Shown here piece after piece: positions 1 to 64,000 of a DNA stretch of 64,000 bases; positions within the stretch are counted from its first letter, which is position 1, and each line of letters opens with the position of its first letter. Location: contig JAPPGF010000006.1 of the NCBI GenBank assembly GCA_028875075.1, positions 62,001 to 126,000 of the forward strand, given 5' to 3'. The stretch is from Gemmatimonadota bacterium (GTDB lineage: Bacteria; Gemmatimonadota; Gemmatimonadetes; Longimicrobiales; Gaopeijiaceae). The notes beneath the pieces were generated by a model. The model ran no database searches and was not told where the DNA came from. It saw nothing but the letters and a program-made list of their open reading frames with translations. A program made the position numbers and the translations under genes.

Positions 1-37
1 GAGAGCCCTGCCCGGGAAAGAGGAGCGCGAGACTCAG
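1..37 (-). CDS. fabD: Malonyl-CoA:ACP transacylase, N-terminal fragment
   Basis: Only the first dozen codons lie in the window. Read leftward they give MSLALLFPGQGS if the first codon is CTG at 37-35. This matches the canonical FabD opening, whose FPGQGSQ motif is highly conserved. FabD loads malonyl groups onto acyl carrier protein for fatty-acid elongation and often follows fabH. No ATG, GTG or TTG in this frame lies between an upstream in-frame stop near 105 and the window edge, so the start appears to be CTG. It sits 11 bases after the fabH stop. The identity rests on one short motif plus gene order. Confidence 0.55.
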   Translation of the reverse strand, partial: MSLALLFPGQGS

Positions 38-47
38 GACGTCCCGC

Positions 48-1040
48 CTACCACCGGACGGCCATGGCGCCCCACGTGAAGCCAGCCCCGAAGGCCACCA
101 TGAGCATATTCATCCCGGGCTTCAGCCGCTCCTGCTCCACGGCCTCGTCAATCGCCACGGGCACGGTCGCGGAGCTCATGTTCCCGAAACGGTCGACGTT
201 CACGAAGACGCGGTCCATCGGGATACTCGCATACTTCGCGGTCGCCTCGATGATTCGCACGTTGGCTTGGTGCGGGATCAGGACGTGGACATCCTGCCCC
301 CGCAGGCCCGCACGCTGGAGCGCGAAGTCCGCGGCCTCCGACATCGACCGCACGGCGCTCTTGAAGACCTCGCGGCCGGCCATCCTGACCAAGTGGTCGC
401 CGCGTTGCAACACGTCGGGACTCATGGGGATGGCCGCCCCCCCGGCCGGTCGACAGAGGAGATCCGCCAGCTTCCCGTCCGAACGATGGTAGCTCGAGAG
501 GATGCCGCGCGGGCCGTTCGCCGCCCGCACGACGGCCGCTCCCGCGCCGTCCCCGAACAGCACGCACGTCTTGCGGTCCGTCCAGTCCACGATCGCGCTC
601 ATCTTCTCCGCGGCCACGACGAGCGCGATCTCGGCCCGGCCCGCGGCGATATGGCCCTCCGCCACCGTCAGCGCGTACAACCAGCCGGTACAGGCCCCGC
701 AGATGTCGAACGCGACGGCGTTGTCCGCCCGCAGCAGCGCTTGCATGTCGCAGGCGGTCGCCGGCATCCAGCGGTCCGGCGTCGCGGTCGCGACGACGAT
801 CAGGTCGATCTCGCCGGGCTCCACACCGGCGCGCTCCATGGCGCGCAGGGACGCCTTTGCGCCCATGTCGGCTGCGCCTTCGTCGTCGGCCGCGATGCGC
901 CGCTCCCGGATCCCGGTGCGTTCGACGATCCACTCTTCGTTGGTCTTCACCATGCGCTCGAGATCCGCGTTGGTAAGCACGCGCTCGGGCACATAGCGTC
1001 CGGTGGAGACGATCTCGACAATCGGCGAGGGCTTCTTCAG
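48..1040 (-). CDS. fabH: 3-oxoacyl-ACP synthase III (KAS III)
   Basis: FabH condenses acetyl-CoA (or another acyl-CoA) with malonyl-ACP to start fatty-acid synthesis in the cytoplasm. With the start used here it has 330 residues, the usual size. The catalytic triad is visible: Cys117 in CGACTGW, His257 in HQANVRI and Asn287 in RFGNMSS, with the 30-residue His-Asn spacing of the family. Strand one and the YVPERVLTN turn lie upstream of the first GTG (992), so that GTG is internal. The only suitable start is CTG at 1040-1038, preceded by AAAGGAG at 5 bases and overlapping the plsX stop by 2 bases. It lies in the yceD-rpmF-plsX-fabH-fabD operon. The function is certain; the CTG start is an inference from the ribosome binding site and domain boundary. 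Confidence 0.93.
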   Translation of the reverse strand: MKKPSPIVEIVSTGRYVPERVLTNADLERMVKTNEEWIVERTGIRERRIAADDEGAADMGAKASLRAMERAGVEPGEIDLIVVATATPDRWMPATACDMQALLRADNAVAFDICGACTGWLYALTVAEGHIAAGRAEIALVVAAEKMSAIVDWTDRKTCVLFGDGAGAAVVRAANGPRGILSSYHRSDGKLADLLCRPAGGAAIPMSPDVLQRGDHLVRMAGREVFKSAVRSMSEAADFALQRAGLRGQDVHVLIPHQANVRIIEATAKYASIPMDRVFVNVDRFGNMSSATVPVAIDEAVEQERLKPGMNMLMVAFGAGFTWGAMAVRW

Positions 1041-2023
1041 ACCGGCTCCTTTGAGCTCAGCTCACGGGCAATGTGGTCGACCATCGAGGAGCGCGCCGAC
1101 TGAAGCGCCACCCGGATGGCGCTGCGTATGGCCTTCGGCGACGAGCCGCCGTGGCAGACGATCGAGACTCCGTTGACACCGAGCAAGGGCGCCCCTCCGT
1201 ACTCGGAATAGTCCAGCGTACGGAAGACTTCGTCGATCTCGGGGCGCTCGGCGAGCTCGCCGAGCTCGGCGCGGAGCATGCCCATGATGAACTGGGCCAC
1301 GGACTCGTAGAACTTCAGCACGACGTTGCCGCAGAAGCCGTCGCAGACGACCACGTCGCAGCTCCCCTGGATGAGCTCCCGACCCTCGATATTGCCGACG
1401 AAGCGCAGTCCGCTCTCCCGCGACAGGCGCTGATGTGCCTCCAGCGCGAGCTCGTCCCCCTTCTCGGGCTCCTCGCCGATGTTGAGCAGCCCTATGCGCG
1501 GCCGCGTCCTGCCCATCAGATCCTCGGCGTAGATGCGGCCGAGGTGCGCGAACTGCACGAGATGATGAGGCTTGCAGTCGACGTTTGCGCCGCAATCGAG
1601 CATGAGAACGGGTTGCCGCGCCGTCGGCAGCATGGTCCCGATGGCCGGTCGATCAACGCCTTCGAGCGCCTGCAGCACGAACAGCGAGGCCGCCATCACC
1701 GCGCCGGTCGACCCCGCGCTCACGAACGCGTCGGCGTGTCCCTCCTTGTGGAGCTGGAGTCCCCGCACGATGGACGAATCCGGGTGCTTGCGCAGGACCG
1801 AGGAGGGCGCGGCACCCACGGGAACGTGGTCGGGGGCGTGCTCGATGTGTAACCGCCCGGCCGGGAGGGCGCCGTGCCGCGCGAGTTCGGGAGCCATGAG
1901 CGCGCGGTCGCCGACGAGCACGATCTCGACATGGTCTCCGAATTCCTCGAGCGCTTCGATGGCACCGCTCACTTCGACGCCGGGAGCGCCGTCGCTGCCC
2001 ATGACATCCAGAACGATGCGCAC
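1037..2023 (-). CDS. plsX: Phosphate acyltransferase PlsX
   Basis: PlsX converts acyl-ACP and phosphate into acyl-phosphate, the donor used by PlsY (also in this window, at the right edge) to begin phospholipid synthesis. The 328-residue protein has the expected opening MRIVLDVMGSDGAP, the central SAGSTGAVMAA segment, and the C-terminal DGFCGNVVLKFYE and LLGVNG motifs. It starts with GTG just downstream of rpmF (10-base gap). Its last codons contain the ribosome binding site and CTG start of fabH, so the two are probably coupled. Confidence 0.96.
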   Translation of the reverse strand: MRIVLDVMGSDGAPGVEVSGAIEALEEFGDHVEIVLVGDRALMAPELARHGALPAGRLHIEHAPDHVPVGAAPSSVLRKHPDSSIVRGLQLHKEGHADAFVSAGSTGAVMAASLFVLQALEGVDRPAIGTMLPTARQPVLMLDCGANVDCKPHHLVQFAHLGRIYAEDLMGRTRPRIGLLNIGEEPEKGDELALEAHQRLSRESGLRFVGNIEGRELIQGSCDVVVCDGFCGNVVLKFYESVAQFIMGMLRAELGELAERPEIDEVFRTLDYSEYGGAPLLGVNGVSIVCHGGSSPKAIRSAIRVALQSARSSMVDHIARELSSKEPV

Positions 2024-2033
2024 GGGTTCCGGC

Positions 2034-2216
2034 TCAGTCGACCGCTACGTCGAGAACCGCCTCATCCCGGTAGTATCCACAGCTCGGGCACACGCGGTGC
2101 GGCGCCTTCGAGTCACCGCAGCGAGGGCAGCTCTGCGTGGTGGGCGCCGTCACCTTGTAGTGGGTGCGCCGCTTCCGCTTCCGCTGCTTCGACTGTCGCT
2201 TCTTCGGAACCGCCAT
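2034..2216 (-). CDS. rpmF: 50S ribosomal protein L32
   Basis: This 60-residue basic protein begins MAVPKKRQSKQRKRKRRTHY, the standard L32 opening, and carries a CPRCG...CPSCG zinc ribbon, so it is the zinc-binding form rather than the Cys-free paralogue. It is a structural protein of the large ribosomal subunit. It lies between yceD (7-base gap) and plsX, the classic arrangement that ties ribosome synthesis to lipid synthesis. Confidence 0.97.
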   Translation of the reverse strand: MAVPKKRQSKQRKRKRRTHYKVTAPTTQSCPRCGDSKAPHRVCPSCGYYRDEAVLDVAVD

Positions 2217-2223
2217 CGCCAGC

Positions 2224-2736
2224 TCACCGATCCTTGAGCGCGCGCAGCACGTCCCAACGGGGGTCGGGCTCCGCCGCGCCGCAGTCGCATGTCGTCTTGT
2301 TCAGGTCGGCGCCGCAGTGCGGGCACAGCCCCTTGCACTCCGGCTCGCAAACCGTGTAGCTCGGCGCCGCCAAGATCACCTCTTCCCGGATCGGCTCCCC
2401 CAGGTCGATCTCGCTCGCTCCGGCCGGGACCAGGCGAATGTCTCCCTCACCCTCGACGCTGGAAAGATCCGGCGGCGCGAAGACGAAGGTGACGTCCTCG
2501 CAGAAGCCGACGTCGACCGGACGCAGACACCGCCGACAAGCCTGCGCCAGCCTGCCTTCGACCGAGCCGCGGACCACGACTTCCCCGCTCGCGGCTTCGC
2601 CCGCCCGAAGCGCCACCCGGAGTGGATCCCGGAGGCGGACTTCGCTGCCTTCCCAGAGTGGATCGTCCAGCGCGATCCGTCCTTCGATCCGGAGCGACCC
2701 CTCCCGGTCGAGGCGGGTGAGATCGAGCAGCAGCAT
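2224..2736 (-). CDS. yceD: YceD/DUF177 family protein
   Basis: This 170-residue protein belongs to the YceD (DUF177) family, found next to rpmF in most bacteria and linked to 23S rRNA maturation or accumulation in plants and E. coli. It shows the family's CRRCLRP pair in the middle and a Cys-rich tail (CEPECKGLCPHCGADLN, then CDCG), probably a zinc site. ATG at 2736 is only 8 bases after a strong -10 hexamer and has no Shine-Dalgarno sequence, so the operon mRNA may be leaderless. The exact biochemical role of the family is not settled. Confidence 0.9.
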   Translation of the reverse strand: MLLLDLTRLDREGSLRIEGRIALDDPLWEGSEVRLRDPLRVALRAGEAASGEVVVRGSVEGRLAQACRRCLRPVDVGFCEDVTFVFAPPDLSSVEGEGDIRLVPAGASEIDLGEPIREEVILAAPSYTVCEPECKGLCPHCGADLNKTTCDCGAAEPDPRWDVLRALKDR

Positions 2737-2744
2737 AGGCGCGG

Positions 2745-2773
2745 AAGCTAGGGGCAGCCGAGGATGCTGTCAA
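2745..2773 (-). promoter_or_regulatory. Housekeeping promoter of the yceD-fab operon
   Basis: TTGACA at 2773-2768 and TAGCTT at 2750-2745 are separated by 17 bases on the minus strand. Transcription would start near 2738, one or two bases before the yceD ATG at 2736. The match to a sigma-70 consensus is strong; the start point is inferred from spacing only. Confidence 0.75.
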
Positions 2774-2808
2774 CGCGGAGGTGTCGGTCCCGCAAGGCTT
2801 TGCAGGCT

Positions 2809-3231
2809 TCAGCGGCTCGTCGACAAGTCCTCGTGCGAGAAGAAAAACTGGATCTCGCGAGCCGCGTTCTCGTCCGAGTCGGAGGCGTGGATCGCGTTGC
2901 GCTCCTTCGATTCCGCGTACAGCCGGCGCACTGTCCCGGCCGCCGCCTCGGTCGGGTCGGTCGCCCCGATCACCTCACGCAGCGCCCGCACGGCATCGGG
3001 GGCCTCCAGCACCATGGGAACGACCGGCCCCGAGGTCATGAATTCCACGAGCGAGACGTAGAACGGACGCTCCCGGTGGACCCGGTAGAACTCGCCGGCC
3101 GAGCGGGAGTCGAGGCGGGTCATGGCGAGAGCGCGCACGGTGAATCCGGCCTCTTCGAGGTGGGCCAGGATCTTGCCTGCCCTACCCCCCAGTACCGCAT
3201 CCGGCTTGATGATGGCGAGCGTCTGAGTCAC
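2809..3231 (-). CDS. ndk: Nucleoside diphosphate kinase
   Basis: Ndk transfers the terminal phosphate of ATP to other nucleoside diphosphates through a phosphohistidine. The protein opens MTQTLAIIKPDAV, carries the active-site NAIHASDS motif (catalytic His) and ends in IQFFF plus a short tail. GTG at 3231 was chosen because it gives the standard 140-residue length and is preceded by AAGGGAGGGG; a longer frame to 3285 would add 18 residues of unrelated sequence. It follows the CBS-domain gene and precedes the yceD promoter. Confidence 0.95.
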   Translation of the reverse strand: MTQTLAIIKPDAVLGGRAGKILAHLEEAGFTVRALAMTRLDSRSAGEFYRVHRERPFYVSLVEFMTSGPVVPMVLEAPDAVRALREVIGATDPTEAAAGTVRRLYAESKERNAIHASDSDENAAREIQFFFSHEDLSTSR

Positions 3232-3290
3232 TGCCGTGGTCCCCTCCCTTGTCTGTCGCCCCTCGTCGAGCGGCGGCTCCGCCACACGGA

Positions 3291-4175
3291 TCAGCCCTCC
3301 TCCCCCGGACCCTTGAACAGCAGCCGGAGCACGGCGGCGCGGGTCAGGAATCCCACCAGCTCGCCGTCGCGCGCCACCGGGAGCTGCTCGACTCCCCGAT
3401 TCACGATAATGCTGGCGGCCTCGTTGAGCGATTGATCCTCGGACACGCAGAGCACGCTCCGCGTCATGACGTCGCGCGCCCGCTGCTCCATGGTGGAGCG
3501 CCCCGCCCTGCCCGCTGCCTGGGGCGGCAAGAGCGCCCTGAGGGCGTCGCCCACGGTGAGCAGGCCCATCAGCTCGTAGTGCTCGCCCACCACGGGCACC
3601 GCGTGCAGGTCACGCCGCACGATCAGGTCGACGACCTCCGACAACGGCGTGTCGGCGTAGACGCGGTACCGGACCGGAGCGAGCGCGTCGCCCACGAGGT
3701 AGCCCTCGTGCAGATCCGTGTCCATGAGATCCCCGAGGGCTCGGACCTCGGCGACCGATCCCGCAGCGAGCAGTCGTCTGGTGCACGCCTTGCCGCCGAG
3801 CACTCGCACGAGCGTCCGGACGACTTCGGGGTTGAGGGCCCGGAGACCGCGCGGCGCGAGCAACAGCAACAGGGCCCGCGCGGTCCCGCTCGCCTCCTCG
3901 AGCGCCACCCGGAACGCTCGCGCGGCCACGCCCAGAGCCGCGGACAATTCCTCCGGAGCCTCCAGCCGCGCGACGACGACGATCACGTCGGCGTTCACCC
4001 GGATCAGCTCGCCGGCCCGGCCGGCCGCGAGCTCGGCCGCAAGGCTTTCGGCCTCGGCTGCCCCGAGAGCGGCGTCGCCCAGGCGCGACAGGAGCGTCCC
4101 GAGCGCTTCCCCGAGGTCGGTGACCTCCATGGGAGCGGCGATCCGCTCGTCCGGGAGCAGGTCGGACAGCTTCAT
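3291..4175 (-). CDS. PTS-IIA-like domain plus two CBS domains
   Basis: The 294-residue protein starts MKLSDLLPDERI and its first 140 or so residues resemble a PtsN/fructose-type EIIA fold, but the phosphorylatable His of the GIAIPH-type motif is absent. Residues about 150-205 and 225-290 form a CBS pair (for example MTRSVLCVSEDQSLNEAA and VNRGVEQLPVARDG), a module that binds adenosine nucleotides in other proteins. No catalytic domain is present, so it is probably a regulatory or sensor protein. ATG 4175 has AAGGA at 7 bases; an upstream GTG at 4223 is the alternative. It lies between sucD and ndk on the same strand and may be co-transcribed with sucCD. Confidence 0.75.
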   Translation of the reverse strand: MKLSDLLPDERIAAPMEVTDLGEALGTLLSRLGDAALGAAEAESLAAELAAGRAGELIRVNADVIVVVARLEAPEELSAALGVAARAFRVALEEASGTARALLLLLAPRGLRALNPEVVRTLVRVLGGKACTRRLLAAGSVAEVRALGDLMDTDLHEGYLVGDALAPVRYRVYADTPLSEVVDLIVRRDLHAVPVVGEHYELMGLLTVGDALRALLPPQAAGRAGRSTMEQRARDVMTRSVLCVSEDQSLNEAASIIVNRGVEQLPVARDGELVGFLTRAAVLRLLFKGPGEEG

Positions 4176-4266
4176 GGACGGGTCCTTGAGATATCGGTCG
4201 TCCCGCTTCGTCGGCTTCTCCACGGGCCGCCCCGCTTCAGGAGCGCCGGAGCCGGCACCCCCATGG

Positions 4267-5154
4267 CTAGTGCCGCAGCGCGGATCCGATCATCTGGGCG
4301 ATCTCCGCGGGCCGTCTCGCCACGGCGATGCCGGCGTCCTCGAACGCCCGAATCTTCTCGGCAGCGGTGCCCGAGCCCCCGCTGATGATGGCACCGGCGT
4401 GGCCCATGCGTCGGCCCGGCGGCGCGGTCTGTCCGGCGACGAAGCCCACCACGGGGACTTCGATGTGCTCTTTCACGAACCGGGCCGCCTCCTGCTCGTC
4501 GGTACCTCCGATCTCCCCGATTATGACGATCGCCCGGGTCTCGGGGTCGTTCGAGAACGCCTCGAGGCAGTCCACGAAGCTCGTACCAACCAGGGGGTCG
4601 CCGCCGATCCCCACGCAGGTGGTCTGACCGAGCTGCGCGTTGGTGAGGTGGTAGACCGCCTCGTAGGTCAGGGTTCCCGAGCGCGAGATCACCCCGACCG
4701 GTCCCGGAGCGACGATCTGGCCCGGCAGGATACCCACCTTGCACTTCCCGGGTGAAATGAGTCCCGGACAGTTCGGACCCACGAGCCGGACGCCCTTGTC
4801 GCGCATGAACGCGTGCACGCGCGCCATGTCGAGCACGGGCACCCCCTCGGTGATCGCGACGACTAGCCCTACCCCGGCGTCGGCGGCTTCCATGATCGCC
4901 TGGGCCGCGAACGCCGGCGGCACGTAGACGACCGAGGTGTTGGCCCCGCTCTCGCGGACCGCCTCATCCATGCTGTTGAAGATCGGGACGCGCTGGTCCC
5001 GCGGGCCCGCAAACGTGGTGCCGCCCTTCCCGGGCACCACTCCGGCCACGACGCGCGTTCCGTATTCCATCATCTGCGTCGCGTGGAAGGAGCCGTCCCT
5101 GCCCGTGATCCCCTGCACCGCCAGCCGCGTTCGCTCGTCTATGAGAATCGACAT
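4267..5154 (-). CDS. sucD: Succinyl-CoA synthetase alpha subunit
   Basis: SucD is the alpha subunit of the TCA-cycle enzyme that makes succinate and ATP or GTP from succinyl-CoA. The 295-residue protein begins [18 protein letters not shown] and carries the CoA-binding region, [12 protein letters not shown], and the phosphohistidine loop [10 protein letters not shown] near residue 240. ATG 5154 is the family start; an upstream frame to 5178 overlaps sucC. The gap to sucC is 13 bases, so the subunits are made together. Confidence 0.97.
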
Positions 5155-5167
5155 GGCGCTCGGTTCC

Positions 5168-6304
5168 TCAGGCGGCACGGGTGAGCCCGACCGCCTCCTT
5201 GACCACCTCGTCCATGGACGTGTAGGCGGTGAACCCCGCGTCCTCGAGGATTCGCAGGGCGAGCTGCTCGTTGGTTCCGGTGAGGCGGATCACGATGGGA
5301 ATGTCGATCTGGATTCTGCGCGTCGCCTCGACGATGCCGTTCGCCACGTCATCGCAGCGCGTGATCCCGCCGAAGATGTTGAACAGGATGACCTTCACGC
5401 TCGGATCGCTCGTGATGATCTGCAGCGCCGTCACGACCTTGTCCGGGTTCGACGAGCCGCCGATGTCCAGGAAATTGGCCGGCTCGGCACCGTAGTGGTG
5501 GACCAAGTCCATGGTGGCCATCGCCAGTCCGGCCCCGTTCACGCAGCAGCCGACATCACCGTCGAGCTTCACGTAGCTGAGGCCCGCTTCGCGGGCCTGC
5601 CGCTCGGCCGCCGGTTCGGACGAAGTGTCGCGATACTTCGCGATGTCCGGCTTCCTGAACAACTCGTTGTCGTCGATCGAGACCTTGGCATCGATCGCCT
5701 TCACCTCGCCGCGGGGGGTGACGATCAACGGGTTGATTTCCGCCATCGACGCTCCCGCCTCCCGAAACGCGCGCCAGAGCTGCCCGACAATGCGGGCGCC
5801 CTGCTGGATGTGCGAGGGATCGTCGTAGAGGAAGTCGGCGATCCAATACGCCTGATGCGGGAGCAGGCCGTAGCGCGGATCGACGTGCAGCCTCCGCACC
5901 TTCTCCGGCGTCTTGCGGGCCACCTCCTCGATGTCGATCCCGCCGGCCCGGGACGCGATGAAGAGCGGCGCATGGTTCGCCCGGTCGATCAGCACGCCCA
6001 GATAGGCTTCACTCACGATGTCTTCGGCCGGGGTGACCAGCACCCTCTCCACGGTCAGCCCCTTGATGCGCATCCCCAAGATCTCGGCCGCATGGGAGCC
6101 GGCCTCCGCCGGCGACTTGGCGAGCTTCACGCCGCCGGCCTTTCCCCGACCTCCGGCGTGGACCTGCGCCTTCACCACGACGGCGCCGCCGAGTCCGTCG
6201 GCGATCTGCCGGACCTCGGCAGACGTGCTCGCGACCTCCCCGGGCGGCACGGGAATGCCTGCCCTGCGGAAGATCTCCCTTGCCTGGTATTCGTGGATAT
6301 CCAT
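5168..6304 (-). CDS. sucC: Succinyl-CoA synthetase beta subunit
   Basis: SucC is the nucleotide-binding beta subunit partnered with SucD. The 378-residue protein starts [20 protein letters not shown], has the ATP-grasp region ([20 protein letters not shown]), the [10 protein letters not shown] metal-site segment and the C-terminal [19 protein letters not shown] motif. It is the first gene after a strong promoter and about 68 bases of leader. Length and all family motifs are intact. No Shine-Dalgarno sequence is obvious before the ATG. Confidence 0.97.
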
Positions 6305-6378
6305 CCGAGTGCTGGCGCGAGGATCTATCGAACCCGCCGGATGTGGCGCCCGGAGGCGGGTGCACGCAAAACCGGCGC

Positions 6379-6407
6379 AAGGTAGGCGGCGAGCCTGGGC
6401 CGATCAA
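6379..6407 (-). promoter_or_regulatory. Promoter of sucCD
   Basis: TTGATC at 6407-6402 and TACCTT at 6384-6379 are 17 bases apart on the minus strand. The predicted start near 6372 gives a leader of about 68 bases before sucC. It lies in the 241-base divergent region between sucC and the PhoX-like gene. Confidence 0.7.
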
Positions 6408-6450
6408 CCGCCCCGCGCCGTGAGTGCGACGCAAGGAACCGTCACCGGGA

Positions 6451-6479
6451 TTGCCTTACGTGCCCGATCACCACAGGCT
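6451..6479 (+). promoter_or_regulatory. Possible promoter of the PhoX-like gene
   Basis: On the plus strand TTGCCT (6451-6456) and CAGGCT (6474-6479) are separated by 17 bases. The -10 is a weak match. It is the best candidate found in the divergent region. No Pho-box direct repeats were recognised. Confidence 0.3.
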
Positions 6480-6545
6480 AGGGGCTTAGCGATTGTCCGC
6501 CCCCGGACACCCGCTGGACAGTACGGACCCGGAGAGAGACGAGCG

Positions 6546-7985
6546 ATGTCCATGGAACGCCGTGTTTTCCTGAGGACGCTGGGCGCGGTCGGCGGCGGGG
6601 CGATGTTGCCAACGTCGCTGGCGGGCCTGGTCAGCTGGAACGGGAGTGGCGCGACGGCAGGGCCGGACGGCGCCCGCCGGAGCGCGCGTCCGTTCATCGA
6701 GCCCTATGGCCCGCTGGTTCCGAGCCCGGACTGCCCGGAATTCGAGATTCCCGAGAGCTTCCACTGCGTGCGCCTCAGTTCGGGAGGGGTGGCCTCGACG
6801 GTGCGGGACGGACTGACGGTGCCCAACGCCTTTGACGGCATGGCCGCCTTCCCCCTTCCCAACGGCAACACCCGCCTGATCCGCAACCACGAAATGGTCG
6901 ATGCGGCGGACAGGGCACGGCCCATCGGCGAGCCGCACTACGACCCGCGGGCCTCCGGCGGCACCACGTCGCTGGAAGTGCGGATCAAGGAAGCGGACGG
7001 CGAGCTGAGCGTCGAACTCGTTGACGAATTCGTGTCGCTGGCCGGCACCCTGGTCAATTGTGCGGGCGGACCCACCCCCTGGGGCAGCTGGCTGTCGTGC
7101 GAAGAGACCACCATGGGGTCCCGGGCGGGGTACCAGAAGCCCCACGGTTACATCTTCGACGTGCCGGTGGACGCGACCGGGCCGGCGGACCCGGTGCCGC
7201 TCCGTGCCATGGGCCGGTTCATCCACGAGGCGGTGGCCATCGATCCGGCCACCGGGATCGTCTACGAGACCGAGGACACCTATTACGTGCCGGGCCTGCG
7301 GCCGGGCGCGGGGCTCTACCGCTTCCTTCCCGACGAGCGTGAAGTGCTCTCCGCCGGCGGCAGGCTTCAGATGATGGCGGTGACCGGCGAGCCCGGCTAC
7401 CTGACCGCCCGCGGCCAGTCCCCCGGCACGGTGCTGCCGGTCCATTGGGTCGACATCGACGACCCCGATCCTGCCGACGCCGAAGCGGACCCGCTGGCCG
7501 TCTTCAAGCAGGGGCTGGCGCAGGGGGCGGCAAGGTTCGCGCGCCTCGAGGGCGCCTTTCACGGGGACGACGGCATCTACGTCGTCTCGACGAACGGCGG
7601 GGACGCCCAGGCGGGCCAGGTCTTCCACTACCGGCCCGGCTCCGACGACACGGGAGAACTCGCGCTGGTCTTCGAGTCGCCCTCCCACGACGTGCTCGAC
7701 AGCCCGGACAACATCGTGGTGAGCCCCCGGGGGGGACTGGTGATCTGCGAGGACGGAACCGACAGCCAGTTCGTGAGGGGACTCGACCGCGAGGGACGCA
7801 TCGTGAACCTGGTGCGGGCGCCGCGCGAAGAGGGAGGGCCCCAGCCGAGCGAATTCGCGGGGTCGTGCTTCAGCCCGGACGGCAGGGTGCTGTTCTTCAA
7901 CGTGCAGGGAGGGCGCGAGGCCGGCTCATCGCGAGCCAGTGCGATGTATGCGATGTGGGGGCCCTGGGCGGACGGGCCGCTGTAG
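6546..7985 (+). CDS. PhoX/DUF839 family protein, Tat-exported
   Basis: This 479-residue protein opens with a Tat signal (MERRVFLRTLGAVGGGAM), so it should be folded in the cytoplasm and exported. The body matches the PhoX/DUF839 family, whose members include calcium- and iron-dependent alkaline phosphatases. Visible family motifs are IRNHE, CAGGPTPWGSWLSCEE, KPHGYIFDV, MGRFIHEAVAIDPATG, YETEDTYYVPG and a C-terminal FAGSCFSPDG...LFFNVQ. Key metal-ligand positions (NHE, the Cys-Glu-Glu stretch, the ETED stretch) are present, but substrate cannot be read from sequence. It is one of only three plus-strand genes here. ATG 6546 has GGAGAG upstream; ATG 6552 is an alternative. Confidence 0.85.
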   Translation: MSMERRVFLRTLGAVGGGAMLPTSLAGLVSWNGSGATAGPDGARRSARPFIEPYGPLVPSPDCPEFEIPESFHCVRLSSGGVASTVRDGLTVPNAFDGMAAFPLPNGNTRLIRNHEMVDAADRARPIGEPHYDPRASGGTTSLEVRIKEADGELSVELVDEFVSLAGTLVNCAGGPTPWGSWLSCEETTMGSRAGYQKPHGYIFDVPVDATGPADPVPLRAMGRFIHEAVAIDPATGIVYETEDTYYVPGLRPGAGLYRFLPDEREVLSAGGRLQMMAVTGEPGYLTARGQSPGTVLPVHWVDIDDPDPADAEADPLAVFKQGLAQGAARFARLEGAFHGDDGIYVVSTNGGDAQAGQVFHYRPGSDDTGELALVFESPSHDVLDSPDNIVVSPRGGLVICEDGTDSQFVRGLDREGRIVNLVRAPREEGGPQPSEFAGSCFSPDGRVLFFNVQGGREAGSSRASAMYAMWGPWADGPL

Positions 7986-8137
7986 GGGTCCGCGGTGGGA
8001 GTCCCGGCCCCGGTGAGACCCGCGGGCCGGCGGCCGGTCAGGTTCGGCGGGGATTCCTCCCGTCACGACCCGCGTCCCCGCGAGCTTGTCGGGGGCGCGG
8101 TCTCCGCCCGGCCGCCCGAACGGAGCTCCCCCAGGTC

Positions 8138-10996
8138 TCAGGGCCTCGACGGGCCGGGCGCGGGAGCGGGGACCACGCCGTCCGAGCCGGTTCCCACGGC
8201 CTCGTCCACAGGTGGTCCGGGGGTCCCCGGGAGGGACGGCGAGCGCGCCTGGCTCAGCCGCTCGAGCAGATCCTCGAGCTCCTCCAGGGCCGTGCCGAAG
8301 CCGGGCCAGTCCCCTTCCCGCAGTCTTCCCTCGGCGTACCGCAGGAGGTCGAGCGCCTCGGCGGGCCACCGCTCTTCCGGGATCGGGACCGAAAGCGCCT
8401 CCGAGTCCCTGGCGCTCACCCGCCTGCCGGCGAAAGCGGCCAGCGACTCTTCCAGCGTGGGTTCCATCACGACGCTTACACCGTCGCTCACCACGAAGCG
8501 GCGCAGCTCCGGGATGGCGTCCGACTCGGAGGCGAGGAACAACGCCTCCATGTAGAGCAGGTGTTCGCCCACCGGGACGACGTGGAGGTGCCCGGTCCAT
8601 ACCTGACTCCCCCCGGTACGCCACAGGGAGAGCTGTTGCGAGATCGCCGGATCCTGTTCCACCAGCGCCTCCACCTGGCGCGGGCCCGGGGCCTGGTCCT
8701 CCACGGCCACCTGGTACAGGAACAGCTCGTGGCGACCGTCGACGTCTACGCGCCCGGCCAGGATGGCGGTCAGATTCTGCCGGGCCGCGGGCACGAACAC
8801 GGTCGAGAGGACGAAGCTCGGCTCGTTCTCGCCCGGGAGCGTGAAGTAGCCGTACTCGGGCTGGTAGGCGACCGGACTCTCGCCACGCCCGAGCTCGGTG
8901 GGGCTCGTCCATACGTCCTGCTGCGCATGGAACTGCTGTGCGGTCTCCTGGTGGTACTGGCGCAGCACCTCGGACTGCAGGCCGAGCAGTCTGCGGGGAT
9001 AGCGCAGATGTCCCCGGAGCCCCGCGGGAAGTTCGCCGAAGGGGCGGAACAGCCCCGGGAACGCCCGCTCGTAGGTGGCGAGCACAGGGTCGTCGCCGGG
9101 CATGCGGTAGAACGAGACCTCACCCGTGACTCCGTCGACGACCACGCGGACACTGTTGCGCACGTAGGTCAACGGCCGGCCGAACTCCAGCGGGTGCGCG
9201 GCCGCGAGCGGGAAGTTGCGCGTCGTCGTGAAGCCGTCCAGCAGCCAGACGATGCGCCCCTCGTGAACCACCGGATAGGCGGGTTCCGGATAGCGGAGTT
9301 GCGGGAAGATCTCGCGTGCGCGACGCGACACCTGGCGGTGGATCACCATCCGGCTTCCGGCTCCGACCTCGGAGGCGAAGAGCAGATTGGGCTCGCCCAG
9401 CTCCCAGGCGAAGGAGAGCGTGCGGAACCAGGAGGAGAGCACGACGCCTTCGGGGTAGTGAACGCCCGCCGTGCCCGGGGTGGAATCGGGCGCGAGAAAC
9501 GATGTGTTGCTCGGGTTGATGATCGCGTACACCTGCGGCCGCAGTCCGAAGTAGACGGGCGACTGCCGCAGCCGGAGGCCCTCGGGGCGGTTCGGCCCCG
9601 GCTCGAACTGCGGCGGTATGTTGGAGACGAACGTGACGGGCTGTCCCTCCGGCGTTCGATCCGTCGCGTCGGAGGCCACGGCACCCACTCCTGCCAGGTA
9701 CTGCTGGCGAAGGTGCAGGTTCTGCCAGTTCTGATCTTCGATGCCCGTAGGATCCACTTCCCGCACGGCCAGCGCGACCACGCGCACGTCTCCTGCGTCC
9801 GTGCGATAGCGGTCGATCGCGGGCTCGGTGAAGTCGTAGTAGCGGAAGCGAGCCTCGAGCTGGCGGTACGTCTGGAGGAGCGGATCCTCCGACCATACGG
9901 GGAGACCCGAGAACTGGGCCGCCGCCTGGGCCCAGTCCACGCCCTGAGGCGGAGCATAGCGGTAGCGCGTGCGCCGCAGCTCGTCGAGCCCGAACCCGAG
10001 GCGAGTGAAGCGGACGTTCATCTCGATGTACGGTGTCTCGCGCGTGAGCTCGTTGGGCTCCACGCGAAAACGCTGGACCAGGGACGGGTAGAACTGCAGG
10101 CCGAGCAGGCCGCCCGCCACGACCACGCCCAGACCCGCCAGTACCGGCGCGACCCGGTTGCGCAGGGCCCCCCAAAGGACGGTGCCTGCGGCGGCCAGCG
10201 TGACCAGGGTCATGACCTGCAGCGCCGGAATGCGCGCTTCGGCGTCCGTGTAGCCGAAGATCCCCTGGACGCCGGAGTTGCCGCCGAGCAGGAGGAGGTA
10301 GCGTCCGATCCATAGCCGGGCTGCGACGAATGCCAGGAATGCGGCCACGATCGCGCCCAGGTGGATCCGGGCCCGATCCATCATGACCAGACCGGTTCCG
10401 CTCCAGCGCAGGGCCCCGGTCACGACGTAGCCGCCCGCACATACCGTGAACATGAGCACGGTCACGACCATCGCGAGCGTGACCACCGTCCGCAGCAGCG
10501 GGAGCCGAAACGCGAAGAACGACAGGTCGAACCCGAAGATCGGGTCCGAAACACCCCACTCGGGTGTCGCGAGGGCCAGCAAGGCCTGCATCCCCATGCC
10601 CTCGACCGCCGAACCGCCGAACCACAGCCCCACGAGGGTCGCGAGCCCGGCCGCGGCCCACAGCGCGTAAGATTTCGGAATCTGTTCAGCGATCTCCAGG
10701 TCGCCGAAGCGGCGCTTGATCTGTATGGCTCCCAGAGTGCTCACCACCAGGCGGAGGTTGAAGAAGAGCACCGAGCCGACGATGAGGCCCAGCACGCCGC
10801 TCGCGCCCCAGGCCCAGCTCAACCTGCGCCACAGGAGGTCCTCGTAGCCGACGCTCTGGAACCAGAGCACGGCGACATGGAGCGACGCGATCAACCTGAG
10901 CGTGATGAGCAGCGCGCCCAGGACGAGCGCGGCGAAGAGCGCGAGCGTTCCGCCGCGGAGGGAGCGGAGCCGCTTCAGCCGAGGGCGGAGCTTCAC
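8138..10996 (-). CDS. UPF0182 (COG1615) large membrane protein
   Basis: The 952-residue protein has about seven hydrophobic segments in its first 320 residues followed by a long soluble domain and a low-complexity, acidic and Pro-rich tail. The motif VEPNELTRETPYIEMNVRFTR and the YGLDELRRTRY-type segment after the membrane part are typical of UPF0182, a family of unknown function widespread in Actinobacteria, Cyanobacteria and some Gram-negatives. GTG start at 10996, one base after the stop of the mutase gene, suggests one transcript. No catalytic motif was recognised. Confidence 0.85.
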   Translation of the reverse strand: MKLRPRLKRLRSLRGGTLALFAALVLGALLITLRLIASLHVAVLWFQSVGYEDLLWRRLSWAWGASGVLGLIVGSVLFFNLRLVVSTLGAIQIKRRFGDLEIAEQIPKSYALWAAAGLATLVGLWFGGSAVEGMGMQALLALATPEWGVSDPIFGFDLSFFAFRLPLLRTVVTLAMVVTVLMFTVCAGGYVVTGALRWSGTGLVMMDRARIHLGAIVAAFLAFVAARLWIGRYLLLLGGNSGVQGIFGYTDAEARIPALQVMTLVTLAAAGTVLWGALRNRVAPVLAGLGVVVAGGLLGLQFYPSLVQRFRVEPNELTRETPYIEMNVRFTRLGFGLDELRRTRYRYAPPQGVDWAQAAAQFSGLPVWSEDPLLQTYRQLEARFRYYDFTEPAIDRYRTDAGDVRVVALAVREVDPTGIEDQNWQNLHLRQQYLAGVGAVASDATDRTPEGQPVTFVSNIPPQFEPGPNRPEGLRLRQSPVYFGLRPQVYAIINPSNTSFLAPDSTPGTAGVHYPEGVVLSSWFRTLSFAWELGEPNLLFASEVGAGSRMVIHRQVSRRAREIFPQLRYPEPAYPVVHEGRIVWLLDGFTTTRNFPLAAAHPLEFGRPLTYVRNSVRVVVDGVTGEVSFYRMPGDDPVLATYERAFPGLFRPFGELPAGLRGHLRYPRRLLGLQSEVLRQYHQETAQQFHAQQDVWTSPTELGRGESPVAYQPEYGYFTLPGENEPSFVLSTVFVPAARQNLTAILAGRVDVDGRHELFLYQVAVEDQAPGPRQVEALVEQDPAISQQLSLWRTGGSQVWTGHLHVVPVGEHLLYMEALFLASESDAIPELRRFVVSDGVSVVMEPTLEESLAAFAGRRVSARDSEALSVPIPEERWPAEALDLLRYAEGRLREGDWPGFGTALEELEDLLERLSQARSPSLPGTPGPPVDEAVGTGSDGVVPAPAPGPSRP

Positions 10997-10997
10997 G

Positions 10998-12386
10998 TCA
11001 GTGCGCGGCCGCGGCCGGGTCCACGCCCTGGGAGCGCACGAATGCCTCCATCGTCTGCCGGATCTCCTCGAGCCGCTCGGTCGTGCGCGCCTCGTAGCGG
11101 AGCACCAGGACCGGCTGCGTGTTGGACGCCCTCAGGAGCCCCCAACCGTCCCCGAACAGCACGCGGACCCCGTCCAGTTCCACCACTTCGTACCGCTCGC
11201 GGAAATACGAGCGCGCCGCGCGAACGACGTCCCATTTCGCTTCCTCGGTCACGTCCACCCGGATCTCGGGCGTGGACATGTAGGCCGGAAACTCTGCGAT
11301 GCGCTCCGAGAGCGGGCGCTCGGAGCGAGCCACCAGGTCGATCAACAGGCAGGCGTCGAAGAGCGCGTCGTCGAAACCGTAGTAGAGGTCTCCGCCCACG
11401 AAGATGTGGCCCGACAGTTCCCCGCCGAGCGGCGCGCCCGTCGTGCGCATCTTTTCCTTCATGAGGGAATGCCCGGTGTTCCACATGATCGGCTCGCCGC
11501 CCGCCCGGGCGAACACCTCGGGCAACACCTGAGAGCACTTGACGTCGAAGACGAGTTTCTGACCCGGCCCCTTGCGGGCCAGCAGGTCGAGCCCGAACAG
11601 GAGCAGGAGCATGTCCCCCCGGACGATCGCGCCGTGCTCATCCACGGCTCCCAGTCGGTCGGCATCGCCGTCGAAGGCCACGCCCAGCTCGCAGCCCCCG
11701 GCCCGAACCGCCGCGATCAAATCCGCCAGGTTCTCGTCCTCGGTCGGGTCCGGATGATGGTTCGGGAACGTTCCGTCGGACACGCAATGGAGCGGGACCA
11801 CATCGGCGCCAAGCGCACCGAGCATGCGTTCGGCCACGAGCGCTCCGCTGCCGTTGCCGCAGTCGACGGCGACCCTGACCGGCCGCGGCAGCCGAAAACG
11901 GCCGACCACGTCGCCGACGTAGGCGTCGCCCACGTCTTCGAGCGCGTATCCGCCCTCTCCCGACGACAGCGGCCCGCGCTCGATGCGCCGGCGCAGTTCC
12001 TGGATTGCCGGGCCATAGATCGCGCGACCGGCCACGGTCATCTTGACGCCGTTCCATTCGGCCGGGTTGTGCGAGCCCGTCACCTGCACCGCACCGTCCA
12101 GGTCGCGCGTGCGCTCCACCCAGTACGTCATCGGCGTGGGTACGGTGCCGATGTCCAGGACGTCCACACCTGCGGCGCGCATTCCACCCACCAGAGCCCG
12201 GGCGAGGTCGGGCGAGCTCGGACGATTGTCCCGCCCGACCACGACGCGCGGCCGTCTCTTGCGGCGCCGCTGCCTCAGCAGCGACCCATAGGCCCGACCG
12301 ACCGGTTCGGTCACGTCGACGCCCAAGTCGCGGCCGACGATCCCGCGGATGTCGTACTCCCGGAAGATGTGTGCCGCCAACGTCAT
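10998..12386 (-). CDS. Phosphomannomutase/phosphoglucomutase
   Basis: This enzyme interconverts hexose 6-phosphates and 1-phosphates, feeding cell-envelope sugar nucleotides. The 462-residue protein has all four alpha-D-phosphohexomutase signatures: the phosphoserine loop TGSHNPAEWNG, the Mg-binding DGDADR, the sugar-specificity loop GGELSGH and the phosphate-binding RASNTQP near the C-terminus. The GELSGH loop fits a dual PMM/PGM. ATG 12386 gives the family opening MTLAAHIFREYDIRG; a longer frame to 12506 adds low-complexity sequence. It follows nuoN by 106 bases on the same strand. Confidence 0.93.
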   Translation of the reverse strand: MTLAAHIFREYDIRGIVGRDLGVDVTEPVGRAYGSLLRQRRRKRRPRVVVGRDNRPSSPDLARALVGGMRAAGVDVLDIGTVPTPMTYWVERTRDLDGAVQVTGSHNPAEWNGVKMTVAGRAIYGPAIQELRRRIERGPLSSGEGGYALEDVGDAYVGDVVGRFRLPRPVRVAVDCGNGSGALVAERMLGALGADVVPLHCVSDGTFPNHHPDPTEDENLADLIAAVRAGGCELGVAFDGDADRLGAVDEHGAIVRGDMLLLLFGLDLLARKGPGQKLVFDVKCSQVLPEVFARAGGEPIMWNTGHSLMKEKMRTTGAPLGGELSGHIFVGGDLYYGFDDALFDACLLIDLVARSERPLSERIAEFPAYMSTPEIRVDVTEEAKWDVVRAARSYFRERYEVVELDGVRVLFGDGWGLLRASNTQPVLVLRYEARTTERLEEIRQTMEAFVRSQGVDPAAAAH

Positions 12387-12492
12387 GGATTCGTCCCAGG
12401 CAGCGGTCTGGGCGGCGCTCGGCCCCGCCCACGCACGGCCCCGCACGGGGTTGCGCGAGACGCGCCGCGGGCGGGCCGCCGCGGCGGCCGGA

Positions 12493-14025
12493 TCAAGGCA
12501 CGGCACCCACGGCGCCGCCCAGCTGCACGAGCCCGACGGCGCTCGCCCTGGCGAAATCGAGCGTCGCGCTCGGAAAGACCCCGAGCCACAGCACGACCGC
12601 GGCCCCGGCGGCCAGCGCGAGCCGCATGGGCAGCGGGACCCCGGTGAGGGCCGCCCGATCCCCGTTCGCCGGCTCGCGCATCCAGGCGTACCAGGCCAGC
12701 CGCAGGTAGTACGCGTAGGACACGACCGTCGTGAGCACCAGGATCACGGACAACCGCCACAGTCCTGCGTCCATGGCCCCCAGCAGGAGCTGGAACTTGG
12801 CCATGAAACCGCCCGTGCCGGGGAAGCCCGCCAGCGAGAGCAGGAAGAGCGTGAGGAACAGCGCGAGCACGGGCCGCGTTCGGCCGAGTCCGGCGTAATC
12901 CGCGATCTCCCCGTGCTCCTCGCCCTGGTTGCCGACGGCGATCACGATCGCGAAGGCCCCCAGATTCATCACGGCGTAGACCAGCAGGTAGAAGAGCGCG
13001 GCGCCCACGGCCGCCTCGCTGGACGCCGTGAGCCCGACCAGGATGTAGCCTGCGTGCGCCACGCTGGAGTAGGCGAGCATCCGCTTGACACTGGTCTGCA
13101 CGAGCGCGATCAGATTCGCGAAGATCATGGTGATCGCCGCCAGCCACCACATCACCGGGTACCAGATCGTGTAGACGTCCTGGAACGACACCAGGAACAC
13201 GCGAAAGAACGTCACGAAAGCCGCCGCCTTCACGCCCGCGGACATGAAGGCCGTGACCGGCGTCGGCGCGCCCTCGTACACGTCGGGCGTCCACATGTGG
13301 AACGGAACCGCCGAGACCTTGAACGCGAAGCCGACGCTCAGCAGTCCGACCCCGAACAGGAGCAGCGTGCTGCCCGAGGATCCGTTCGACACGGACGTCA
13401 TGATGTCCGGGAGGTGCGTGCTGCCCGTGGCGCCGTAGACCAGCGCGATTCCGTAGAGGAAGAACCCGGTCGAGAACGCGCCCAACAGGAAGTACTTGAG
13501 TCCGGCCTCCGCCGACCTGCGGTCCCGGCGGTTGAACGCGGACAGCGCGTAGACGGCGATCGACATGACCTCCAGCCCCAGGAAGACCACGATCAGGTCG
13601 CGCGCGCCGGCCATGAACATCATCCCGGCCGTGGCGAGCAGCAGGAGGCCGTAGTACTCGCCGGACTGCAGCCGCTGGCGGTACACGTAGCCCAGCGAGA
13701 TCAGCACGGCGATGGCCGCCGTGATCAGGAAGATCCAGTTCGCGAACAGGCGCAGCCCGTCCACTCCGATCATCCTGCCGGGCCCCACCTCCTGCACGCC
13801 GTGCAGCCAGCCGTTCGCCACCGCGGCCAGCGCCACACCGGCGAGCGACAGCCATCCGAGGTCCCAGCTCCGTTGGCCGTCGTCCGGCCCCGGCGCTTCC
13901 CTGCCGCGCTCGTCGCCGCTGCCCCATACGCCGGCCACCAGCACGACCATCGCCCACGCGCACAGCACGATCTCGGGCAGCAGCGCCCACACGTAGTCGA
14001 GGTTGGTGGTGAAGTCGAGCGGCAC
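12493..14025 (-). CDS. nuoN: NADH-quinone oxidoreductase subunit N
   Basis: NuoN is one of three antiporter-like proton-channel subunits in the membrane arm of complex I. The 510-residue protein has about 14 hydrophobic helices, a conserved Lys in the AEAGLKYFLLGAFS segment, and VKAAAFVTFFRV and KRMLAYSSVAHAGY motifs of the proton pathway. GTG start; it is the last gene of the nuo operon, 14 bases after nuoM. A gap of 106 bases separates it from the mutase gene. Confidence 0.97.
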   Translation of the reverse strand: MPLDFTTNLDYVWALLPEIVLCAWAMVVLVAGVWGSGDERGREAPGPDDGQRSWDLGWLSLAGVALAAVANGWLHGVQEVGPGRMIGVDGLRLFANWIFLITAAIAVLISLGYVYRQRLQSGEYYGLLLLATAGMMFMAGARDLIVVFLGLEVMSIAVYALSAFNRRDRRSAEAGLKYFLLGAFSTGFFLYGIALVYGATGSTHLPDIMTSVSNGSSGSTLLLFGVGLLSVGFAFKVSAVPFHMWTPDVYEGAPTPVTAFMSAGVKAAAFVTFFRVFLVSFQDVYTIWYPVMWWLAAITMIFANLIALVQTSVKRMLAYSSVAHAGYILVGLTASSEAAVGAALFYLLVYAVMNLGAFAIVIAVGNQGEEHGEIADYAGLGRTRPVLALFLTLFLLSLAGFPGTGGFMAKFQLLLGAMDAGLWRLSVILVLTTVVSYAYYLRLAWYAWMREPANGDRAALTGVPLPMRLALAAGAAVVLWLGVFPSATLDFARASAVGLVQLGGAVGAVP

Positions 14026-14039
14026 GGCCGTCTCTCGGG

Positions 14040-15581
14040 TCAGTCGCCGACGGCGGGCGCCGACGGCGCCGCAGGCAGGCTGCGTTCGACATGCGACACG
14101 AGCGACTCAACCGAAGGCTCCATGCGGCGCATCAGCGGCGCGGGATGCACGCCGATCCAGATCATCAGCGCGATCATGGGCGCGAGCATGGCGATCTCGC
14201 GCCGCGAGACGTCGGGCACCCCGCGGTTGGCGCTCTCGTGCAGACGGTTGAAGAACATGCGCTGCACCATCGGCAGCATGTAGTAGGCGGCGAAGATCAC
14301 GCCCAGCGTCGCCACGCCGGCAAACCACGGGTGCGTCTCGAAGGCCCCCAGCAGCGCCATGAACTCCCCCACGAACCCGCTCGTGCCGGGAAGCCCGATG
14401 GAAGCGAGGGCCGTGATCACGAACGCCGTCGCCAGCCAGGGGGCGACCGCAGCCAGTCCGCCGAAGTCCTCGATGAGCCGCGTGTGGCGGCGCTCGTAGA
14501 GCATCCCGAGCAGAAGGAACAGCGCGCCGGTGCTGATCCCGTGCGAGACCATCACCAGGAGCGCGCCCTGGAGCCCGTTCAGCGTGAGCGCGAAGATGCC
14601 GAGCACGACGAAGCCCATGTGGGCCACCGACGTGTAGGCGACCAGTTTCTTGGCGTCGGGCTGCACGGCTGCGACCCAGGCGGCGTACAGGATCCCGACG
14701 ACGCCGAGCGCCAGCATGAGCGTGACCACCGGGGGATGCTGTGCGGCGGCCGGGAACAGGGGGAGCAGGAACCGGACGAATCCGTAGGTCCCCATCTTCA
14801 GCAGCACCGAGGCGAGGATCACCGATCCGGGGGTCGGGGCTTCGACGTGGGCGTCGGGAAGCCAGGTGTGCAGCGGGAACACCGGAACCTTGACCGCGAA
14901 CGCCAGCGCGAACGCGGAGAAGAGCCAGAGCTGCTCTTGCAGCGTCAGCGGGACGCGCAAGAGCTCGGCGTAGTGAAAGCTCCCCGCCCCGAGCGCTTCC
15001 TCGGCGCGGAAGTACAGGTACAGGATCGCCACCAGCATCAGCAGCGATCCGAGAGCCGTGTACAGGAAGAACTTCACCGCGGCGTAGATGCGCCGCTCGC
15101 CGCCCCAGACGCCGACGATGAAGTACATCGGGACCAGGGTGAGCTCGAAGAACACGTAGAAGAGGAACAGGTCCAGCGACAAGAAGACGCCCAGCACGCC
15201 CGTCTCGAGCAGGAGCATGAGCGCGTAGAACGCCTTCTCCCGCTTCTCGATGTAGTTGAAGGAGCCGAGGATCGCGACCGGCGTCGTGAACGTGGTGAGC
15301 AGCACCATGAAGATGCTGATCCCGTCCACGCCGAGGGCATAGGCCACGCCCCAGCCGGGGATCCAGGGGTGGGAGGACGCCATCTGGAAGCCCGGCGCGG
15401 CCTCGAACGCCCACCACAGGCCGAGCGAGAGAGCGAACAGCGCGGCGGACCACCAGAAGGCAACGTGTTTCGCCCGCTCGCGCGGCAGCCAAAGGACCAG
15501 CCCCATGCCGGCGAGCGGCAGCCAGACCAGCGCGTGCAGGATCCAGCGCTCGTAGCCGATGACGTCGAGGAGCGCGCTCAC
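14040..15581 (-). CDS. nuoM: NADH-quinone oxidoreductase subunit M
   Basis: NuoM is an antiporter-like membrane subunit of complex I. The 513-residue protein shows the conserved FFELTLVPMYF segment (with the key Glu of TM5), VKVPVFPLHTWLPDAHVEAP, and KKLVAYTSVAHMGFV. GTG start at 15581 lies 7 bases after the nuoL stop. It is complete and ordinary. Confidence 0.97.
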   Translation of the reverse strand: MSALLDVIGYERWILHALVWLPLAGMGLVLWLPRERAKHVAFWWSAALFALSLGLWWAFEAAPGFQMASSHPWIPGWGVAYALGVDGISIFMVLLTTFTTPVAILGSFNYIEKREKAFYALMLLLETGVLGVFLSLDLFLFYVFFELTLVPMYFIVGVWGGERRIYAAVKFFLYTALGSLLMLVAILYLYFRAEEALGAGSFHYAELLRVPLTLQEQLWLFSAFALAFAVKVPVFPLHTWLPDAHVEAPTPGSVILASVLLKMGTYGFVRFLLPLFPAAAQHPPVVTLMLALGVVGILYAAWVAAVQPDAKKLVAYTSVAHMGFVVLGIFALTLNGLQGALLVMVSHGISTGALFLLLGMLYERRHTRLIEDFGGLAAVAPWLATAFVITALASIGLPGTSGFVGEFMALLGAFETHPWFAGVATLGVIFAAYYMLPMVQRMFFNRLHESANRGVPDVSRREIAMLAPMIALMIWIGVHPAPLMRRMEPSVESLVSHVERSLPAAPSAPAVGD

Positions 15582-15588
15582 GCCCGCC

Positions 15589-17745
15589 TCACAACGCCAT
15601 GACGGCGAGGACGACGACGACGCCGACGGTCAGGACGAACGCGTACGTGCTGAGCACCCCGGTCTGTACCACGCTTCCGACCAGGCCGAACGCGCGTGAC
15701 ACCGAGCCGGTCGCGTTGACGATGCCGTCCACGATCCCCGCGTCCACGACCCGCCACAGGAACCGTGACGTGGCCACGACCGGGCGCACGATGATGTGGT
15801 CGTACAACTCGTCCACGTACCATTTCCGATAGAGCAGGCCGCGCAGTCCGCCCGTCGGCTCGCCGGCCTCCGCGGCAGGCGCGATCCGCCATCTCGAGGC
15901 CACGGCGGCCGTGCCCGCCACCACCGCGGCGGCCAGCAGCGTGGAGAACGTGGCCCAGGCCAGCTCGCCTCCCCCCAAAGGCGCCGTCTCGTGGAACGCG
16001 CCGACGTGTTCGGCCCGGACCTCGCTCGCCGCCGCGACGACGGGCTCGAGCCAATGGTGGAGCCCCTCCCCCATGGGGAGGGCGCCGAACAGTCCCACCC
16101 AGCCGTCGTGCAGCGCGGCAGGCACGTTGATCCAGCCGCCGAACACCGAGAAGGCGGCGAGCAGGACGAGCGGCACGCTCATCGTCAGGGGGGCCTCATG
16201 GAGGTGGCGGGCCTCCTCCTCGCCCGTGCGGTTCCCTCCGTGGAAGGTCATGAGCATCATCCGCGTCATGTAGAACGCCGTCAGGGCCGCGGCCGCCAGG
16301 GCGATCATCCAGAACAGCGCGTACCACGAAGCGTGCGGCCCGCCGGCCGCCGCGCCGGCGTACCAGATGATCTCGTCCTTCGAGAAGAAGCCGGCCAACG
16401 GCCAGATCCCCGCGATCGCCAGGGTCCCGACCCACATCGTGGTCCAGGTGACCGGCATGCGGCGAGCGAGTCCGCCCATGTTGCGCATGTCCTGGGCGTC
16501 CAGGTGCCTGCCCGTGCGGTGGAGCGCGTGGTGCATCGAGTGGATCACCGCGCCCGAGCCGAGAAACAGCAGCGCCTTGAAGAAGGCGTGCGTCATCAGA
16601 TGGAAGATCCCGGCGGTGTAGGCTCCCACGCCCACTCCCAGGAACATGTAGCCCAGCTGGGAGACGGTGGAATAGGCGAGCACCTTCTTGATGTCGTATT
16701 GCGTGAGTGCGATGGTCGCCGCGAAGAGCGCGGTCAGCGCCCCGATGCCGGCCACGGCGAGGCTTCCCGCCGGCGCGAGCGCGAAGAGCACGGAGCTCCG
16801 CGCGACCATGTAGACCCCCGCGGTCACCATGGTGGCCGCGTGAATCAGGGCTGAGACGGGCGTCGGGCCCGCCATGGCGTCCGGGAGCCACACGTAGAGC
16901 GGAATCTGCGCGCTCTTTCCGGCCGCCCCGAGCAGCAGGAAGAGCGTGACGGCGCTCACCAGGGCTCCCCCGTACACGAGTGTCTCGGGAGCCCGCTCGA
17001 GGATCGGCACGAAGTCGAGCGTCCCGAACGTCGTGAACAGCAAGAACATCGCCAACAGGAAGCCGACGTCGCCGATCCGGTTCACGATGAACGCCTTCTT
17101 GCCCGCGTCGGCCTTCTCCCGGTCCCTGAACCAGAACCCGATCAGCAGATAGCTGCACAGCCCCACGCCCTCCCAGCCGACGAACATGACCGGGAAGCTC
17201 GCCCCCATGACCAGCACGAGCATGAAGAACACGAAGAGGTTGAGGTACGTGAAATAGCGCGGGTAGCCCGGGTCGTCCCTCATGTATCCGACGCTGAACA
17301 CGTGGATCAGCGAGCCGACCCCGGTGACGACCAGCATCATCACCATGGACAGCTGATCGAGCTGGATCGCGACCGCCACCTCGAGCGTGCCGGTCACGAG
17401 CCAGGTCCAGTAGGGGATCACGACCGGCTCGTGCAGCTCCGCGCCCCACATGCGGACGAAGTTGACCAGCGTGACGGCGAAGGCAGCGAGAAGCACGCCG
17501 GGCCCGATCAGGCTCGGCCAGGTGTGCGTCAGCGGTCGCTCGGTCTCGGGCAGATGCCACTCGCCTCCCGCCCGCACAGCGTCGGCCGAGCGCCGGCCGG
17601 CGGCCAGGGCGAGCGCTCCGTTCGCGAGGAACCCGAGCAGCGGCAGGAGAACCACGAGGCCGGGCAGGAACGGCTCGAACCCGGTCGCTTCCGCTGCCCC
17701 GGACGCTCCCTCAAGCGCCACGACCGTCCCGAGGGGGAAACTCAT
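15589..17745 (-). CDS. nuoL: NADH-quinone oxidoreductase subunit L
   Basis: NuoL is the distal antiporter-like subunit of complex I, with the long amphipathic helix that runs along the membrane arm. The 718-residue protein is on the long side of the family and carries GWEGVGLCSYLLIGFW, KSAQIPLYVWLPDAMAGPTP and KKVLAYSTVSQLGYM. ATG start 4 bases after the nuoK stop. About 16 hydrophobic stretches are visible. Confidence 0.97.
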   Translation of the reverse strand: MSFPLGTVVALEGASGAAEATGFEPFLPGLVVLLPLLGFLANGALALAAGRRSADAVRAGGEWHLPETERPLTHTWPSLIGPGVLLAAFAVTLVNFVRMWGAELHEPVVIPYWTWLVTGTLEVAVAIQLDQLSMVMMLVVTGVGSLIHVFSVGYMRDDPGYPRYFTYLNLFVFFMLVLVMGASFPVMFVGWEGVGLCSYLLIGFWFRDREKADAGKKAFIVNRIGDVGFLLAMFLLFTTFGTLDFVPILERAPETLVYGGALVSAVTLFLLLGAAGKSAQIPLYVWLPDAMAGPTPVSALIHAATMVTAGVYMVARSSVLFALAPAGSLAVAGIGALTALFAATIALTQYDIKKVLAYSTVSQLGYMFLGVGVGAYTAGIFHLMTHAFFKALLFLGSGAVIHSMHHALHRTGRHLDAQDMRNMGGLARRMPVTWTTMWVGTLAIAGIWPLAGFFSKDEIIWYAGAAAGGPHASWYALFWMIALAAAALTAFYMTRMMLMTFHGGNRTGEEEARHLHEAPLTMSVPLVLLAAFSVFGGWINVPAALHDGWVGLFGALPMGEGLHHWLEPVVAAASEVRAEHVGAFHETAPLGGGELAWATFSTLLAAAVVAGTAAVASRWRIAPAAEAGEPTGGLRGLLYRKWYVDELYDHIIVRPVVATSRFLWRVVDAGIVDGIVNATGSVSRAFGLVGSVVQTGVLSTYAFVLTVGVVVVLAVMAL

Positions 17746-17749
17746 CCGG

Positions 17750-18043
17750 TCACCACTTCAGAAGGTTGAAGCTCTGCACGTCGACGGTCTCATAGTGGCG
17801 GAAGATCGAGATGATGATCGCGAGGCCGACCGCGGCCTCCGCCGCGGCCACGGTCATCACGAAGAAGACGAACAGCTGTCCGTCGATGCCCACCAGGCGC
17901 GACAGCGCGACGAACGTGAGGTTCACCGCGTTGAGCATCAGCTCGATGCACAGGAACATGATGATCGCGTTTCGGCGGATCAGCACGCCGAGCGTGCCGA
18001 TCACGAAGAGCAGCGCCGACAACACCAGCGAATCGGTGATCAC
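17750..18043 (-). CDS. nuoK: NADH-quinone oxidoreductase subunit K
   Basis: NuoK is a three-helix membrane subunit near the quinone end of complex I. With GTG 18043 the protein is 97 residues and begins [16 protein letters not shown], matching family length; the frame stays open to 18124 but the extra residues are not membrane-like. The conserved membrane Glu residues in [14 protein letters not shown] and [11 protein letters not shown] are present. It precedes nuoL by 4 bases. Confidence 0.93.
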
Positions 18044-18137
18044 GGCCCGACGGCCTGCAGGGGTCGAGACCGGAGATGCGCCGCCTCGACTGGGCGGGTC
18101 CAGGGCCCGTGGGAGCCTCCGCACCGCCAGGGGCGGC

Positions 18138-18647
18138 TCATACGCGCTTCTTCGCCAGCGCGAGCGCCCCGACGATCGCCACCAGCAGCAGGATGCCCGT
18201 GATCTCGAAAGGCACGACCCACTCGGTGTAGAGGGGCCGGGCGATCGCCCCGATCGCGCCGTACTCCTCGACCGCCGCGTCCACCGGGCTGTCCGTGCCG
18301 GCCGGCGCGCCCGCTGCCCGCAGCCCGCGAGACAAGATGCCGAACAACGCTCCGGCCGCCGCGACCGGAGCGATCAGCCAGAGCGTCACGCGCAGGTCGG
18401 GGCGGTAGTCGTGCCCCAGGTTGAGCAGCATGATGACGAAGAGGAAGAGCACCATGATCGCGCCGGCGTAGACGATCACCTGCACCGCCGCGAGAAAGTG
18501 CGCCTCGAGCAGGACGAAGATGACCGAGGTCGACCCCAGGCTGAGCACCATCGAGAGCAGGCTGGCGACCGGATTCCGGCCGGCCACCACGCCCATGGCT
18601 CCGCCGAGGGCCAAGGCGGCGAACATGTAGAAGAGGACATCGCTCAT
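18138..18647 (-). CDS. nuoJ: NADH-quinone oxidoreductase subunit J
   Basis: NuoJ is a five-helix membrane subunit whose third helix changes conformation in the coupling mechanism. The 169-residue protein has the conserved [21 protein letters not shown]-like helix with its Tyr, seen at residues about 55-75. ATG 18647 lies 28 bases after nuoI. It is complete. Confidence 0.95.
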
Positions 18648-18675
18648 GGCGTGAGCGGTCCCGCCCGCGACCCCC

Positions 18676-19176
18676 TCACTCCGACTTCCGGTCCGACGGG
18701 TCCCACAGCCGCGTCGTGGGGTGCTGCTGGTCCATCAGCCGGTCCAGGTCGTATACGAAACGCGAGCGCGTGTACTCGGCGTTCTCGAAGTGCACGCCGA
18801 CGTGGATCGCCTCGACGGGACAGACTTCCTGGCACATGCCGCAGAAGATGCAGCGGAACTCATCCACCTCGTAGACGACCGGATAGCGGTTGCCCTGATC
18901 GTCCTCGCCTCCGACGAGGCGAATGCAGTTGGCGGGACAGACCGTCGGACAGAGGCCACACGCCACGCACTTCGGACGGCCGTCTGCATGGACCTCCATG
19001 CGGTGCGTGCCCCTCCAGCGGGGGCTCAGGTCCGGCTGCTCCTCGGGATACTCGAGCGTGACCTTGTTGGGGTTCACCAGATGCTTGAACGTGAGCCCCA
19101 TGCCCCTGAGCGCCGCTCGCAGATAGGAGCTCCGGCCGGGCTCGGGCCGGCGCATCACCTTGACCGTCACCGCCAT
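18676..19176 (-). CDS. nuoI: NADH-quinone oxidoreductase subunit I
   Basis: NuoI carries the [4Fe-4S] clusters N6a and N6b that pass electrons towards N2. The eight ligands are visible: Cys70, 73, 76 and 119 plus Cys80, 109, 112 and 115, in CVACGLCPTVC and CIFCGMCQEVC. ATG 19176 has GGGAG at 7 bases and gives 166 residues; an upstream GTG at 19203 would add nine residues. It lies between nuoH and nuoJ. Confidence 0.95.
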   Translation of the reverse strand: MAVTVKVMRRPEPGRSSYLRAALRGMGLTFKHLVNPNKVTLEYPEEQPDLSPRWRGTHRMEVHADGRPKCVACGLCPTVCPANCIRLVGGEDDQGNRYPVVYEVDEFRCIFCGMCQEVCPVEAIHVGVHFENAEYTRSRFVYDLDRLMDQQHPTTRLWDPSDRKSE

Positions 19177-19224
19177 GGGGCCGCTCCCGCGCTCGTCTCG
19201 CACATATCCTTTACGCCTCCGTTG

Positions 19225-20544
19225 TCATGGCGTCAGCGCCCCCGCCCCGCTGGCGGCCGGGAGACGCGCCTCGCCGGCCGGCCGCGAATCCGGCGCCTTG
19301 GGAGGCGGGGCTCGCCGGGCCGGGCGTGACGCGCCGCCGATGATGCGGCCCCGGTCCAGCCAGAACACGAAGATGCCCGTGGCCACCAGGCTCACCGCCG
19401 TGAGCGCCAGCCCGTAGGCGGGCCCGAACGCCAGCCCGATCTCGTCGAGCACGAGGATGGCCCCGCCGATCAGCATCAGGTAGGCCAGCGCCGCCGGCAG
19501 CATGACCTTCCACCCGAGCTGCATGACCTGATCGTAACGGAACCTGGGCAATGTCCAGCGGACCCAGATGAAGACCAGGACGAAGAATCCCGTCTTGAGC
19601 GCGAACATCGCGAACGTGAGCAGGCTCTTCCACCAGGCCGGGTCGGCGAGGACGGGAGCGCCGCCGGCGTCGAAGCCCATGATCCACTGGCCGTCCCGGT
19701 AGAAGGCGTCGTCGCCGCTCCAGAACGGGACGTCCCAGCCACCCAGGAACAACGTCGCCATGAGCGCGGAGGCCGTGATCAGATGCGCGTACTCTGCGAT
19801 GAAGAACATGCTGAACTTCATCGAGGAGTATTCGGTGTGATAGCCGGTGATCAGCTCCGACTCGGCCTCGGGCATGTCGAACGGCAGCCGGTTGGTCTCC
19901 GCGAACGCGCTGATCACGAACAGCACGAACGCCAGTGAGAGCGGAAAGACGAACCACATCTGGAGGTGCTGCTGCCGGAAGATCACCTCAGTCAGCGTGA
20001 CATTGCCGGCCAGCATGAGGATCGCCACCAGCGAGAGACCGAGCGCGACCTCGTAGCTGACCATCTGGGCGGAGGCCCTGAGCCCGCCCAGGAAGGCGTA
20101 CTTGTTGTTGGAAGCCCATCCGCCGAGCACCAGCCCGTACACGCTCAGGGAGGAGAGCGCCAGGACATACAGGATCCCGACGGGCACGTCGGCCACGATC
20201 ATGGGGATCGTTCCCCAGGGCGTCGGCAGGGGAGCCGCGAAGGGGATCACGGCGAACGTGACCAGGGCGGGAATGATCGAGAGCATCGGTCCCAGCACGA
20301 AGAACAGCTTGGACGCGCTCCCGGGCAGCGTCTCCTCCTTCAGCACGTTCTTGATGCCGTCCGCGATCGGCTGAAGCAGCCCGAAGGGGCCGACCCGATT
20401 GGGCCCCATCCGGTCCTGAATCCAGGCGCTCAGCCTGCGCTCCGCGAGCGTGGCGTAGGCCACCGCGACGATGAGCACGCTAAAGGCCGCGACCACCTTG
20501 AGGCTCGAGGAGACCAGGAAGACGCCGGAGCTGAGCCCGTTCAC
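19225..20544 (-). CDS. nuoH: NADH-quinone oxidoreductase subunit H
   Basis: NuoH forms much of the quinone-binding chamber and the first half-channel of complex I. The 439-residue protein has the conserved ERRLSAWIQDRMGPNRVGP loop and the acidic FAETNRLPFDMPEAESEL loop. The last 40 or so residues are an Ala/Pro-rich extension beyond the last helix. Its GTG start shares four bases (GTGA) with the nuoG stop, indicating translational coupling. Confidence 0.97.
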   Translation of the reverse strand: MNGLSSGVFLVSSSLKVVAAFSVLIVAVAYATLAERRLSAWIQDRMGPNRVGPFGLLQPIADGIKNVLKEETLPGSASKLFFVLGPMLSIIPALVTFAVIPFAAPLPTPWGTIPMIVADVPVGILYVLALSSLSVYGLVLGGWASNNKYAFLGGLRASAQMVSYEVALGLSLVAILMLAGNVTLTEVIFRQQHLQMWFVFPLSLAFVLFVISAFAETNRLPFDMPEAESELITGYHTEYSSMKFSMFFIAEYAHLITASALMATLFLGGWDVPFWSGDDAFYRDGQWIMGFDAGGAPVLADPAWWKSLLTFAMFALKTGFFVLVFIWVRWTLPRFRYDQVMQLGWKVMLPAALAYLMLIGGAILVLDEIGLAFGPAYGLALTAVSLVATGIFVFWLDRGRIIGGASRPARRAPPPKAPDSRPAGEARLPAASGAGALTP

Positions 20545-22151
20545 GCCCGCCCGCCCGCCGCCTCGGCCGGCAGCGCCCGGTCCTCGCCGATCGGCGCCCC
20601 GCCCGTTCCCACCCGCTCGTACGTGAGTCCCTCGAAGGCGCCGATGCGCTCGAAGGCGACCTCGGCCCGCGTGGGCGCGGCTTCGCCGGCACGCTCGGCG
20701 AGCAGCGCACCCAGCACGAGCCAGCCCGGGCGCGCGGCACCCGGCGGCTCCAGCGCCGGCCAGAAGCGCTGCACGCGGTGCTCGTGGTTGGTGAAGCTCC
20801 CCTCCTGTTCCGCGAAGTTGGTGATGGGGAGCACGAAGTGGGCGCGGCTCGCGGCGGCGGTGGGGTGCTGGCCCAGGTAGACGTAGAGCCTCGCGCGCTC
20901 CCCGAAGTCCGGCGGCTGGTCCGCGAGTTCATCGCCTGCGACGATCAAGACGCCGCCATGCGCCGCGAACGGGGCGAGCCCTCCCGTCCCGTCGTCACCG
21001 CCCACGCGCTCCATCCCCAGCAGTCGGGCCGCGTTCACGTTGGGCTCCAGATCGCGACGCCGCGCCAGCTTGGGAAATCCCTTGAGCGGCACTTCCGCAG
21101 GGGCGCGCCGCGAACGGTAGACGATCTCGCCGCCGCCCAGGGCGTCGACCAGCGCGCGCACGGCGCCCAGGTCCTCGTTGGCTAGCCGCGGGCTCACGAC
21201 CGCACGAACCGGACCGGCACCGTCGAGCCGCTCGAGCAGCGACGTCAGCGCCGCGCGCCAACCGGTCGCGCGCGCCTCCCGCCCGTCTCCGACGAGCGGC
21301 ACCTCGACGCGGTCGCCCCGGTTGATCCACTCGTAGTCGAGCCGGCCATGGTCGCACATCCAGTGGCCGTTGACGTCCAGATTGACCCGGGGCCTCAGGC
21401 GCTGCACGAGGTTGTCGCGGGTGTGAAGCTCGATGTTGCACCCCTGGCTGCATCCCGGACAGACCGACGGCGTGTGGTCCAGGTCCCAGGCGCGCTGCTT
21501 GAAGAGGAAGTCCTTCGAGAGCAGCGCGCCCACCGGGCAAATGTCCACGATGTTGCCGTGGTAGTGCGTGCCCTCGAGCCCCTCTTCGAAGAACGTATCG
21601 ATGATCGAGCGGTCACCGCGCTCCACGACCGTGAGGCGGGGATCCTGCTCGATCTCGTTCATGAAGCGCACACAGCGGGTGCACATCACGCACCGATCTC
21701 CGTAGAAGACCACGTCGCCGCCGAAGTCGTCGCGCCCGAACACTCGCTTGGGCTCCCGCCCGCGTCCGTGGACGCGGCCCTCGGCGTGCGCGTAGTCCTG
21801 CAGCTTGCACTCGCCCGACTGATCGCAGATGGGACAGTCCAGGGGATGGTTCTGCAGGTAGAACTCGAGGACCCCGCGCCGCATCGCGAGCGGCTCCTCG
21901 CTCTGCGTGTGGACGACCTGTCCGTCGGCCGCCTGCGTGATGCACGACGGCACCAGCTTCGGGGCCTTCTCGATCTCCACCAGGCAGAGGCGGCACATGG
22001 CGGGCGCCGAGAGACCCGGGTGATAGCAATAGTGGGGCACCCTCGTGCCCACGCGCTCGGCAGCCTGCAAGAGCGTCGTGCCCCTGGGGACCGTCACCTG
22101 CCGGCCGTCGATCGTCAGCGTGACGGTCTCCGCCGGCGAGGATTCCGCCAT
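20541..22151 (-). CDS. nuoG: NADH-quinone oxidoreductase subunit G, short form
   Basis: NuoG carries several iron-sulfur clusters of the NADH-oxidising arm. The 536-residue protein has ligands for N1b (Cys42, 53, 56, 70), N5 (His102, Cys106, 109, 115), N4 (Cys154, 157, 160, 205) and the off-path N7 cluster (Cys231, 234, 238, 266; C-x2-C-x3-C-x27-C). The C-terminal molybdopterin-oxidoreductase-like domain is much shorter than in E. coli NuoG (about 900 residues), but the end is a clean stop overlapping nuoH by GTGA, so this is not a visible frameshift. ATG 22151 overlaps the nuoF stop by one base. Confidence 0.95.
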   Translation of the reverse strand: MAESSPAETVTLTIDGRQVTVPRGTTLLQAAERVGTRVPHYCYHPGLSAPAMCRLCLVEIEKAPKLVPSCITQAADGQVVHTQSEEPLAMRRGVLEFYLQNHPLDCPICDQSGECKLQDYAHAEGRVHGRGREPKRVFGRDDFGGDVVFYGDRCVMCTRCVRFMNEIEQDPRLTVVERGDRSIIDTFFEEGLEGTHYHGNIVDICPVGALLSKDFLFKQRAWDLDHTPSVCPGCSQGCNIELHTRDNLVQRLRPRVNLDVNGHWMCDHGRLDYEWINRGDRVEVPLVGDGREARATGWRAALTSLLERLDGAGPVRAVVSPRLANEDLGAVRALVDALGGGEIVYRSRRAPAEVPLKGFPKLARRRDLEPNVNAARLLGMERVGGDDGTGGLAPFAAHGGVLIVAGDELADQPPDFGERARLYVYLGQHPTAAASRAHFVLPITNFAEQEGSFTNHEHRVQRFWPALEPPGAARPGWLVLGALLAERAGEAAPTRAEVAFERIGAFEGLTYERVGTGGAPIGEDRALPAEAAGGRA

Positions 22152-23443
22152 CACGCGGCTCCCACGCGCTCGCCCCGCCGGATGAGGGCTAGGTATTCGT
22201 CGCGGAACTTGCTGATCGACGACTGGACGGGAGGCGCCACGGAGTCGGAGAGCACGCAGATCGTGGTGCCCACCATCTGCGTGGTGAGCTCGATCAGGGT
22301 GTCGAGGTCTTCCTCGGTCCCCCGACCCTCCTCTATGCGCCGCAGAATCTTGGTCACCCAGGACGTGCCCTCGCGACAGGGCGTGCACTGGCCGCAGGAT
22401 TCATGGGCATAGAAGGCGGCCATCCGGCGGACCTGTTTGACGATGTCCGTGGTCTCGTCCATGACGATCACCGACGCGCAGCCGAGCATGGAGCCGCACG
22501 CGGCGACGCCCTCGTAGTCGAGTGCGCAGCGCCGCGCCTCGTCCGCGTCCATGATCGCAACCGAGCTGCCGCCCGGGATGACGGCCTTGAGCGCGTTCCC
22601 GTCGCGCATGCCGCCGCAGACGTCCTCGATCAATTCGATGAGCGGAAAGCCCAGCGCCAGCTCGTAGTTGCCGGGCTTGTTCACGTGGCCGCTCACGCAG
22701 AAGAGCTTGGTCCCGGGCGACTTCTCCGAGCCCCACTGCCGGTACCATTCCGCGCCGTGCGCTACGATGTGCGGCGCCGCGCACAGCGTCTCGACGTTGT
22801 TGACCGTCGTGGGCATCCCGAAGACTCCGGCCGCGGCGGGAAACGGCGGTTTGGTCCGGGGCTCGCCGCGGCGGCCCTCGAGCGAGTTCATCAGCCCGGT
22901 CTCCTCGCCGCAGATATAGGCGCCGGCGCCCACGTGGACCGTCACGTCGATCTCGTGGCCGGAGCCCATCACGTCCGCGCCGATGATGCCGTCGGCGTAC
23001 GCCTCTTCGACGGCTTTGGCGAGCACCTGGTTGGTCTCGAAGAACTCGCCCCGGCAATAGATGTAGGCGTGGCGCGCACGGATCGCGTACGAAGCGAGCA
23101 GGCACGCCTCGATCAGCTGGTGCGGATCCCAGCGCATGAGCTCGCGGTCCTTGAAGGTGCCGGGCTCCGACTCGTCGGCGTTGCAGCAGAGGTAGTGGGG
23201 CCTGTCGTAGTTCTTCGGCATGAAGCTCCACTTGAGCCCGGTCGGAAAACCCGCGCCGCCCCGGCCCCTGAGCCCGGACGCCTTGACGACCTCGACCACG
23301 TCGTCCGGGCTCATCGAGAGCGCCTTCTCTAGGCCCTTGTAGCGGCCGCGCCGCTTGGCGCCGTCGAGCGTGCGGGCCTCGGGGTCGCCGAAGTACTCCG
23401 ATATCACCCGGACCTCGCGGTCGGAGGCGTAGGGATAGGCCAT
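22151..23443 (-). CDS. nuoF: NADH-quinone oxidoreductase subunit F
   Basis: NuoF binds NADH and FMN and holds cluster N3. The 430-residue protein has the Gly-rich GRGGAGFPTGLKW nucleotide loop near residue 60, GAGAYICGEETGL for FMN/NADH, and the N3 ligands ESCGQCTPCREG plus a later Cys in TTICVLSD. ATG 23443 follows the nuoE stop by 2 bases. It is full length. Confidence 0.97.
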   Translation of the reverse strand: MAYPYASDREVRVISEYFGDPEARTLDGAKRRGRYKGLEKALSMSPDDVVEVVKASGLRGRGGAGFPTGLKWSFMPKNYDRPHYLCCNADESEPGTFKDRELMRWDPHQLIEACLLASYAIRARHAYIYCRGEFFETNQVLAKAVEEAYADGIIGADVMGSGHEIDVTVHVGAGAYICGEETGLMNSLEGRRGEPRTKPPFPAAAGVFGMPTTVNNVETLCAAPHIVAHGAEWYRQWGSEKSPGTKLFCVSGHVNKPGNYELALGFPLIELIEDVCGGMRDGNALKAVIPGGSSVAIMDADEARRCALDYEGVAACGSMLGCASVIVMDETTDIVKQVRRMAAFYAHESCGQCTPCREGTSWVTKILRRIEEGRGTEEDLDTLIELTTQMVGTTICVLSDSVAPPVQSSISKFRDEYLALIRRGERVGAA

Positions 23444-23445
23444 GG

Positions 23446-24102
23446 CTAGCGGCCCCGCGCCCGCAGCCGTTCGCAGATCTTGGGCACGTCCAGCGGCTGC
23501 ACGTTCTCGTAGTAGCGCGAGTTGATCTGCACGCAGGTCGGGAAGCCGCAGCCCGCCAGGCACTCCGCCTCGACCACGGTGAAGTCCCCCTCCGCCGACG
23601 TCTCGCCCGGCTCGGTGTTCGCATAGCGCAGGAACGCTTCCATCACGTCGTCGGCGCCGCACAGGTTGCAGGAGATGTTGGTGCAGACCTGGATCAAGAA
23701 GCGTCCCACGGGCCTCTTGTTGTACATCGTGTAGAATGTCGTGACCCCGCGTACGTAGGCGCGCGGCAGCTCGAGGAGCTCGGCCACCCGGTCCATCGTT
23801 TCCGGAGAGACGTGGCCGCGCACCTCCTGCGCGAGGTTGAGCACCGGCAGCAGCGCGGCGCGCTTGTCCGGATAGCGCGTGAGGATCTTGTCCAGGCGAT
23901 CCTGATAGGGACCCTCGAACAGCGGCGCGTCCGGACGCTTCTCCTCGAGCATGTACGGATAGCTCGCCGAGCCCGAGGCATGCCCCCCGGCGAGCGGCCG
24001 CGTGCCGACGAAATCGTCCCCGCGGACCTGCGCCTCGCTGAGCTGGAACTCACCGGTGTTGCCGGCCCAGCCGGGGTTCCGGTACGGAACGCTGCCGCTC
24101 AC
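23446..24102 (-). CDS. nuoE: NADH-quinone oxidoreductase subunit E with N-terminal extension
   Basis: NuoE holds the [2Fe-2S] cluster N1a, with ligands Cys140, Cys145, Cys181 and Cys185 visible in CTNISC and ECLAGC. The protein has 218 residues against about 165 in many bacteria; the extra part is a roughly 50-residue Gly/Ser-rich N-terminus before the helical domain. The GTG start at 24102 is supported by GGAGGAG a few bases upstream, so the extension is probably real. The gap to nuoD is 88 bases. Confidence 0.93.
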   Translation of the reverse strand: MSGSVPYRNPGWAGNTGEFQLSEAQVRGDDFVGTRPLAGGHASGSASYPYMLEEKRPDAPLFEGPYQDRLDKILTRYPDKRAALLPVLNLAQEVRGHVSPETMDRVAELLELPRAYVRGVTTFYTMYNKRPVGRFLIQVCTNISCNLCGADDVMEAFLRYANTEPGETSAEGDFTVVEAECLAGCGFPTCVQINSRYYENVQPLDVPKICERLRARGR

Positions 24103-24190
24103 CGGGCTCCTCCGGAGAACCCCGGGCTGGGGCCGGCCCCAGCTCCGGCCGGCGGGAGCGCGGGAGCGCTGACGGGGGGCAGGCCGCGCT

Positions 24191-25468
24191 TCAGCGGTCG
24201 ATCTCCCCGAGCACGATGTCCAGCGAGGCGTTGATCATGATCAGGTCCGAGACCAGATGCCCCTGCGCGAGCTTCGCGATGACCGACAGGTTGACGAACG
24301 ACGGGGGGCGGATACGCCAGCGCACGGGCTTGCCGCCGCCGTCGCTCACCAGGTACATGCCCAGTTCCCCCTTGGACCCCTCGACCGGGAAGTAGCAGTC
24401 GCCCGCGCGGACCTTGAGGCCCTCCATGATCAGCTTGAAGTGGTGGATCATGGACTCCATGTCGTTCATGCAGTCCGTCTTGGACGGCAGCGTCACGTGC
24501 GGGTCGGCCACGTCCATCGCTCCGCCGGGCAGCCGCTCGATCGCCTGGAGGAGGATGCGCACGCTCTGACGCATCTCTTCCATGCGCACCAGATAGCGGT
24601 CGTAGCAGTCCCCGTGCTCACCGATCGGAACGTCGAAGTCGTACGTCTCGTAGTCGTAGTAGGGGTTGTCCTTGCGCAGGTCGTACGGCACGCCGCTCGC
24701 GCGCAGGTTGGGGCCCGTCAGTCCGTGATTGAGCGCGTCCTCGCCGCTGATCATGCCCACGTTCTGTGTGCGACCGAGATGGATCCCGTTCGTGGTCAGG
24801 AGCAGGTCGATCTCGTCGATCGTGCGGGGCACTTCGGCGACGAAGGCCTTGAGCTCGTCGATCCAACCGTCGGGGATGTCGGCCATCATGCCGCCGACGC
24901 GGGTCGCGGAGGTCGTGATGCGCGCGCCCGTGTACTTCTCGTGGAGCTTGTAGATCTTCTCGCGTTCCTGGAACGCGTAGAGGAACGGCGTGAACGCGCC
25001 CACGTCGATCGCGGTCGTCCCCAGCCACAGGAGGTGGCTGAATATCCGCTCCATCTCCATCAGGATCACGCGGAACACCTTGCACCGCTCGGTCACCTCG
25101 ATGCCGGCGAGTTTCTCGACCGCCATGACGTAGGCGCAGTTGTAGATGAGCGGCGAGAGGTAGTCCATGCGATCGGTGAGCGTCACGACCTGATTCCAGG
25201 TCCGGTACTCGCCGAGCTTCTCGAACGACGAATGCAGGTATCCGATGTGGGGGATCACGCGGAGCACGGTCTCGCCGTCGAGCTCGCACACCAGGCGGAG
25301 CACTCCGTGGGTCGCCGGATGCTGGGGGCCCAGGTTGATCAGCATGTGCTCCGAGCTGAGCGGAGGCTCGGGCATGTCCACCGGAAAGAGCGGGGCATGG
25401 GCGGGCTCGCCCGTGACCCCCATCTCCGGCGACCGCGAGACGGCGTACTCGACGGTTCTGTGCGCCAC
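24191..25468 (-). CDS. nuoD: NADH-quinone oxidoreductase subunit D
   Basis: NuoD (49-kDa subunit) lines the quinone site with NuoB. The 425-residue protein has NLGPQHPATHGVLRL with the quinone-site His, the GYLHSSFEKL segment and the C-terminal MINASLDIVLGEIDR. A region of about 45 residues (VPYDLRKDNPYYDYETYDFD and around) is typical. GTG 25468 starts 3 bases after the nuoC stop. Confidence 0.97.
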   Translation of the reverse strand: MAHRTVEYAVSRSPEMGVTGEPAHAPLFPVDMPEPPLSSEHMLINLGPQHPATHGVLRLVCELDGETVLRVIPHIGYLHSSFEKLGEYRTWNQVVTLTDRMDYLSPLIYNCAYVMAVEKLAGIEVTERCKVFRVILMEMERIFSHLLWLGTTAIDVGAFTPFLYAFQEREKIYKLHEKYTGARITTSATRVGGMMADIPDGWIDELKAFVAEVPRTIDEIDLLLTTNGIHLGRTQNVGMISGEDALNHGLTGPNLRASGVPYDLRKDNPYYDYETYDFDVPIGEHGDCYDRYLVRMEEMRQSVRILLQAIERLPGGAMDVADPHVTLPSKTDCMNDMESMIHHFKLIMEGLKVRAGDCYFPVEGSKGELGMYLVSDGGGKPVRWRIRPPSFVNLSVIAKLAQGHLVSDLIMINASLDIVLGEIDR

Positions 25469-25471
25469 GGC

Positions 25472-26209
25472 CTACTTCCCTCGCGTGAGCGGACGGTTGG
25501 TCGAAGGCCTCTTCGCGGGCGGTTCCGGGTGTTGCCGGGGGGCGCCCGGCGCCGCCTGCGGATCCCGGCCGATCTCGAGCTCGGCCGGGATGTAGTGGTC
25601 GTGCGGGTCCTGGCTGAGCGCCCTGCGGGTCTGCTCCGCGCGCGAGAACCGCCCGCGCAAGGGGAAGTCCTTCCGCAGGGGGTGGCCTTCGGCGTAGTTC
25701 TCGGGCATGAGGATCCGACGCAGGTCGGGATGGCCGCTGAACTTGACCCCGAACAGGTCATAGACCTCGCGTTCCAGCCAGTCGGCCGTCTTCCACAGCG
25801 GCTCGACGCTGTCGATCACCAGATGGCTCAGGGGCAATTCGCACTTCACGCGCAGCGCCCGGCGATGGCGCATCGACCAGAGCTGGTAGACCACCTGGAG
25901 CGGGCGCCCCGCACCGAAATCCACCGCGGTGACGTCGGCCAGAAGGTCGTAATGGGCCGCCCGGTCGTCCCTGAGCCAACCCAGGATCTCCCGGTTCCTG
26001 GCCGCGTCCACGTACACGACGTGCTGGTCCCCCGCGCTCACCTCGTGATGGCGGACGGCGTCGCCGAAGCGCGCCCGGAGCGCGTCCACCGACGGATGCG
26101 ACGCCGAGGCTTCGTCGAGCCGAACCGGTGCCCCGGACACCGCCGACGGTCCGGCCTCTACCGCGTCGAGCGCGGAGTCCCGGGCGAGCGCCGGCTCCCT
26201 CTCGGTCAT
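25472..26209 (-). CDS. nuoC: NADH-quinone oxidoreductase subunit C
   Basis: NuoC (30-kDa subunit) packs against NuoD in the hydrophilic arm. The 245-residue protein contains the signature EREVYDLFGVKFSGHPDLRR and GHPLRKDFPL. An Ala-rich N-terminus and a Pro-rich C-terminal tail of about 30 residues flank the fold. ATG start 4 bases after the nuoB stop. NuoC and NuoD are separate here, not fused as in E. coli. Confidence 0.97.
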   Translation of the reverse strand: MTEREPALARDSALDAVEAGPSAVSGAPVRLDEASASHPSVDALRARFGDAVRHHEVSAGDQHVVYVDAARNREILGWLRDDRAAHYDLLADVTAVDFGAGRPLQVVYQLWSMRHRRALRVKCELPLSHLVIDSVEPLWKTADWLEREVYDLFGVKFSGHPDLRRILMPENYAEGHPLRKDFPLRGRFSRAEQTRRALSQDPHDHYIPAELEIGRDPQAAPGAPRQHPEPPAKRPSTNRPLTRGK

Positions 26210-26213
26210 CCCG

Positions 26214-26909
26214 TCACGGCTGCCGGTCGTCCGGCCGGTCGGGGCGGTCCGTGCGCACCAGCCCGCCCACCCGGTTCTGGCGCGTGGAGTTGCCGAACGG
26301 CCCCGTCAGCCCTGCTACCTCCTCCTCGGTAGCCTCAGGAGTCCCGGCGCGGAGCGGATCCTCCGCCCGATGTTCGCCGTGACGCGCGAGGCTCTCTTCG
26401 CGGATCTTTTCCTGGATCATGAGCAGGCCGTAGAGCAGAGCTTCCGGGCGCGGAGGACAGCCGGGCACATAGACGTCCACCGGTACGATCGTGTCGATCC
26501 CCTGCACCATCGAATACGCGTCGAACACGCCGCCGGAGCTCGCGCATGCGCCCATCGACACGCACCACTTGGGTTGTGGCATCTGGTCCCAGATGCGACG
26601 CAGCACAGGAGCGAGCTTGTAGGGGACGCGGCCCGCGCAGATCAGAACGTCGGCCTGGCGCGGACTGAACGACATGCGCTCCATCCCGAAACGCGCGACA
26701 TCGAAGTCGCTGGCCGCCGCCGCCATCATCTCGATCGCGCAACAGGCGGTCCCGAAGGGCATCGGCCAAAGCGAGTTGCGGCGCGCCCAATTGACGACGA
26801 AGTCGACCTTGGTCGTCAAGAACGTCGGGCCGCCTGCTCCCACGAGCGGCAGCCCGCCGGGCCTGGACGTGACGCCTCCGCCGGGCAGCCGCCCCTCATT
26901 CAGTCCCAT
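26214..26909 (-). CDS. nuoB: NADH-quinone oxidoreductase subunit B
   Basis: NuoB holds cluster N2, the last electron donor to quinone. The tandem Cys of TACCAIEMM, the Cys of [10 protein letters not shown] and the Cys of [11 protein letters not shown] give the four ligands. The 231-residue protein carries a charged C-terminal tail of about 55 residues beyond the fold. ATG 26909 overlaps the nuoA stop by 10 bases. Confidence 0.96.
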
Positions 26910-27256
26910 TCGAGGCCGCCCTTCTTCCATTCGTAGAGGAGTCCCACGGCGAGCACGGCGACGAACAGCGCCATGGCCAGGAACGGTCCCCAGCCGAGCT
27001 CGCGCATCTCGACGGCCCACGGGATCAGGAAGACCGTCTCCAGGTCGAACACGATGAAGCTGATCGCCACCACGTAGAACTGCACCGAGAAGCGCGCCCG
27101 CGTATCGCCCAGGGGAATCATGCCGGACTCGTAGGGCATCTCCTTCTGCGGAGTGGAGCGACGAGGATTCAACACGTGGGACGCCACCACCATGCCGACG
27201 GCGTTCACGATCGAAATGCCGAACAGGATGAGCAGCGGAGCGTAAGCTTCCGACAT
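26900..27256 (-). CDS. nuoA: NADH-quinone oxidoreductase subunit A
   Basis: NuoA is a three-helix membrane subunit; the conserved loop [13 protein letters not shown] and the acidic [12 protein letters not shown] helix are present. It has 118 residues and starts with ATG at 27256. It opens the nuoA-N operon and is preceded by a promoter and a Rex-like operator, with about 98 bases of predicted leader. Confidence 0.97.
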
Positions 27257-27329
27257 TGAGCCGCCGATCCCCCAGAAAGCTCCGGTTCGCGTCGGCTGGA
27301 AGCCGTTCGGCTGCGCTCCGGGGCCGAGT

Positions 27330-27347
27330 TTGTGAAATAGTTCACAA
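27330..27347. promoter_or_regulatory. Rex-type operator of the nuo operon
   Basis: TTGTGAAATAGTTCACAA is a perfect 7-bp inverted repeat around a 4-base spacer, and is identical in its arms to the binding site of the redox repressor Rex (for example TTGTGAACGCGTTCACAA-type sites in Streptomyces). It lies at about +7 to +24 of the predicted nuo transcript, where a repressor would block the polymerase. Rex leaves DNA when NADH is high. No rex gene is in the window. The AT-rich island stands out from its GC-rich surroundings. Confidence 0.85.
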
Positions 27348-27360
27348 TTGCCAGTCTCCG

Positions 27361-27389
27361 AATGTACGGGAGGCCCCGGAGGGGGTCAA
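27361..27389 (-). promoter_or_regulatory. Promoter of nuoA-N
   Basis: TTGACC at 27389-27384 and TACATT at 27366-27361 are 17 bases apart on the minus strand, close to the sigma-70 consensus. The predicted start is near 27354, directly before the Rex-like operator. Confidence 0.78.
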
Positions 27390-27429
27390 GCGAGCCCGCG
27401 GCGCGGCCTGTCACGAAACGGCGCCCGGA

Positions 27430-27459
27430 TTGCACGCCATCTCCGGCGGGCCCTACCTT
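27430..27459 (+). promoter_or_regulatory. Probable promoter of dcd
   Basis: On the plus strand TTGCAC (27430-27435) and TACCTT (27454-27459) are 18 bases apart. Transcription would start near 27466, leaving a leader of about 68 bases to dcd. It is divergent from the nuo promoter with about 40 bases between the two -35 elements. Confidence 0.5.
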
Positions 27460-27533
27460 CGGCACCGGACGGCCGTCGGCCCTCGGGTCGCGGACCCCTC
27501 GTCAATTCCGCCACCGGAGGCCCAGGAAGGCGC

Positions 27534-28088
27534 ATGCCCATCAAGAGCGACCGTTGGATCCGCCGGATGTGCGACGAGCACCGCCTGATCGAACCATTCG
27601 AGCCTGGCCAGGTGCGCGAGGGAGTGATCAGCTACGGTCTCTCGTCGTACGGCTACGACATCCGGGTCGCGGCCGAGTTCAAGGTCTTCACCAACGTGTA
27701 CAACGTCGTCGTCGATCCCAAGGCGTTCGACCCCCGCTCGTTCATCGACGTCCGGGAGGGGATCTGCAACATACCGCCCAACTCGTTCGCCCTGGCGCGC
27801 ACGGAGGAGTATTTCCGCATGCCCCGCAACGTGTTGGCGATCTGCGTGGGGAAGAGCACCTATGCCCGGTGCGGGATCGTAGTGAACGTGACCCCCCTGG
27901 AGCCCGGCTGGGAGGGCTATCTCACGCTCGAGATCTCCAACACGACGCCGCTGCCCGCCAAGATCTACGCGGGCGAGGGAATCGCGCAGCTGCTCTTCTT
28001 CGAAGGGGACGAGGAGCCTTCGGTCGCCTACGCCGATCGCGAGGGCAAGTACCAGCATCAGAGCGGAGTGACCCTGCCCCGGCTGTGA
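27534..28088 (+). CDS. dcd: dCTP deaminase
   Basis: Dcd deaminates dCTP to dUTP, a step to dTMP. The 184-residue protein has [23 protein letters not shown] with the catalytic Glu, and the nucleotide-binding C-terminus [17 protein letters not shown] 27534 has AGGAAGG a few bases upstream and matches the family start MPIKSDRWI. It is isolated on the plus strand between nuoA (divergent) and the FKBP gene (convergent). Whether it is mono- or bifunctional (dUTP-forming only or to dUMP) cannot be decided. Confidence 0.95.
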
Positions 28089-28138
28089 GGACGTCCGCGG
28101 GAAGGGGCTCGCCCCCGCAGGGCGGCGCGGGCGCCCGG

Positions 28139-28585
28139 CTAGCGAAGAGCGGCCAGGCTGACCTGGAAAACGAGCACCGAGTTCGGCGGGACCGCCCCGA
28201 GCCCTGCCTCCCCGTACGCGAGCCGTGACGGGATCACCAACTTCCGCACCTCTCCCACTCTCATTCCCTGAACCCCGATCTCCCACCCCGGGATGAACGA
28301 GGGCGTGACCTCGGTGCGCACGGTTCCCTGGTCGAGCCGAGTCCCGTCGGGGAGCCAGAGGATGTAGTCCATGCTGTAGTGGTTCGCCGGCGTCAAGCGC
28401 CGCTCGCCGGTGCCCGGCGTCACCGTCTGGATGTAGACGCCGGTATCCGTGCGGGTCATCTGCGAGAGATCGATCTCGAGGCTCGCGGCGAAGCTCACGT
28501 CCCCGGGCTCGGTCGGACCCTCGCCGCAGGAGGCCGCCAAGAGCGCAAGCGCGGCCGCGCAGCTGCCCCACGCAGTTCTCCTCAT
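28139..28585 (-). CDS. FKBP-type peptidyl-prolyl isomerase lipoprotein
   Basis: The 148-residue protein starts MRRTAWGSCAAALALLAASC, a lipoprotein signal with lipobox LAAS-Cys, so it should be anchored to a membrane facing the periplasm. Residues about 55-148 form an FKBP domain (DGTRLDQG, FIPGWEIGVQGMRVGEVRKL, IPSRLAYGEAGLGAVPPNSVLVF). It would speed proline isomerisation in exported proteins. ATG 28585 has GGGAG upstream. It lies downstream of mdh on the same strand, 154 bases away. Confidence 0.88.
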   Translation of the reverse strand: MRRTAWGSCAAALALLAASCGEGPTEPGDVSFAASLEIDLSQMTRTDTGVYIQTVTPGTGERRLTPANHYSMDYILWLPDGTRLDQGTVRTEVTPSFIPGWEIGVQGMRVGEVRKLVIPSRLAYGEAGLGAVPPNSVLVFQVSLAALR

Positions 28586-28739
28586 GTTCTGCTCCCGCGA
28601 AACCCGCCAGCCCGCCTCGTGCCCACGTGTCCTACTCTGCACCATCCGTCGGGTGCCGCGCACCGGCCTAGACGGGACGGCGCGCCGGGACCGAGGCGCG
28701 TGCGGCCCGGCGCGGAGGCGGTGTGAGGGCGAGGCTCCT

Positions 28740-29669
28740 TCAGCCGAGAGTGGCCATGGTCCGGACAACGGCGTCCGCGCTCTTGCCGAGCTCGGCCCTT
28801 TCCCAGTCCGTGAGCTCGACCTCGACCACTTCGACGAGTCCGCCCGCGCCGAGCTTGCACGGCACGCCCAGGAAGAGGTCCCTCATTTCGTATTCGCCCT
28901 CCAGCCACGCCGCACAGGGCAGGATGCGGCGCTTGTCCTTGACGATGGCGTCCACCATCTGAACCACGGCCGAGGCGGGCGCGTAGTACGCGCTTCCCGT
29001 CTTGAGATGGGCCACGATCTCGGCCCCGCCCTTGCGCGTGCGCTCGATCAAGGCGTCGATGCGGTCCTGGGCCAGGAGCTGCGTGAGGGGGATCCCGCTG
29101 ACGCTGGTGTAGCTCGCGAGCGGGACCATGGTATCGCCGTGCCCTCCGAGGACGAGCGCCTGGATGTCGGCGACGCTCACGTCGAGCTCGAGCGCTATGA
29201 ACGAGCGATAGCGCGCCGTGTCGAGCACGCCCGCCATGCCGACCACGCGCGCACGCGGGTAGCCGGTTTCCTTCAAGGCGACGTACGCCATCACATCCAG
29301 CGGATTCGATACCATGATGATGATGGCGTCGGGGGCCACCCGCTTGATCTCCGAGGAGACCCGGCCGACGATGTCGGCGTTGGTGCGCAGCAGGTCGTCG
29401 CGGCTCATGCCCGGCCTGCGCGCGATGCCGGCCGTGACGACGACGATGTCGGAGCCCTCGGCGGGGCCATAGTCGTTGGCGCCGCTGACGCGGGTGTCGA
29501 ACCCCTCGATCGGGGCGCTCTCCCACTGGTCGAGGCCCTTGCCCTGCGGGATTCCCTCCACGACGTCGACCATCACGACTTCGCGCGCGAGCTCCTTTTC
29601 GGCGAGGCGCTGCGCGCAGGTCGCGCCGACGTTGCCGGCGCCCACCACCGTGATCTTGCGTGCGCTCAT
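28740..29669 (-). CDS. mdh: Malate dehydrogenase, LDH-like type
   Basis: Mdh oxidises malate to oxaloacetate with NAD+. The 309-residue protein has the nucleotide loop GAGNVGA, an acidic residue (MVDVVEG) for NAD+ preference, and the [12 protein letters not shown] substrate loop with the Arg typical of malate rather than lactate enzymes. The catalytic His lies in [10 protein letters not shown]. The segment [13 protein letters not shown] is typical of type-3 MDH. ATG 29669 has GGAG at 8 bases. It has its own strong promoter. Confidence 0.96.
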
Positions 29670-29768
29670 GATCCCACTCCGTAGGCGGAAGCGGCCGGTT
29701 CCGGGCGCGCCCTCCTCGCGACAGCTCCCGCGGCGGTGTTCGTGGGGTCCCGGGCGCGGCCGGGCGGC

Positions 29769-29798
29769 AACCTACCCCGAATGCCGGAGGCCTGTCAA
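29769..29798 (-). promoter_or_regulatory. Promoter of mdh
   Basis: TTGACA at 29798-29793 and TAGGTT at 29774-29769 are 18 bases apart on the minus strand. The predicted start near 29762 gives a leader of about 93 bases. It lies just after the moaA stop. Confidence 0.75.
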
Positions 29799-29826
29799 CG
29801 CAGAAATCTCGGGGCCTGGAAGCCGG

Positions 29827-30807
29827 TCAGCCGCCGGTCTGTGAGAGGGCCACCAGCCCGCCCGAGCCGACGTCGCTGCCCTGAACCAGCCAATGGCGCT
29901 CGGGCTTGACCCTGAGGGTCTCCCTGATCAGGGGGACCAGGTCCTCGCCGCGACGGAGCGGGTTGCGCAGGTCGGTCTGGAGATGGCCGAACAGGCAGGG
30001 ACGGAGCTGGCCGTCGGCGGTGAGCCGCATGCGGTTGCAGCGCTCGCAGTAGTCGTGGCTCATCGGCGTGATCACGCCCACCGTTCCCCGGGCGTCCGGA
30101 AAGCGGTAGTACGTCGCGGGACCGTTTCCCGGCGGGCCCGCAACCGGCTCGAGCTCTGCGATGCCCTGCAGCCGTTCGAGCGCTTCGGTGCACGAGACGA
30201 ACGCGTTTGCCGACAGCGCGAGGTTGGCGCCCGTGGGCATGAGCTCGATGAAGCGCACGTGCCAGGGCCGCTCGCGCGTGAGGGCGGCGAAATCCGCTAT
30301 CTCGTCGTCGTTGGCGCCCCGCATCAGGACGACGTTCAGCTTGATCGGCTCGAACCCGGCGTCCTCTGCAGCCGCGAGCCCGGCCATCACGCGTGCGGCG
30401 GTCCCCGGCCGCCGGGCGAGCGCGTCGACGCGTTCCGGACGCAGCGAGTCCAGGGACACGTTCAGGCGGCGAACGCCCGCGGCCTTGAGCGCGCCGGCGT
30501 GCTCATCCAAGAGGACGGCGTTGGTGGAGAGCGCGAGGTCGTCGATGCCCGCGACGCTCGCGATCATGCCTGCGAGGGCGGCCACGTCGCGGCGCACGAG
30601 CGGCTCGCCGCCCGTGATGCGCACGCGGCGCAGGCCGAGCGGAGCCATGGCGCCGACGATGCGCGTGATCTCTTCGTACGTGAGCAGCTGGTCCCGGCGC
30701 AGCCAAGGCAGGCCGTCCTCGGGCATGCAGTAGACACAGCGGAGGTTGCACTTGTCCGTGACCGAGACGCGCAGGTACTCGATGCGGCGGCCGAACCCGT
30801 CGATCAT
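29827..30807 (-). CDS. moaA: GTP 3',8-cyclase MoaA
   Basis: MoaA is the radical-SAM enzyme that begins molybdenum cofactor synthesis by cyclising GTP. Cys20, Cys24 and Cys27 (CNLRCVYC) bind the SAM cluster; CERCNRMRL plus a later Cys bind the second, substrate cluster. The protein ends in Thr-Gly-Gly, the C-terminal GG that MoaA needs for activity. ATG 30807 overlaps the moaE stop as ATGA. It has 326 residues and is the last gene of moaDEA. Confidence 0.96.
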   Translation of the reverse strand: MIDGFGRRIEYLRVSVTDKCNLRCVYCMPEDGLPWLRRDQLLTYEEITRIVGAMAPLGLRRVRITGGEPLVRRDVAALAGMIASVAGIDDLALSTNAVLLDEHAGALKAAGVRRLNVSLDSLRPERVDALARRPGTAARVMAGLAAAEDAGFEPIKLNVVLMRGANDDEIADFAALTRERPWHVRFIELMPTGANLALSANAFVSCTEALERLQGIAELEPVAGPPGNGPATYYRFPDARGTVGVITPMSHDYCERCNRMRLTADGQLRPCLFGHLQTDLRNPLRRGEDLVPLIRETLRVKPERHWLVQGSDVGSGGLVALSQTGG

Positions 30808-31343
30808 CGCCCGCCCGCCCCGCCCGGGGCGCTCTCCGCCTCGGACCCGCTCCGAGGGTCGAGCGGGCGGCCTTCGACCCACCGCGCCCCTCCCCCGACG
30901 AAATGCTCGTGCTTCCAGACCGGCAGCCGGCTCTTGATCTCCTCGATGACGTGGCGGGAGGCGGCGTAGGCCGACTCCCGGTGCGGGCTCGAGACGGCGA
31001 TGGCCACGCTCACGTCGCCGATCCCGAGCTCGCCCACCCGGTGCACGACGGCCACGCGCGGGGTACCGAGGCGTTCGGCGGCTTCGCGGACAATCTCGTC
31101 GAGCACCTCGGCGGCCATCGCCTCGTACGTCTCGTAGCGCATCCCCCCGACCGGCCGCCCGTCGGCATGGTCGCGCACCGTGCCGAGGAACAGGAGAACC
31201 GCGCCGTCGGAGGGAGCCCCGACTCGGGACAGGACCTGGGCGGGGTCAATCGGCTCGCGCTGGACCGCCGCGGCGGGAGCCGGGGCGCCGGGCCGACGGG
31301 CCCGCGCAGCGGGTACGGATCCGCTCCCGGCGGGGGTGCTCAC
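30804..31343 (-). CDS. moaE: Molybdopterin synthase catalytic subunit
   Basis: MoaE joins with MoaD to put sulfur into precursor Z. The conserved SPHRESAYAASRHVIEEI and SRLPVWKHE (catalytic Lys) are present. The protein is 179 residues, with an Ala/Pro/Arg-rich N-terminal stretch of about 27 residues and a Gly/Ala-rich tail. The GTG start at 31343 shares four bases with the moaD stop; no nearer in-frame start was seen. Confidence 0.93.
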   Translation of the reverse strand: MSTPAGSGSVPAARARRPGAPAPAAAVQREPIDPAQVLSRVGAPSDGAVLLFLGTVRDHADGRPVGGMRYETYEAMAAEVLDEIVREAAERLGTPRVAVVHRVGELGIGDVSVAIAVSSPHRESAYAASRHVIEEIKSRLPVWKHEHFVGGGARWVEGRPLDPRSGSEAESAPGGAGGR

Positions 31344-31585
31344 CCGCCGGCCACGGGCGGAAGAAACGCGATCTCGTCGCCGTTCGAGAGTGCCGCGTCC
31401 CCGCGTACGAGCGTCCGGTTCACCGCCACGGCCGGCAGCTCGGGGAGCCGATCGAACGGCGCCCCGCGCGCGCGCAGCCCGCTGACCAGATCGCCCACCG
31501 TGGCACCCTCGGGAAGGTCGACCTGAAGCGCGGTCGTACCCACCGCGTCTCGGTAGGCGGCGAAGAAAAGGGTGCGGACCTGCAC
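31340..31585 (-). CDS. moaD: Molybdopterin synthase sulfur carrier subunit
   Basis: MoaD is a ubiquitin-like sulfur carrier ending in Gly-Gly (PPVAGG), where the thiocarboxylate forms. The 81-residue protein shows the usual beta-grasp pattern and VNRTLVRGDAALSNGDEIAFLPPV. GTG 31585 has GGAG upstream. It opens the moaDEA operon, with a strong promoter about 30 bases upstream. Confidence 0.94.
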   Translation of the reverse strand: MQVRTLFFAAYRDAVGTTALQVDLPEGATVGDLVSGLRARGAPFDRLPELPAVAVNRTLVRGDAALSNGDEIAFLPPVAGG

Positions 31586-31611
31586 GGAGCGCTCCTGCCG
31601 TGGGGTGAGTG

Positions 31612-31641
31612 AGCCTACCGGATGGCGTGGTGCGCCGTCAA
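31612..31641 (-). promoter_or_regulatory. Promoter of moaDEA
   Basis: TTGACG at 31641-31636 and TAGGCT at 31617-31612 are 18 bases apart on the minus strand. The -35 contains the TGA stop of the upstream Spy-like gene. The predicted leader is about 20 bases and includes the moaD ribosome binding site. Confidence 0.72.
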
Positions 31642-32141
31642 CCGCCGAGGCGGGGCGGGGCCCTACGCCATGCCGCGGGACCGATGGGCCCCGGCCGAAG
31701 CCGCCGGACCCGCTCCATCAGTTCCTCGCGGAGCCGGTAGAAGCGGAGCGCCTGCTCCGGGGAAAGCGTACGCAGGAGCGCCTCCATCTCGTCGCTGAAC
31801 AGGTGTCCCTCGTCCTGGCGCACTCGGGCGATCTCCTGCAGCAGGGTCCTGGCCTCGCGCGGGTCGCGCTGGGCGTCGCCGCTGCGCAGGCGGCGGCGCA
31901 GCTCCCGGTCGCGTCGCGCCAGCTCGCGTCTCTGCCCCTCGAACGACCTCCAGACCCGTTCCACCTCCTCGAGTTGCTCCACCCTGAGTCCGAGCTCGCG
32001 CCGCACCAGCTCGCCGAAGCGCTCACGAAAGCGTCGTTCGAGCTCGGCGCGGTCGGGTCGGTCCGGGCGCTGCTGCGCCTCGGCCGGCTGGGGAAGCATC
32101 GTCAGGACCAGCACCGAAGCCATCAAGAGAGCTCGAATCAT
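31638..32141 (-). CDS. Periplasmic Spy/CpxP-like helical protein
   Basis: The 167-residue protein starts with a signal peptide (MIRALLMASVLVLTMLPQPAEA) followed by a highly charged, Arg/Glu-rich helical body. The pattern FRERFGELVRRELGLRVEQLE, then a run of charged helices and LSPEQALRFYRLREELMERV, resembles Spy/CpxP-type or periplasmic heavy-metal-sensor proteins, though no exact LTxxQ motif is present. Its ATG overlaps the anti-sigma stop as ATGA. It is probably a periplasmic chaperone-like sensor in the same stress circuit. The family placement is tentative. Confidence 0.65.
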   Translation of the reverse strand: MIRALLMASVLVLTMLPQPAEAQQRPDRPDRAELERRFRERFGELVRRELGLRVEQLEEVERVWRSFEGQRRELARRDRELRRRLRSGDAQRDPREARTLLQEIARVRQDEGHLFSDEMEALLRTLSPEQALRFYRLREELMERVRRLRPGPIGPAAWRRAPPRLGG

Positions 32142-32596
32142 CCGCCCATCTCCTCGAGCAGCGCCAGCAGCGCGTCGTCGGACAGCTCGTCCATGACCGG
32201 CGCACCCGCGGCGATGCCGTCGTCCGAGATCCAGGCCGACCCCTCCTCCGTGGGGATCTGCCCCAGGCCGCTGAAGTCCGGTGCGTCGCGGATGCCCACC
32301 CAGTACGCGCCCGCCGCGAGGACCATGACCGCCGCCGCGGAAGCGGCCCACCCCGGCCAGCGGCGCACCCGCCGTGCGCGCCGCACGACGGGTTCGTTGT
32401 CCCGGAGCGCCGCCGAGACGCGCGGGGCGAGGTCCCTGGGCGCCTCGGGCCGCGCCGCGAACAGAGCCCGCAGGAGGCCGGCTTCGGCCGCGCACTCCGC
32501 ACAGGCGTCGACATGCGCGGCGACCGCCCTCGCCTCCTCGGAGGGGAGCCTGCCGGCGACCCAGTCGGGCAGCTGAGGGCACGACTTCGAACTCAT
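32138..32596 (-). CDS. Zinc-type anti-sigma factor, membrane-bound
   Basis: The 152-residue protein has a zf-HC2/ZAS motif His28-x3-Cys32-x2-Cys35 (HVDACAEC) in its N-terminal cytoplasmic part, one transmembrane segment at about 83-100 and a periplasmic tail of about 50 residues. This layout is that of anti-sigma factors that hold ECF sigmas at the membrane. Its ATG overlaps the sigma stop as ATGA, giving paired synthesis. The signal it senses cannot be read from sequence. Confidence 0.85.
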   Translation of the reverse strand: MSSKSCPQLPDWVAGRLPSEEARAVAAHVDACAECAAEAGLLRALFAARPEAPRDLAPRVSAALRDNEPVVRRARRVRRWPGWAASAAAVMVLAAGAYWVGIRDAPDFSGLGQIPTEEGSAWISDDGIAAGAPVMDELSDDALLALLEEMGG

Positions 32597-33135
32597 TTCT
32601 CCATCCACTCCCGCAGCCGCCGAATCCCGTGGTAGTAGTTTACGCGGGCCGCGCCCTCCGAAGAGCGAATGATCTCGCCGACCTCGCGAAAGCTCAGCCC
32701 CTCGTCGATGCGGAGCTGCACCGCCAAACGCTGCTTCTCCGGCAGCTTGGCGAGGAGTTCCCGGGCGCGCGCGGCTTCGGCCGAGAGCGCGACCTCCTCG
32801 TCCGCCGCCCTGCCCGGACCGGGTGTATCGGCGTACAGCGGCGTCTCGCGCCGTCGCGCCGTCCGGCGCAGGACGCTCCGCGCCTCGTTCGCAACGATGG
32901 CGAGCAGCCAGGTGCGGAAGCTCGCCTCGCCGCGAAACCCCGACAGAGCGCGTAGCGCACGCATCAAGCCCTCCTGCCCGGCGTCGGCGGCATCCGCCTC
33001 GTTGCCGAGAATGCCGAGCGCGACCCGGAAGGCGGCGCCGTGATGCCGCTCGATCAGCTCGTCGAGCGCGCCCTCGTCCCCGGCCCGAGCCCCTCGAAGG
33101 AGCGTCTCGTCGTCGTCCCTCCGCGCCTGGCTCAC
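32593..33135 (-). CDS. ECF RNA polymerase sigma factor (RpoE-like)
   Basis: This 180-residue protein has sigma region 2 at about 20-90 (DELIERHHGAAFRVALGILG, then GEASFRTWLLAIVANEA) and region 4 at about 125-175 (LPEKQRLAVQLRIDEGLSFREVGEII). It should direct RNA polymerase to a stress regulon. It heads a three-gene unit with its anti-sigma and a Spy-like protein. GTG start 33135 has no clear Shine-Dalgarno. Upstream, TTTTAAC and CGTCA are 17 bases apart, a weak ECF-type match that could mean autoregulation. Confidence 0.92.
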   Translation of the reverse strand: MSQARRDDDETLLRGARAGDEGALDELIERHHGAAFRVALGILGNEADAADAGQEGLMRALRALSGFRGEASFRTWLLAIVANEARSVLRRTARRRETPLYADTPGPGRAADEEVALSAEAARARELLAKLPEKQRLAVQLRIDEGLSFREVGEIIRSSEGAARVNYYHGIRRLREWMEK

Positions 33136-33309
33136 CGTGCAAGTGACGTCCGACGGGGCCGCCTCGTTAAAATCCGCGCGCCGGTGCGCGGGCGGGCGGG
33201 CAGAATCCGCAGGCGAGCGGAAGACGGAGGCGGGAGCGTCGCGAGCCAGCCAATGCCCGGAGCGCCTTTGCCTGACGAGGTCCCGCCGAGGCTCCCGGGC
33301 GTCCAGGCA

Positions 33310-33612
33310 CTACTCTCCCGGGCTGGGCTCCACGCGGGCGACCTTGTTCCGCAGGTGTTTGGAGGGCTTGAAGACGGGGACCGCTCGCGAGGGCACCTCG
33401 ACCGGATCACCGGTCCGCGGATTGCGGGCCATCCGGGTCCTCCGGCGGCGCACCTTGAAGGTGCCGAACCCCCGGATCTCGATGTTCTCTCCGCTGGCCA
33501 GCGCCAGCTTGACCGCGTTCAGGAACCCGTCGACCACCATCGAGCAGTCCTTCTTGGTGACACCGGGGCCAATCGCCTCCGCGACCTGCTCGACGAGGTC
33601 CGCCTTGGTCAT
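33310..33612 (-). CDS. HU/IHF-family DNA-binding protein
   Basis: The 100-residue protein begins MTKADLVEQVAEAIG and has the HU/IHF signature GFGTFKVRRRRTRMARNP with the arm that inserts in the minor groove. It bends and compacts DNA. Sequence alone does not separate HU from IHF. ATG 33612 has GGAG 8 bases upstream and a strong promoter of its own. Confidence 0.93.
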   Translation of the reverse strand: MTKADLVEQVAEAIGPGVTKKDCSMVVDGFLNAVKLALASGENIEIRGFGTFKVRRRRTRMARNPRTGDPVEVPSRAVPVFKPSKHLRNKVARVEPSPGE

Positions 33613-33647
33613 GTGCGCGTCTCCGGGATGCGCGAAAATCCATGGTC

Positions 33648-33676
33648 ACGGTACGGCCACGGCGGCGGAACGTCAA
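33648..33676 (-). promoter_or_regulatory. Promoter of the HU gene
   Basis: TTGACG at 33676-33671 and TACCGT at 33653-33648 are 17 bases apart on the minus strand. The predicted start near 33641 gives a leader of about 29 bases that contains the ribosome binding site. Confidence 0.72.
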
Positions 33677-33751
33677 GCCTCGTTTGAACCTACGCGATTC
33701 GATGTAACGCGCGGGGGACGCTCGCGGCCCGTCCCGCGGCACGACCGCGGG

Positions 33752-34873
33752 TCAGCTCCGAGAGGCCTCCATCAGGGAGACGAAACGGTCGAACAGGTAG
33801 AGGCTGTCGTGCGGGCCGGGGGCGGCCTCGGGGTGGTACTGTACGGAGAAGACCGGGAGCTCGGTGTGCTCGATGCCCTCGATGGTCTGGTCGTAGAGGT
33901 TGACGTGGCTCACCCGCAGGCCGGGCGCCCCGGCCACGGCATCCCCTTGCCCCGCCCGCACGGCGAAGCCGTGGTTCTGCGACGTGATCTCAACCGTCCC
34001 GTGCCCGAGCCGCTCGACCGGGTGATTCGCCCCGTGGTGCCCGAAGGGGAGCTTGTACGTCTGGGCGCCGAAGGCGCGTGCGATCAGCTGGTGGCCGAGG
34101 CAGATGCCGAAGACGGGCACGCCGTCGGCCGAGAGGCGGCGGATCGCCTCGGCCGCCTCGCGGACGGCGGCCGGATCACCCGGGCCGTTCGAGATGAAGA
34201 GCCCGTCCGGCGCCTCGGCCACGATCTCCTGGGCGGTGGTGCGGGCGGGAATCACCGTGACGCGGCAGCCCCGTTCCGCGAGCAGGCGGGGCGAGTGCGC
34301 CTTCACTCCGAAGTCGTAGGCGATCACGCGGAAGCGCTCCGCCCCGCTGGCCCCGACCTCGTAGCGCCGTTCGGTCGAGACGCCGCACGCGAGATCGAGC
34401 CCCTCCATTCGAGGGTGCTCCAGCACGCGGGCGCGTAGCCCCTCCAGATCGGCATCGGCAGGCGAGATCACGCCGCGCATCGCTCCCTCGGCCCGAATGT
34501 GGCGGGTGAGGGCGCGCGTATCCACGTCGCGGATCCCGACCACGCCGTGACGCTCCAGGTACCCGGCGAGGTCACCGGTCGCGCGCCAAGAGCTCGGCGC
34601 GCGCGCAGCCTCGCGCACGACGAAACCCGCCGCCTGGGGCCCCTCGGATTCCTCGTCCTCCCGATTGACCCCGTAGTTGCCGATCAGCGGATAGGTCATC
34701 GTCACGAGCTGGCCGGCGTAGGAAGGGTCGGTGAGGATCTCCTGGTAGCCGGTCATGGAAGTGTTGAACACCACTTCACCGAACGCCGGGCCCAGGGCGC
34801 CCAAACGGAGGCCGCGGAACAGGCGTCCGTCCTCGAGCAGAAGAAGTGCGGGTTCGCTCAGCGTGGCCTCCAC
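33752..34873 (-). CDS. carA: Carbamoyl-phosphate synthase small subunit
   Basis: CarA is the glutaminase subunit that feeds ammonia to CarB for pyrimidine and arginine synthesis. The class-I glutamine amidotransferase triad is present: Cys in VFGICLGHQL and His/Glu in QYHPEAAPGPHD. The N-terminal domain has FGEVVFNTSMTGYQEILTDPSY. GTG 34873 gives 373 residues. The frame is open to GTG 34894, but that codon lies only 3 bases after the predicted -10, so it is less likely. The carB gene is not adjacent. Confidence 0.93.
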   Translation of the reverse strand: MEATLSEPALLLLEDGRLFRGLRLGALGPAFGEVVFNTSMTGYQEILTDPSYAGQLVTMTYPLIGNYGVNREDEESEGPQAAGFVVREAARAPSSWRATGDLAGYLERHGVVGIRDVDTRALTRHIRAEGAMRGVISPADADLEGLRARVLEHPRMEGLDLACGVSTERRYEVGASGAERFRVIAYDFGVKAHSPRLLAERGCRVTVIPARTTAQEIVAEAPDGLFISNGPGDPAAVREAAEAIRRLSADGVPVFGICLGHQLIARAFGAQTYKLPFGHHGANHPVERLGHGTVEITSQNHGFAVRAGQGDAVAGAPGLRVSHVNLYDQTIEGIEHTELPVFSVQYHPEAAPGPHDSLYLFDRFVSLMEASRS

Positions 34874-34897
34874 GGGCGGGCGGGTGGGACGCACGCA

Positions 34898-34926
34898 AAG
34901 CTAGCGCACCGCTCCGGGCGCTCCAA
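34898..34926 (-). promoter_or_regulatory. Promoter of carA
   Basis: TTGGAG at 34926-34921 and TAGCTT at 34903-34898 are 17 bases apart on the minus strand. The predicted start near 34891 falls inside the longest version of the carA frame, which argues for the GTG at 34873. Confidence 0.58.
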
Positions 34927-34998
34927 CGCCTGAGCGTGAACTGGCGCGAGCTCGGCTCCGCTCTAGCTTCCTGCGGACCCCGCCACCGACCGGAGACC

Positions 34999-35568
34999 AT
35001 GAACGCCAAGCCGCCCTGTGTGCACATCCACGCCGACGAGTCCTGTCTGGGAAACCAGTTCCGGGGCCGCGACCGCCCCGGCGGAGCCGCCGGACTGCTG
35101 GAGTACTGGACGGGCAGCGGCTGGGTGCGTCGCGACTACTGGATCTCCGAGCCCTCCACGACCAACAACCGCATGGCCCTGCAGAGCGGGCTCGCGGCGC
35201 TCTCGCACCTGCGCCGTCCGAGCCGCGTGAAATTCGTCTCGGACAGCCAGTACCTCGTGAAGGGCATGAGCGAATGGGTGAACGTCTGGAAGACGAACGC
35301 GTGGAGGCGCAAGGCGGGTCCCGTCGAGAACGTGGAGCTCTGGAAGGCGCTGGACCGAGCCGCTCAGGGCCACGAGATCGAGTGGGGCTGGGTCCCGGGC
35401 CACGCGGGCCATCCGAAGAACGAGTACGCCAACCACCTGGCGACGCGCGCGGCGCGCCGTCAGGACGCTTCGGGCGGGGCGGTTCCGTCCGGGTTCGAGG
35501 CCTGGCTCGGCCAGGAGCGCGAGCTGGGGCGTTACCTGGACTACTCCGAGACGGCCGAGCCGGGTTGA
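34999..35568 (+). CDS. RNase H-like protein with altered catalytic residues
   Basis: The 189-residue protein has the RNase H fold motifs: IHADESCLGN (strand 1), TTNNRMALQSGLAAL, VSDSQYLVKGM and WVPGHAGHPKNEYANHLA. Compared with E. coli RNase HI, Asp10 (here Asp13), Asp70 (Asp82) and His124 (His135) are kept, but Glu48 is replaced by Ala60 and Asp134 by Asn145. Strand 1 reads DES instead of DGS. Glu48 is essential in E. coli, so hybrid cleavage may be weak, or the protein may bind hybrids without cutting or use another acid. ATG 34999 has GGAG at a good distance. It is a lone plus-strand gene divergent from carA. Confidence 0.85.
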   Translation: MNAKPPCVHIHADESCLGNQFRGRDRPGGAAGLLEYWTGSGWVRRDYWISEPSTTNNRMALQSGLAALSHLRRPSRVKFVSDSQYLVKGMSEWVNVWKTNAWRRKAGPVENVELWKALDRAAQGHEIEWGWVPGHAGHPKNEYANHLATRAARRQDASGGAVPSGFEAWLGQERELGRYLDYSETAEPG

Positions 35569-35668
35569 ACGGGAAGAGGCGCCGCCTGCCCGGAAATCCG
35601 GCCGCCTCCCGGACCGCTCGGCCGGCAGCCCCGCCATGTCGATCCGGAGGACGGGCGCCCCACCCGCT

Positions 35669-36379
35669 CTAGGCCAGACGTCGCTCCAACCGGCGGGCCA
35701 GCGCAGCCGCCACGGGGACCTCGGCCTCGCGGGTCGGCACCCGGCGGCCCAGCTCGCGCTCGAGCGAGGTGACGGTGCAGCCCGCGATCCCACAAGGCAC
35801 GATCGCGTCGAAGAAAGAGAGATCGGTGCTCACGTTGAGCGCGAATCCGTGAGACGTGACCCATCCCGACGAGACGCGCACGCCGAGCGCGGCGATCTTC
35901 GAGCCGCCGGTCCACACGCCGGTGCGTCCGGCTCTGCGCCCCGCACGCACGCCGAACGTCGCCAGCGCGTCGATGAGCGCGCCCTCCAGATCGCGCAGGT
36001 AGCGGTGCAGATCCCTTCGGCCCTCCTCGAGGAGCAGGATCGGATAGCCTACCAGCTGCCCGGGCCCGTGATAGGTCACGTCGCCCCCGCGTCCGCTCTC
36101 GAAGAGTTCCACGCCGAGTGCCGCCCGGCGCTCCGGCCCGGCCAGCACGTGCGCGGGATCGGAGGCGCCGCCCAGGGTGATGACGTGAGGGTGCTCGAGC
36201 AGAAGCAGCGTGTCGGGCATCGCGCCCGCTCGGCGGGCCCCGACGAGCTCTTCCTGGAGCGCGAGGCCGTCGGCGTAAGGCACCGTACCCAGTCGGCGGA
36301 CCTGCAGGGGGGGCCGGGGGACCCCTTCCCTTCCCGCCGGGGCCCCTGCCGCCGATTCTGCTGGTCGCGTCTTCGACAC
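35669..36379 (-). CDS. lipB: Octanoyl-ACP:protein octanoyltransferase
   Basis: LipB moves octanoyl groups from ACP to lipoyl domains, the first step of lipoylation. The signature RGGDVTYHGPGQLVGYP, the catalytic Lys in GGSKIAALGVRV, and the catalytic Cys in IVPCGIAGCTVTSL are present. The 236-residue protein has an Ala-rich N-terminus of about 25 residues. GTG 36379 is preceded by GGAGAGGAG. It follows the lipoylated E2 gene by 52 bases, a sensible pairing. Confidence 0.95.
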   Translation of the reverse strand: MSKTRPAESAAGAPAGREGVPRPPLQVRRLGTVPYADGLALQEELVGARRAGAMPDTLLLLEHPHVITLGGASDPAHVLAGPERRAALGVELFESGRGGDVTYHGPGQLVGYPILLLEEGRRDLHRYLRDLEGALIDALATFGVRAGRRAGRTGVWTGGSKIAALGVRVSSGWVTSHGFALNVSTDLSFFDAIVPCGIAGCTVTSLERELGRRVPTREAEVPVAAALARRLERRLA

Positions 36380-36431
36380 GCAGCTCCTCTCCGAGCCCCG
36401 CCTCTCGGCTCGGGCCCATCTCCGGGAAGCC

Positions 36432-37904
36432 CTACGCGTCGGCCGGGAAGTCCTCCAGGAACTCCTTCAGCCGCAGCAGGAAGCGCGCCGACTCGGCGCC
36501 GTCGACCAACCGATGGTCGTAGCCGAGTGAGAACAATGCGCGTTTGCGGATCGCCACAGCGTCGGCGCCGGTCTCGGGATCTTCGATCGCCACGACCCGC
36601 TTGTCGATTGCCCCCGTGCCGAGAATGGCCGCGGTTCCCTTCGGGATCACCGGCATACCCACGAGCGTCCCGAGCACGCCCGGGTTCGTGATCGTGAACG
36701 TGGCTCCTTGAATCTCGTCGGGGGAGAGCTGGCGAGTGCGAGCGCGTTCGGCGAGGTCCGCGATCTTGATGCCCACGCCGATCAGGCTCATGTGGTCGGC
36801 GTCACACAGGACAGGCACGATCAGCCCGGGATCCAGATCCACGGCAACGCCCAGGTTGACCGCGCCGCGGTAGACGATGTCGTCGCCGGAGATGGTGGCG
36901 TTCAGCTTGGGAAACTCGCGAAGCACCCGCGCTGCGGCCCAGGCGACGAACGCGGTGTAGCTCACGCGCGCGCCGCGCTCCTGCCACCTCCTCTTGTTCT
37001 CCGTGCGCACCCGGTCTACCGCGGTGAAGTCGATCTCGATGACGGAGTGGACATGGGCAGCGACGCGCTTCGCGACGACCATGTGCTCCGCGGTCAGACG
37101 ACGGATCTTGTCCATCGGCTCGACGCGGTCGCCGTCGCGCACCGGGAACTCCGGGTGCTGCACCTGGCCGTAGAACGTCTTCCACAGGTCGGACGACGTC
37201 GGAGCGGGCCGGGGATCCTCCGACTCCGCCGCCTCGTCGGGCGCCTCCCGGGCGGCTCGCGAGTCCTCGGCGAGCTTTCCGGATTCGATGTAGGAGAGGA
37301 TGTCGCGTTTCGTGACGCGGCCGGCTTGTCCCGTCCCCGGGACGCGGTCGAGGTCGACGCCGTGCTCCGCGGCGATCCGGCGCACGAGCGGCGTGCTCCG
37401 GCTCCGGCGGCGATCGCCCGTGCCGGCATCCGCCAGCCGGTCGGGCTCCGCGTCCGTGCCGCTCTCGGGCACCCGGCCGACGGCCGTCCCCGCTGCGCCG
37501 GCCGCACGCTGCCCGCTCGTCGTCTCCCCCGGCACGGTGCCTGCCGTCGGCGACCGCCCGGGACCCGGCTCCGGCCGGCTCTCCTCGCTCTCGTCGGGTC
37601 CGGGAGCGCCGTCGGTCACGGAATCCGGCCCGGCTTCGGGCGCTCCGCCGTTGCCGGAACGCGCTTCGGTGTCGATGTAGGCGACGATGGTCCCGACCTC
37701 GACGGTCTGCCCTTCCTGCACCTCGATCGCCGCCAGCAGGCCGTCGGCAGGCGCCGGGATCTCGGCGTCCACCTTGTCCGTGGAGATCTCGAGGATCGGC
37801 TCGTCGCGCTCGACGGGCTGACCGACCTCCTTGAGCCACCTCGACACCGTGCCTTCCGTGATGGACTCGCCCATCTGCGGCATGGGGACTTCGATCCTGG
37901 CCAC
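36432..37904 (-). CDS. 2-oxoacid dehydrogenase E2 (dihydrolipoyl acyltransferase)
   Basis: The 490-residue protein has a lipoyl domain with the lipoylated Lys44 in EISTDKVDAEI, an Ala/Pro/Gly-rich linker (about 80-165), an E3-binding domain (about 170-205, VRRIAAEHGVDLDRVPGTG) and the C-terminal catalytic domain with His464 in DHRLVDG. It is the core of a pyruvate, 2-oxoglutarate or branched-chain complex; the substrate cannot be fixed from sequence, though sucCD and mdh nearby make 2-oxoglutarate possible. E1 and E3 genes are not adjacent. GTG 37904 has AGGAGG upstream. Confidence 0.93.
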   Translation of the reverse strand: MARIEVPMPQMGESITEGTVSRWLKEVGQPVERDEPILEISTDKVDAEIPAPADGLLAAIEVQEGQTVEVGTIVAYIDTEARSGNGGAPEAGPDSVTDGAPGPDESEESRPEPGPGRSPTAGTVPGETTSGQRAAGAAGTAVGRVPESGTDAEPDRLADAGTGDRRRSRSTPLVRRIAAEHGVDLDRVPGTGQAGRVTKRDILSYIESGKLAEDSRAAREAPDEAAESEDPRPAPTSSDLWKTFYGQVQHPEFPVRDGDRVEPMDKIRRLTAEHMVVAKRVAAHVHSVIEIDFTAVDRVRTENKRRWQERGARVSYTAFVAWAAARVLREFPKLNATISGDDIVYRGAVNLGVAVDLDPGLIVPVLCDADHMSLIGVGIKIADLAERARTRQLSPDEIQGATFTITNPGVLGTLVGMPVIPKGTAAILGTGAIDKRVVAIEDPETGADAVAIRKRALFSLGYDHRLVDGAESARFLLRLKEFLEDFPADA

Positions 37905-37934
37905 GCGCCTCCTACGTTGCAGTCACCGAACGCG

Positions 37935-38321
37935 TCAAGGGAGTTCGGGCGCGCTCCCTTCCGGGGCGGCCCCTTCGGGAGCGACCGGAACCACCGCCGC
38001 GTCACCCAACCCGGGGAGCACCGGCGAGGGGGGAGCGACGGGCGTGGTCTGCTGGAAGTCCTGCTGCAGGATGGACTGCGGCGCCTGCTCCCGCGAGGAC
38101 ATGATCGACAGGACCAGAGCGAGCACCATGAACAGTGTGCCGCCGGTCCACGTCGTACGCGTCAACATGCTCGTGGCCTGGCGCCCCGCGAGGATCCCCT
38201 CCGTCGCGGCCGCCCCGCCGCCCATGGCGGCGAGCCCACCGCCCTTGCCCGCCTGCAGGAGGATGACGACGCCCAGGACGAAGCCGTCGAGTACCAGGAG
38301 CGTGAGCAGGAATGCGTACAT
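37935..38321 (-). CDS. secG: Preprotein translocase subunit SecG
   Basis: SecG is a two-helix partner of SecYE that helps export. The protein opens MYAFLLTLLVLDGFVLGVVILLQAGKGGGLA in two parts around the conserved QAGKGGGLAAMGGG loop, then a second helix (TLFMVLALVLSIMSS). A Pro/Ala/Gln-rich tail of about 45 residues follows. ATG 38321 gives 128 residues; GTG 38330 is possible. It lies between tpiA and the E2 gene. Confidence 0.92.
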   Translation of the reverse strand: MYAFLLTLLVLDGFVLGVVILLQAGKGGGLAAMGGGAAATEGILAGRQATSMLTRTTWTGGTLFMVLALVLSIMSSREQAPQSILQQDFQQTTPVAPPSPVLPGLGDAAVVPVAPEGAAPEGSAPELP

Positions 38322-38368
38322 CTGCCGCACCGTGTGCTGAGCGTGTCTCGTAGGTGGAGCCGAGCCCA

Positions 38369-38398
38369 AACGTCGCCGCTGGCGACGGACCATGTCAA
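38369..38398 (-). promoter_or_regulatory. Possible promoter of secG
   Basis: A perfect TTGACA at 38398-38393 is followed after 18 bases by GACGTT (38374-38369), a poor -10. It would give about 40 bases of leader before secG. The match is one-sided, so it is offered as a candidate only. Confidence 0.35.
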
Positions 38399-38439
38399 CG
38401 CCCGCCCGCAGCCGCGAGGCGCGGACGGCGTCCGAGCCG

Positions 38440-39210
38440 TCAGCGCGACCGGGCCGCCTCCACGATGTCCGCGAACTGATCGGCATCCAGACTGGCCCCT
38501 CCGACCAACAAGCCGTCCACGTCGTCCGCGGCCATCAGCGCGCGCGCGTTCGCCGGCTTGACGCTCCCTCCGTAGAGGATCGACACGTCGGCGGCGGCCG
38601 CGCCCAACCGCTCCCGGAGCCGCCCGCGCAGCGTGCCGTGCGCGGCCTCGACATCCGCCGGCGTCGCGGTTCGGCCGGTGTTGATCGCCCAGACGGGCTC
38701 GTACGCAATCAGAAAGTCGGCCCGGGCGCCGGGGAGCTCCTCAAGAGCCCGGTCGAGCTGACGCAGGACCACCTCCTCGACCCGCCCCGCCTCTCGCTCC
38801 CGGAGGGTCTCTCCCACGCAGAGCAGCGGCACGAGCCCGTGCCTGAGCGCGGCCGCCATCTTGCGGGCCACGTCGGCATCCGACTCCCCGAACAGGTGGC
38901 GTCGCTCCGAGTGGCCGACCAGGGCGTGGCTCGCACCCGCACCGCGGGCGATGGGTGCCGAGATCTCGCCCGTGAACGCCCCCTTATCCTCCCAGTGGAT
39001 GTTCTGCACGCCGATCGACACGCCGGGGGGCCGGGCGGCGACCGCCGCGGCGAGCGAGGCCGCCGGGGGGAAGACGAGCACGCGCGGGCCTCCCTCCGCG
39101 GTCGAGGCGCGGAACTCGCGGAAGAACGAGCCGGTCGCCGGCGGGTCCTTGTGCATCTTCCAGTTGGCCGCCACCACGACCGGCGGCCGGCGGCCGCTGC
39201 CCCCGCTCAC
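38440..39210 (-). CDS. tpiA: Triosephosphate isomerase
   Basis: TpiA interconverts dihydroxyacetone phosphate and glyceraldehyde 3-phosphate. The 256-residue protein has all key motifs: NWKMHK (Lys), HALVGHSERR (His), IAYEPVWAI (Glu) and ILYGGSVKP. Its GTG start shares four bases with the pgk stop (GTGA), so pgk-tpiA is coupled. Confidence 0.97.
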   Translation of the reverse strand: MSGGSGRRPPVVVAANWKMHKDPPATGSFFREFRASTAEGGPRVLVFPPAASLAAAVAARPPGVSIGVQNIHWEDKGAFTGEISAPIARGAGASHALVGHSERRHLFGESDADVARKMAAALRHGLVPLLCVGETLREREAGRVEEVVLRQLDRALEELPGARADFLIAYEPVWAINTGRTATPADVEAAHGTLRGRLRERLGAAAADVSILYGGSVKPANARALMAADDVDGLLVGGASLDADQFADIVEAARSR

Positions 39211-40412
39211 CGCTCACTCAGCGCGGCAATGCCCGGCAGGGCGGCGCCGGCCAAGAACTCCAGCGATGCGCCGCCTCCGGTCGAGACATGACTCAGCTTC
39301 GACGTCACTCCCGCCACCTCCGATGCCGCGACCGAATCCCCCCCGCCCACGACCGTGAGCGTGCCCGTCTCCGTCGCGTCGCCCACCGCCTTCGCGACGG
39401 TCACCGTGCCCTGGTGGAACGGCGGCCGCTCGAAGACCCCCATCGGTCCGTTCCACAGGATCGTTCGGGCGGCCTTGATCTCTGCCGCGAACACGGAGCG
39501 CGACACCGGGCCGATGTCACCGATGCGGTCGCCTCCCCGCACGGCGTCACGCGGGACGACGCGCTCCCGGGCGCCCGCCTCGAGGCGCTCAGCCACCACA
39601 CAGTCCACGGGCAGAAGGAGTCGCTCGCCAGCGGCTTCCAGACACGTGCGGGCCATCTCCACCCGGTCGGGCTCCGCGAGCGACCGGCCTATGTCGAGCC
39701 CGAGCGCGCAAAAGAACGTATTGGCCATCGCGCCGCCGACGAGGAGGCGGTCGACTCGGGACAGGAGGCTCCGGATCACGTCGATCTTGCCCGAGATCTT
39801 GGCCCCGCCCAAGATCGCGACGAAGGGTCGCTCGGGCTCTCCCGCAATGCGCTCCAGGAAGTCCAGCTCCTTCTCCATCAGGATTCCGGCGACCGCCCGT
39901 CCCCCGCGCACCCGCACCTGCTCGGCCACCCCGACCGTGGAGGCATGCACCCGGTGTGCGGCCCCGAACGCGTCGTTGACGAAGATCTCGCCGAGCTCGG
40001 CGAGCGCGCTCGCGAGGGAGGCGTCGTTTCGCGTCTCCCGGGGATCGAAGCGCGTGTTCTCCAGCGCGAGAACCTCTCCGGGGCCCAGCTGTTGAGCCGC
40101 GCTCCTCGCGCGCGGGCCGACGAGGCCGTCGTGGAAACGCACCCCGCCTCCGAGGAGTTCGCGCAGCCGGTCGATCACGGGCCTGAGGGAATAGCGTGCT
40201 TCGCGGCGGCCACCGGGCCGGCCCATGTGCGAAATCGCCACGATTCGCGCACCGGCGTCACGCAGGAGCCGCACGGTCGGAAGCGTCTGGCGGATGCGCG
40301 TGTCGTCGACGACTCGCTGTCCTTCGAGCGGCGTGTTGAGATCGGCGCGGAGCAGGACCGGGAGACCGCTCAGGTCGGCCGCCTTCAGCTCGCGAACAGT
40401 CGCCTTGTCCAT
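39207..40412 (-). CDS. pgk: Phosphoglycerate kinase
   Basis: Pgk makes ATP from 1,3-bisphosphoglycerate. The 401-residue protein has LLRADLNTPLEG, SHMGRPGGRREARYSL, ENTRFDPRET, AILGGAKISGKI, WNGPMGVFE and the C-terminal GGGDSVAA...VSTGGGASLEFL. ATG 40412 follows a near-consensus promoter by only 9 bases and has no Shine-Dalgarno, so translation may begin on a leaderless mRNA. gap is about 6 kb away, not in the same operon. Confidence 0.97.
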   Translation of the reverse strand: MDKATVRELKAADLSGLPVLLRADLNTPLEGQRVVDDTRIRQTLPTVRLLRDAGARIVAISHMGRPGGRREARYSLRPVIDRLRELLGGGVRFHDGLVGPRARSAAQQLGPGEVLALENTRFDPRETRNDASLASALAELGEIFVNDAFGAAHRVHASTVGVAEQVRVRGGRAVAGILMEKELDFLERIAGEPERPFVAILGGAKISGKIDVIRSLLSRVDRLLVGGAMANTFFCALGLDIGRSLAEPDRVEMARTCLEAAGERLLLPVDCVVAERLEAGARERVVPRDAVRGGDRIGDIGPVSRSVFAAEIKAARTILWNGPMGVFERPPFHQGTVTVAKAVGDATETGTLTVVGGGDSVAASEVAGVTSKLSHVSTGGGASLEFLAGAALPGIAALSER

Positions 40413-40421
40413 GGGGGCGTG

Positions 40422-40450
40422 ATTGTACCGGCCCCTGCGCGGACGGACAA
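40422..40450 (-). promoter_or_regulatory. Promoter of pgk-tpiA
   Basis: TTGTCC at 40450-40445 and TACAAT at 40427-40422 are 17 bases apart on the minus strand. The predicted start near 40415 is within 3 bases of the pgk ATG at 40412. Confidence 0.75.
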
Positions 40451-40703
40451 CGCGTCCTCACCCCGCGGTCACCGCACACGCGCCGTGGACGTCGTCAGTC
40501 GACCGCGTCGGGCGCCACCGGTGCTTCCGTTTCCGTCGGGGCGCAGGGCGTAGCGCAGGCCCCCCGGGATCCGAGACGCCCGCGCTCCTGGACGAGGACG
40601 GGGCGACGGCGCTCACGAGCCGCGGGCGGTCGAGCCCGTGCAATGCCCGACCGCGGCCGGCCGACGCGCTCGATGCCGCGTTGTCCCTGTATGCGGAGGT
40701 TCA
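40451..40703. other. Non-coding stretch between pgk promoter and phytase gene
   Basis: No gene was supported here. The stretch is GC-rich, with open frames that look like chance. A fragment around 40540-40555 resembles the 5' part of a tRNA but no acceptor or T-arm partner was found. It must contain the 3' end of the phytase transcript, but no T-tailed terminator is visible. Confidence 0.4.
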
Positions 40704-41867
40704 CTACCGCTCGGGATCTTCGGAGGCGGCGAGGTTGAGGGCGTCGAGCACGTCCTGCCATGACACGAGCTTGAAGTTCTGGTTGACCCGCGCGCCCTGG
40801 GCCTCGTTGATCCCATCCTGGACGACGAGCAGGCCCATCGGATAGCGCGGACCGACCGGAGCCGATACCGCCTGCAGGCCGTCGGTTTCCTCGACGCCGT
40901 CGACCGCCCCTGCCTCGCCCACGCGGAACGTTCCCCGGTAGGCGTGCGGCGGCGCGCGGTCGTAGACGACGTACGTGTTGTTGCCCTGGCTCGACGCCAC
41001 GAGGAACCCGTCGTCGGGACCGCCCACGCGCGGGACGTAGATCGACAGGCCCTCGACGCTCGACGCCAGGCGTCCGCCCTCCGGCTCACCCACGCCGACC
41101 CGATCAACCGCGACCCGCTCCCCGGGCGGCGCGTCCGGCTCTGCGCCGTAGCGCCAGATGCCGACCTCTTCCTCGCCGATGAACATCCACCCGTTGGCGT
41201 CGTCGGCAACGCACCCCTCGGTCTGGCTTCCGACCGCCCACGACCGCACGCGCGTCCCCGACATACCGGAGCCGTCGTCATCCAGGCGCCACTGCTCCAC
41301 GGCGCCGTCCAGGTCGTTGGCGAACACGTACAAGTCGCCGCTCACGGCGCTGCGGTACAGGCAGAGACCGTAGGGCTCCTCGTCGAGGCTCGGCGACAGG
41401 GGGGGGTCGACCACCGGGGTGAGCTCCCCGCTCTCGGGATCGAGCACGAGGACATCTATCGTCTCGGTGGTCCGGTTGGTGGCCGCGACGACGATCTCCC
41501 GCTTGCCGCCCACGCTGACGCCGTCCCGGAGGTCGACGTTGTTGACACGGCCCACGTCGCTGGTCGAGACGACCGCGCCGTCGAGCCCGTACACGACGAA
41601 GCCGCGCAGCTTGTTGGTCGCGACGATCAGGCTCGCCTCCGGGTCCGCCTCGTTGACCCAGACGGCGGGATCGTCCGCCGCATCGCAGGCGTCGAGGACC
41701 GGCGCCGTCTCCGCCGCCGCCGGGACGGTGCGCGTGTCGGCCGGCTGCGGCCCCGGCTCGCCGCTCAGCAGGTCCGTCAGCGCGCACCGGATCATCGTGC
41801 CCGGATTGCACCCGACAACCGCCACGGACCAGCAAGCCAGAACCGCCGCAAGCCTGTGAGTCTTCAT
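40704..41867 (-). CDS. Beta-propeller 3-phytase lipoprotein
   Basis: The 387-residue protein starts MKTHRLAAVLACWSVAVVGC, a lipoprotein signal with the lipobox ending in Cys20, so it is membrane-anchored outside the cytoplasm. The body is a beta-propeller phytase: DDPAVWVNEADPEASLIVAT, EGCVADDANGWMFIGEEEVGIWRY, SVEGLSIY and VVQDGIN...NQNFKLVSW match the family and carry its Ca2+- and phosphate-binding acids. It would release phosphate from phytate. ATG 41867 has AAGGA upstream. Together with the PhoX-like protein it suggests scavenging of organic phosphate. Confidence 0.88.
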   Translation of the reverse strand: MKTHRLAAVLACWSVAVVGCNPGTMIRCALTDLLSGEPGPQPADTRTVPAAAETAPVLDACDAADDPAVWVNEADPEASLIVATNKLRGFVVYGLDGAVVSTSDVGRVNNVDLRDGVSVGGKREIVVAATNRTTETIDVLVLDPESGELTPVVDPPLSPSLDEEPYGLCLYRSAVSGDLYVFANDLDGAVEQWRLDDDGSGMSGTRVRSWAVGSQTEGCVADDANGWMFIGEEEVGIWRYGAEPDAPPGERVAVDRVGVGEPEGGRLASSVEGLSIYVPRVGGPDDGFLVASSQGNNTYVVYDRAPPHAYRGTFRVGEAGAVDGVEETDGLQAVSAPVGPRYPMGLLVVQDGINEAQGARVNQNFKLVSWQDVLDALNLAASEDPER

Positions 41868-41938
41868 GTGTCCTTCCCGGAGGGCGGCCTCGCCCGGTTC
41901 CCAGGGTGAGCGGCCAAGGTCATCGTTTTCCCGAAGAC

Positions 41939-42577
41939 CTAGTCCGTGTCGACCAGCAACGCCTCCATCTGTTCTTGGGCGGCCTCATGCAGCTGGTCGA
42001 GCAGCAGGACTCGGCCGTTGAGGCGGTGCAGCTCGTCCTTGATGTCCAGCGGGTGCGCGTCCAGCCGGTCCAGGATCGGGCTCAGTGCGTCCAAGCACTG
42101 CTCGCGCGCCCGTCCGTAGCTGTCCAGAATCTCGTAGGCCCGCGAGACGCGGATGACCCAGTTGTAGTCGAAGATCGCCGCAGCCTGACTCGCCTGTGCC
42201 GTCCGCCAGGCGGCCGAAGAGATTTCCGGGAGAGCGAACGAGAGGTCGAGTCCCCTCCCGCCGGGTGCGGTGTCGACGCCACTCGCGGCCTCCCGCTGGA
42301 CTCGTGCGATTCGCTCCAGCAGGGCTCGCAATGACGTCCGTGTCGCTCGGAACTCCTCCAGATTCGTCTCGACTTCCAGCTCGACGGCAGCCCTCGCCAT
42401 GTCGGCGAACCGTCGAAGCTGCCGTTCCTCCCGCCACGCCTCGACGCTGAACGCTGCGAGGACCGCGAAGACCACCATGGCGGCCTCGGTCGCAATCCTG
42501 GCGACGTCCCCGCGGATCCGTGCACCGCCGAGTGCCGTCACAGCGCGGCGCAGTATCCCCCTACGTCCCACGGCCAC
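41939..42577 (-). CDS. Single-pass membrane protein of unknown function
   Basis: I do not recognise this 212-residue protein. It has a basic N-terminus, one hydrophobic segment at about 30-46 (TEAAMVVFAVLAAFSVEAW) followed by charged REER, then a long helical region with probable coiled-coil character, and no Cys-rich or catalytic motif. The pattern FAVLAAFSVEAWREER recurs in uncharacterised proteins as I recall. GTG 42577 is used; GTG 42571 (third codon) lies 7 bases after a TACCGT -10-like hexamer. It sits between the phytase and the sigma/TonB-GWxTD genes. Confidence 0.6.
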   Translation of the reverse strand: MAVGRRGILRRAVTALGGARIRGDVARIATEAAMVVFAVLAAFSVEAWREERQLRRFADMARAAVELEVETNLEEFRATRTSLRALLERIARVQREAASGVDTAPGGRGLDLSFALPEISSAAWRTAQASQAAAIFDYNWVIRVSRAYEILDSYGRAREQCLDALSPILDRLDAHPLDIKDELHRLNGRVLLLDQLHEAAQEQMEALLVDTD

Positions 42578-42597
42578 TACGGTATTCCGCCCGGGGG

Positions 42598-42613
42598 CGG
42601 GCGAAAACGCCCG
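42598..42613. repeat. Perfect inverted repeat before the unknown membrane gene
   Basis: CGGGCGAAAACGCCCG is a perfect 6-bp stem with a 4-base loop, 21 bases upstream of the gene ending at 42577. It could be an operator, or a hairpin at the end of the upstream transcript; it has no T tail. The A-rich loop stands out in this GC-rich region. Confidence 0.5.
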
Positions 42614-42865
42614 AGGATCCGAGGCCTCCGTGCGGAGCGCGGCTCGCCGATGCGCACGATGCCCCTGACACGCCCGCGGCAGCGAGCGAACCGCTGTGTG
42701 GCGCCGTTCGCGGACGGCTCAGACGGACGCCTAGACTCCGGTACCGAACGTGGTAACGGACGGGGGGAACATGGCCCGTCGTTTGTCGGCAAATCATGTC
42801 CCTCGAGTAACTCGCGAGGTTCGGGCGACTCGCGCGGCCTCAGCTCCCCGGACCCCGGATATGCT
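42614..42865. other. Non-coding stretch after the GWxTD gene
   Basis: About 250 bases with no supported gene. It is somewhat richer in A+T than its surroundings, especially 42745-42860. No paired promoter elements, tRNA or T-tailed terminator was found. It lies downstream of the TonB/GWxTD gene. Confidence 0.4.
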
Positions 42866-45205
42866 CTAGGGCACGGAGAAACGTGCTGCCGCGGCCCGGC
42901 CGAGAGCGGGATTGAAGACCTCGAGCGCGAGCTCGGTCGCGTCCTCGTCGGCCTCCACCTGCACCACCACGTCTTCATGCGGCGGGATCCGGACCCGCCG
43001 CTGGGCGACGCGCTCGCCGGACCGATCGAGTTGCACGAGAACGAGCACCAGCACATCGCCGCCCGAGATCAGTGCTTCGGGAACGCGCGTGGCCACCTCG
43101 ATCGCCGCCTTCCCCGCGCCCGGGTCCAGCGATCGCACGTCGGCCGGCAGCGGGTCCACGACGCGGCCGCCGGTCCCGCCGTCGTGCGGTCGCGTCGCGC
43201 GGAGATCGCTCAGATACGCGCGGCCCTCGGGAGTGAGCTCGCGCGCCGCCGCGCTCGCGGCACGGCGCAGCGTGAACGCCGGACCCTGCCCGTACTCCCA
43301 CAGTTCCGTGCGCAACTCGGTGCCCTCCCCGACCGCGCGCACGACAAGCGGCTTACCGTAGCGAACCCACAGACCTCCGGCGTCCGTCGCGCCCCCGCCC
43401 AGACGCAGGTGGGCATAGACGGCACGCGCCAGGTGCGTGACGAAGCGCTCGTTCACCGCCGTGGACACGAGCGGGTCGAGCGGCACCCAGAAGCGCTCCT
43501 CGGCGTGCTCCCGGTCCTCGCGCTCCAGGGACCAAAAGAGCTCCGCCGTGCCGGGCGCCAAGAGCGGACGGACATCGCGGATGCGAGCCGCCTCTTCCTG
43601 GGTGAGGCCTTGGAGTCCCGCCTCCAGCTCGCTGAGCGCGTCCTCGCTGCGGCCAATCCGTTCGAGGGCCACGCCCGAGAGCAGGCGCGCGTACGGATGC
43701 CCCCCGGACACGTACGCGAATCGACGCGCCCTCTGCAGCAGCTGCCTGGGCTCGCCCCGCTCGGCCAGATCGAGCAGGAGTTCTACGTTGGCGCCCACGT
43801 GTCCCGGATCCGCAGCGAGCGCGGCGAGGAGGGACCGTCGCATGGCTTCGTGTTCCGCCCAGGCGGCGACGTCAGGCTCGAAGTGCGCCTCGAGTATCCG
43901 CTCAAGCTCGGCCGGACAGAGGTAGTTCCAGGCGATCAGCGTCGCCGCCGGCACGGCGTCGTCGATCCCCGGCAATCCCCGCCCCGCGAGTGGGGCGGCG
44001 CGCGGGCACGAGGCTCGCATCAGGGCCTCGGCCGGCACGCGACCGAGATTGGCGCGCACCCTCCAAGCCGCCTGCGCGGCCCTGCTCAATTCGTAGTGGA
44101 GCTCCGCCCTGAGCGCCGACGAAACGGGCGCCGCGCCGCTCTCCGCCACCTCGACGCCCCGCTCGAGAAGGACTCGCGCGTGCTCGGAGAGTCCCTGCTC
44201 TCCGGTGATACGCGCCAGCGCAAGCAGCGGCGCGGGGTTGTCCGCCCGGCGGTCGGCTGCGGCCTCCAGCGCCGCCGCGGCCTCCTCGCGCCACTCCGAC
44301 GGATCGAAGCCCGGCGGCGGCTCGCCCAGGATGATCCGCTCGGGGCCGCCCAGCCGTGCGACCAACGCCTCGTCAGCCAGCGCGCGTCCGAGGAGCGCGC
44401 TCGCTTCCTCGAGGGTGGACGCCGGGAACGCGGACGGGCTCGTCCAATCCGCCGGCGCGTCCGCCCTCGCGCTGCGACGCGAGCCCAGCTCGCCCGCGAG
44501 CCTGGGCCTGGCGCGGTCCTCGGGCGAGAAGACGAGATCGAACTCCACCCAGGTCGACACCGGGCGACCCTCGCGGAGCGCCGGCCGGAACTCAAGCCGT
44601 GACGCTGCCACGAGCGCGGCGCGGTCCATCTCGGGATGTCCCGAGCCCTGCCGCACCTGGACGTCCCCGACCGTACCGACCGAATCGACCCACACGAGCA
44701 CGTTCACGATCCCGCCGACGCGCAGCTCCTGGAGCCGGGACGGGTAGTAGCGACGGATCATGCGCCGCTGGCTCTCCAGGTCGCGTACCCGCGGCGGGAT
44801 GGTCCGAACCGGTGCGGGAACCGGTGTCCGCCCTTCGACAGCGATCCGGGACGGAGCCGATTCGATGATCCGGGGCCCCTGCGGCACGGAACGGGGCGGC
44901 GCGACGGGCGCGGGCGCACTCGGCAGGGGCTGCGGCACCAGCCGGTGCATGAGCGCGACCAGGGCGGCGCGGGCCGGGAACGCCGCGCCCGCCGCCAACA
45001 GGAGGGCCACCGAGGCAGCCGCCGCGATCCGCCTCGTCCGGCGGCCCGGATCCGTAGCGGCTCCTGCGGCCTCGCTCCTCAACTCGGCTTCGAGCTCGGG
45101 TCCGAAGGAGGCCCGCTCCTCGATCCGGATCCCCTCGAGCTCCGCCTCTAGCCGAGCGAGCTCGGGCGCAGGCCGGGAGCGAATGTCTTCAATCCTATCC
45201 GTCAT
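42866..45205 (-). CDS. Membrane-anchored TonB-C / GWxTD-like protein
   Basis: This 779-residue protein has an acidic N-terminal segment of about 58 residues (ELARLEAELEGIRIEERASF), one transmembrane helix at about 60-76 preceded by RRTRR (N-terminus inside), a Pro-rich linker (about 92-140), a TonB C-terminal-like domain (about 148-228, with VQVRQGSGHPEMDRAALVA), a long helical repeat region, and a GWxTD-like domain (about 540-645, with TDAGGLWVRYGKP and ELWEYG). The C-terminus is beta-rich. ATG 45205 follows the ECF sigma stop by 10 bases. The layout suggests a sigma-interacting tail inside and sensor domains outside, but this is inference. Confidence 0.75.
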   Translation of the reverse strand: MTDRIEDIRSRPAPELARLEAELEGIRIEERASFGPELEAELRSEAAGAATDPGRRTRRIAAAASVALLLAAGAAFPARAALVALMHRLVPQPLPSAPAPVAPPRSVPQGPRIIESAPSRIAVEGRTPVPAPVRTIPPRVRDLESQRRMIRRYYPSRLQELRVGGIVNVLVWVDSVGTVGDVQVRQGSGHPEMDRAALVAASRLEFRPALREGRPVSTWVEFDLVFSPEDRARPRLAGELGSRRSARADAPADWTSPSAFPASTLEEASALLGRALADEALVARLGGPERIILGEPPPGFDPSEWREEAAAALEAAADRRADNPAPLLALARITGEQGLSEHARVLLERGVEVAESGAAPVSSALRAELHYELSRAAQAAWRVRANLGRVPAEALMRASCPRAAPLAGRGLPGIDDAVPAATLIAWNYLCPAELERILEAHFEPDVAAWAEHEAMRRSLLAALAADPGHVGANVELLLDLAERGEPRQLLQRARRFAYVSGGHPYARLLSGVALERIGRSEDALSELEAGLQGLTQEEAARIRDVRPLLAPGTAELFWSLEREDREHAEERFWVPLDPLVSTAVNERFVTHLARAVYAHLRLGGGATDAGGLWVRYGKPLVVRAVGEGTELRTELWEYGQGPAFTLRRAASAAARELTPEGRAYLSDLRATRPHDGGTGGRVVDPLPADVRSLDPGAGKAAIEVATRVPEALISGGDVLVLVLVQLDRSGERVAQRRVRIPPHEDVVVQVEADEDATELALEVFNPALGRAAAARFSVP

Positions 45206-45215
45206 CGATTCGTCT

Positions 45216-45866
45216 CTATTCCCGTATGTCGATCGCCTGCCTGAGACGCTTGAGCGCCCGGTGGAGGCGGACGGCAACCGCGTTGGGGCTGATCTTCAGG
45301 TTCGCGCCGATCTCGGTGTTGTCCAGACCGGCGCCGTAGCGTAACGCGAGGATCTCCTGGTCGGCCGCACGCAGGGACCTACTGCCGTTCAGGAGCGCCT
45401 CGATCCGCTCCTCGCGCAGCAGCCGCTCCTCCTGGCTCGGAACGTCCGCCACCAGATCGGGGACCCGGTCGAGCGTCACGTGGAGGGAGGCCCGGCGCCT
45501 GAGGGCGCGCAGATGATCCGCGACCGCGTTGTGTGCGATGCGCAGCAGCCAGGTGCGCGGCGAAGCGCGCGAGGCGTCGTAGCGGGCAAGCGAGCGCAAC
45601 GCCTTCAAGAAGACGTCCGACGTGACGTCCTCGGCCGCCTCCCGCGTGGCGACCCGAAAGCGCACGTAGCGATAGACGGACGCGCGATGTTCGTGGTACC
45701 ACCGCTCGAATGCAGCGGGAAGGTCGCGCGCCCGCGCGCCCGGCTCGGGCGACTTCCCCGTCGCCGCCTTCCGCCGGAGCGCCGAAGGCGTCACCGGACG
45801 CGGCACGGGATCGACTTCGCGAACCGGAGCGGCTCGGACGGACTCGGGATGTGTGTCCATGCGCAT
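45216..45866 (-). CDS. ECF RNA polymerase sigma factor
   Basis: The 216-residue protein has sigma region 2 (AFERWYHEHRASVYRYVRFR and EDVTSDVFLKALRSL, about 52-115) and region 4 (ALRYGAGLDNTEIGANLKIS, about 165-212). The first 48 residues are a charged, Pro-rich extension. No zinc anti-sigma gene follows; the next gene is the membrane TonB/GWxTD protein, which may take that role. ATG 45866 is used; ATG two codons later is possible. Confidence 0.92.
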   Translation of the reverse strand: MRMDTHPESVRAAPVREVDPVPRPVTPSALRRKAATGKSPEPGARARDLPAAFERWYHEHRASVYRYVRFRVATREAAEDVTSDVFLKALRSLARYDASRASPRTWLLRIAHNAVADHLRALRRRASLHVTLDRVPDLVADVPSQEERLLREERIEALLNGSRSLRAADQEILALRYGAGLDNTEIGANLKISPNAVAVRLHRALKRLRQAIDIRE

Positions 45867-45912
45867 TACCCTGGATTACGCGCGCTCACATCCGGGCCTT
45901 ACCGTTCTACAC

Positions 45913-46212
45913 CTACCGGAGCGGGCGGGGAGCCGAACGGCTATGGGTCGCCTGGGGGCCGAACCGACTCGCCCGCTCGGCCGGCTCAGAGCGTCGGGCG
46001 CGCTCGCCCGAGAGCCGGGCCTGGGCCACCCTGGCATCCGCGAACTGCCGACGAGCCTGCATCCTGAGCTCCAAGGGCGTGTCACAGTAGCTGCACGCCA
46101 CCAGCACGGCATCCGGGCCGGCGAGCATCACGTCGTCGGTGTGGCTGCACACGGGACAGCGGTACGAGCGCCACGCGCTCGGATCGCCGCCCATGGTATC
46201 CATCGCTTCCAT
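45913..46212 (-). CDS. Small zinc-ribbon protein
   Basis: The 99-residue protein has a C-x2-C...C-x2-C ribbon (Cys19, 22, 40 and 43; YRCPVCSHTDDV and ACSYCDTPLEL) followed by an Arg/Ala-rich tail. The family and role are not recognised; such ribbons bind nucleic acid or protein. ATG 46212 has GGAG at 6 bases; ATG 46218 and 46203 are alternatives. It lies 32 bases after gap, on the same strand, and 46 bases before the ECF sigma. Confidence 0.6.
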   Translation of the reverse strand: MEAMDTMGGDPSAWRSYRCPVCSHTDDVMLAGPDAVLVACSYCDTPLELRMQARRQFADARVAQARLSGERARRSEPAERASRFGPQATHSRSAPRPLR

Positions 46213-46244
46213 TCTCATCTCCGGTGCGGGCGCAACCGCACGGA

Positions 46245-47270
46245 CTACGGCCGGGCCGACGCGGGCAGACGCGCGCTCACGTAGCGAACGAGGTCCACCA
46301 CACGGGCCGAGTATCCCCACTCGTTGTCGTACCATGAAAGCACCTTGACCAGCTGTCCGTCAATGACGCTGGTACTGGTCGCGTCCACTATCGAGCTCCT
46401 GGCGTCGCCGATGAAGTCGATCGACACCAAGGCTTCCTCGCTGACCCCGAGAATGCCGGCGAGCTCTCCAGCCGCCGCCGCCCGGAACGCGTCGTTGACC
46501 TCGTCGATGGTCGTCTCACGCTCGACCTCGCACACCAGGTCCACGATCGATACGTCAGGCGTCGGAACCCGGATCGCCATTCCGTCCAGCTTTCCCTCGA
46601 GCTCCGGGAGCACGAGGGACGTCGCGCGCGCCGCGCCGGTCGTGGTCGGGATCATGGAAACGGCGCCCGCCCGAGCGCGTCGCAAGTCCTTGTGCGGGAG
46701 ATCAAGGATGTTCTGGTCGTTCGTGTACGCGTGCACCGTCGTCATGAAGCCGTGGCTCAGGCCGAACCGCTCCATGAGGACCTTGGCCACCGGCGCGAGG
46801 CAGTTGGTCGTGCAACTCGCGTTCGAGATCACGTCGTGGCACTCGGCGTCGTACATGTCCTCGTTGACTCCGAGCACGACGGTCACGTCCTCGCCCTTGG
46901 CCGGAGCGGTGATGACCACCTTGCGCGCGCCCGCCTCGAGATGCTGGCTCGCCTTCTCGCGCCGCGTGAAGAGCCCGGTGGATTCCACGACGACGTCCAC
47001 CTCGAGATCGCGCCACGGCAGCCGGGCGGGATCACGTTCGGCGAGCACCTCGATCTCGTCGCCGTCCACGCTGATCCCGGCATCCACGACGCGAACCTCG
47101 CCCGGGTAGCGGCCGTGGACCGAGTCGTAGCGCAGCAGATGGGCCAGCGTGGCGCTGTCGGCGAGATCGTTGATCGCCACTACGTCCAGCTCGGCGCCGG
47201 ACTGCTTGGCATAGCGGAGAACGTTGCGGCCGATGCGGCCGAACCCGTTGATGGCGACACGCGCAGACAT
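46245..47270 (-). CDS. gap: Glyceraldehyde-3-phosphate dehydrogenase
   Basis: Gap oxidises glyceraldehyde 3-phosphate in glycolysis. The 341-residue protein has [13 protein letters not shown], the catalytic Cys in [12 protein letters not shown], the His in [12 protein letters not shown], and [16 protein letters not shown] after strand 2 has the Asp typical of NAD+ rather than NADP+ enzymes. ATG 47270 has GGAG at 8 bases. No sigma-70 promoter was recognised upstream; a GGAAC...GTT pair is described separately. Confidence 0.97.
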
Positions 47271-47324
47271 GCTGCAGGCTCCGGACAGGGACCCTCAAGG
47301 AAGCACAGGAAGCGATCGCGGCGC

Positions 47325-47341
47325 GCACGCCGGCGGCGTGC
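47325..47341. repeat. Inverted repeat in the gap leader region
   Basis: GCACGCCGGCGGCGTGC is a perfect 7-bp stem with a 3-base loop, about 55 bases before the gap ATG. It could form a leader hairpin or end the aroE transcript; no T run follows it on the minus strand. Confidence 0.45.
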
Positions 47342-47373
47342 GGGCCCGAGAGTCGCACTCGCGAACGCGACCA

Positions 47374-47402
47374 GCGTAACCCCGGCGCGTCGGGCGCGTT
47401 CC
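47374..47402 (-). promoter_or_regulatory. Candidate ECF-type promoter before gap
   Basis: GGAAC at 47402-47398 and GTTACGC at 47380-47374 are 17 bases apart on the minus strand. The pair resembles promoters of ECF sigmas such as SigH/SigR (GGAAC, about 17, GTT). It is about 100 bases upstream of gap. The match is short and could be chance. Confidence 0.3.
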
Positions 47403-47512
47403 CAGGCGCCCGCCGCCCGAACGGCCGCTCGGAGCCGGTGGCCCAGCGGGCCGGCGCGCGGCGAAACGCCCGTTCGGCCTCTCGAAGAGGATCCCCGTCC
47501 GCGAGGCCGGGG

Positions 47513-48355
47513 TCAGCCGCGCCGCTCGGCCTCCAGGGCGGCCCGCATCGCGTCGACCGGTGCATCGCAGCCCCACCAGCGCTCGAACGCCACGGCGCCC
47601 TGCTGTACCAGCATCTCGCCCCCGTCCGTCGCAGGCACGCCGAACTCGCGCGCGGCCCTCACGAAGCGCGTCTCCTCCCTGCCGTAGACCAGGTCCATCA
47701 CGGCTCCCGCGTGCTCCAGGCGAGAGAGCTCGAGCGGCAGCGGGTCAGCCGGGTCGAGACTGAGTCGCGTGGCGTTCACGACCAGGTCGAAGCGGCCATC
47801 GCGCACGTCGTTGAAGGTACTGGCCACGCGGACGTGCCTTCCCCCGATCCGGCGGCTCACGGCGCGCGCCCGATCGACCGTCCTGTTGTAGAGCATGACC
47901 TCGCGCACTCCGTCGTTCAACAGCGCGAGCAGCACGCCGCGGGCCGCGCCGCCCGCTCCCAGCAAGAGGACGCGCTGACCCTTCGGGCGTCTACCGAGGA
48001 AGCGCTCGAGCGCGCGGCTGAATCCCTCCACGTCGGTGTTGTCGCCGCGCAGCTTGCCGCCGTCGCTCCAGAACGTGTTGCACGCTCCGGTCTTTTGCAC
48101 CGTCTCGGAGCGGACCTGGACGACCGCGGCGGCCCGCTCCTTGTAGGGCAGCGTCACGTTGCCGCAGCCGCCCGCGTGCGCGATGGCCTGCATGAGCGAG
48201 GGAAGCTGTTCGCTCGTGCAACGCAGCGCGACGTAGACGCCGTCCACGCCCGCCGCGGCGCAGGCCGCGTTCTGAATGACGGGCGAGAGCGAGTGGGAGA
48301 CGGGATCTCCCAGAAGGGCCACGACCCGCGTGGTCGAGCTGAGCGAGGGTTTCAC
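47513..48355 (-). CDS. aroE: Shikimate dehydrogenase
   Basis: AroE reduces 3-dehydroshikimate with NADPH in aromatic amino acid synthesis. The 280-residue protein has LLGDPVSHSLSPVIQN, NVTLPYKE (catalytic Lys), DNTDVEGF (catalytic Asp), the nucleotide loop LLGAGGAARG, the NRT NADPH motif and GGEMLVQQGA. The GTG start shares four bases with the stop of the phosphatase gene. Confidence 0.96.
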   Translation of the reverse strand: MKPSLSSTTRVVALLGDPVSHSLSPVIQNAACAAAGVDGVYVALRCTSEQLPSLMQAIAHAGGCGNVTLPYKERAAAVVQVRSETVQKTGACNTFWSDGGKLRGDNTDVEGFSRALERFLGRRPKGQRVLLLGAGGAARGVLLALLNDGVREVMLYNRTVDRARAVSRRIGGRHVRVASTFNDVRDGRFDLVVNATRLSLDPADPLPLELSRLEHAGAVMDLVYGREETRFVRAAREFGVPATDGGEMLVQQGAVAFERWWGCDAPVDAMRAALEAERRG

Positions 48356-48849
48356 GGGGCAAAGATCGGCTGCAGTCGTCGCAGCACCTCGGGCACGAGG
48401 TCCTCCAGCATCCGGAACGTATGCTCGTAGTCCCGCTCGTCGCCACCGAACGGATCCGGCACCCCTCCCGTCGCGACCCCCTCGCCGCCCTCCTCCCCGC
48501 GCGCGAAGGCGTCGATGAGGGCGGCCTTACCGGCAGCGCCCAGCTCCGCCAGGCTGAGCAGCTGTCCGGGCGACATCACGAGTATGAGGTCCGCCCAGCG
48601 GATGAGCTCGTCGTCGACCGGCCGGCTCTCGTGCCCGCTCAAATCGAGGCCGTGGCGCCGGGCAGCCTGCAACGAACCACGGCTGGCCGGCTCGCCGGCC
48701 GCGGCCCTGACCCCGCCCGAGCGCACGTCCACCCGCCATCCGAGCGCGGCCAGTTCGCGCTCGAAGAGCGCCTGAGCGAGCGGGCTGCGGCACGTGTTGC
48801 CGCTGCACACGAGCAGCAGCCGGAAGCTCTCGGGTCCGTTATCGCTCAA
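48352..48849 (-). CDS. Low-molecular-weight protein-tyrosine-phosphatase family
   Basis: The active-site loop VCSGNTCRSP (C-x5-R) lies near the N-terminus and the general-acid Asp is in VPDPFGGDERDYEHT. Proteins of this size (165 residues) are LMW-PTPs or arsenate-reductase-like relatives; beside Sua5 the protein-arginine phosphatase type (YwlE) is plausible. TTG 48849 has GGAG at 7 bases; TTG 48855 is another choice. The start overlaps the sua5 stop by about 11 bases. Confidence 0.88.
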   Translation of the reverse strand: MSDNGPESFRLLLVCSGNTCRSPLAQALFERELAALGWRVDVRSGGVRAAAGEPASRGSLQAARRHGLDLSGHESRPVDDELIRWADLILVMSPGQLLSLAELGAAGKAALIDAFARGEEGGEGVATGGVPDPFGGDERDYEHTFRMLEDLVPEVLRRLQPIFAP

Positions 48850-49498
48850 CGTCAATCTCCGAATGTACGGCGTGCAGCCTGGCCTCGGGAATCGCGCCCG
48901 GACGCACGATGCGGGGGACCGAGCCGGTACAATCTACCACGGTCGAGGGGAGCGATGGCGGCAGAGGGCCGCCGTCCAGGACCCAGAACTCCTCGGCCGC
49001 CGAGCTCCGGCTCGCCGCCGCGAGCGCCTCCCGCCCGTCGGCCGCCGGGCGCTCGCCCGGAAGATTCGCGCTGGTCGACGTGATCGCGCGCCCGAGCCGC
49101 TGCACGAGCCGCCCAGTCAGCGCATGCGACGTCACCCGCACCGCGACACCTCCCCGCTGCCCCCGCACCCCGGCCGGAAAGCTACGCGACGGATCGGCGA
49201 GCACCAGGGTGAGGGCGCCCGGCCAGAACGCGGAGGCCAGGACGCGGGCCTCCGCCGTCCACCGGAGCTCCGAGACCGCCGCCACGGAGGGAACGAGCAA
49301 GAGAAACGGTCGCTCGCGGCCCGGCTTGAGGCGTCGCAGCGACTTGACGGCGCGCGGGGCGGCGAGCCCTCCGAAGCCGTAGACGGTCTCCGTCGGATAC
49401 GCGATCAGTCCCCCGCCCAGCACGTGTCGGACGACGCCGTCCAGGTCTTCCTCCGACGGCGGCTCCGCCCGCACGTCCACGACCCGCGGCCGGCCCAA
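48839..49498 (-). CDS. Threonylcarbamoyl-AMP synthase (Sua5/YrdC)
   Basis: The enzyme makes threonylcarbamoyl-AMP for the t6A modification of ANN-decoding tRNAs. The 219-residue protein has the YrdC motifs GGLIAYPTETVYGFGG, SLRRLKPGRERPF (normally KxR), FWPGALTLVL and ITSTSANLPGE. A separate C-terminal Sua5 domain is absent, so it is a YrdC-only type. TTG 49498 is the upstream start; GTG 49480 or 49474 are alternatives. Confidence 0.92.
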   Translation of the reverse strand: MGRPRVVDVRAEPPSEEDLDGVVRHVLGGGLIAYPTETVYGFGGLAAPRAVKSLRRLKPGRERPFLLLVPSVAAVSELRWTAEARVLASAFWPGALTLVLADPSRSFPAGVRGQRGGVAVRVTSHALTGRLVQRLGRAITSTSANLPGERPAADGREALAAASRSSAAEEFWVLDGGPLPPSLPSTVVDCTGSVPRIVRPGAIPEARLHAVHSEIDVER

Positions 49499-49499
49499 G

Positions 49500-50219
49500 T
49501 CAGTCGCGTGGCGGCGGGCGGGCAGACCCGGCGCGCGAGGAGCCGGGCGCGCCCGTGGCGAGCAGCGCCTCGGCCACCGCGACGTCTTCGGGCCGGGTGA
49601 CCTTGAGGTTGGTCCGCGGTCCTTCGACCATCACGACCGTTCCCCCGGCGCGTTCGACCAGAGCCGCGTCGTCGCTGAGCTCACTGCCGTCCCACGCTTC
49701 GTACGCCCGCCGGAGAAGGGCCTGCGCGAACGCCTGGGGAGTCTGCGCATGCCAGAGCCGGCTGCGATCCGGGGTCGCCACCACCCGTCCGGCATCGTCG
49801 ACCTGCTTGAGCGTGTCGCTCGCGGGCCAGCCGGCGGCGGCGGCCACCTCCCCGCCGCTCGCCGCGATGCAGCGCTCAAGCAGGCCGGGCGTGAGCAGCG
49901 GCCGGGCACCGTCGTGCACGACCACCACGTCCACGTCCGGCAGCGCGTCCAGCGCCGCCCGCACCGACGCACTCCGTGTCGTGCCTCCGGCCACGCACGC
50001 GATCCGTTGATCCAGGCCACGGAGCCAGGCCGGCGGGTCGATCGCGTCGCCGGACGCGAGAGCGACGCGAACGGCGACGACATCGCGCCGGCCGAGCAGG
50101 GGCCGGAGCGCATGAAGCAGCAGGGGCTCGCCGCGCAGGAGCACGAAGGGTTTCTTGATGCCGCCCATTCGTTCCCCCGACCCGGCGGCCGGGACGAGCA
50201 CGCCGACCCTTCGGCTCAC
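49500..50219 (-). CDS. ispD: 2-C-methyl-D-erythritol 4-phosphate cytidylyltransferase
   Basis: IspD is the third enzyme of the MEP isoprenoid route. The protein opens MSRRVGVLVPAAGSGERMGG, with the nucleotide loop and the Lys of IKKPF; VVVHDGARPL, ATPDRSRLWHAQTPQAF and LKVTRPED are all present. GTG 50219 gives 239 residues. The tail of about 15 residues is Arg/Ser/Pro-rich. No ispF is adjacent. Confidence 0.95.
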   Translation of the reverse strand: MSRRVGVLVPAAGSGERMGGIKKPFVLLRGEPLLLHALRPLLGRRDVVAVRVALASGDAIDPPAWLRGLDQRIACVAGGTTRSASVRAALDALPDVDVVVVHDGARPLLTPGLLERCIAASGGEVAAAAGWPASDTLKQVDDAGRVVATPDRSRLWHAQTPQAFAQALLRRAYEAWDGSELSDDAALVERAGGTVVMVEGPRTNLKVTRPEDVAVAEALLATGAPGSSRAGSARPPPRD

Positions 50220-50280
50220 GCGGGAGGCCCCCCGCGAGGGCGTGCCGCGGCCCGAAGCCCTCCTCCCGGTGAAGTGGACG

Positions 50281-51702
50281 TCACGGGAGTGGCGCGGCCG
50301 CTCCCGCCCCGTCACCCTCGGAGCGCGCCACCGAGTCAAAGCGCGTGTACGCCTTCTGGAAGTAGAGCGCCACGGTGCCGGTCGGGCCGTTGCGCTGCTT
50401 GGCAACGATCAGCTCGGCCTGCCCCTCGAGCGAGTTGCCGTCCTTGTCGAGCGGTCCGTAGTAGTATTCCGGCCGATAGAGGAACATGACCAGATCGCTG
50501 TCCTGCTCGATCGAGCCCGACTCGCGCAGGTCGGACAGCTGCGGCCGCCTGTCCGTGCGCTGCTCGGGCGCCCGCGAGAGCTGCGAGAGCGCGATCACCG
50601 GCACGTCCAGCTCCCGCGCGAGCGACTTGAGTCCGCGCGAGATCTCGCTGACCTCCTGCACCCGGTTCTCCGCTCGGGTGGCGGAGGACATCAGCTGCAT
50701 GTAGTCGATGATGAGCAGGCCGAGGTCGGTTTCCGCCTTAAGCCGCCGGGCCTTCGCCCGCATCTCGAGCACCGTCGTGCCCGGCGAGTCGTCGACCCAG
50801 AGCGGGGCGGTGTTCAGGTGGCCCGCCGAGGCCGCCAGTCGCTGGTATTCCTCCGGCGAGAGCCGGCCTCGGCGGAGCTTCTGCGCGTCCACCCGGCTCT
50901 CGGAGCAGAGCAGGCGCTGCACCAGCTGCTCCTTGCTCATCTCGAGCGAGAAGATCGCGACGGTCACCTTCTGCTCGATCGCCGAGTTCTGGGCGATGTT
51001 CATCACCAGCGATGTCTTCCCCATCGCCGGGCGGGCGGCGACCACGATCAGGTCGCCCTTCTGGAAGCCGGTCGTGAGGCGGTCCAGATCCCGGTAGCCC
51101 GTGGCGACGCCGGTGATGCCCGTGGCCGACTCCTGGAGGCGCTCGATGTGCTCGAACGTCGGCCACAGAATCTCCTTGATCCAGACGAAGCCCTCGCGGG
51201 CGCGGCTTTGGGCCACCTGGAAGATGCGCGACTCGGCCTGGTCGAGAATCTCGTCGACCTCGCGCTCGCCCTGATCGTAGGCGTCCCGGACGATCTGCTG
51301 AGAGGCGTCGATCAGCCGCCTGAGCAGGGCCCTCTCGCGGACGATGCGCGCGTGGTACTCGATGTTCGCCGCGGTGGGCACCGCGTCCAGCAGTTGCGCC
51401 AGGTACTCGAGTCCGCCGATGCCCTCCAGCTCGTCGGTCTTCTTGAGCTCCTCGCTCGCCGTGATCACGTCGATCGCGTCGCCCCGCTCGAACAGCCGCG
51501 TCATCGCCCGGAAAATCCGCCGGTGAGCCTCCCGGAAGAACATCGAGTCGTTGACGTGCTCGAGCGCGCGCGCCGCGGCGTCGCGGTCGATCAGCATCCC
51601 CGCGAGGACCGAGAGCTCGGCCTCCGGCGAGGCCGGCGGACTTCGGTCGTACCCCCCCTCTTTGGCCGGGGACGCAGCAGCCAGCGGCTCGGGAGGATTC
51701 AA
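50281..51702 (-). CDS. dnaB: Replicative DNA helicase
   Basis: DnaB unwinds DNA at the fork as a hexamer. The 473-residue protein has the N-terminal DnaB domain (PEAELSVLAGMLIDRDAA), the Walker A ARPAMGKTS in the RecA-like domain, LLIIDYMQLM (Walker B) and the arginine-finger region near DLRESGSIEQDSD. No intein is present. The start is TTG at 51702; no ATG or GTG gives the full N-terminal domain. The C-terminal tail is acidic, Gly/Ala-rich. Confidence 0.96.
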   Translation of the reverse strand: MNPPEPLAAASPAKEGGYDRSPPASPEAELSVLAGMLIDRDAAARALEHVNDSMFFREAHRRIFRAMTRLFERGDAIDVITASEELKKTDELEGIGGLEYLAQLLDAVPTAANIEYHARIVRERALLRRLIDASQQIVRDAYDQGEREVDEILDQAESRIFQVAQSRAREGFVWIKEILWPTFEHIERLQESATGITGVATGYRDLDRLTTGFQKGDLIVVAARPAMGKTSLVMNIAQNSAIEQKVTVAIFSLEMSKEQLVQRLLCSESRVDAQKLRRGRLSPEEYQRLAASAGHLNTAPLWVDDSPGTTVLEMRAKARRLKAETDLGLLIIDYMQLMSSATRAENRVQEVSEISRGLKSLARELDVPVIALSQLSRAPEQRTDRRPQLSDLRESGSIEQDSDLVMFLYRPEYYYGPLDKDGNSLEGQAELIVAKQRNGPTGTVALYFQKAYTRFDSVARSEGDGAGAAAPLP

Positions 51703-51747
51703 CGGCGTCGGAACCTGGTCTTGGGCGTCTCGCCGTGCGGGGCGGCG

Positions 51748-52530
51748 TCAATCCGGAGGCGACACCCCGCCGTCGAGCACCTTACGAAGCAACTGGAAGT
51801 CCTCCCAGGTGGCGCGCGTCCAGCCCGCATTCCGCAGCAGCGCCGCCGGATGGTAGGTGCACACGAGGGGGATGTCGCGGTAACTGTACACTCTGCCGCG
51901 GAGCTTACCAAGAGGCGCCTCCGATCCCGCCAGCCACTGCGCCGCGAACCTGCCGGTGGCGAGCAGGACCTCCGGTGCCACGACCTCGATCTGACGCTCG
52001 AGGATAGGACGGCACGCCTCGATCTCGTCGGGAAGCGGATCGCGGTTTCCCGGGGGCCGGCACTTGAGAACGTTGCAGATATAGACGGACTCCTCGCGCG
52101 ACAGATCGATCGTCATCAGGAGAAGGTCGAGCAGCCGCCCGGCCGCCCCCACGAACGGAAGCCCCGTCTCGTCCTCGTTCTTGCCCGGCGCCTCGCCCAC
52201 GACCACGACCCGCGCGTCCGGCACACCGTCGTTGAAGACCACCTGCTTGCGGGTCCTCGAGAGCCCGCAGCGCCGGCAGCCGGAGACGAGGTCCTTCAGC
52301 GGAGCGTGGTCCGTGGGGAGCGTGGGCAGTTCGCGGCCGCCCACGAGCCCCTCGGTCTCGGCGGAGGCCACCCCCCTTCCCGCCGGCCTGGCCAGCGCTT
52401 CCAGGAGCTCGTCGCGCCCGGACGACTGCAGGAAGACGGGCGGCGCACCCAGCTCCTGGCGCTGACGGAACAGGCGCGAGACGAGGACCCGCAGCTCCCC
52501 GCCCGCCTCGTCCTCCGCGGCGTCCCTCAC
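51748..52530 (-). CDS. Uracil-DNA glycosylase, family 4 (Fe-S type)
   Basis: The enzyme removes uracil from DNA. Family-4 features are seen: Fe-S ligands Cys85 and Cys88 (CRRC), Cys157 and Cys173; motif GEAPGKNEDETGLPFVG with the catalytic region; and TYHPAALLR. The N-terminal 75 residues are an extra charged stretch common in longer members. GTG 52530 shares four bases with the coaBC stop. Confidence 0.93.
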   Translation of the reverse strand: MRDAAEDEAGGELRVLVSRLFRQRQELGAPPVFLQSSGRDELLEALARPAGRGVASAETEGLVGGRELPTLPTDHAPLKDLVSGCRRCGLSRTRKQVVFNDGVPDARVVVVGEAPGKNEDETGLPFVGAAGRLLDLLLMTIDLSREESVYICNVLKCRPPGNRDPLPDEIEACRPILERQIEVVAPEVLLATGRFAAQWLAGSEAPLGKLRGRVYSYRDIPLVCTYHPAALLRNAGWTRATWEDFQLLRKVLDGGVSPPD

Positions 52531-53762
52531 CGCTTCTCCAGGAGCGCCTGCACCCGGTCCAGGACCGCCTCGGCCAACGCCTCCTTGTCCATCAGGGGGA
52601 GCGCCTCCACGGATCCCTCCCCGTCGACCAGCGTGACCCGGTTGGCGTCGGCCTCGAGCCCGACGCCCGCCTCGCCCGCCCGGTTCGCGACGACCAGGTC
52701 GAACCCCTTGGCGACGAGCTTCTTCTTCGCGTTCTCGACCAATGCCTCCGTCTCGAGGGCGAACCCCACGACCCGGGCGCCCGGCTTGCGCGCGGCCCGC
52801 GTCTCTTGCGCCACGTCCGGGTTGGCCACGAGCTCGAGCCCGAGCGCGCTACGGCCCTCCCGCTTCACCTTGGCCGCCGACTGGGACTCCGGTCGGAAAT
52901 CCGCCACGGCGGCGGCAAAGAGCACGACGTCGGCCTGCCCGATCCTCGACGCCACGGCGTCCAGCATCTCGAGGCCGCTCTCCACCCGGACCACGACGGC
53001 GCCGGTCGGAGGCGGCAGCGCGACCGGGCCGCTCACCAGGGTCACGCGAGCGCCGCGGCGCCACGCGGCCTCGGCCAGGGCGTGGCCCGTCCTGCCGGAC
53101 GAACGGTTGCCGACGAAACGCACCGGGTCCAGCGCCTCGCGCGTGGGGCCTGACGTGACCAGCACGTCCGTCCCCTCGAATGCCTTGCTCGCGCCGAGCG
53201 CGCGACCCACGTGCTGGACGATCGCGGGGGGCTCGAGCATTCGCCCCGGGCCGTCCCCCTCGCCCGCCGCCAACGCCCCCGTTTCGGGACCCGCGATACG
53301 ATAGCCCAGGACGTCACGGCAGTGTGCCAGGTTCCGCTGGACCTGGACATGCGCGAACATGCGGTCGTTCATGGCAGGGCAGAACACGACCGGTGCGCGC
53401 GTCGCGAGGAGCGTCGTCGTGAGCAGGTCGTCGGCACGGCCCTGGGCGGCCCGCGCCAACAGGTCGGCGGTGGCGGGCGCCACGGCCACCGCGTCCGCCT
53501 CCTGTCCGAGCCGCACATGGAGCGCCGCGCCTTCCGCGCTGAACATGTCGGTCAGGACCGGGCGCCCGGTCACTCCCTCGAAGGAGAGCGCCCCCACGAA
53601 GTGCTGGGCGGCTCTGGTCGCGATCACGTCGACGTCGGCGCCCAGCCGGGTGAGGTCACGCGCGACCTGCACCGCCTTGTAGGCGGCGACGCCGCCGCTC
53701 ACGCCCAGGACGACACGCCGCCCCTGCCACGGGGGCCGCGGCGACAGCGCCGGCGAGTTCAC
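52527..53762 (-). CDS. coaBC: Bifunctional phosphopantothenoylcysteine decarboxylase/synthetase
   Basis: CoaBC carries out two steps of coenzyme A synthesis. The N-terminal flavoprotein half has GVSGGVAAYKA, the catalytic His region ALHVRLG and PAMNDRM; the C-terminal CoaB half has VTSGPTREALDPVRF, NRSSGRTGHALAEAA and AAAVADFRP with a Lys after it. The length of 411 residues is normal. GTG 53762 lies 19 bases after rpoZ. The order gmk-rpoZ-coaBC is conserved in many bacteria. Confidence 0.96.
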   Translation of the reverse strand: MNSPALSPRPPWQGRRVVLGVSGGVAAYKAVQVARDLTRLGADVDVIATRAAQHFVGALSFEGVTGRPVLTDMFSAEGAALHVRLGQEADAVAVAPATADLLARAAQGRADDLLTTTLLATRAPVVFCPAMNDRMFAHVQVQRNLAHCRDVLGYRIAGPETGALAAGEGDGPGRMLEPPAIVQHVGRALGASKAFEGTDVLVTSGPTREALDPVRFVGNRSSGRTGHALAEAAWRRGARVTLVSGPVALPPPTGAVVVRVESGLEMLDAVASRIGQADVVLFAAAVADFRPESQSAAKVKREGRSALGLELVANPDVAQETRAARKPGARVVGFALETEALVENAKKKLVAKGFDLVVANRAGEAGVGLEADANRVTLVDGEGSVEALPLMDKEALAEAVLDRVQALLEKR

Positions 53763-53781
53763 CGGGAAGGGCTCCGTCCCG

Positions 53782-54006
53782 TCAGATCTCCGACTCCTCC
53801 CGCCGCCGGCGCTTGACCAGACGGAATTCGATCTGGTTCGAGATCAGCGCCTCGAGAGCGCGTGTCGTGAGCTTCTTCTCCTCTCCGATGGGCAGCGTCT
53901 GGCGTGGCAGCGAGTTCAGCTCGCGGGCGTATTTGGCGGATACCAGCACGCCCAGGTACTTGCTGCCGGTCGTGGCGGCGACGTCGTCGGGGGTAAACAC
54001 GTGCAT
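53782..54006 (-). CDS. rpoZ: RNA polymerase omega subunit
   Basis: The 74-residue protein has the omega pattern KYLGVLVSAKYARELN and EKKLTTRALEALISNQIEF. Omega helps fold the beta-prime subunit. Its place between gmk and coaBC is the standard neighbourhood. ATG 54006 has AGAGG upstream. The basic tail KRRRREE is typical of some phyla. Confidence 0.93.
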   Translation of the reverse strand: MHVFTPDDVAATTGSKYLGVLVSAKYARELNSLPRQTLPIGEEKKLTTRALEALISNQIEFRLVKRRRREESEI

Positions 54007-54051
54007 TGGCCTTGCCTCTGCTTCTTGGGGACGCTGTAGCGTGGCGCCCGC

Positions 54052-54723
54052 TCAGGCGCCCACGTTCTGAAACCGCTCCTCCAATACCCGGTCGATCTGC
54101 GAGGTCAGCTGGGCGATCATGAGCGCCACGTCCGCGCCCTTGCGCGCGCCGCCGGCACGGGCCACCCGGCGCACCTCCGCGACCGCGCGCGCCAGATCGT
54201 CGTTGACGACGACGTGGTCGAACTCCGCGGCCCGGAGCAGCTCCTCGCGCGCGGAGCGCAGCCTCCTGACCACCTCGTCGTCGGCCTCGGTCCCCCGCCG
54301 CCTCAGGCGGGAGACGAGCACTTCCGCCGACGGGGGAATCACGAACACCAGCAGGGCTCCGGGGAAGTTCGCGCGGATCTGGCGCGCGCCCTGCACATCG
54401 ATGTCCAGGACGACGAACTCACCGCGTCCGGCGGCCTCCTCCAGCGCACGGCGTGGTGTCCCGTAGAGGTTCCCGTGCACCTCGGCCCACTCGGCGAACT
54501 CGCCCCTCTGCGCCCGTTCCTCGAACTGGCGGCGCTCCATGAACTCGTAGTCCATGCCGTTGCGCTCGCCCTTGCGCGGCGCGCGCGTCGTGGCCGATAC
54601 GGAGAAGACGAACTCGCCCGTGCCCTCGACCAGCCGGTGGGCGATCGTCGTCTTGCCCGTTCCGCTCGGTGCGGCCAGCACGACAGGCTGCGCCCTCCCC
54701 GCCCCGGCGCTCACGGGGAACAT
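54052..54723 (-). CDS. gmk: Guanylate kinase
   Basis: Gmk phosphorylates GMP. The 223-residue protein has the P-loop APSGTGKTT, SVSATTRAPRKGE, the GMP-binding MDYEFM, EVHGNLYGTP and VLDIDVQGA. ATG 54723 follows yicC by 79 bases. It is complete and ordinary. Confidence 0.97.
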   Translation of the reverse strand: MFPVSAGAGRAQPVVLAAPSGTGKTTIAHRLVEGTGEFVFSVSATTRAPRKGERNGMDYEFMERRQFEERAQRGEFAEWAEVHGNLYGTPRRALEEAAGRGEFVVLDIDVQGARQIRANFPGALLVFVIPPSAEVLVSRLRRRGTEADDEVVRRLRSAREELLRAAEFDHVVVNDDLARAVAEVRRVARAGGARKGADVALMIAQLTSQIDRVLEERFQNVGA

Positions 54724-54802
54724 CCCCCGGGTGCGCCCCCTGCATCCGCAAGCAGGACGGACGGCGGGCCGAGGCGCCGGCGCGGACCCGGTCCCAGGCG
54801 AT

Positions 54803-55684
54803 TCACTCGACGTTCTCCAGCTGCTCCCGCAACCGTTCGATCTCCTCCTTGATGGCCATGGCCGCCCGCGCGATCGCGAGGTCGTTGGCCTTGGCTCCGA
54901 TCGTGTTGGCTTCGCGTTGCATCTCCTGCACGAGGAAGCCGAGCCGCTTGCCCACCGGCTCGTACCGGGGCGCCGCCAGCGTCTCGCGGAAATGCTCGAC
55001 GTGGGCGCGAAAGCGCACGAGCTCCTCGTTGATGTCCCACTTCTCCGCGAGATAGGCGATCTCGCGCGCCAGCCGCTCCTCGTCCGTGCTCTCCTCGGCG
55101 GTCAGCTCCCTGACGGCCGCCCGCAGCCGGTCTCGCTCGGCCGCGAGCCTCGCCGGAGCCCGCTCCCTCACCCGCTCGAGGCCTTGCTCGATCGCCCCGA
55201 GCCGCTCGAGGAGGTCCTCGGCCAGTCGGCTCCCCTCGCTCTCGCGCGTCGCCACCAGGGAGTGCACGGCCTCCTCGGTGACCCCGCGCACGGCTTCGGG
55301 GTCCACGTCCACCGCCGCGGGCGCCCGGAAGACCCCGCCCAGGCGCACGACGTCGCCCACGTCCACGTCCCCCGCGAGCCCCAGCTCCTGCCTGAGCCGC
55401 CGGATCAGGTCGCGGTAATGGAGCGCCCGGTCGAGATCCAGTGCGGGCAGCGCGGCGGCCCCCCGCTCGCCGCCGTGCTCCACGAAGAGCTGGTAGCTCA
55501 CGTGCCCGCGGGCAATCCGCGGACGGATCCAGCTCTGGATGTCCGCCTCGAGCCGGTCGAAGCCGTGCGGCGTCCGCAGGCTCGCGTTGAAGTGCCGGTG
55601 GTTCACCGTCCTGATCTCGACCCGGAGACGGCCGGCGGGTGTAACCCGCTCCGCCTCGCCCCAGCCGGTCATGCTCCGGATCAT
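54803..55684 (-). CDS. yicC: YicC family endoribonuclease
   Basis: The 293-residue protein has the YicC_N opening MIRSMTGWGEAER, the EIRTVNHRHFNASLR segment, and the DUF1732 C-terminal motif KRLGFLVQEMQREANTIGAKAND. E. coli YicC is reported to cut RNA (RyhB) and the related YloC is a nuclease. ATG 55684 has GGGAG upstream. It is normally next to gmk, as here. Confidence 0.94.
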   Translation of the reverse strand: MIRSMTGWGEAERVTPAGRLRVEIRTVNHRHFNASLRTPHGFDRLEADIQSWIRPRIARGHVSYQLFVEHGGERGAAALPALDLDRALHYRDLIRRLRQELGLAGDVDVGDVVRLGGVFRAPAAVDVDPEAVRGVTEEAVHSLVATRESEGSRLAEDLLERLGAIEQGLERVRERAPARLAAERDRLRAAVRELTAEESTDEERLAREIAYLAEKWDINEELVRFRAHVEHFRETLAAPRYEPVGKRLGFLVQEMQREANTIGAKANDLAIARAAMAIKEEIERLREQLENVE

Positions 55685-55799
55685 CGCGCTCCCGTCTCCC
55701 GGTGGCCCGCGGCCAGTGGCCGAGCGAACCAACCTAACCGGGCTCGGACCCGGCGGGGAGGGCTCCGTCCCGGCCGGCAGCGCCGCCGCCCGGGACGCT

Positions 55800-57659
55800 C
55801 TAGTCAAACAGCGTCCAGCGAATGCCGTAGATGCTCCTGGTGAGCGGGAGGCCGCGCCCCGGGAAATCCCGGTTGTTCCTGCGGATCGTGAAGTTGTCCC
55901 AGGCCACGAAGAGCCGGAACGTCTGGACGCGCACCTGTATGAATGCGAACCAACTCTGGTAGAATGGCGCGGTCGCGAGGCTGCCCGCGGCGCCGGGCTC
56001 CTCGACCGGCACGGGCATCGGATCCCTCCCTTCGGCGCCGATCGTGGCCCAGATCTCCAGGTTGCCGCTGGGATAGAAGACGTCGTGGAAGGTGATGGCG
56101 GCCTGGTAGCTGCGCCTTGGCAGGTAGCGGGCAGGCTCGTCCCAGAGCGTCAGCGCGCCGGTGAGGGCGAAGCCGTCAGAGACGAAAGGGACCCTGGTGC
56201 GCGCGAAGAGCTCCAACCCCGTCCGCTCGATCCCGTCCAGGACGGCCCCCTCGCGGTCCATCGGCAGCCCGAGCACAGGGAGGCTGTCCGTCTCGAGGCT
56301 CACGCGCGCGGCAGCCAGCTCGACGCCCGCCCACTGGAAGCGCGCCCCCCAGCGAGTCGCGCGACGCTCATGGAAGCGGAGCGCGGCCGGACTCGGAGGC
56401 GGCTCGACGTCGGGCGGCGCGGCCGGATCCGGAGACTCGGGGGGCAGCGGATAGAGCGGCGCCCCCTTCGTGCCCTCCTCCCAATTGCCGAAGGCCGAGA
56501 GTCCGAGTACGGGACGAGTCCAGGCCCGGAGGCGCGAGAGCCCCACCCCCTCCCCGTCCCAGCGCTCCCGCGAGGTCTCGGCGTTCACGCCGCCCCAGCG
56601 CGGCAGTTCCGCGCTCACCGACAGGTCGCCCGAGACCGACGGCAGGTCCCCGCCACCGAACAGACGGAGCCCGGCGCTGGCTCGTACGGGTCCGTGGGCA
56701 AGGTCCGCGGCCAGCCCGTGTTGCCGCCGGGAGCGGTCGACAGGGAGCCGCTCCTCCCGCGCGAGTCCCTCCAGGCTCGAGGCGCCCGAGAATCCCTGGA
56801 CCACGAGCTGGGGCGCGGGCCGCCAGCGGGCGCGCACGACCCAGTCGACGCGACTGCCCTCCCCCGGGTATCCGTCGATCGCCGCCCCCGACCTCTTCCG
56901 GCGCCACTCCGCCGTGACCGCGAAGTCTTCGCCCCAGTGGCGCCTGTAGCGCAGCCACGCGCCCGTGCGCGTCGCCTCCTCCTGGTTGGGGCCGTCCGTG
57001 TCGACGCGGTCGAATGCCAGGGCGAGGCTCCCGCCCAGAGCCCGCGGGTGCAGGAACGTGGCGCGGAAGAAGTTCGTGTCGAGGTCGCCCGTCCCCGCTT
57101 CGACGAGGGAGGTGGGGCGAGGCTCTTCGCCGTCGCGCAGGCTCGTCAGCTCGATGCGGAGCTCTCCCGGATGGCGCTCGACGCGGACGCGCTCGACGCC
57201 CCCGAGCCCGATCCGGGAGAGGTCGGCGACCGAGCCATCCAGCGGGACGCGCTCGAATCCGTCCCAATAGACGCGCACGCCGCCGCCGCCGAGTCCGTAG
57301 GCCGTGAGGGCCTGCGGCGCCCCGTAGTCGCCGCCGCGCAGTCGCACCGCGCCGGGCACCTGGGCGAGCAGGTCGGCGAGCGAGAGGCCCCGCATCGCGA
57401 TCAGGTCCTCGCGCTCGAAGAGCCAGACCGCGGTGGCGAAGCCGACCGGAGCGCGACCGTCGAGTTCGGGCACCACGCTGACCGCCAACGAGTCGGGCAC
57501 CGAGTCGGCCGCGAGCGGGCCGGGTAGCGAATCCGGGGCGAGGACGGCGACGGTGTCGGGGAGCGCGAGCGTGTCCGCCGGGGGCTGCTGCGCAGCGGCG
57601 GCGGAGCGCAGAAAGGAGGCCGCGGCCAGACAGGCCGCGACCGCCCGGCCGAGTCTCAC
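55800..57659 (-). CDS. Plug-domain outer-membrane beta-barrel protein
   Basis: The 619-residue protein begins with a signal peptide (about 1-26, ending AAAAQQ), then an Ala/Asp/Pro-rich stretch, then a TonB-receptor plug-like domain (LADLLAQVPGAVRLRGGDYG, about 100-175). The rest is a series of alternating strands like a beta-barrel, ending in Trp-Thr-Leu-Phe-Asp, close to the aromatic end of outer-membrane proteins. No TonB box was identified. The ligand is unknown. GTG 57659 shares four bases with the pepA stop. Confidence 0.78.
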   Translation of the reverse strand: MRLGRAVAACLAAASFLRSAAAAQQPPADTLALPDTVAVLAPDSLPGPLAADSVPDSLAVSVVPELDGRAPVGFATAVWLFEREDLIAMRGLSLADLLAQVPGAVRLRGGDYGAPQALTAYGLGGGGVRVYWDGFERVPLDGSVADLSRIGLGGVERVRVERHPGELRIELTSLRDGEEPRPTSLVEAGTGDLDTNFFRATFLHPRALGGSLALAFDRVDTDGPNQEEATRTGAWLRYRRHWGEDFAVTAEWRRKRSGAAIDGYPGEGSRVDWVVRARWRPAPQLVVQGFSGASSLEGLAREERLPVDRSRRQHGLAADLAHGPVRASAGLRLFGGGDLPSVSGDLSVSAELPRWGGVNAETSRERWDGEGVGLSRLRAWTRPVLGLSAFGNWEEGTKGAPLYPLPPESPDPAAPPDVEPPPSPAALRFHERRATRWGARFQWAGVELAAARVSLETDSLPVLGLPMDREGAVLDGIERTGLELFARTRVPFVSDGFALTGALTLWDEPARYLPRRSYQAAITFHDVFYPSGNLEIWATIGAEGRDPMPVPVEEPGAAGSLATAPFYQSWFAFIQVRVQTFRLFVAWDNFTIRRNNRDFPGRGLPLTRSIYGIRWTLFD

Positions 57660-59155
57660 GCCACTCGGCCCCGAAGCCACTCCACCAGAAGCCTGACCGG
57701 TACGCCGTACGCGCCCTTGCGCTGATACGGCAACGGCTCGGTCCCGTAGGCCGTCCCCGCGATGTCCAGATGCGCCCACGGTACGTCCCCCGCGAACTCG
57801 CGCAGGAACCACGCGGCCGTGATGGTGCCCGCCTCGCGTCCGCCGACGTTCATCATGTCGGCCACCTCGCTCTTGAGCTGCTTCCTGTACTCGCTCCAAA
57901 GCGGCAGCGGCCAGCAGCGCTCGCCCGCGAGCTCGCCCGCGCCGAGCAGCGCCTGGACGAGCTCGTCGTCGGTGCCCAGCACGGCTGTCGCATGGCGGCC
58001 GAGCGCAACCACGACCGCGCCGGTCAACGTCGCCGCGTCGACGATCGCGGCGGCCCCCAGCTCCTTGGCATAGTCGAGCGCGTCGGCCAGGATCAGCCTG
58101 CCTTCGGCGTCCGTGTTGATCACCTCCACGGTCCTGCCGCCGCGCGTCTGGATCACGTCGCCCGGCTTGACCGCCTCCCCGGAGATGAGGTTCTCGGTGG
58201 AGGGGACGAGACCCACCACGTTCAGGGGGAGGTCGAGGTCGGCCGCGGCGCGGAGCGCCCCCATCACGGCCGCGCCGCCGGACATGTCGAACTTCATCTC
58301 CTCCATGCCGAGCGCCGGCTTGATCGAGATCCCCCCGGCGTCGAACGTGAGGCCCTTCCCCACGAGCGCCACCCAGGGCCCCTCCGTTCCGCCGCCCCGG
58401 TGACGCAGCACGATGAAGCGGGCCTCCTGCGCCGAGCCCTGATTGACGGCAAGCAGGGCGTGCATCCGCTCCTCGCGGATCCGCTCCATCCCGAGGACCT
58501 CGACCTCGAGGCCCACCTCGCGGGCCATCGATTCCGCCGCGACCCCGAGGTGCGCGGGCGTTGCGATGTTGCCGGGCCGCGACTGGAGGGTCCGCGCGAA
58601 GTTCTGGCCGTCGGCCAGGGCGCGACCGACCGCGAGGCCCGCCTCGGCGGCCGTGCGGTGCCCGGCCTCGATCACCAGATCGACGGCACTCACTCGGGTC
58701 CTGGGACCCGCGTCGGGCTCGAGCGCGGCGCTCCTCAGTTCCTCGAAACGCCACGCCGCCAGGAGCGCGCCTTCCGCCGTGGCCTGCACGGCGAGGGCAG
58801 CGTCCAGCCCGCCCGGGTGGACGACAATCGTGCAGGCCTCGAGTTCCCGTTCCTCGGCGGCCCGCACCGCGCGCGCCGCGAAGCGGCGAAGGGCCTCCGC
58901 GTTCCAATCCTCGCTCTTGCCGACGCCGATCAGGGCCACGCGGGCGGGACCCTCGGCCAGAGCGGTATGGACGACCACGACGTGGCCTGCGCGCCCGCGC
59001 ACGTCCCGGCGCGCAGGGCCGATCGCCTCCAGCAACGGCTCCGGAAGGGCCGCCCACGCGGTCCCGGGGTCGCTCTCGGAGACCGCCACCGCAAGCAGCT
59101 CGGCACAGTACCCGGCGGGCTCGTCGGAGCGCACCAGCCGGACGTCCACCGTCAC
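57656..59155 (-). CDS. pepA: Leucyl aminopeptidase (M17)
   Basis: PepA is a two-metal cytosolic aminopeptidase. The 499-residue protein has [16 protein letters not shown] (Lys and Asp), the family signature [10 protein letters not shown], and a C-terminal domain ending [16 protein letters not shown] 59155 shares four bases with the icd stop, so icd, pepA and the barrel gene are coupled in a chain. A second GTG two codons later is possible. Confidence 0.95.
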
Positions 59156-60396
59156 CGGCCCATGTACGCGATCACGGCCTCGCCGAACCCGGACGTGGAC
59201 ACCTTGTGCGCGCCGAGCATCTGGCGCTCGAGGTCGTAGGTGACCTGCTTCGCGCCGATCGCGCCCTCGAGCCCCCGCACCACCCTGTCGGCCGCATCCT
59301 GCCACCCCAGGTGCTCGAGCATCATGACCGCCGACAAGATCAATGATCCCGGATTCACCATGTCCTTGCCCGCGTACTTGGGCGCGGTCCCGTGCGTCGC
59401 CTCGAAGTTCGCGATCTCATCGCTCATGTTGGCGCCGGGCGCCATCCCGAGCCCGCCCACCTGGGCGGCGCATGCGTCCGACAGGTAGTCGCCGTTCAGG
59501 TTGGGAGTGGCGAACATCGAGTACTCGTCCGGACGCAGGAGCACCTGCTGGAAGATCGAGTCGGCTATGCGGTCGTTGACGAGCACCTTGCCTTCGCTGC
59601 TCTCGCCGTCGGCCAGCTCGTCCTCCGTGACGATCCGGTCGCGGAAGCGCTCCCTGGCAAGTTCGTAGCCCCAGTCACGGAACGCCCCCTCGGTGAACTT
59701 CATGATGTTGCCCTTGTGCACCAGCGTCAGGGTGGAGCGCCCCCGGCTGATGGCGTAGCGAAGCGCGCGCTCGACGTGCCGTTTCGTGCCGAATGGGCTG
59801 ATCGGCTTGACCCCGATGCCCGCCGCCTCGCGGATGTTCCTCACGCCCATCCCGTCGATCATGAAGCGGCGCACACTCTCGGCTTCCTGCGACCCGGAGG
59901 CCCACTCGATCCCCGCGTAAACGTCCTCGGTGTTCTCGCGGAAGATGACCACGTCGAGCCTCTCCGGCTCCTTCATGGGCGAAGGAACGCCCTTGATCCA
60001 TCGCACCGGACGGACGCAGGAGAAGAGGTCCAGCCGCTGCCGGAGCGCCACGTTGAGCGAGCGGATGCCCCCTCCGATCGGGGTCGTGAGTGGTCCCTTG
60101 ATGGACACCTTGAACTCGCGCATCGCCTCGAGCGTCTCGCCCGGCAGCCACTCGCCCGTCCGCCGCTTCGCCTTCTCGCCGGCCAGGATCTCCATCCAGG
60201 CGATGGCGCGCTCACCGTCATAGGTCTGCTTCACGGCGGCGTCCACGACGGCCTGCGTCGCGCGCCAGACGTCGGGACCGATACCGTCCCCCTCGATGTA
60301 GGGCACGATAGGCCGGCTCGGGACCCGGATGAGTCCCTCCTCGTACTCGATCCTCTCGCCGTCCGCCGGGACGGTGGTATGCCGATATGAAACCAT
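59152..60396 (-). CDS. icd: Isocitrate dehydrogenase, NADP-type
   Basis: Icd makes 2-oxoglutarate and NADPH in the TCA cycle. The 414-residue protein matches E. coli Icd closely: [12 protein letters not shown] with the phosphorylatable Ser, [35 protein letters not shown] and [14 protein letters not shown], whose Lys-Tyr pair is the NADP+ determinant. ATG 60396 has GGGAG upstream and matches the family start better than the longer frame. A promoter lies about 140 bases upstream. Confidence 0.96.
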
Positions 60397-60839
60397 CTGC
60401 CGGGCGCTCCCGCAGGTATTTTCTGTAACGCTGGCTCGATGTGGCCCCCCAGGCCTCCGGGCGGCCGCCGGGACACGGGGAACTCGTTGCGGCGAGAGCC
60501 GCGCGGGAACTGGAGACCGTGTCCGGGGCCGCAAGTTAGACCGGGGACCAAGACCGAACAAGTCAGAGTCCGGTCCGGGGACGGGCTAGCCCGAAGCGCG
60601 CTGCGGGACTCCCGCGAGAGGGCAACCCCGGGAGGGGGGCGCGGCGTTCAGACGTGCACGAGAGCGGATCCGTCGGCTCCGCCCACTCTCCGCCGAGCCG
60701 TCCGGAGCCCTCGTGGAACGCACCCCGAACGCCGATATCGGCCGCCCGGACCGGGACAGGAGTGCGCACGTCTGCGGGAAGCCCACAAGGGCGCGCTCCG
60801 GCGCTTCCGGCACGAGGCGACGGGCCTCCCCCGCCCGGC
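60397..60839. other. Non-coding region between icd and the small unknown gene
   Basis: The 443 bases hold the icd promoter and no supported gene; open frames here look like chance in GC-rich DNA. Two perfect 12-base palindromes are present: CGGGCTAGCCCG (60582-60593) and GCCGATATCGGC (60731-60742). No T-tailed terminator was seen. Confidence 0.5.
60533..60561 (-). promoter_or_regulatory. Promoter of icd-pepA-barrel operon
   Basis: TTGTTC at 60561-60556 and TAACTT at 60538-60533 are 17 bases apart on the minus strand. The predicted start near 60526 leaves about 130 bases of leader before the icd ATG. The CGGGCTAGCCCG palindrome lies 20 bases upstream of the -35. Confidence 0.62.
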
Positions 60840-61196
60840 TCAACCGCCGCCTTCCGGCTCGCCTCCGGATTCGGGAAGGGGGTCGACTTCGCTCTCGCGC
60901 TTCGCCACGAGATAACCGGCGCAGTAGGCGCGCAGGGTGGTCTCGAACGTGTTCTCCTCGGAGGCAGCTCGGAGCGCGGCCTCTCCCTCCTCGCGGAGTC
61001 CCGTGGCGAGCCGCCTGAGCCGGTCCGCGAGGTCTGCCACCACCGGATCATCGTAGCCCGAGGCCGGCCGCTCCCCGTGGCGCGTCCGGACTCTTTGGCC
61101 GGGGGGGAAGGCGGGCGGCGCCAGGCGGCCGGCGCGTGCTCCAGTTCCGGATCGAGCAGCGCCGCCTCCTGACCTGCCCTGAGACTCGTCGTGCAT
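60840..61196 (-). CDS. Small protein of unknown function
   Basis: I do not recognise this 118-residue protein. Its first half is Gly/Arg/Pro-rich and probably disordered; residues about 50-100 look helical (VADLADRLRRLATGLREEGE, then SEENTFETTLRAYCAGYLVA). It has one Cys and no obvious catalytic motif. ATG 61196 has GGGAG upstream and its own promoter. The gene lies between surE and icd on the same strand. Confidence 0.6.
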   Translation of the reverse strand: MHDESQGRSGGGAARSGTGARAGRLAPPAFPPGQRVRTRHGERPASGYDDPVVADLADRLRRLATGLREEGEAALRAASEENTFETTLRAYCAGYLVAKRESEVDPLPESGGEPEGGG

Positions 61197-61234
61197 GGCC
61201 GGAACTCCCGTCCCTGACGTGCTTGGCCCGCCCG

Positions 61235-61264
61235 AATATAGGCCCGCCGGACGCCCGTGGCGAA
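61235..61264 (-). promoter_or_regulatory. Promoter of the small unknown gene
   Basis: TTCGCC at 61264-61259 and a near-perfect TATATT at 61240-61235 are 18 bases apart on the minus strand. The predicted leader is about 31 bases. The -35 is weaker than the -10. Confidence 0.55.
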
Positions 61265-61297
61265 GCCCGTAGCCGGCCGGATGCGGGGCGCTGCCCC

Positions 61298-62047
61298 TCA
61301 CACCGTCAGGTCCCAGCCGCGGATTTCCTTGAGCAGCCGGTAGTTGGTGAGGTCGAGGTGGAGCGGGGTCACCGACACCATCCCCTCCTGCACCGCCCGG
61401 AAATCGGAGTCGTTCGCCCCGGACCACTTCGAGACGCCGCCGCCGATCCAGAAGTACTCCCGTCCCGAGGGATCGAGCGCGCGCGTGATCGAGTCCGAGT
61501 AGCGTCGCCGTCCGAGAGACGTGACGCGCACACCCTTCACCTCGGCCGGGGGAACCGCCGGCAGGTTGACCGAGAGCAGGGTGTTGGCGGGGAAGCTCTC
61601 CTCATCGAGCATCGAGAGCAGCAGCCGGCGCACGGGCTCTTCCCAGCCGTCCAGTTGGTCGACAGCCTCGCCGGTGTAGGAGAACGCGATCGCGGGGATG
61701 CCGAGCACGGTCGCCTCCATGGCGGCGGAGACGGTGCCCGAGTAGAACACGTCCTCTCCCATGTTGGGGCCGTGGTTGATGCCGGACAGAACCACGTCCG
61801 GGCGACCCTGGAGCAGCTCGCTCACCGCGACGATGACACAGTCGGTCGGGGTCCCGTCCACCATCCAGCCGCCGTTCGGCACGGGACGAGCGCGTAGCGG
61901 GTGATGCAGGGTGAGCGAGTGGCTGGTCGCGCTCTGCTCGCGGTCCGGCGCGACCACGCTCACATCGCCCAGCGCCCCTGCCGCCGCCGCGAGCACGTGC
62001 AGCCCCGCAGCGAGGTATCCGTCGTCGTTCGTGACCAGTACGCGCAC
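61298..62047 (-). CDS. surE: 5'-nucleotidase SurE
   Basis: SurE is a metal-dependent survival-protein phosphatase acting on nucleotides. The 249-residue protein begins MRVLVTNDDGYLAAGL with the metal-binding DD pair, and has APDREQSATSHSLTL, GTPTDCV and LSGINHGPNMGEDVFYSGTVSAA. GTG 62047 follows the MerR gene by 7 bases. It is complete. Confidence 0.96.
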   Translation of the reverse strand: MRVLVTNDDGYLAAGLHVLAAAAGALGDVSVVAPDREQSATSHSLTLHHPLRARPVPNGGWMVDGTPTDCVIVAVSELLQGRPDVVLSGINHGPNMGEDVFYSGTVSAAMEATVLGIPAIAFSYTGEAVDQLDGWEEPVRRLLLSMLDEESFPANTLLSVNLPAVPPAEVKGVRVTSLGRRRYSDSITRALDPSGREYFWIGGGVSKWSGANDSDFRAVQEGMVSVTPLHLDLTNYRLLKEIRGWDLTV

Positions 62048-62054
62048 GCCCGCC

Positions 62055-62420
62055 TCACCTCCCCGGAGCGGGCAGGGTGAGCACGTCCCGCAGCGCTTCG
62101 AGCTCCGCCCGTATCGCGCCCAGGAGCTCGGGGCCCGCCACCCCCTGGCGCTCTTCCTCGAGGCGGCCCGCCTCGCTCATCTCCCGAAGCTTCTGGCGCG
62201 CGCCCTCGATCGTGTACTTCCGCTCGTAGAGGAGATGCTTGACCAACAGCACCTGCTCGATGTCCCCGCGCCTGAAGACGCGGTTCCCCGCCCGGTTCTT
62301 CACCGGACGCAGCACCTCGAACTGCGACTCCCAGTATCGCAGCACGTGCGGCTTGAGGCCGATCAGGTCGCAGACCTCTCCCATCGAGTAGTACTGGCGC
62401 TTGAGAATCACCTCACTCAT
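62055..62420 (-). CDS. MerR-family HTH regulator
   Basis: The 121-residue protein is an HTH_MerR type: YYSMGEVCDLIGLKPHVLRYWE, then the wing ESQFEVLRPVKNRAGNRVFRR and a dimerising helix. No effector domain or Cys pair for metals is present after about residue 80. Its ATG overlaps the gpsA stop as ATGA. Its target is unknown; short MerR genes of this type often sit in housekeeping operons. Confidence 0.88.
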   Translation of the reverse strand: MSEVILKRQYYSMGEVCDLIGLKPHVLRYWESQFEVLRPVKNRAGNRVFRRGDIEQVLLVKHLLYERKYTIEGARQKLREMSEAGRLEEERQGVAGPELLGAIRAELEALRDVLTLPAPGR

Positions 62421-63424
62421 CCCCCTTCCTCCGGCTTGGGGTCGCGCTCCATCAGGTTGGCGAGCGCTTCCCTCGCGCTGCGGCCTTCGGCCAGGATCGC
62501 GCACACCTCGCGGGTGAGCGGCATCTCGACCTTGTGCCGGACGGCGAGGTCGTACGCCGCCTGTGCCGTCTTCACGCCCTCCGCGACCGCGCTCATCTCC
62601 GAGAGGATCGACTCGAGGGACTCGCCTCGCCCGAGCCTCCAGCCCACCGAGCGGTTGCGGCTGAGTTCGCCCGTGCATGTCAGCACGAGGTCGCCCATGC
62701 CCGCCAGCCCGGCGAACGTCGCCGCTCGGGCTCCCATCGCCTGACCCAGGCGGGTGATCTCCGCCAGGCCGCGCGTGATCAGGGCCGCGAGCGTGTTGTG
62801 TCCGAAGCCGAGGCCGGCCGACATCCCCGCCGCGAGCGCTATCACGTTCTTGAGCGCGCCGCCCAACTCCACGCCGACCACATCCGTGTTCGTGTACACC
62901 CGAAGGTACGCATTCTGGAAGAGCTGCTGCACCCGCTCGGCAGCTTGGGCGTTCGCACTGGCCGCGACGACCAGCGTGGGGACCCGGCGCGCGACCTCGA
63001 GCGCGAAGCTCGGCCCGGACAGCACCGCGAAGCCCGACATCGCAGCCTCGCCCAGCACGTCCCGGAGCACCTCGTCCATGCGCCGCAACGTGGCCGTCTC
63101 GATGCCCTTCGACGCGCTCACGATCTGACAGCCCGCCTCCACGTGGGGGGCGGCCCGTTCCATTACGGAGCCCACGAACTGAGACGGCACCGTGTTGACC
63201 AACACGTCGGCATCCTTGAGCGCGGCCCCCAGATCCGATGTGGCGGCCAGCGCCTCCGGCAGCCGAATGCCGGCGAGGAACCGCGTGTTCTCGCGCTCGC
63301 GCATGACCTGATCGGCTACTTCCGGCTCAAGCGCCCAGAGCACGACCCGATGTCCGTTGTCGGTCAGCAGCGCGGCGAGCGTCGTGCCCCAGCTGCCCGC
63401 TCCCACCACGGCAATGCGACTCAT
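62417..63424 (-). CDS. gpsA: Glycerol-3-phosphate dehydrogenase [NAD(P)+]
   Basis: GpsA makes sn-glycerol 3-phosphate for phospholipids. The 335-residue protein opens MSRIAVVGAGSWGTTLA and has SASKGIET, SGPSFALEVARRVPT, ELGGALKNVIALAAG (catalytic Lys) and GLAGMGDLVLTCTGELSRNR. The ATG overlaps the plsY stop as ATGA, so PlsY and its glycerol phosphate source are coupled. Confidence 0.97.
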   Translation of the reverse strand: MSRIAVVGAGSWGTTLAALLTDNGHRVVLWALEPEVADQVMRERENTRFLAGIRLPEALAATSDLGAALKDADVLVNTVPSQFVGSVMERAAPHVEAGCQIVSASKGIETATLRRMDEVLRDVLGEAAMSGFAVLSGPSFALEVARRVPTLVVAASANAQAAERVQQLFQNAYLRVYTNTDVVGVELGGALKNVIALAAGMSAGLGFGHNTLAALITRGLAEITRLGQAMGARAATFAGLAGMGDLVLTCTGELSRNRSVGWRLGRGESLESILSEMSAVAEGVKTAQAAYDLAVRHKVEMPLTREVCAILAEGRSAREALANLMERDPKPEEGG

Positions 63425-64000
63425 TGCCCGCGCTCGCCGGGCGGCGCCACGTGACCGGGCCGCCCACGCCCGAAGCGGTGCTCTTCGCCGCGCGCGATGC
63501 GCCCGAGGTTCGTGCGGTGGGCCCAGATCACCAACGAGGCGATCGCCAGCGTGAACCCGAACACGGGGCCGCCGCTCTCGCCCGCGAACAGCCAGACGGC
63601 CGCCGGGACGCTGAGGGCGGCCAGGACCGAGCCCAGCGCGACCATGCGCGTCGTGAGCACGGTCACCAGCCATACCGAGAGACCCACGAGCATCGCGGCC
63701 GGAGCGAGCCCGGCCAACACTCCCGCGCTGGTCGCGACGCCCTTGCCGCCCCTGAAGCGCACCCAGACCGAGTAGACGTGGCCGAGCACGGCGGCGGTCC
63801 CGTACCCGAGAGCCCAGGCCCAGGAAACCGCGTCGAGGCGCGGAAACAGCCAGGCCGGGATGAAGCCCTTGGCGACGTCCACCACCACTACGGGCAACGC
63901 CGCCTTCCAGCCGAGAACCCGGTAGACGTTGGTCGCGCCGAGGTTGCCGCTGCCGTGCTCGCGCAGATCGACGCCGTACCCCCAGCGCCCGACCCAGTGG
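63421..64000 (-). CDS. plsY: Glycerol-3-phosphate acyltransferase PlsY, 5' end off window
   Basis: PlsY acylates glycerol 3-phosphate with acyl-phosphate made by PlsX. About 193 codons are visible; the frame runs past the first GTG/TTG and continues to the window end, where it reads REHGSGNLGATNVYR, the conserved motif 1. FRGGKGVATSAGVLAGL (motif 2) and WAHRTNLGRI (motif 3) follow. Hydrophobic helices fill the rest. The start lies beyond the right edge. Confidence 0.94.
   Translation of the reverse strand, partial: HWVGRWGYGVDLREHGSGNLGATNVYRVLGWKAALPVVVVDVAKGFIPAWLFPRLDAVSWAWALGYGTAAVLGHVYSVWVRFRGGKGVATSAGVLAGLAPAAMLVGLSVWLVTVLTTRMVALGSVLAALSVPAAVWLFAGESGGPVFGFTLAIASLVIWAHRTNLGRIARGEEHRFGRGRPGHVAPPGERGQ

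Follow-up and report, generated by a model that had tools for sequence, protein, structure and literature searches.

What controls an ECF sigma factor whose gene has no zinc-type anti-sigma gene beside it? The question is raised by a BldN-like sigma gene in a 64,000-nucleotide stretch of Gemmatimonadota DNA (the window), which is followed by the gene of a large membrane protein with a TonB C-terminal domain (TonB_C). The original prediction, made from the DNA letters alone, was that this partner could be an anti-sigma factor and a sensor in one protein. Comparison with related genomes makes it likely that the two genes are an autoregulated cassette of ECF sigma factor and membrane anti-sigma factor, in which TonB_C monitors TonB-dependent receptors. 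Features of the locus are listed in Table 1.

Table 1. Features of the sigma-partner locus, in window coordinates, with the basis for each assignment.
Feature	Position	Strand	Basis
pgk, downstream flank in relatives	39207..40412	-	tblastn searches of the loci with pgk and tpi
Putative membrane anti-sigma/sensor (partner), 779 aa	42866..45205	-	Adjoins sigma in nearly all sigma-bearing genomes
C-terminal beta domain, residues 683-777	42875..43159	-	AlphaFold2, pLDDT about 92-96 over most
GWxTD domain, residues 543-638	43292..43579	-	TIGR04514, 29.3 bits, cut-off 28
TPR-like helical array, residues 262-540	43586..44422	-	AlphaFold2 helices; Foldseek matches to TPR proteins
TonB C-terminal domain, residues 152-226	44528..44752	-	PF03544, E 1.3e-14; pLDDT >90
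Juxtamembrane ARA, residues 78-80, in (V/F)PxARA(S/A)	44966..44974	-	Alignment A1, motif list
Transmembrane helix, residues ~57-75, arginines on cytoplasmic side	44981..45037	-	Hydropathy; AlphaFold2 helix 53-74
Candidate sigma-binding cytoplasmic segment, residues 12-49	45059..45172	-	Alignments A1/A4, AlphaFold2, phylum search
ECF sigma factor, BldN-like, 216 aa	45216..45866	-	Pfam Sigma70_r2/r4_2
Predicted autoregulatory ECF promoter	45877..45903	-	GTAAS-N16/17-CGTA; about 10 nt 5' of sigma ATG
Small CxxC...CxxC zinc-ribbon ORF between gapA and sigma	45913-46335		
gapA (GAPDH), upstream flank of cassette	46245..47270	-	Pfam; conserved neighbour

The sigma has Sigma70 regions 2 and 4 only (Sigma70_r2, E 8e-17; Sigma70_r4_2, E 7e-9; Pfam) and no region 3, the composition of an ECF sigma factor. 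Its top NCBIfam model is TIGR02952, the BldN family, at 127 bits against a cut-off of 206; BldN is its nearest family, of which it is not a member by the curated cut-off. The top PDB sequence match is also a BldN structure (6dxo chain A, E 8e-22).

The partner gene runs from an ATG at 45205, 10 bp past the sigma stop, to 42866, which is the gene layout originally described. The domains read from the sequence at that time (an acidic cytoplasmic tail, one membrane helix, a TonB-C domain, repeats and a GWxTD domain) were confirmed with Pfam, NCBIfam and AlphaFold2, the GWxTD domain weakly. Residues 1-52, on the cytoplasmic side, include 14 D/E and 7 K/R and zero Cys or His, and hydropathy indicates a single hydrophobic helix at about residues 59-80. 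The AlphaFold2 model (mean pLDDT 85, from an alignment of 35 sequences) predicts two helices, 14-25 and 35-49, in the candidate sigma-binding segment, a 38-residue motif of the form LPxELxxLDxELxxIxxEERpSFgPELxxEL. Beyond the membrane, a Pro-rich linker that is disordered in the model precedes the TonB_C domain, which scores 54.9 bits against a PF03544 gathering cut-off of 24.6. The GWxTD domain is a marginal member of TIGR04514, since its score lies close to the cut-off (Table 1); the GWxTD domain of a relative (locus L060) scores 39.7 bits. Past the membrane helix, the motif (V/F)PxARA(S/A), in which R79 is invariant across family f1 (alignment A1), is similar to a signal-peptidase site. Cleavage at this site is speculation; an anti-sigma factor known to be cut by signal peptidase is RsiV (a title among the references of PMC7406223).

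The original prediction staked itself on two points, a cytoplasmic segment that is conserved and predicted to bind the sigma, and conservation of the pair. We surveyed 395 genomes of the phylum, searching for the partner with the 38-residue cytoplasmic motif only, from an alignment that took in five members of the more distant family f4. The motif is present in 50 genomes and the sigma in 49; 48 have both, one has the sigma alone and two have the motif alone (p about 1e-58 over the 395 genomes, by a statistic that ignores relatedness). The sole sigma-only genome has a truncated sigma, and the two motif-only genomes have marginal matches. Motif matches in G163 and G165 were partial and marginal and were left uncounted. 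The sigma occurs in 51 of 121 genomes of the host's family; the host genome, judged by its relatives, is a Gemmatimonadota MAG. Fifty sigma loci besides that of the window were studied, together with eight loci of family f4. Wherever the contig continues, the partner lies 3' of the sigma, usually with a gap of -14 to 37 bp; the one exception to adjacency is G187, in which sigma and partner are on separate contigs and neither adjoins the other. The pair is therefore conserved together in relatives almost without exception. It also decays together in one genus, g14, in which G015 (L057) has an in-frame TAG in the sigma and a TAA in the partner, and G091 (L086) has a truncated sigma and has lost the partner; this supports the linkage of the two genes. 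The partner gene adjoins the sigma gene and is conserved with it, as would be expected of a membrane anti-sigma factor that binds and inhibits the sigma.

Within the partner, the most conserved residues of the entire protein are in the cytoplasmic segment, and L23, E30, R31, S33, F34, E37, L38 and L42 are invariant in 35 aligned partners. Distances between sigmas correlate better with those between segments (partial r 0.42) than with those between TonB_C domains (0.26), both corrected with gapA, a result of modest weight. Pairing and motif conservation together give good support to the reading as sigma and anti-sigma factor, with the segment as the putative sigma-binding part.

Anti-sigma domains have been described in three classes, ASDI, ASDII and ASDIII (PMC7406223, PMC8103513). 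We took class II, represented by CnrY, as a two-helix segment that wraps the sigma, its first helix lying on sigma4 and its second on sigma2, and class III, represented by RsbN, as a three-helix anti-sigma domain on a BldN-like sigma. The partner matches none of the anti-sigma models of Pfam or NCBIfam, zf-HC2/ZAS and FecR included; its cytoplasmic segment has no convincing Pfam match of any kind, and a FecR domain is absent at Pfam E values up to 1. The zinc anti-sigma motif HxxxCxxC is in no relative's cytoplasmic domain, again with no Pfam match. The closest zinc-type ORF is the small zinc ribbon between gapA and the sigma. ORFs like it lie behind gapA in L042, L043 and L046 and also in L133, a genome without the sigma; the ribbon was therefore rejected as the anti-sigma factor, and the observation that the sigma lacks a zinc-type anti-sigma neighbour stands.

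The candidate segment would combine the two-helix form of class II with a sigma of the type bound by class III, and has a sequence match to neither. A possible explanation is that it is a highly diverged member of the RsbN class, which would make the system a relative of BldN-RsbN equipped with a new sensor. BldN is the best family and the best solved match of the sigma, and the promoter boxes described below are similar to those of BldN. The longer segment with the membrane helix also gives repeated weak matches to the curated 'anti-sigma factor' model NF052375; of 48 members, 10 match it, with E 0.0012 at best. These matches vanish once the helix is removed, the 38-residue motif alone matching no known anti-sigma model or structure, so we rejected them as evidence of homology. 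The segment also has no sequence match to the anti-sigma chains of PDB, and two helices are predicted against three in the BldN-RsbN complex (PMC7406223), RsbN being compared by its description. Membership in the RsbN class seems to us rather unlikely.

The periplasmic part of the partner is exchanged among relatives while the cytoplasmic segment stays constant. In family f1, partners with TonB_C, TPR and GWxTD modules have roughly 700-955 aa and partners with TonB_C alone roughly 250-280 aa; the partner in L076 has TPR and GWxTD without TonB_C, which indicates that TonB_C is inessential to the core function. In family f4, the cytoplasmic motif recurs in a single-pass protein, ahead of a domain with two CCxDxDGxGxxDDG motifs, and this partner adjoins a diverged BldN-like sigma. 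A profile built from f1 only gives 24, 19.5 and 14.5 bits on the three best f4 proteins, whereas 12,000 shuffles reached 9.8 bits at most; the remaining three f4 proteins score below this shuffle maximum. A fixed segment with a swapped periplasmic part is the usual pattern of anti-sigma factors. The f4 CCxDxDG domain has no Pfam family, and this sister system is possibly a metal or thiol sensor; an AlphaFold2 model of an f4 partner was discarded (pLDDT 45). The f4 genome G160 has a tandem duplication of the entire sigma and partner pair (L087:2579-5068).

The gene order in family f1 is gapA-sigma-partner-pgk-tpi, and genomes without the pair have gapA-pgk-tpi contiguous. Contiguity of gapA and pgk was found in 16 of 17 pair-less genomes tested, including one of the same genus. 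Because pgk directly follows gapA in pair-less genomes, the unit of gain or loss is exactly the sigma and its partner. Where the gap from partner to pgk is measurable, almost every relative has one of -3 to 150 bp. The window differs in that the partner is separated from pgk by a DUF gene and a phytase gene. At 40704-41867 and 41939-42577 lie the phytase (PF02333, E 5e-88) and a membrane protein of unknown kind; neither was found at the partner-pgk position in the relatives examined. Elsewhere in the window, a minus-strand ORF of 1085 codons (55800-59057) has no Pfam match at E 1e-8.

The window's predicted promoter has a -35 element GGTAAG (45903-45898), a 17-bp spacer and a -10 element CGTA (45880-45877). 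The pattern GTAAS-N16/17-CGTA occurs once in the window, just 5' of the sigma (45902-45877; expected 0.06). Of 59 sigma loci, 34 have GTAA(C/G)-N16/17-CGTA just 5' of the sigma start, compared with 0 of 10,999 background windows, and the element is absent around gapA and pgk in the pair-less genomes examined. Family f4 has the form GTGAC-N16-CGTA, which precedes six of eight sigmas and in L093 also a receptor gene. The consensus of BldN promoters is CGTAAC-N16-CGTTGA (PMC2375139), and boxes of this kind are in keeping with BldN as the nearest family and structure of the sigma. The natural reading of the conserved element is that the sigma is autoregulated from its own promoter. The motif has no genome-wide excess, which points either to a small regulon or to a true motif that is looser than this one.

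Part of that regulon may be genes of TonB-dependent receptors. A receptor gene lies 3' of the pair in f4 loci L088-L093 and 3' of the partner in G187 (L148). For the L093 and L091 receptors, plug and barrel were both verified with Pfam, and for the partial L148 receptor the plug; the remaining f4 receptors were called from similar N-termini. Away from the pair, we took matches to the strict pattern TGTAAC-N16/17-CGTA and counted those that lie at most 250 nt upstream of a SusC-like receptor. In f1 genomes with the pair, 12 of 59 matches are of this kind; genomes lacking the pair have 0 of 33 (p 0.003), and the pattern reversed, sought in the pair-bearing genomes, has 0 of 30. Set against both kinds of control (0 of 63 pooled), the difference has p about 0.004 with orthologs merged by eye. 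CarboxypepD_reg and Plug domains were found in all 10 receptors scanned of the 12 (Pfam). The receptor idea arose from the first 16 genomes, and a second batch was then analysed alone; it has 9 of 42 sites at receptors against 0 of 63 in controls, or 4 of 37 with orthologs merged by eye (p 0.017). Two matches of the first batch that precede M16 peptidase genes (L151, L155) were discarded: in our reading, the bases following each translate like a DNA glycosylase zinc finger, so that conservation of coding sequence accounts for the match. The genome of the window has no receptor-linked strict match; of its two strict matches, one falls within a coding frame and the other precedes the gene for a secreted protein that has two TonB_C-like domains. 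The latter is TGTAAC-N17-CGTA, about 140 nt before the gene (G000:C3:4845-4871, L003:2122-2148).

The receptor link could be a sampling effect, with the sigma mainly controlling its own operon and the pgk and tpi genes behind it. The closeness of pgk to the partner fits this, and several genomes have no strict promoter match other than that of the sigma. The difference between the 12 receptor sites and the empty controls speaks against it, as does the sister family, with its receptor gene 3' of the pair and the motif at the L093 receptor gene, and we regard this explanation as somewhat improbable.

The sign of control is a separate matter, which sequence data do not give. The partner might be a regulator of FecR type that the sigma requires for activity, in a pro-sigma or chaperone role, instead of a plain inhibitor; VreR both inhibits its own sigma and is needed by it (PMC2729926). 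The partner has no FecR-type domain in Pfam, and such a role appears doubtful. That neither gene occurs alone, save for the truncated sigma and the two marginal motifs, is compatible with both models. We consider it very improbable that the partner serves as an envelope protein, either a TonB-like energy transducer or an assembly factor, and is just co-transcribed with the sigma: TonB shares the layout of one helix, Pro-rich linker and TonB_C, and envelope proteins also carry GWxTD and TPR modules, but the cytoplasmic segment, which roles of this kind would not need, is conserved better than any other part, is present only with this sigma and stays constant while the periplasmic modules swap, and the S-x3-H motif of TonB energy transducers is absent from the partner's membrane helix, with a pattern match in 2 of 48 relatives.

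In the autoregulated cassette that we favour, the partner would be a single-pass membrane anti-sigma factor whose zinc-less, two-helix N-terminus of about 50 residues tethers the sigma at the membrane. This binding would be inhibitory. The sensor would be the periplasmic part, comprising the Pro-rich linker, TonB_C and, in the window's lineage, TPR and GWxTD modules, which may be added interaction modules. TonB_C probably engages TonB-dependent receptors in the manner of TonB, with the TonB box as its presumed ligand. Altered receptor engagement or load would change the anti-sigma factor or lead to its proteolytic cleavage, and so free the sigma. The freed sigma would transcribe its own operon from GTAAS-N16/17-CGTA, together with some receptor genes, and in many relatives transcription of the operon would continue into pgk-tpi. 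The suggestion that the partner listens to outer-membrane events gains indirect support from the receptor genes after the sister system and behind off-site promoter matches; the sensing step itself is part of the conditional model.

These findings suggest an undescribed route by which the state of outer-membrane nutrient receptors is reported to the cell. If the model is right, a sigma-binding domain without an existing model would join a main bacterial signalling family, and TonB_C fused to an anti-sigma factor would be a new sensor type. The model gives a testable answer to how receptor-rich bacteria without receptor signalling domains could sense receptor use, and the analysis supplies a promoter motif, together with named target genes, in a phylum that has received little study. 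More tentatively, the partners may be a new anti-sigma class, in which a built-in TonB_C reads receptor TonB boxes directly, with no FecR or receptor signalling domain, and a new two-helix module with several sensors serves an autoregulated BldN-like sigma that tunes receptor genes. In the literature available to us (mostly without subscription papers), we came across no account of a system that fuses TonB_C to an anti-sigma factor, no paper on GWxTD, and none on TonB with an anti-sigma factor in Gemmatimonadetes.

Several known systems share parts of this design. BldN-RsbN of Streptomyces (class III) is similar in having a sigma for which BldN is the closest relative, similar promoter boxes and spacing, and a membrane-anchored anti-sigma factor. 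It differs in that here two helices are predicted instead of three, the exterior has TonB_C, TPR and GWxTD, and the cytoplasmic segment has no detectable similarity to PDB anti-sigma chains. CnrY-CnrH (class II) shares the short two-helix cytoplasmic segment (CnrY as described in PMC7406223), but the segment here has no PDB-chain sequence match, the sigma has other relatives and the exterior is different. FecI-FecR-FecA resembles the cassette in its ECF sigma, its single-pass regulator and TonB-dependent receptors as probable input and output, and f4 has the same gene order of sigma, regulator and receptor. Unlike FecR, the regulator here has no FecR domain and has TonB_C (or CCxDxDG) instead, and the two f4 receptors scanned whole have plug and barrel only, with no N-terminal signalling domain (Pfam). 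In PUMA3 of Pseudomonas aeruginosa (VreA-VreI-VreR), a TonB/TolA C-terminal domain in an ECF/anti-sigma pathway is proposed to meet outer-membrane receptors (PMC2729926); there the domain is in a separate periplasmic protein, VreA, whereas here it is within the sigma's membrane partner. Dma proteins are also anti-sigma factors that join the outer membrane to a sigma (PMC13088901), but they span both membranes and are reported only in Bacteroidota (PMC13088901), whereas the Gemmatimonadota partner has one membrane helix.
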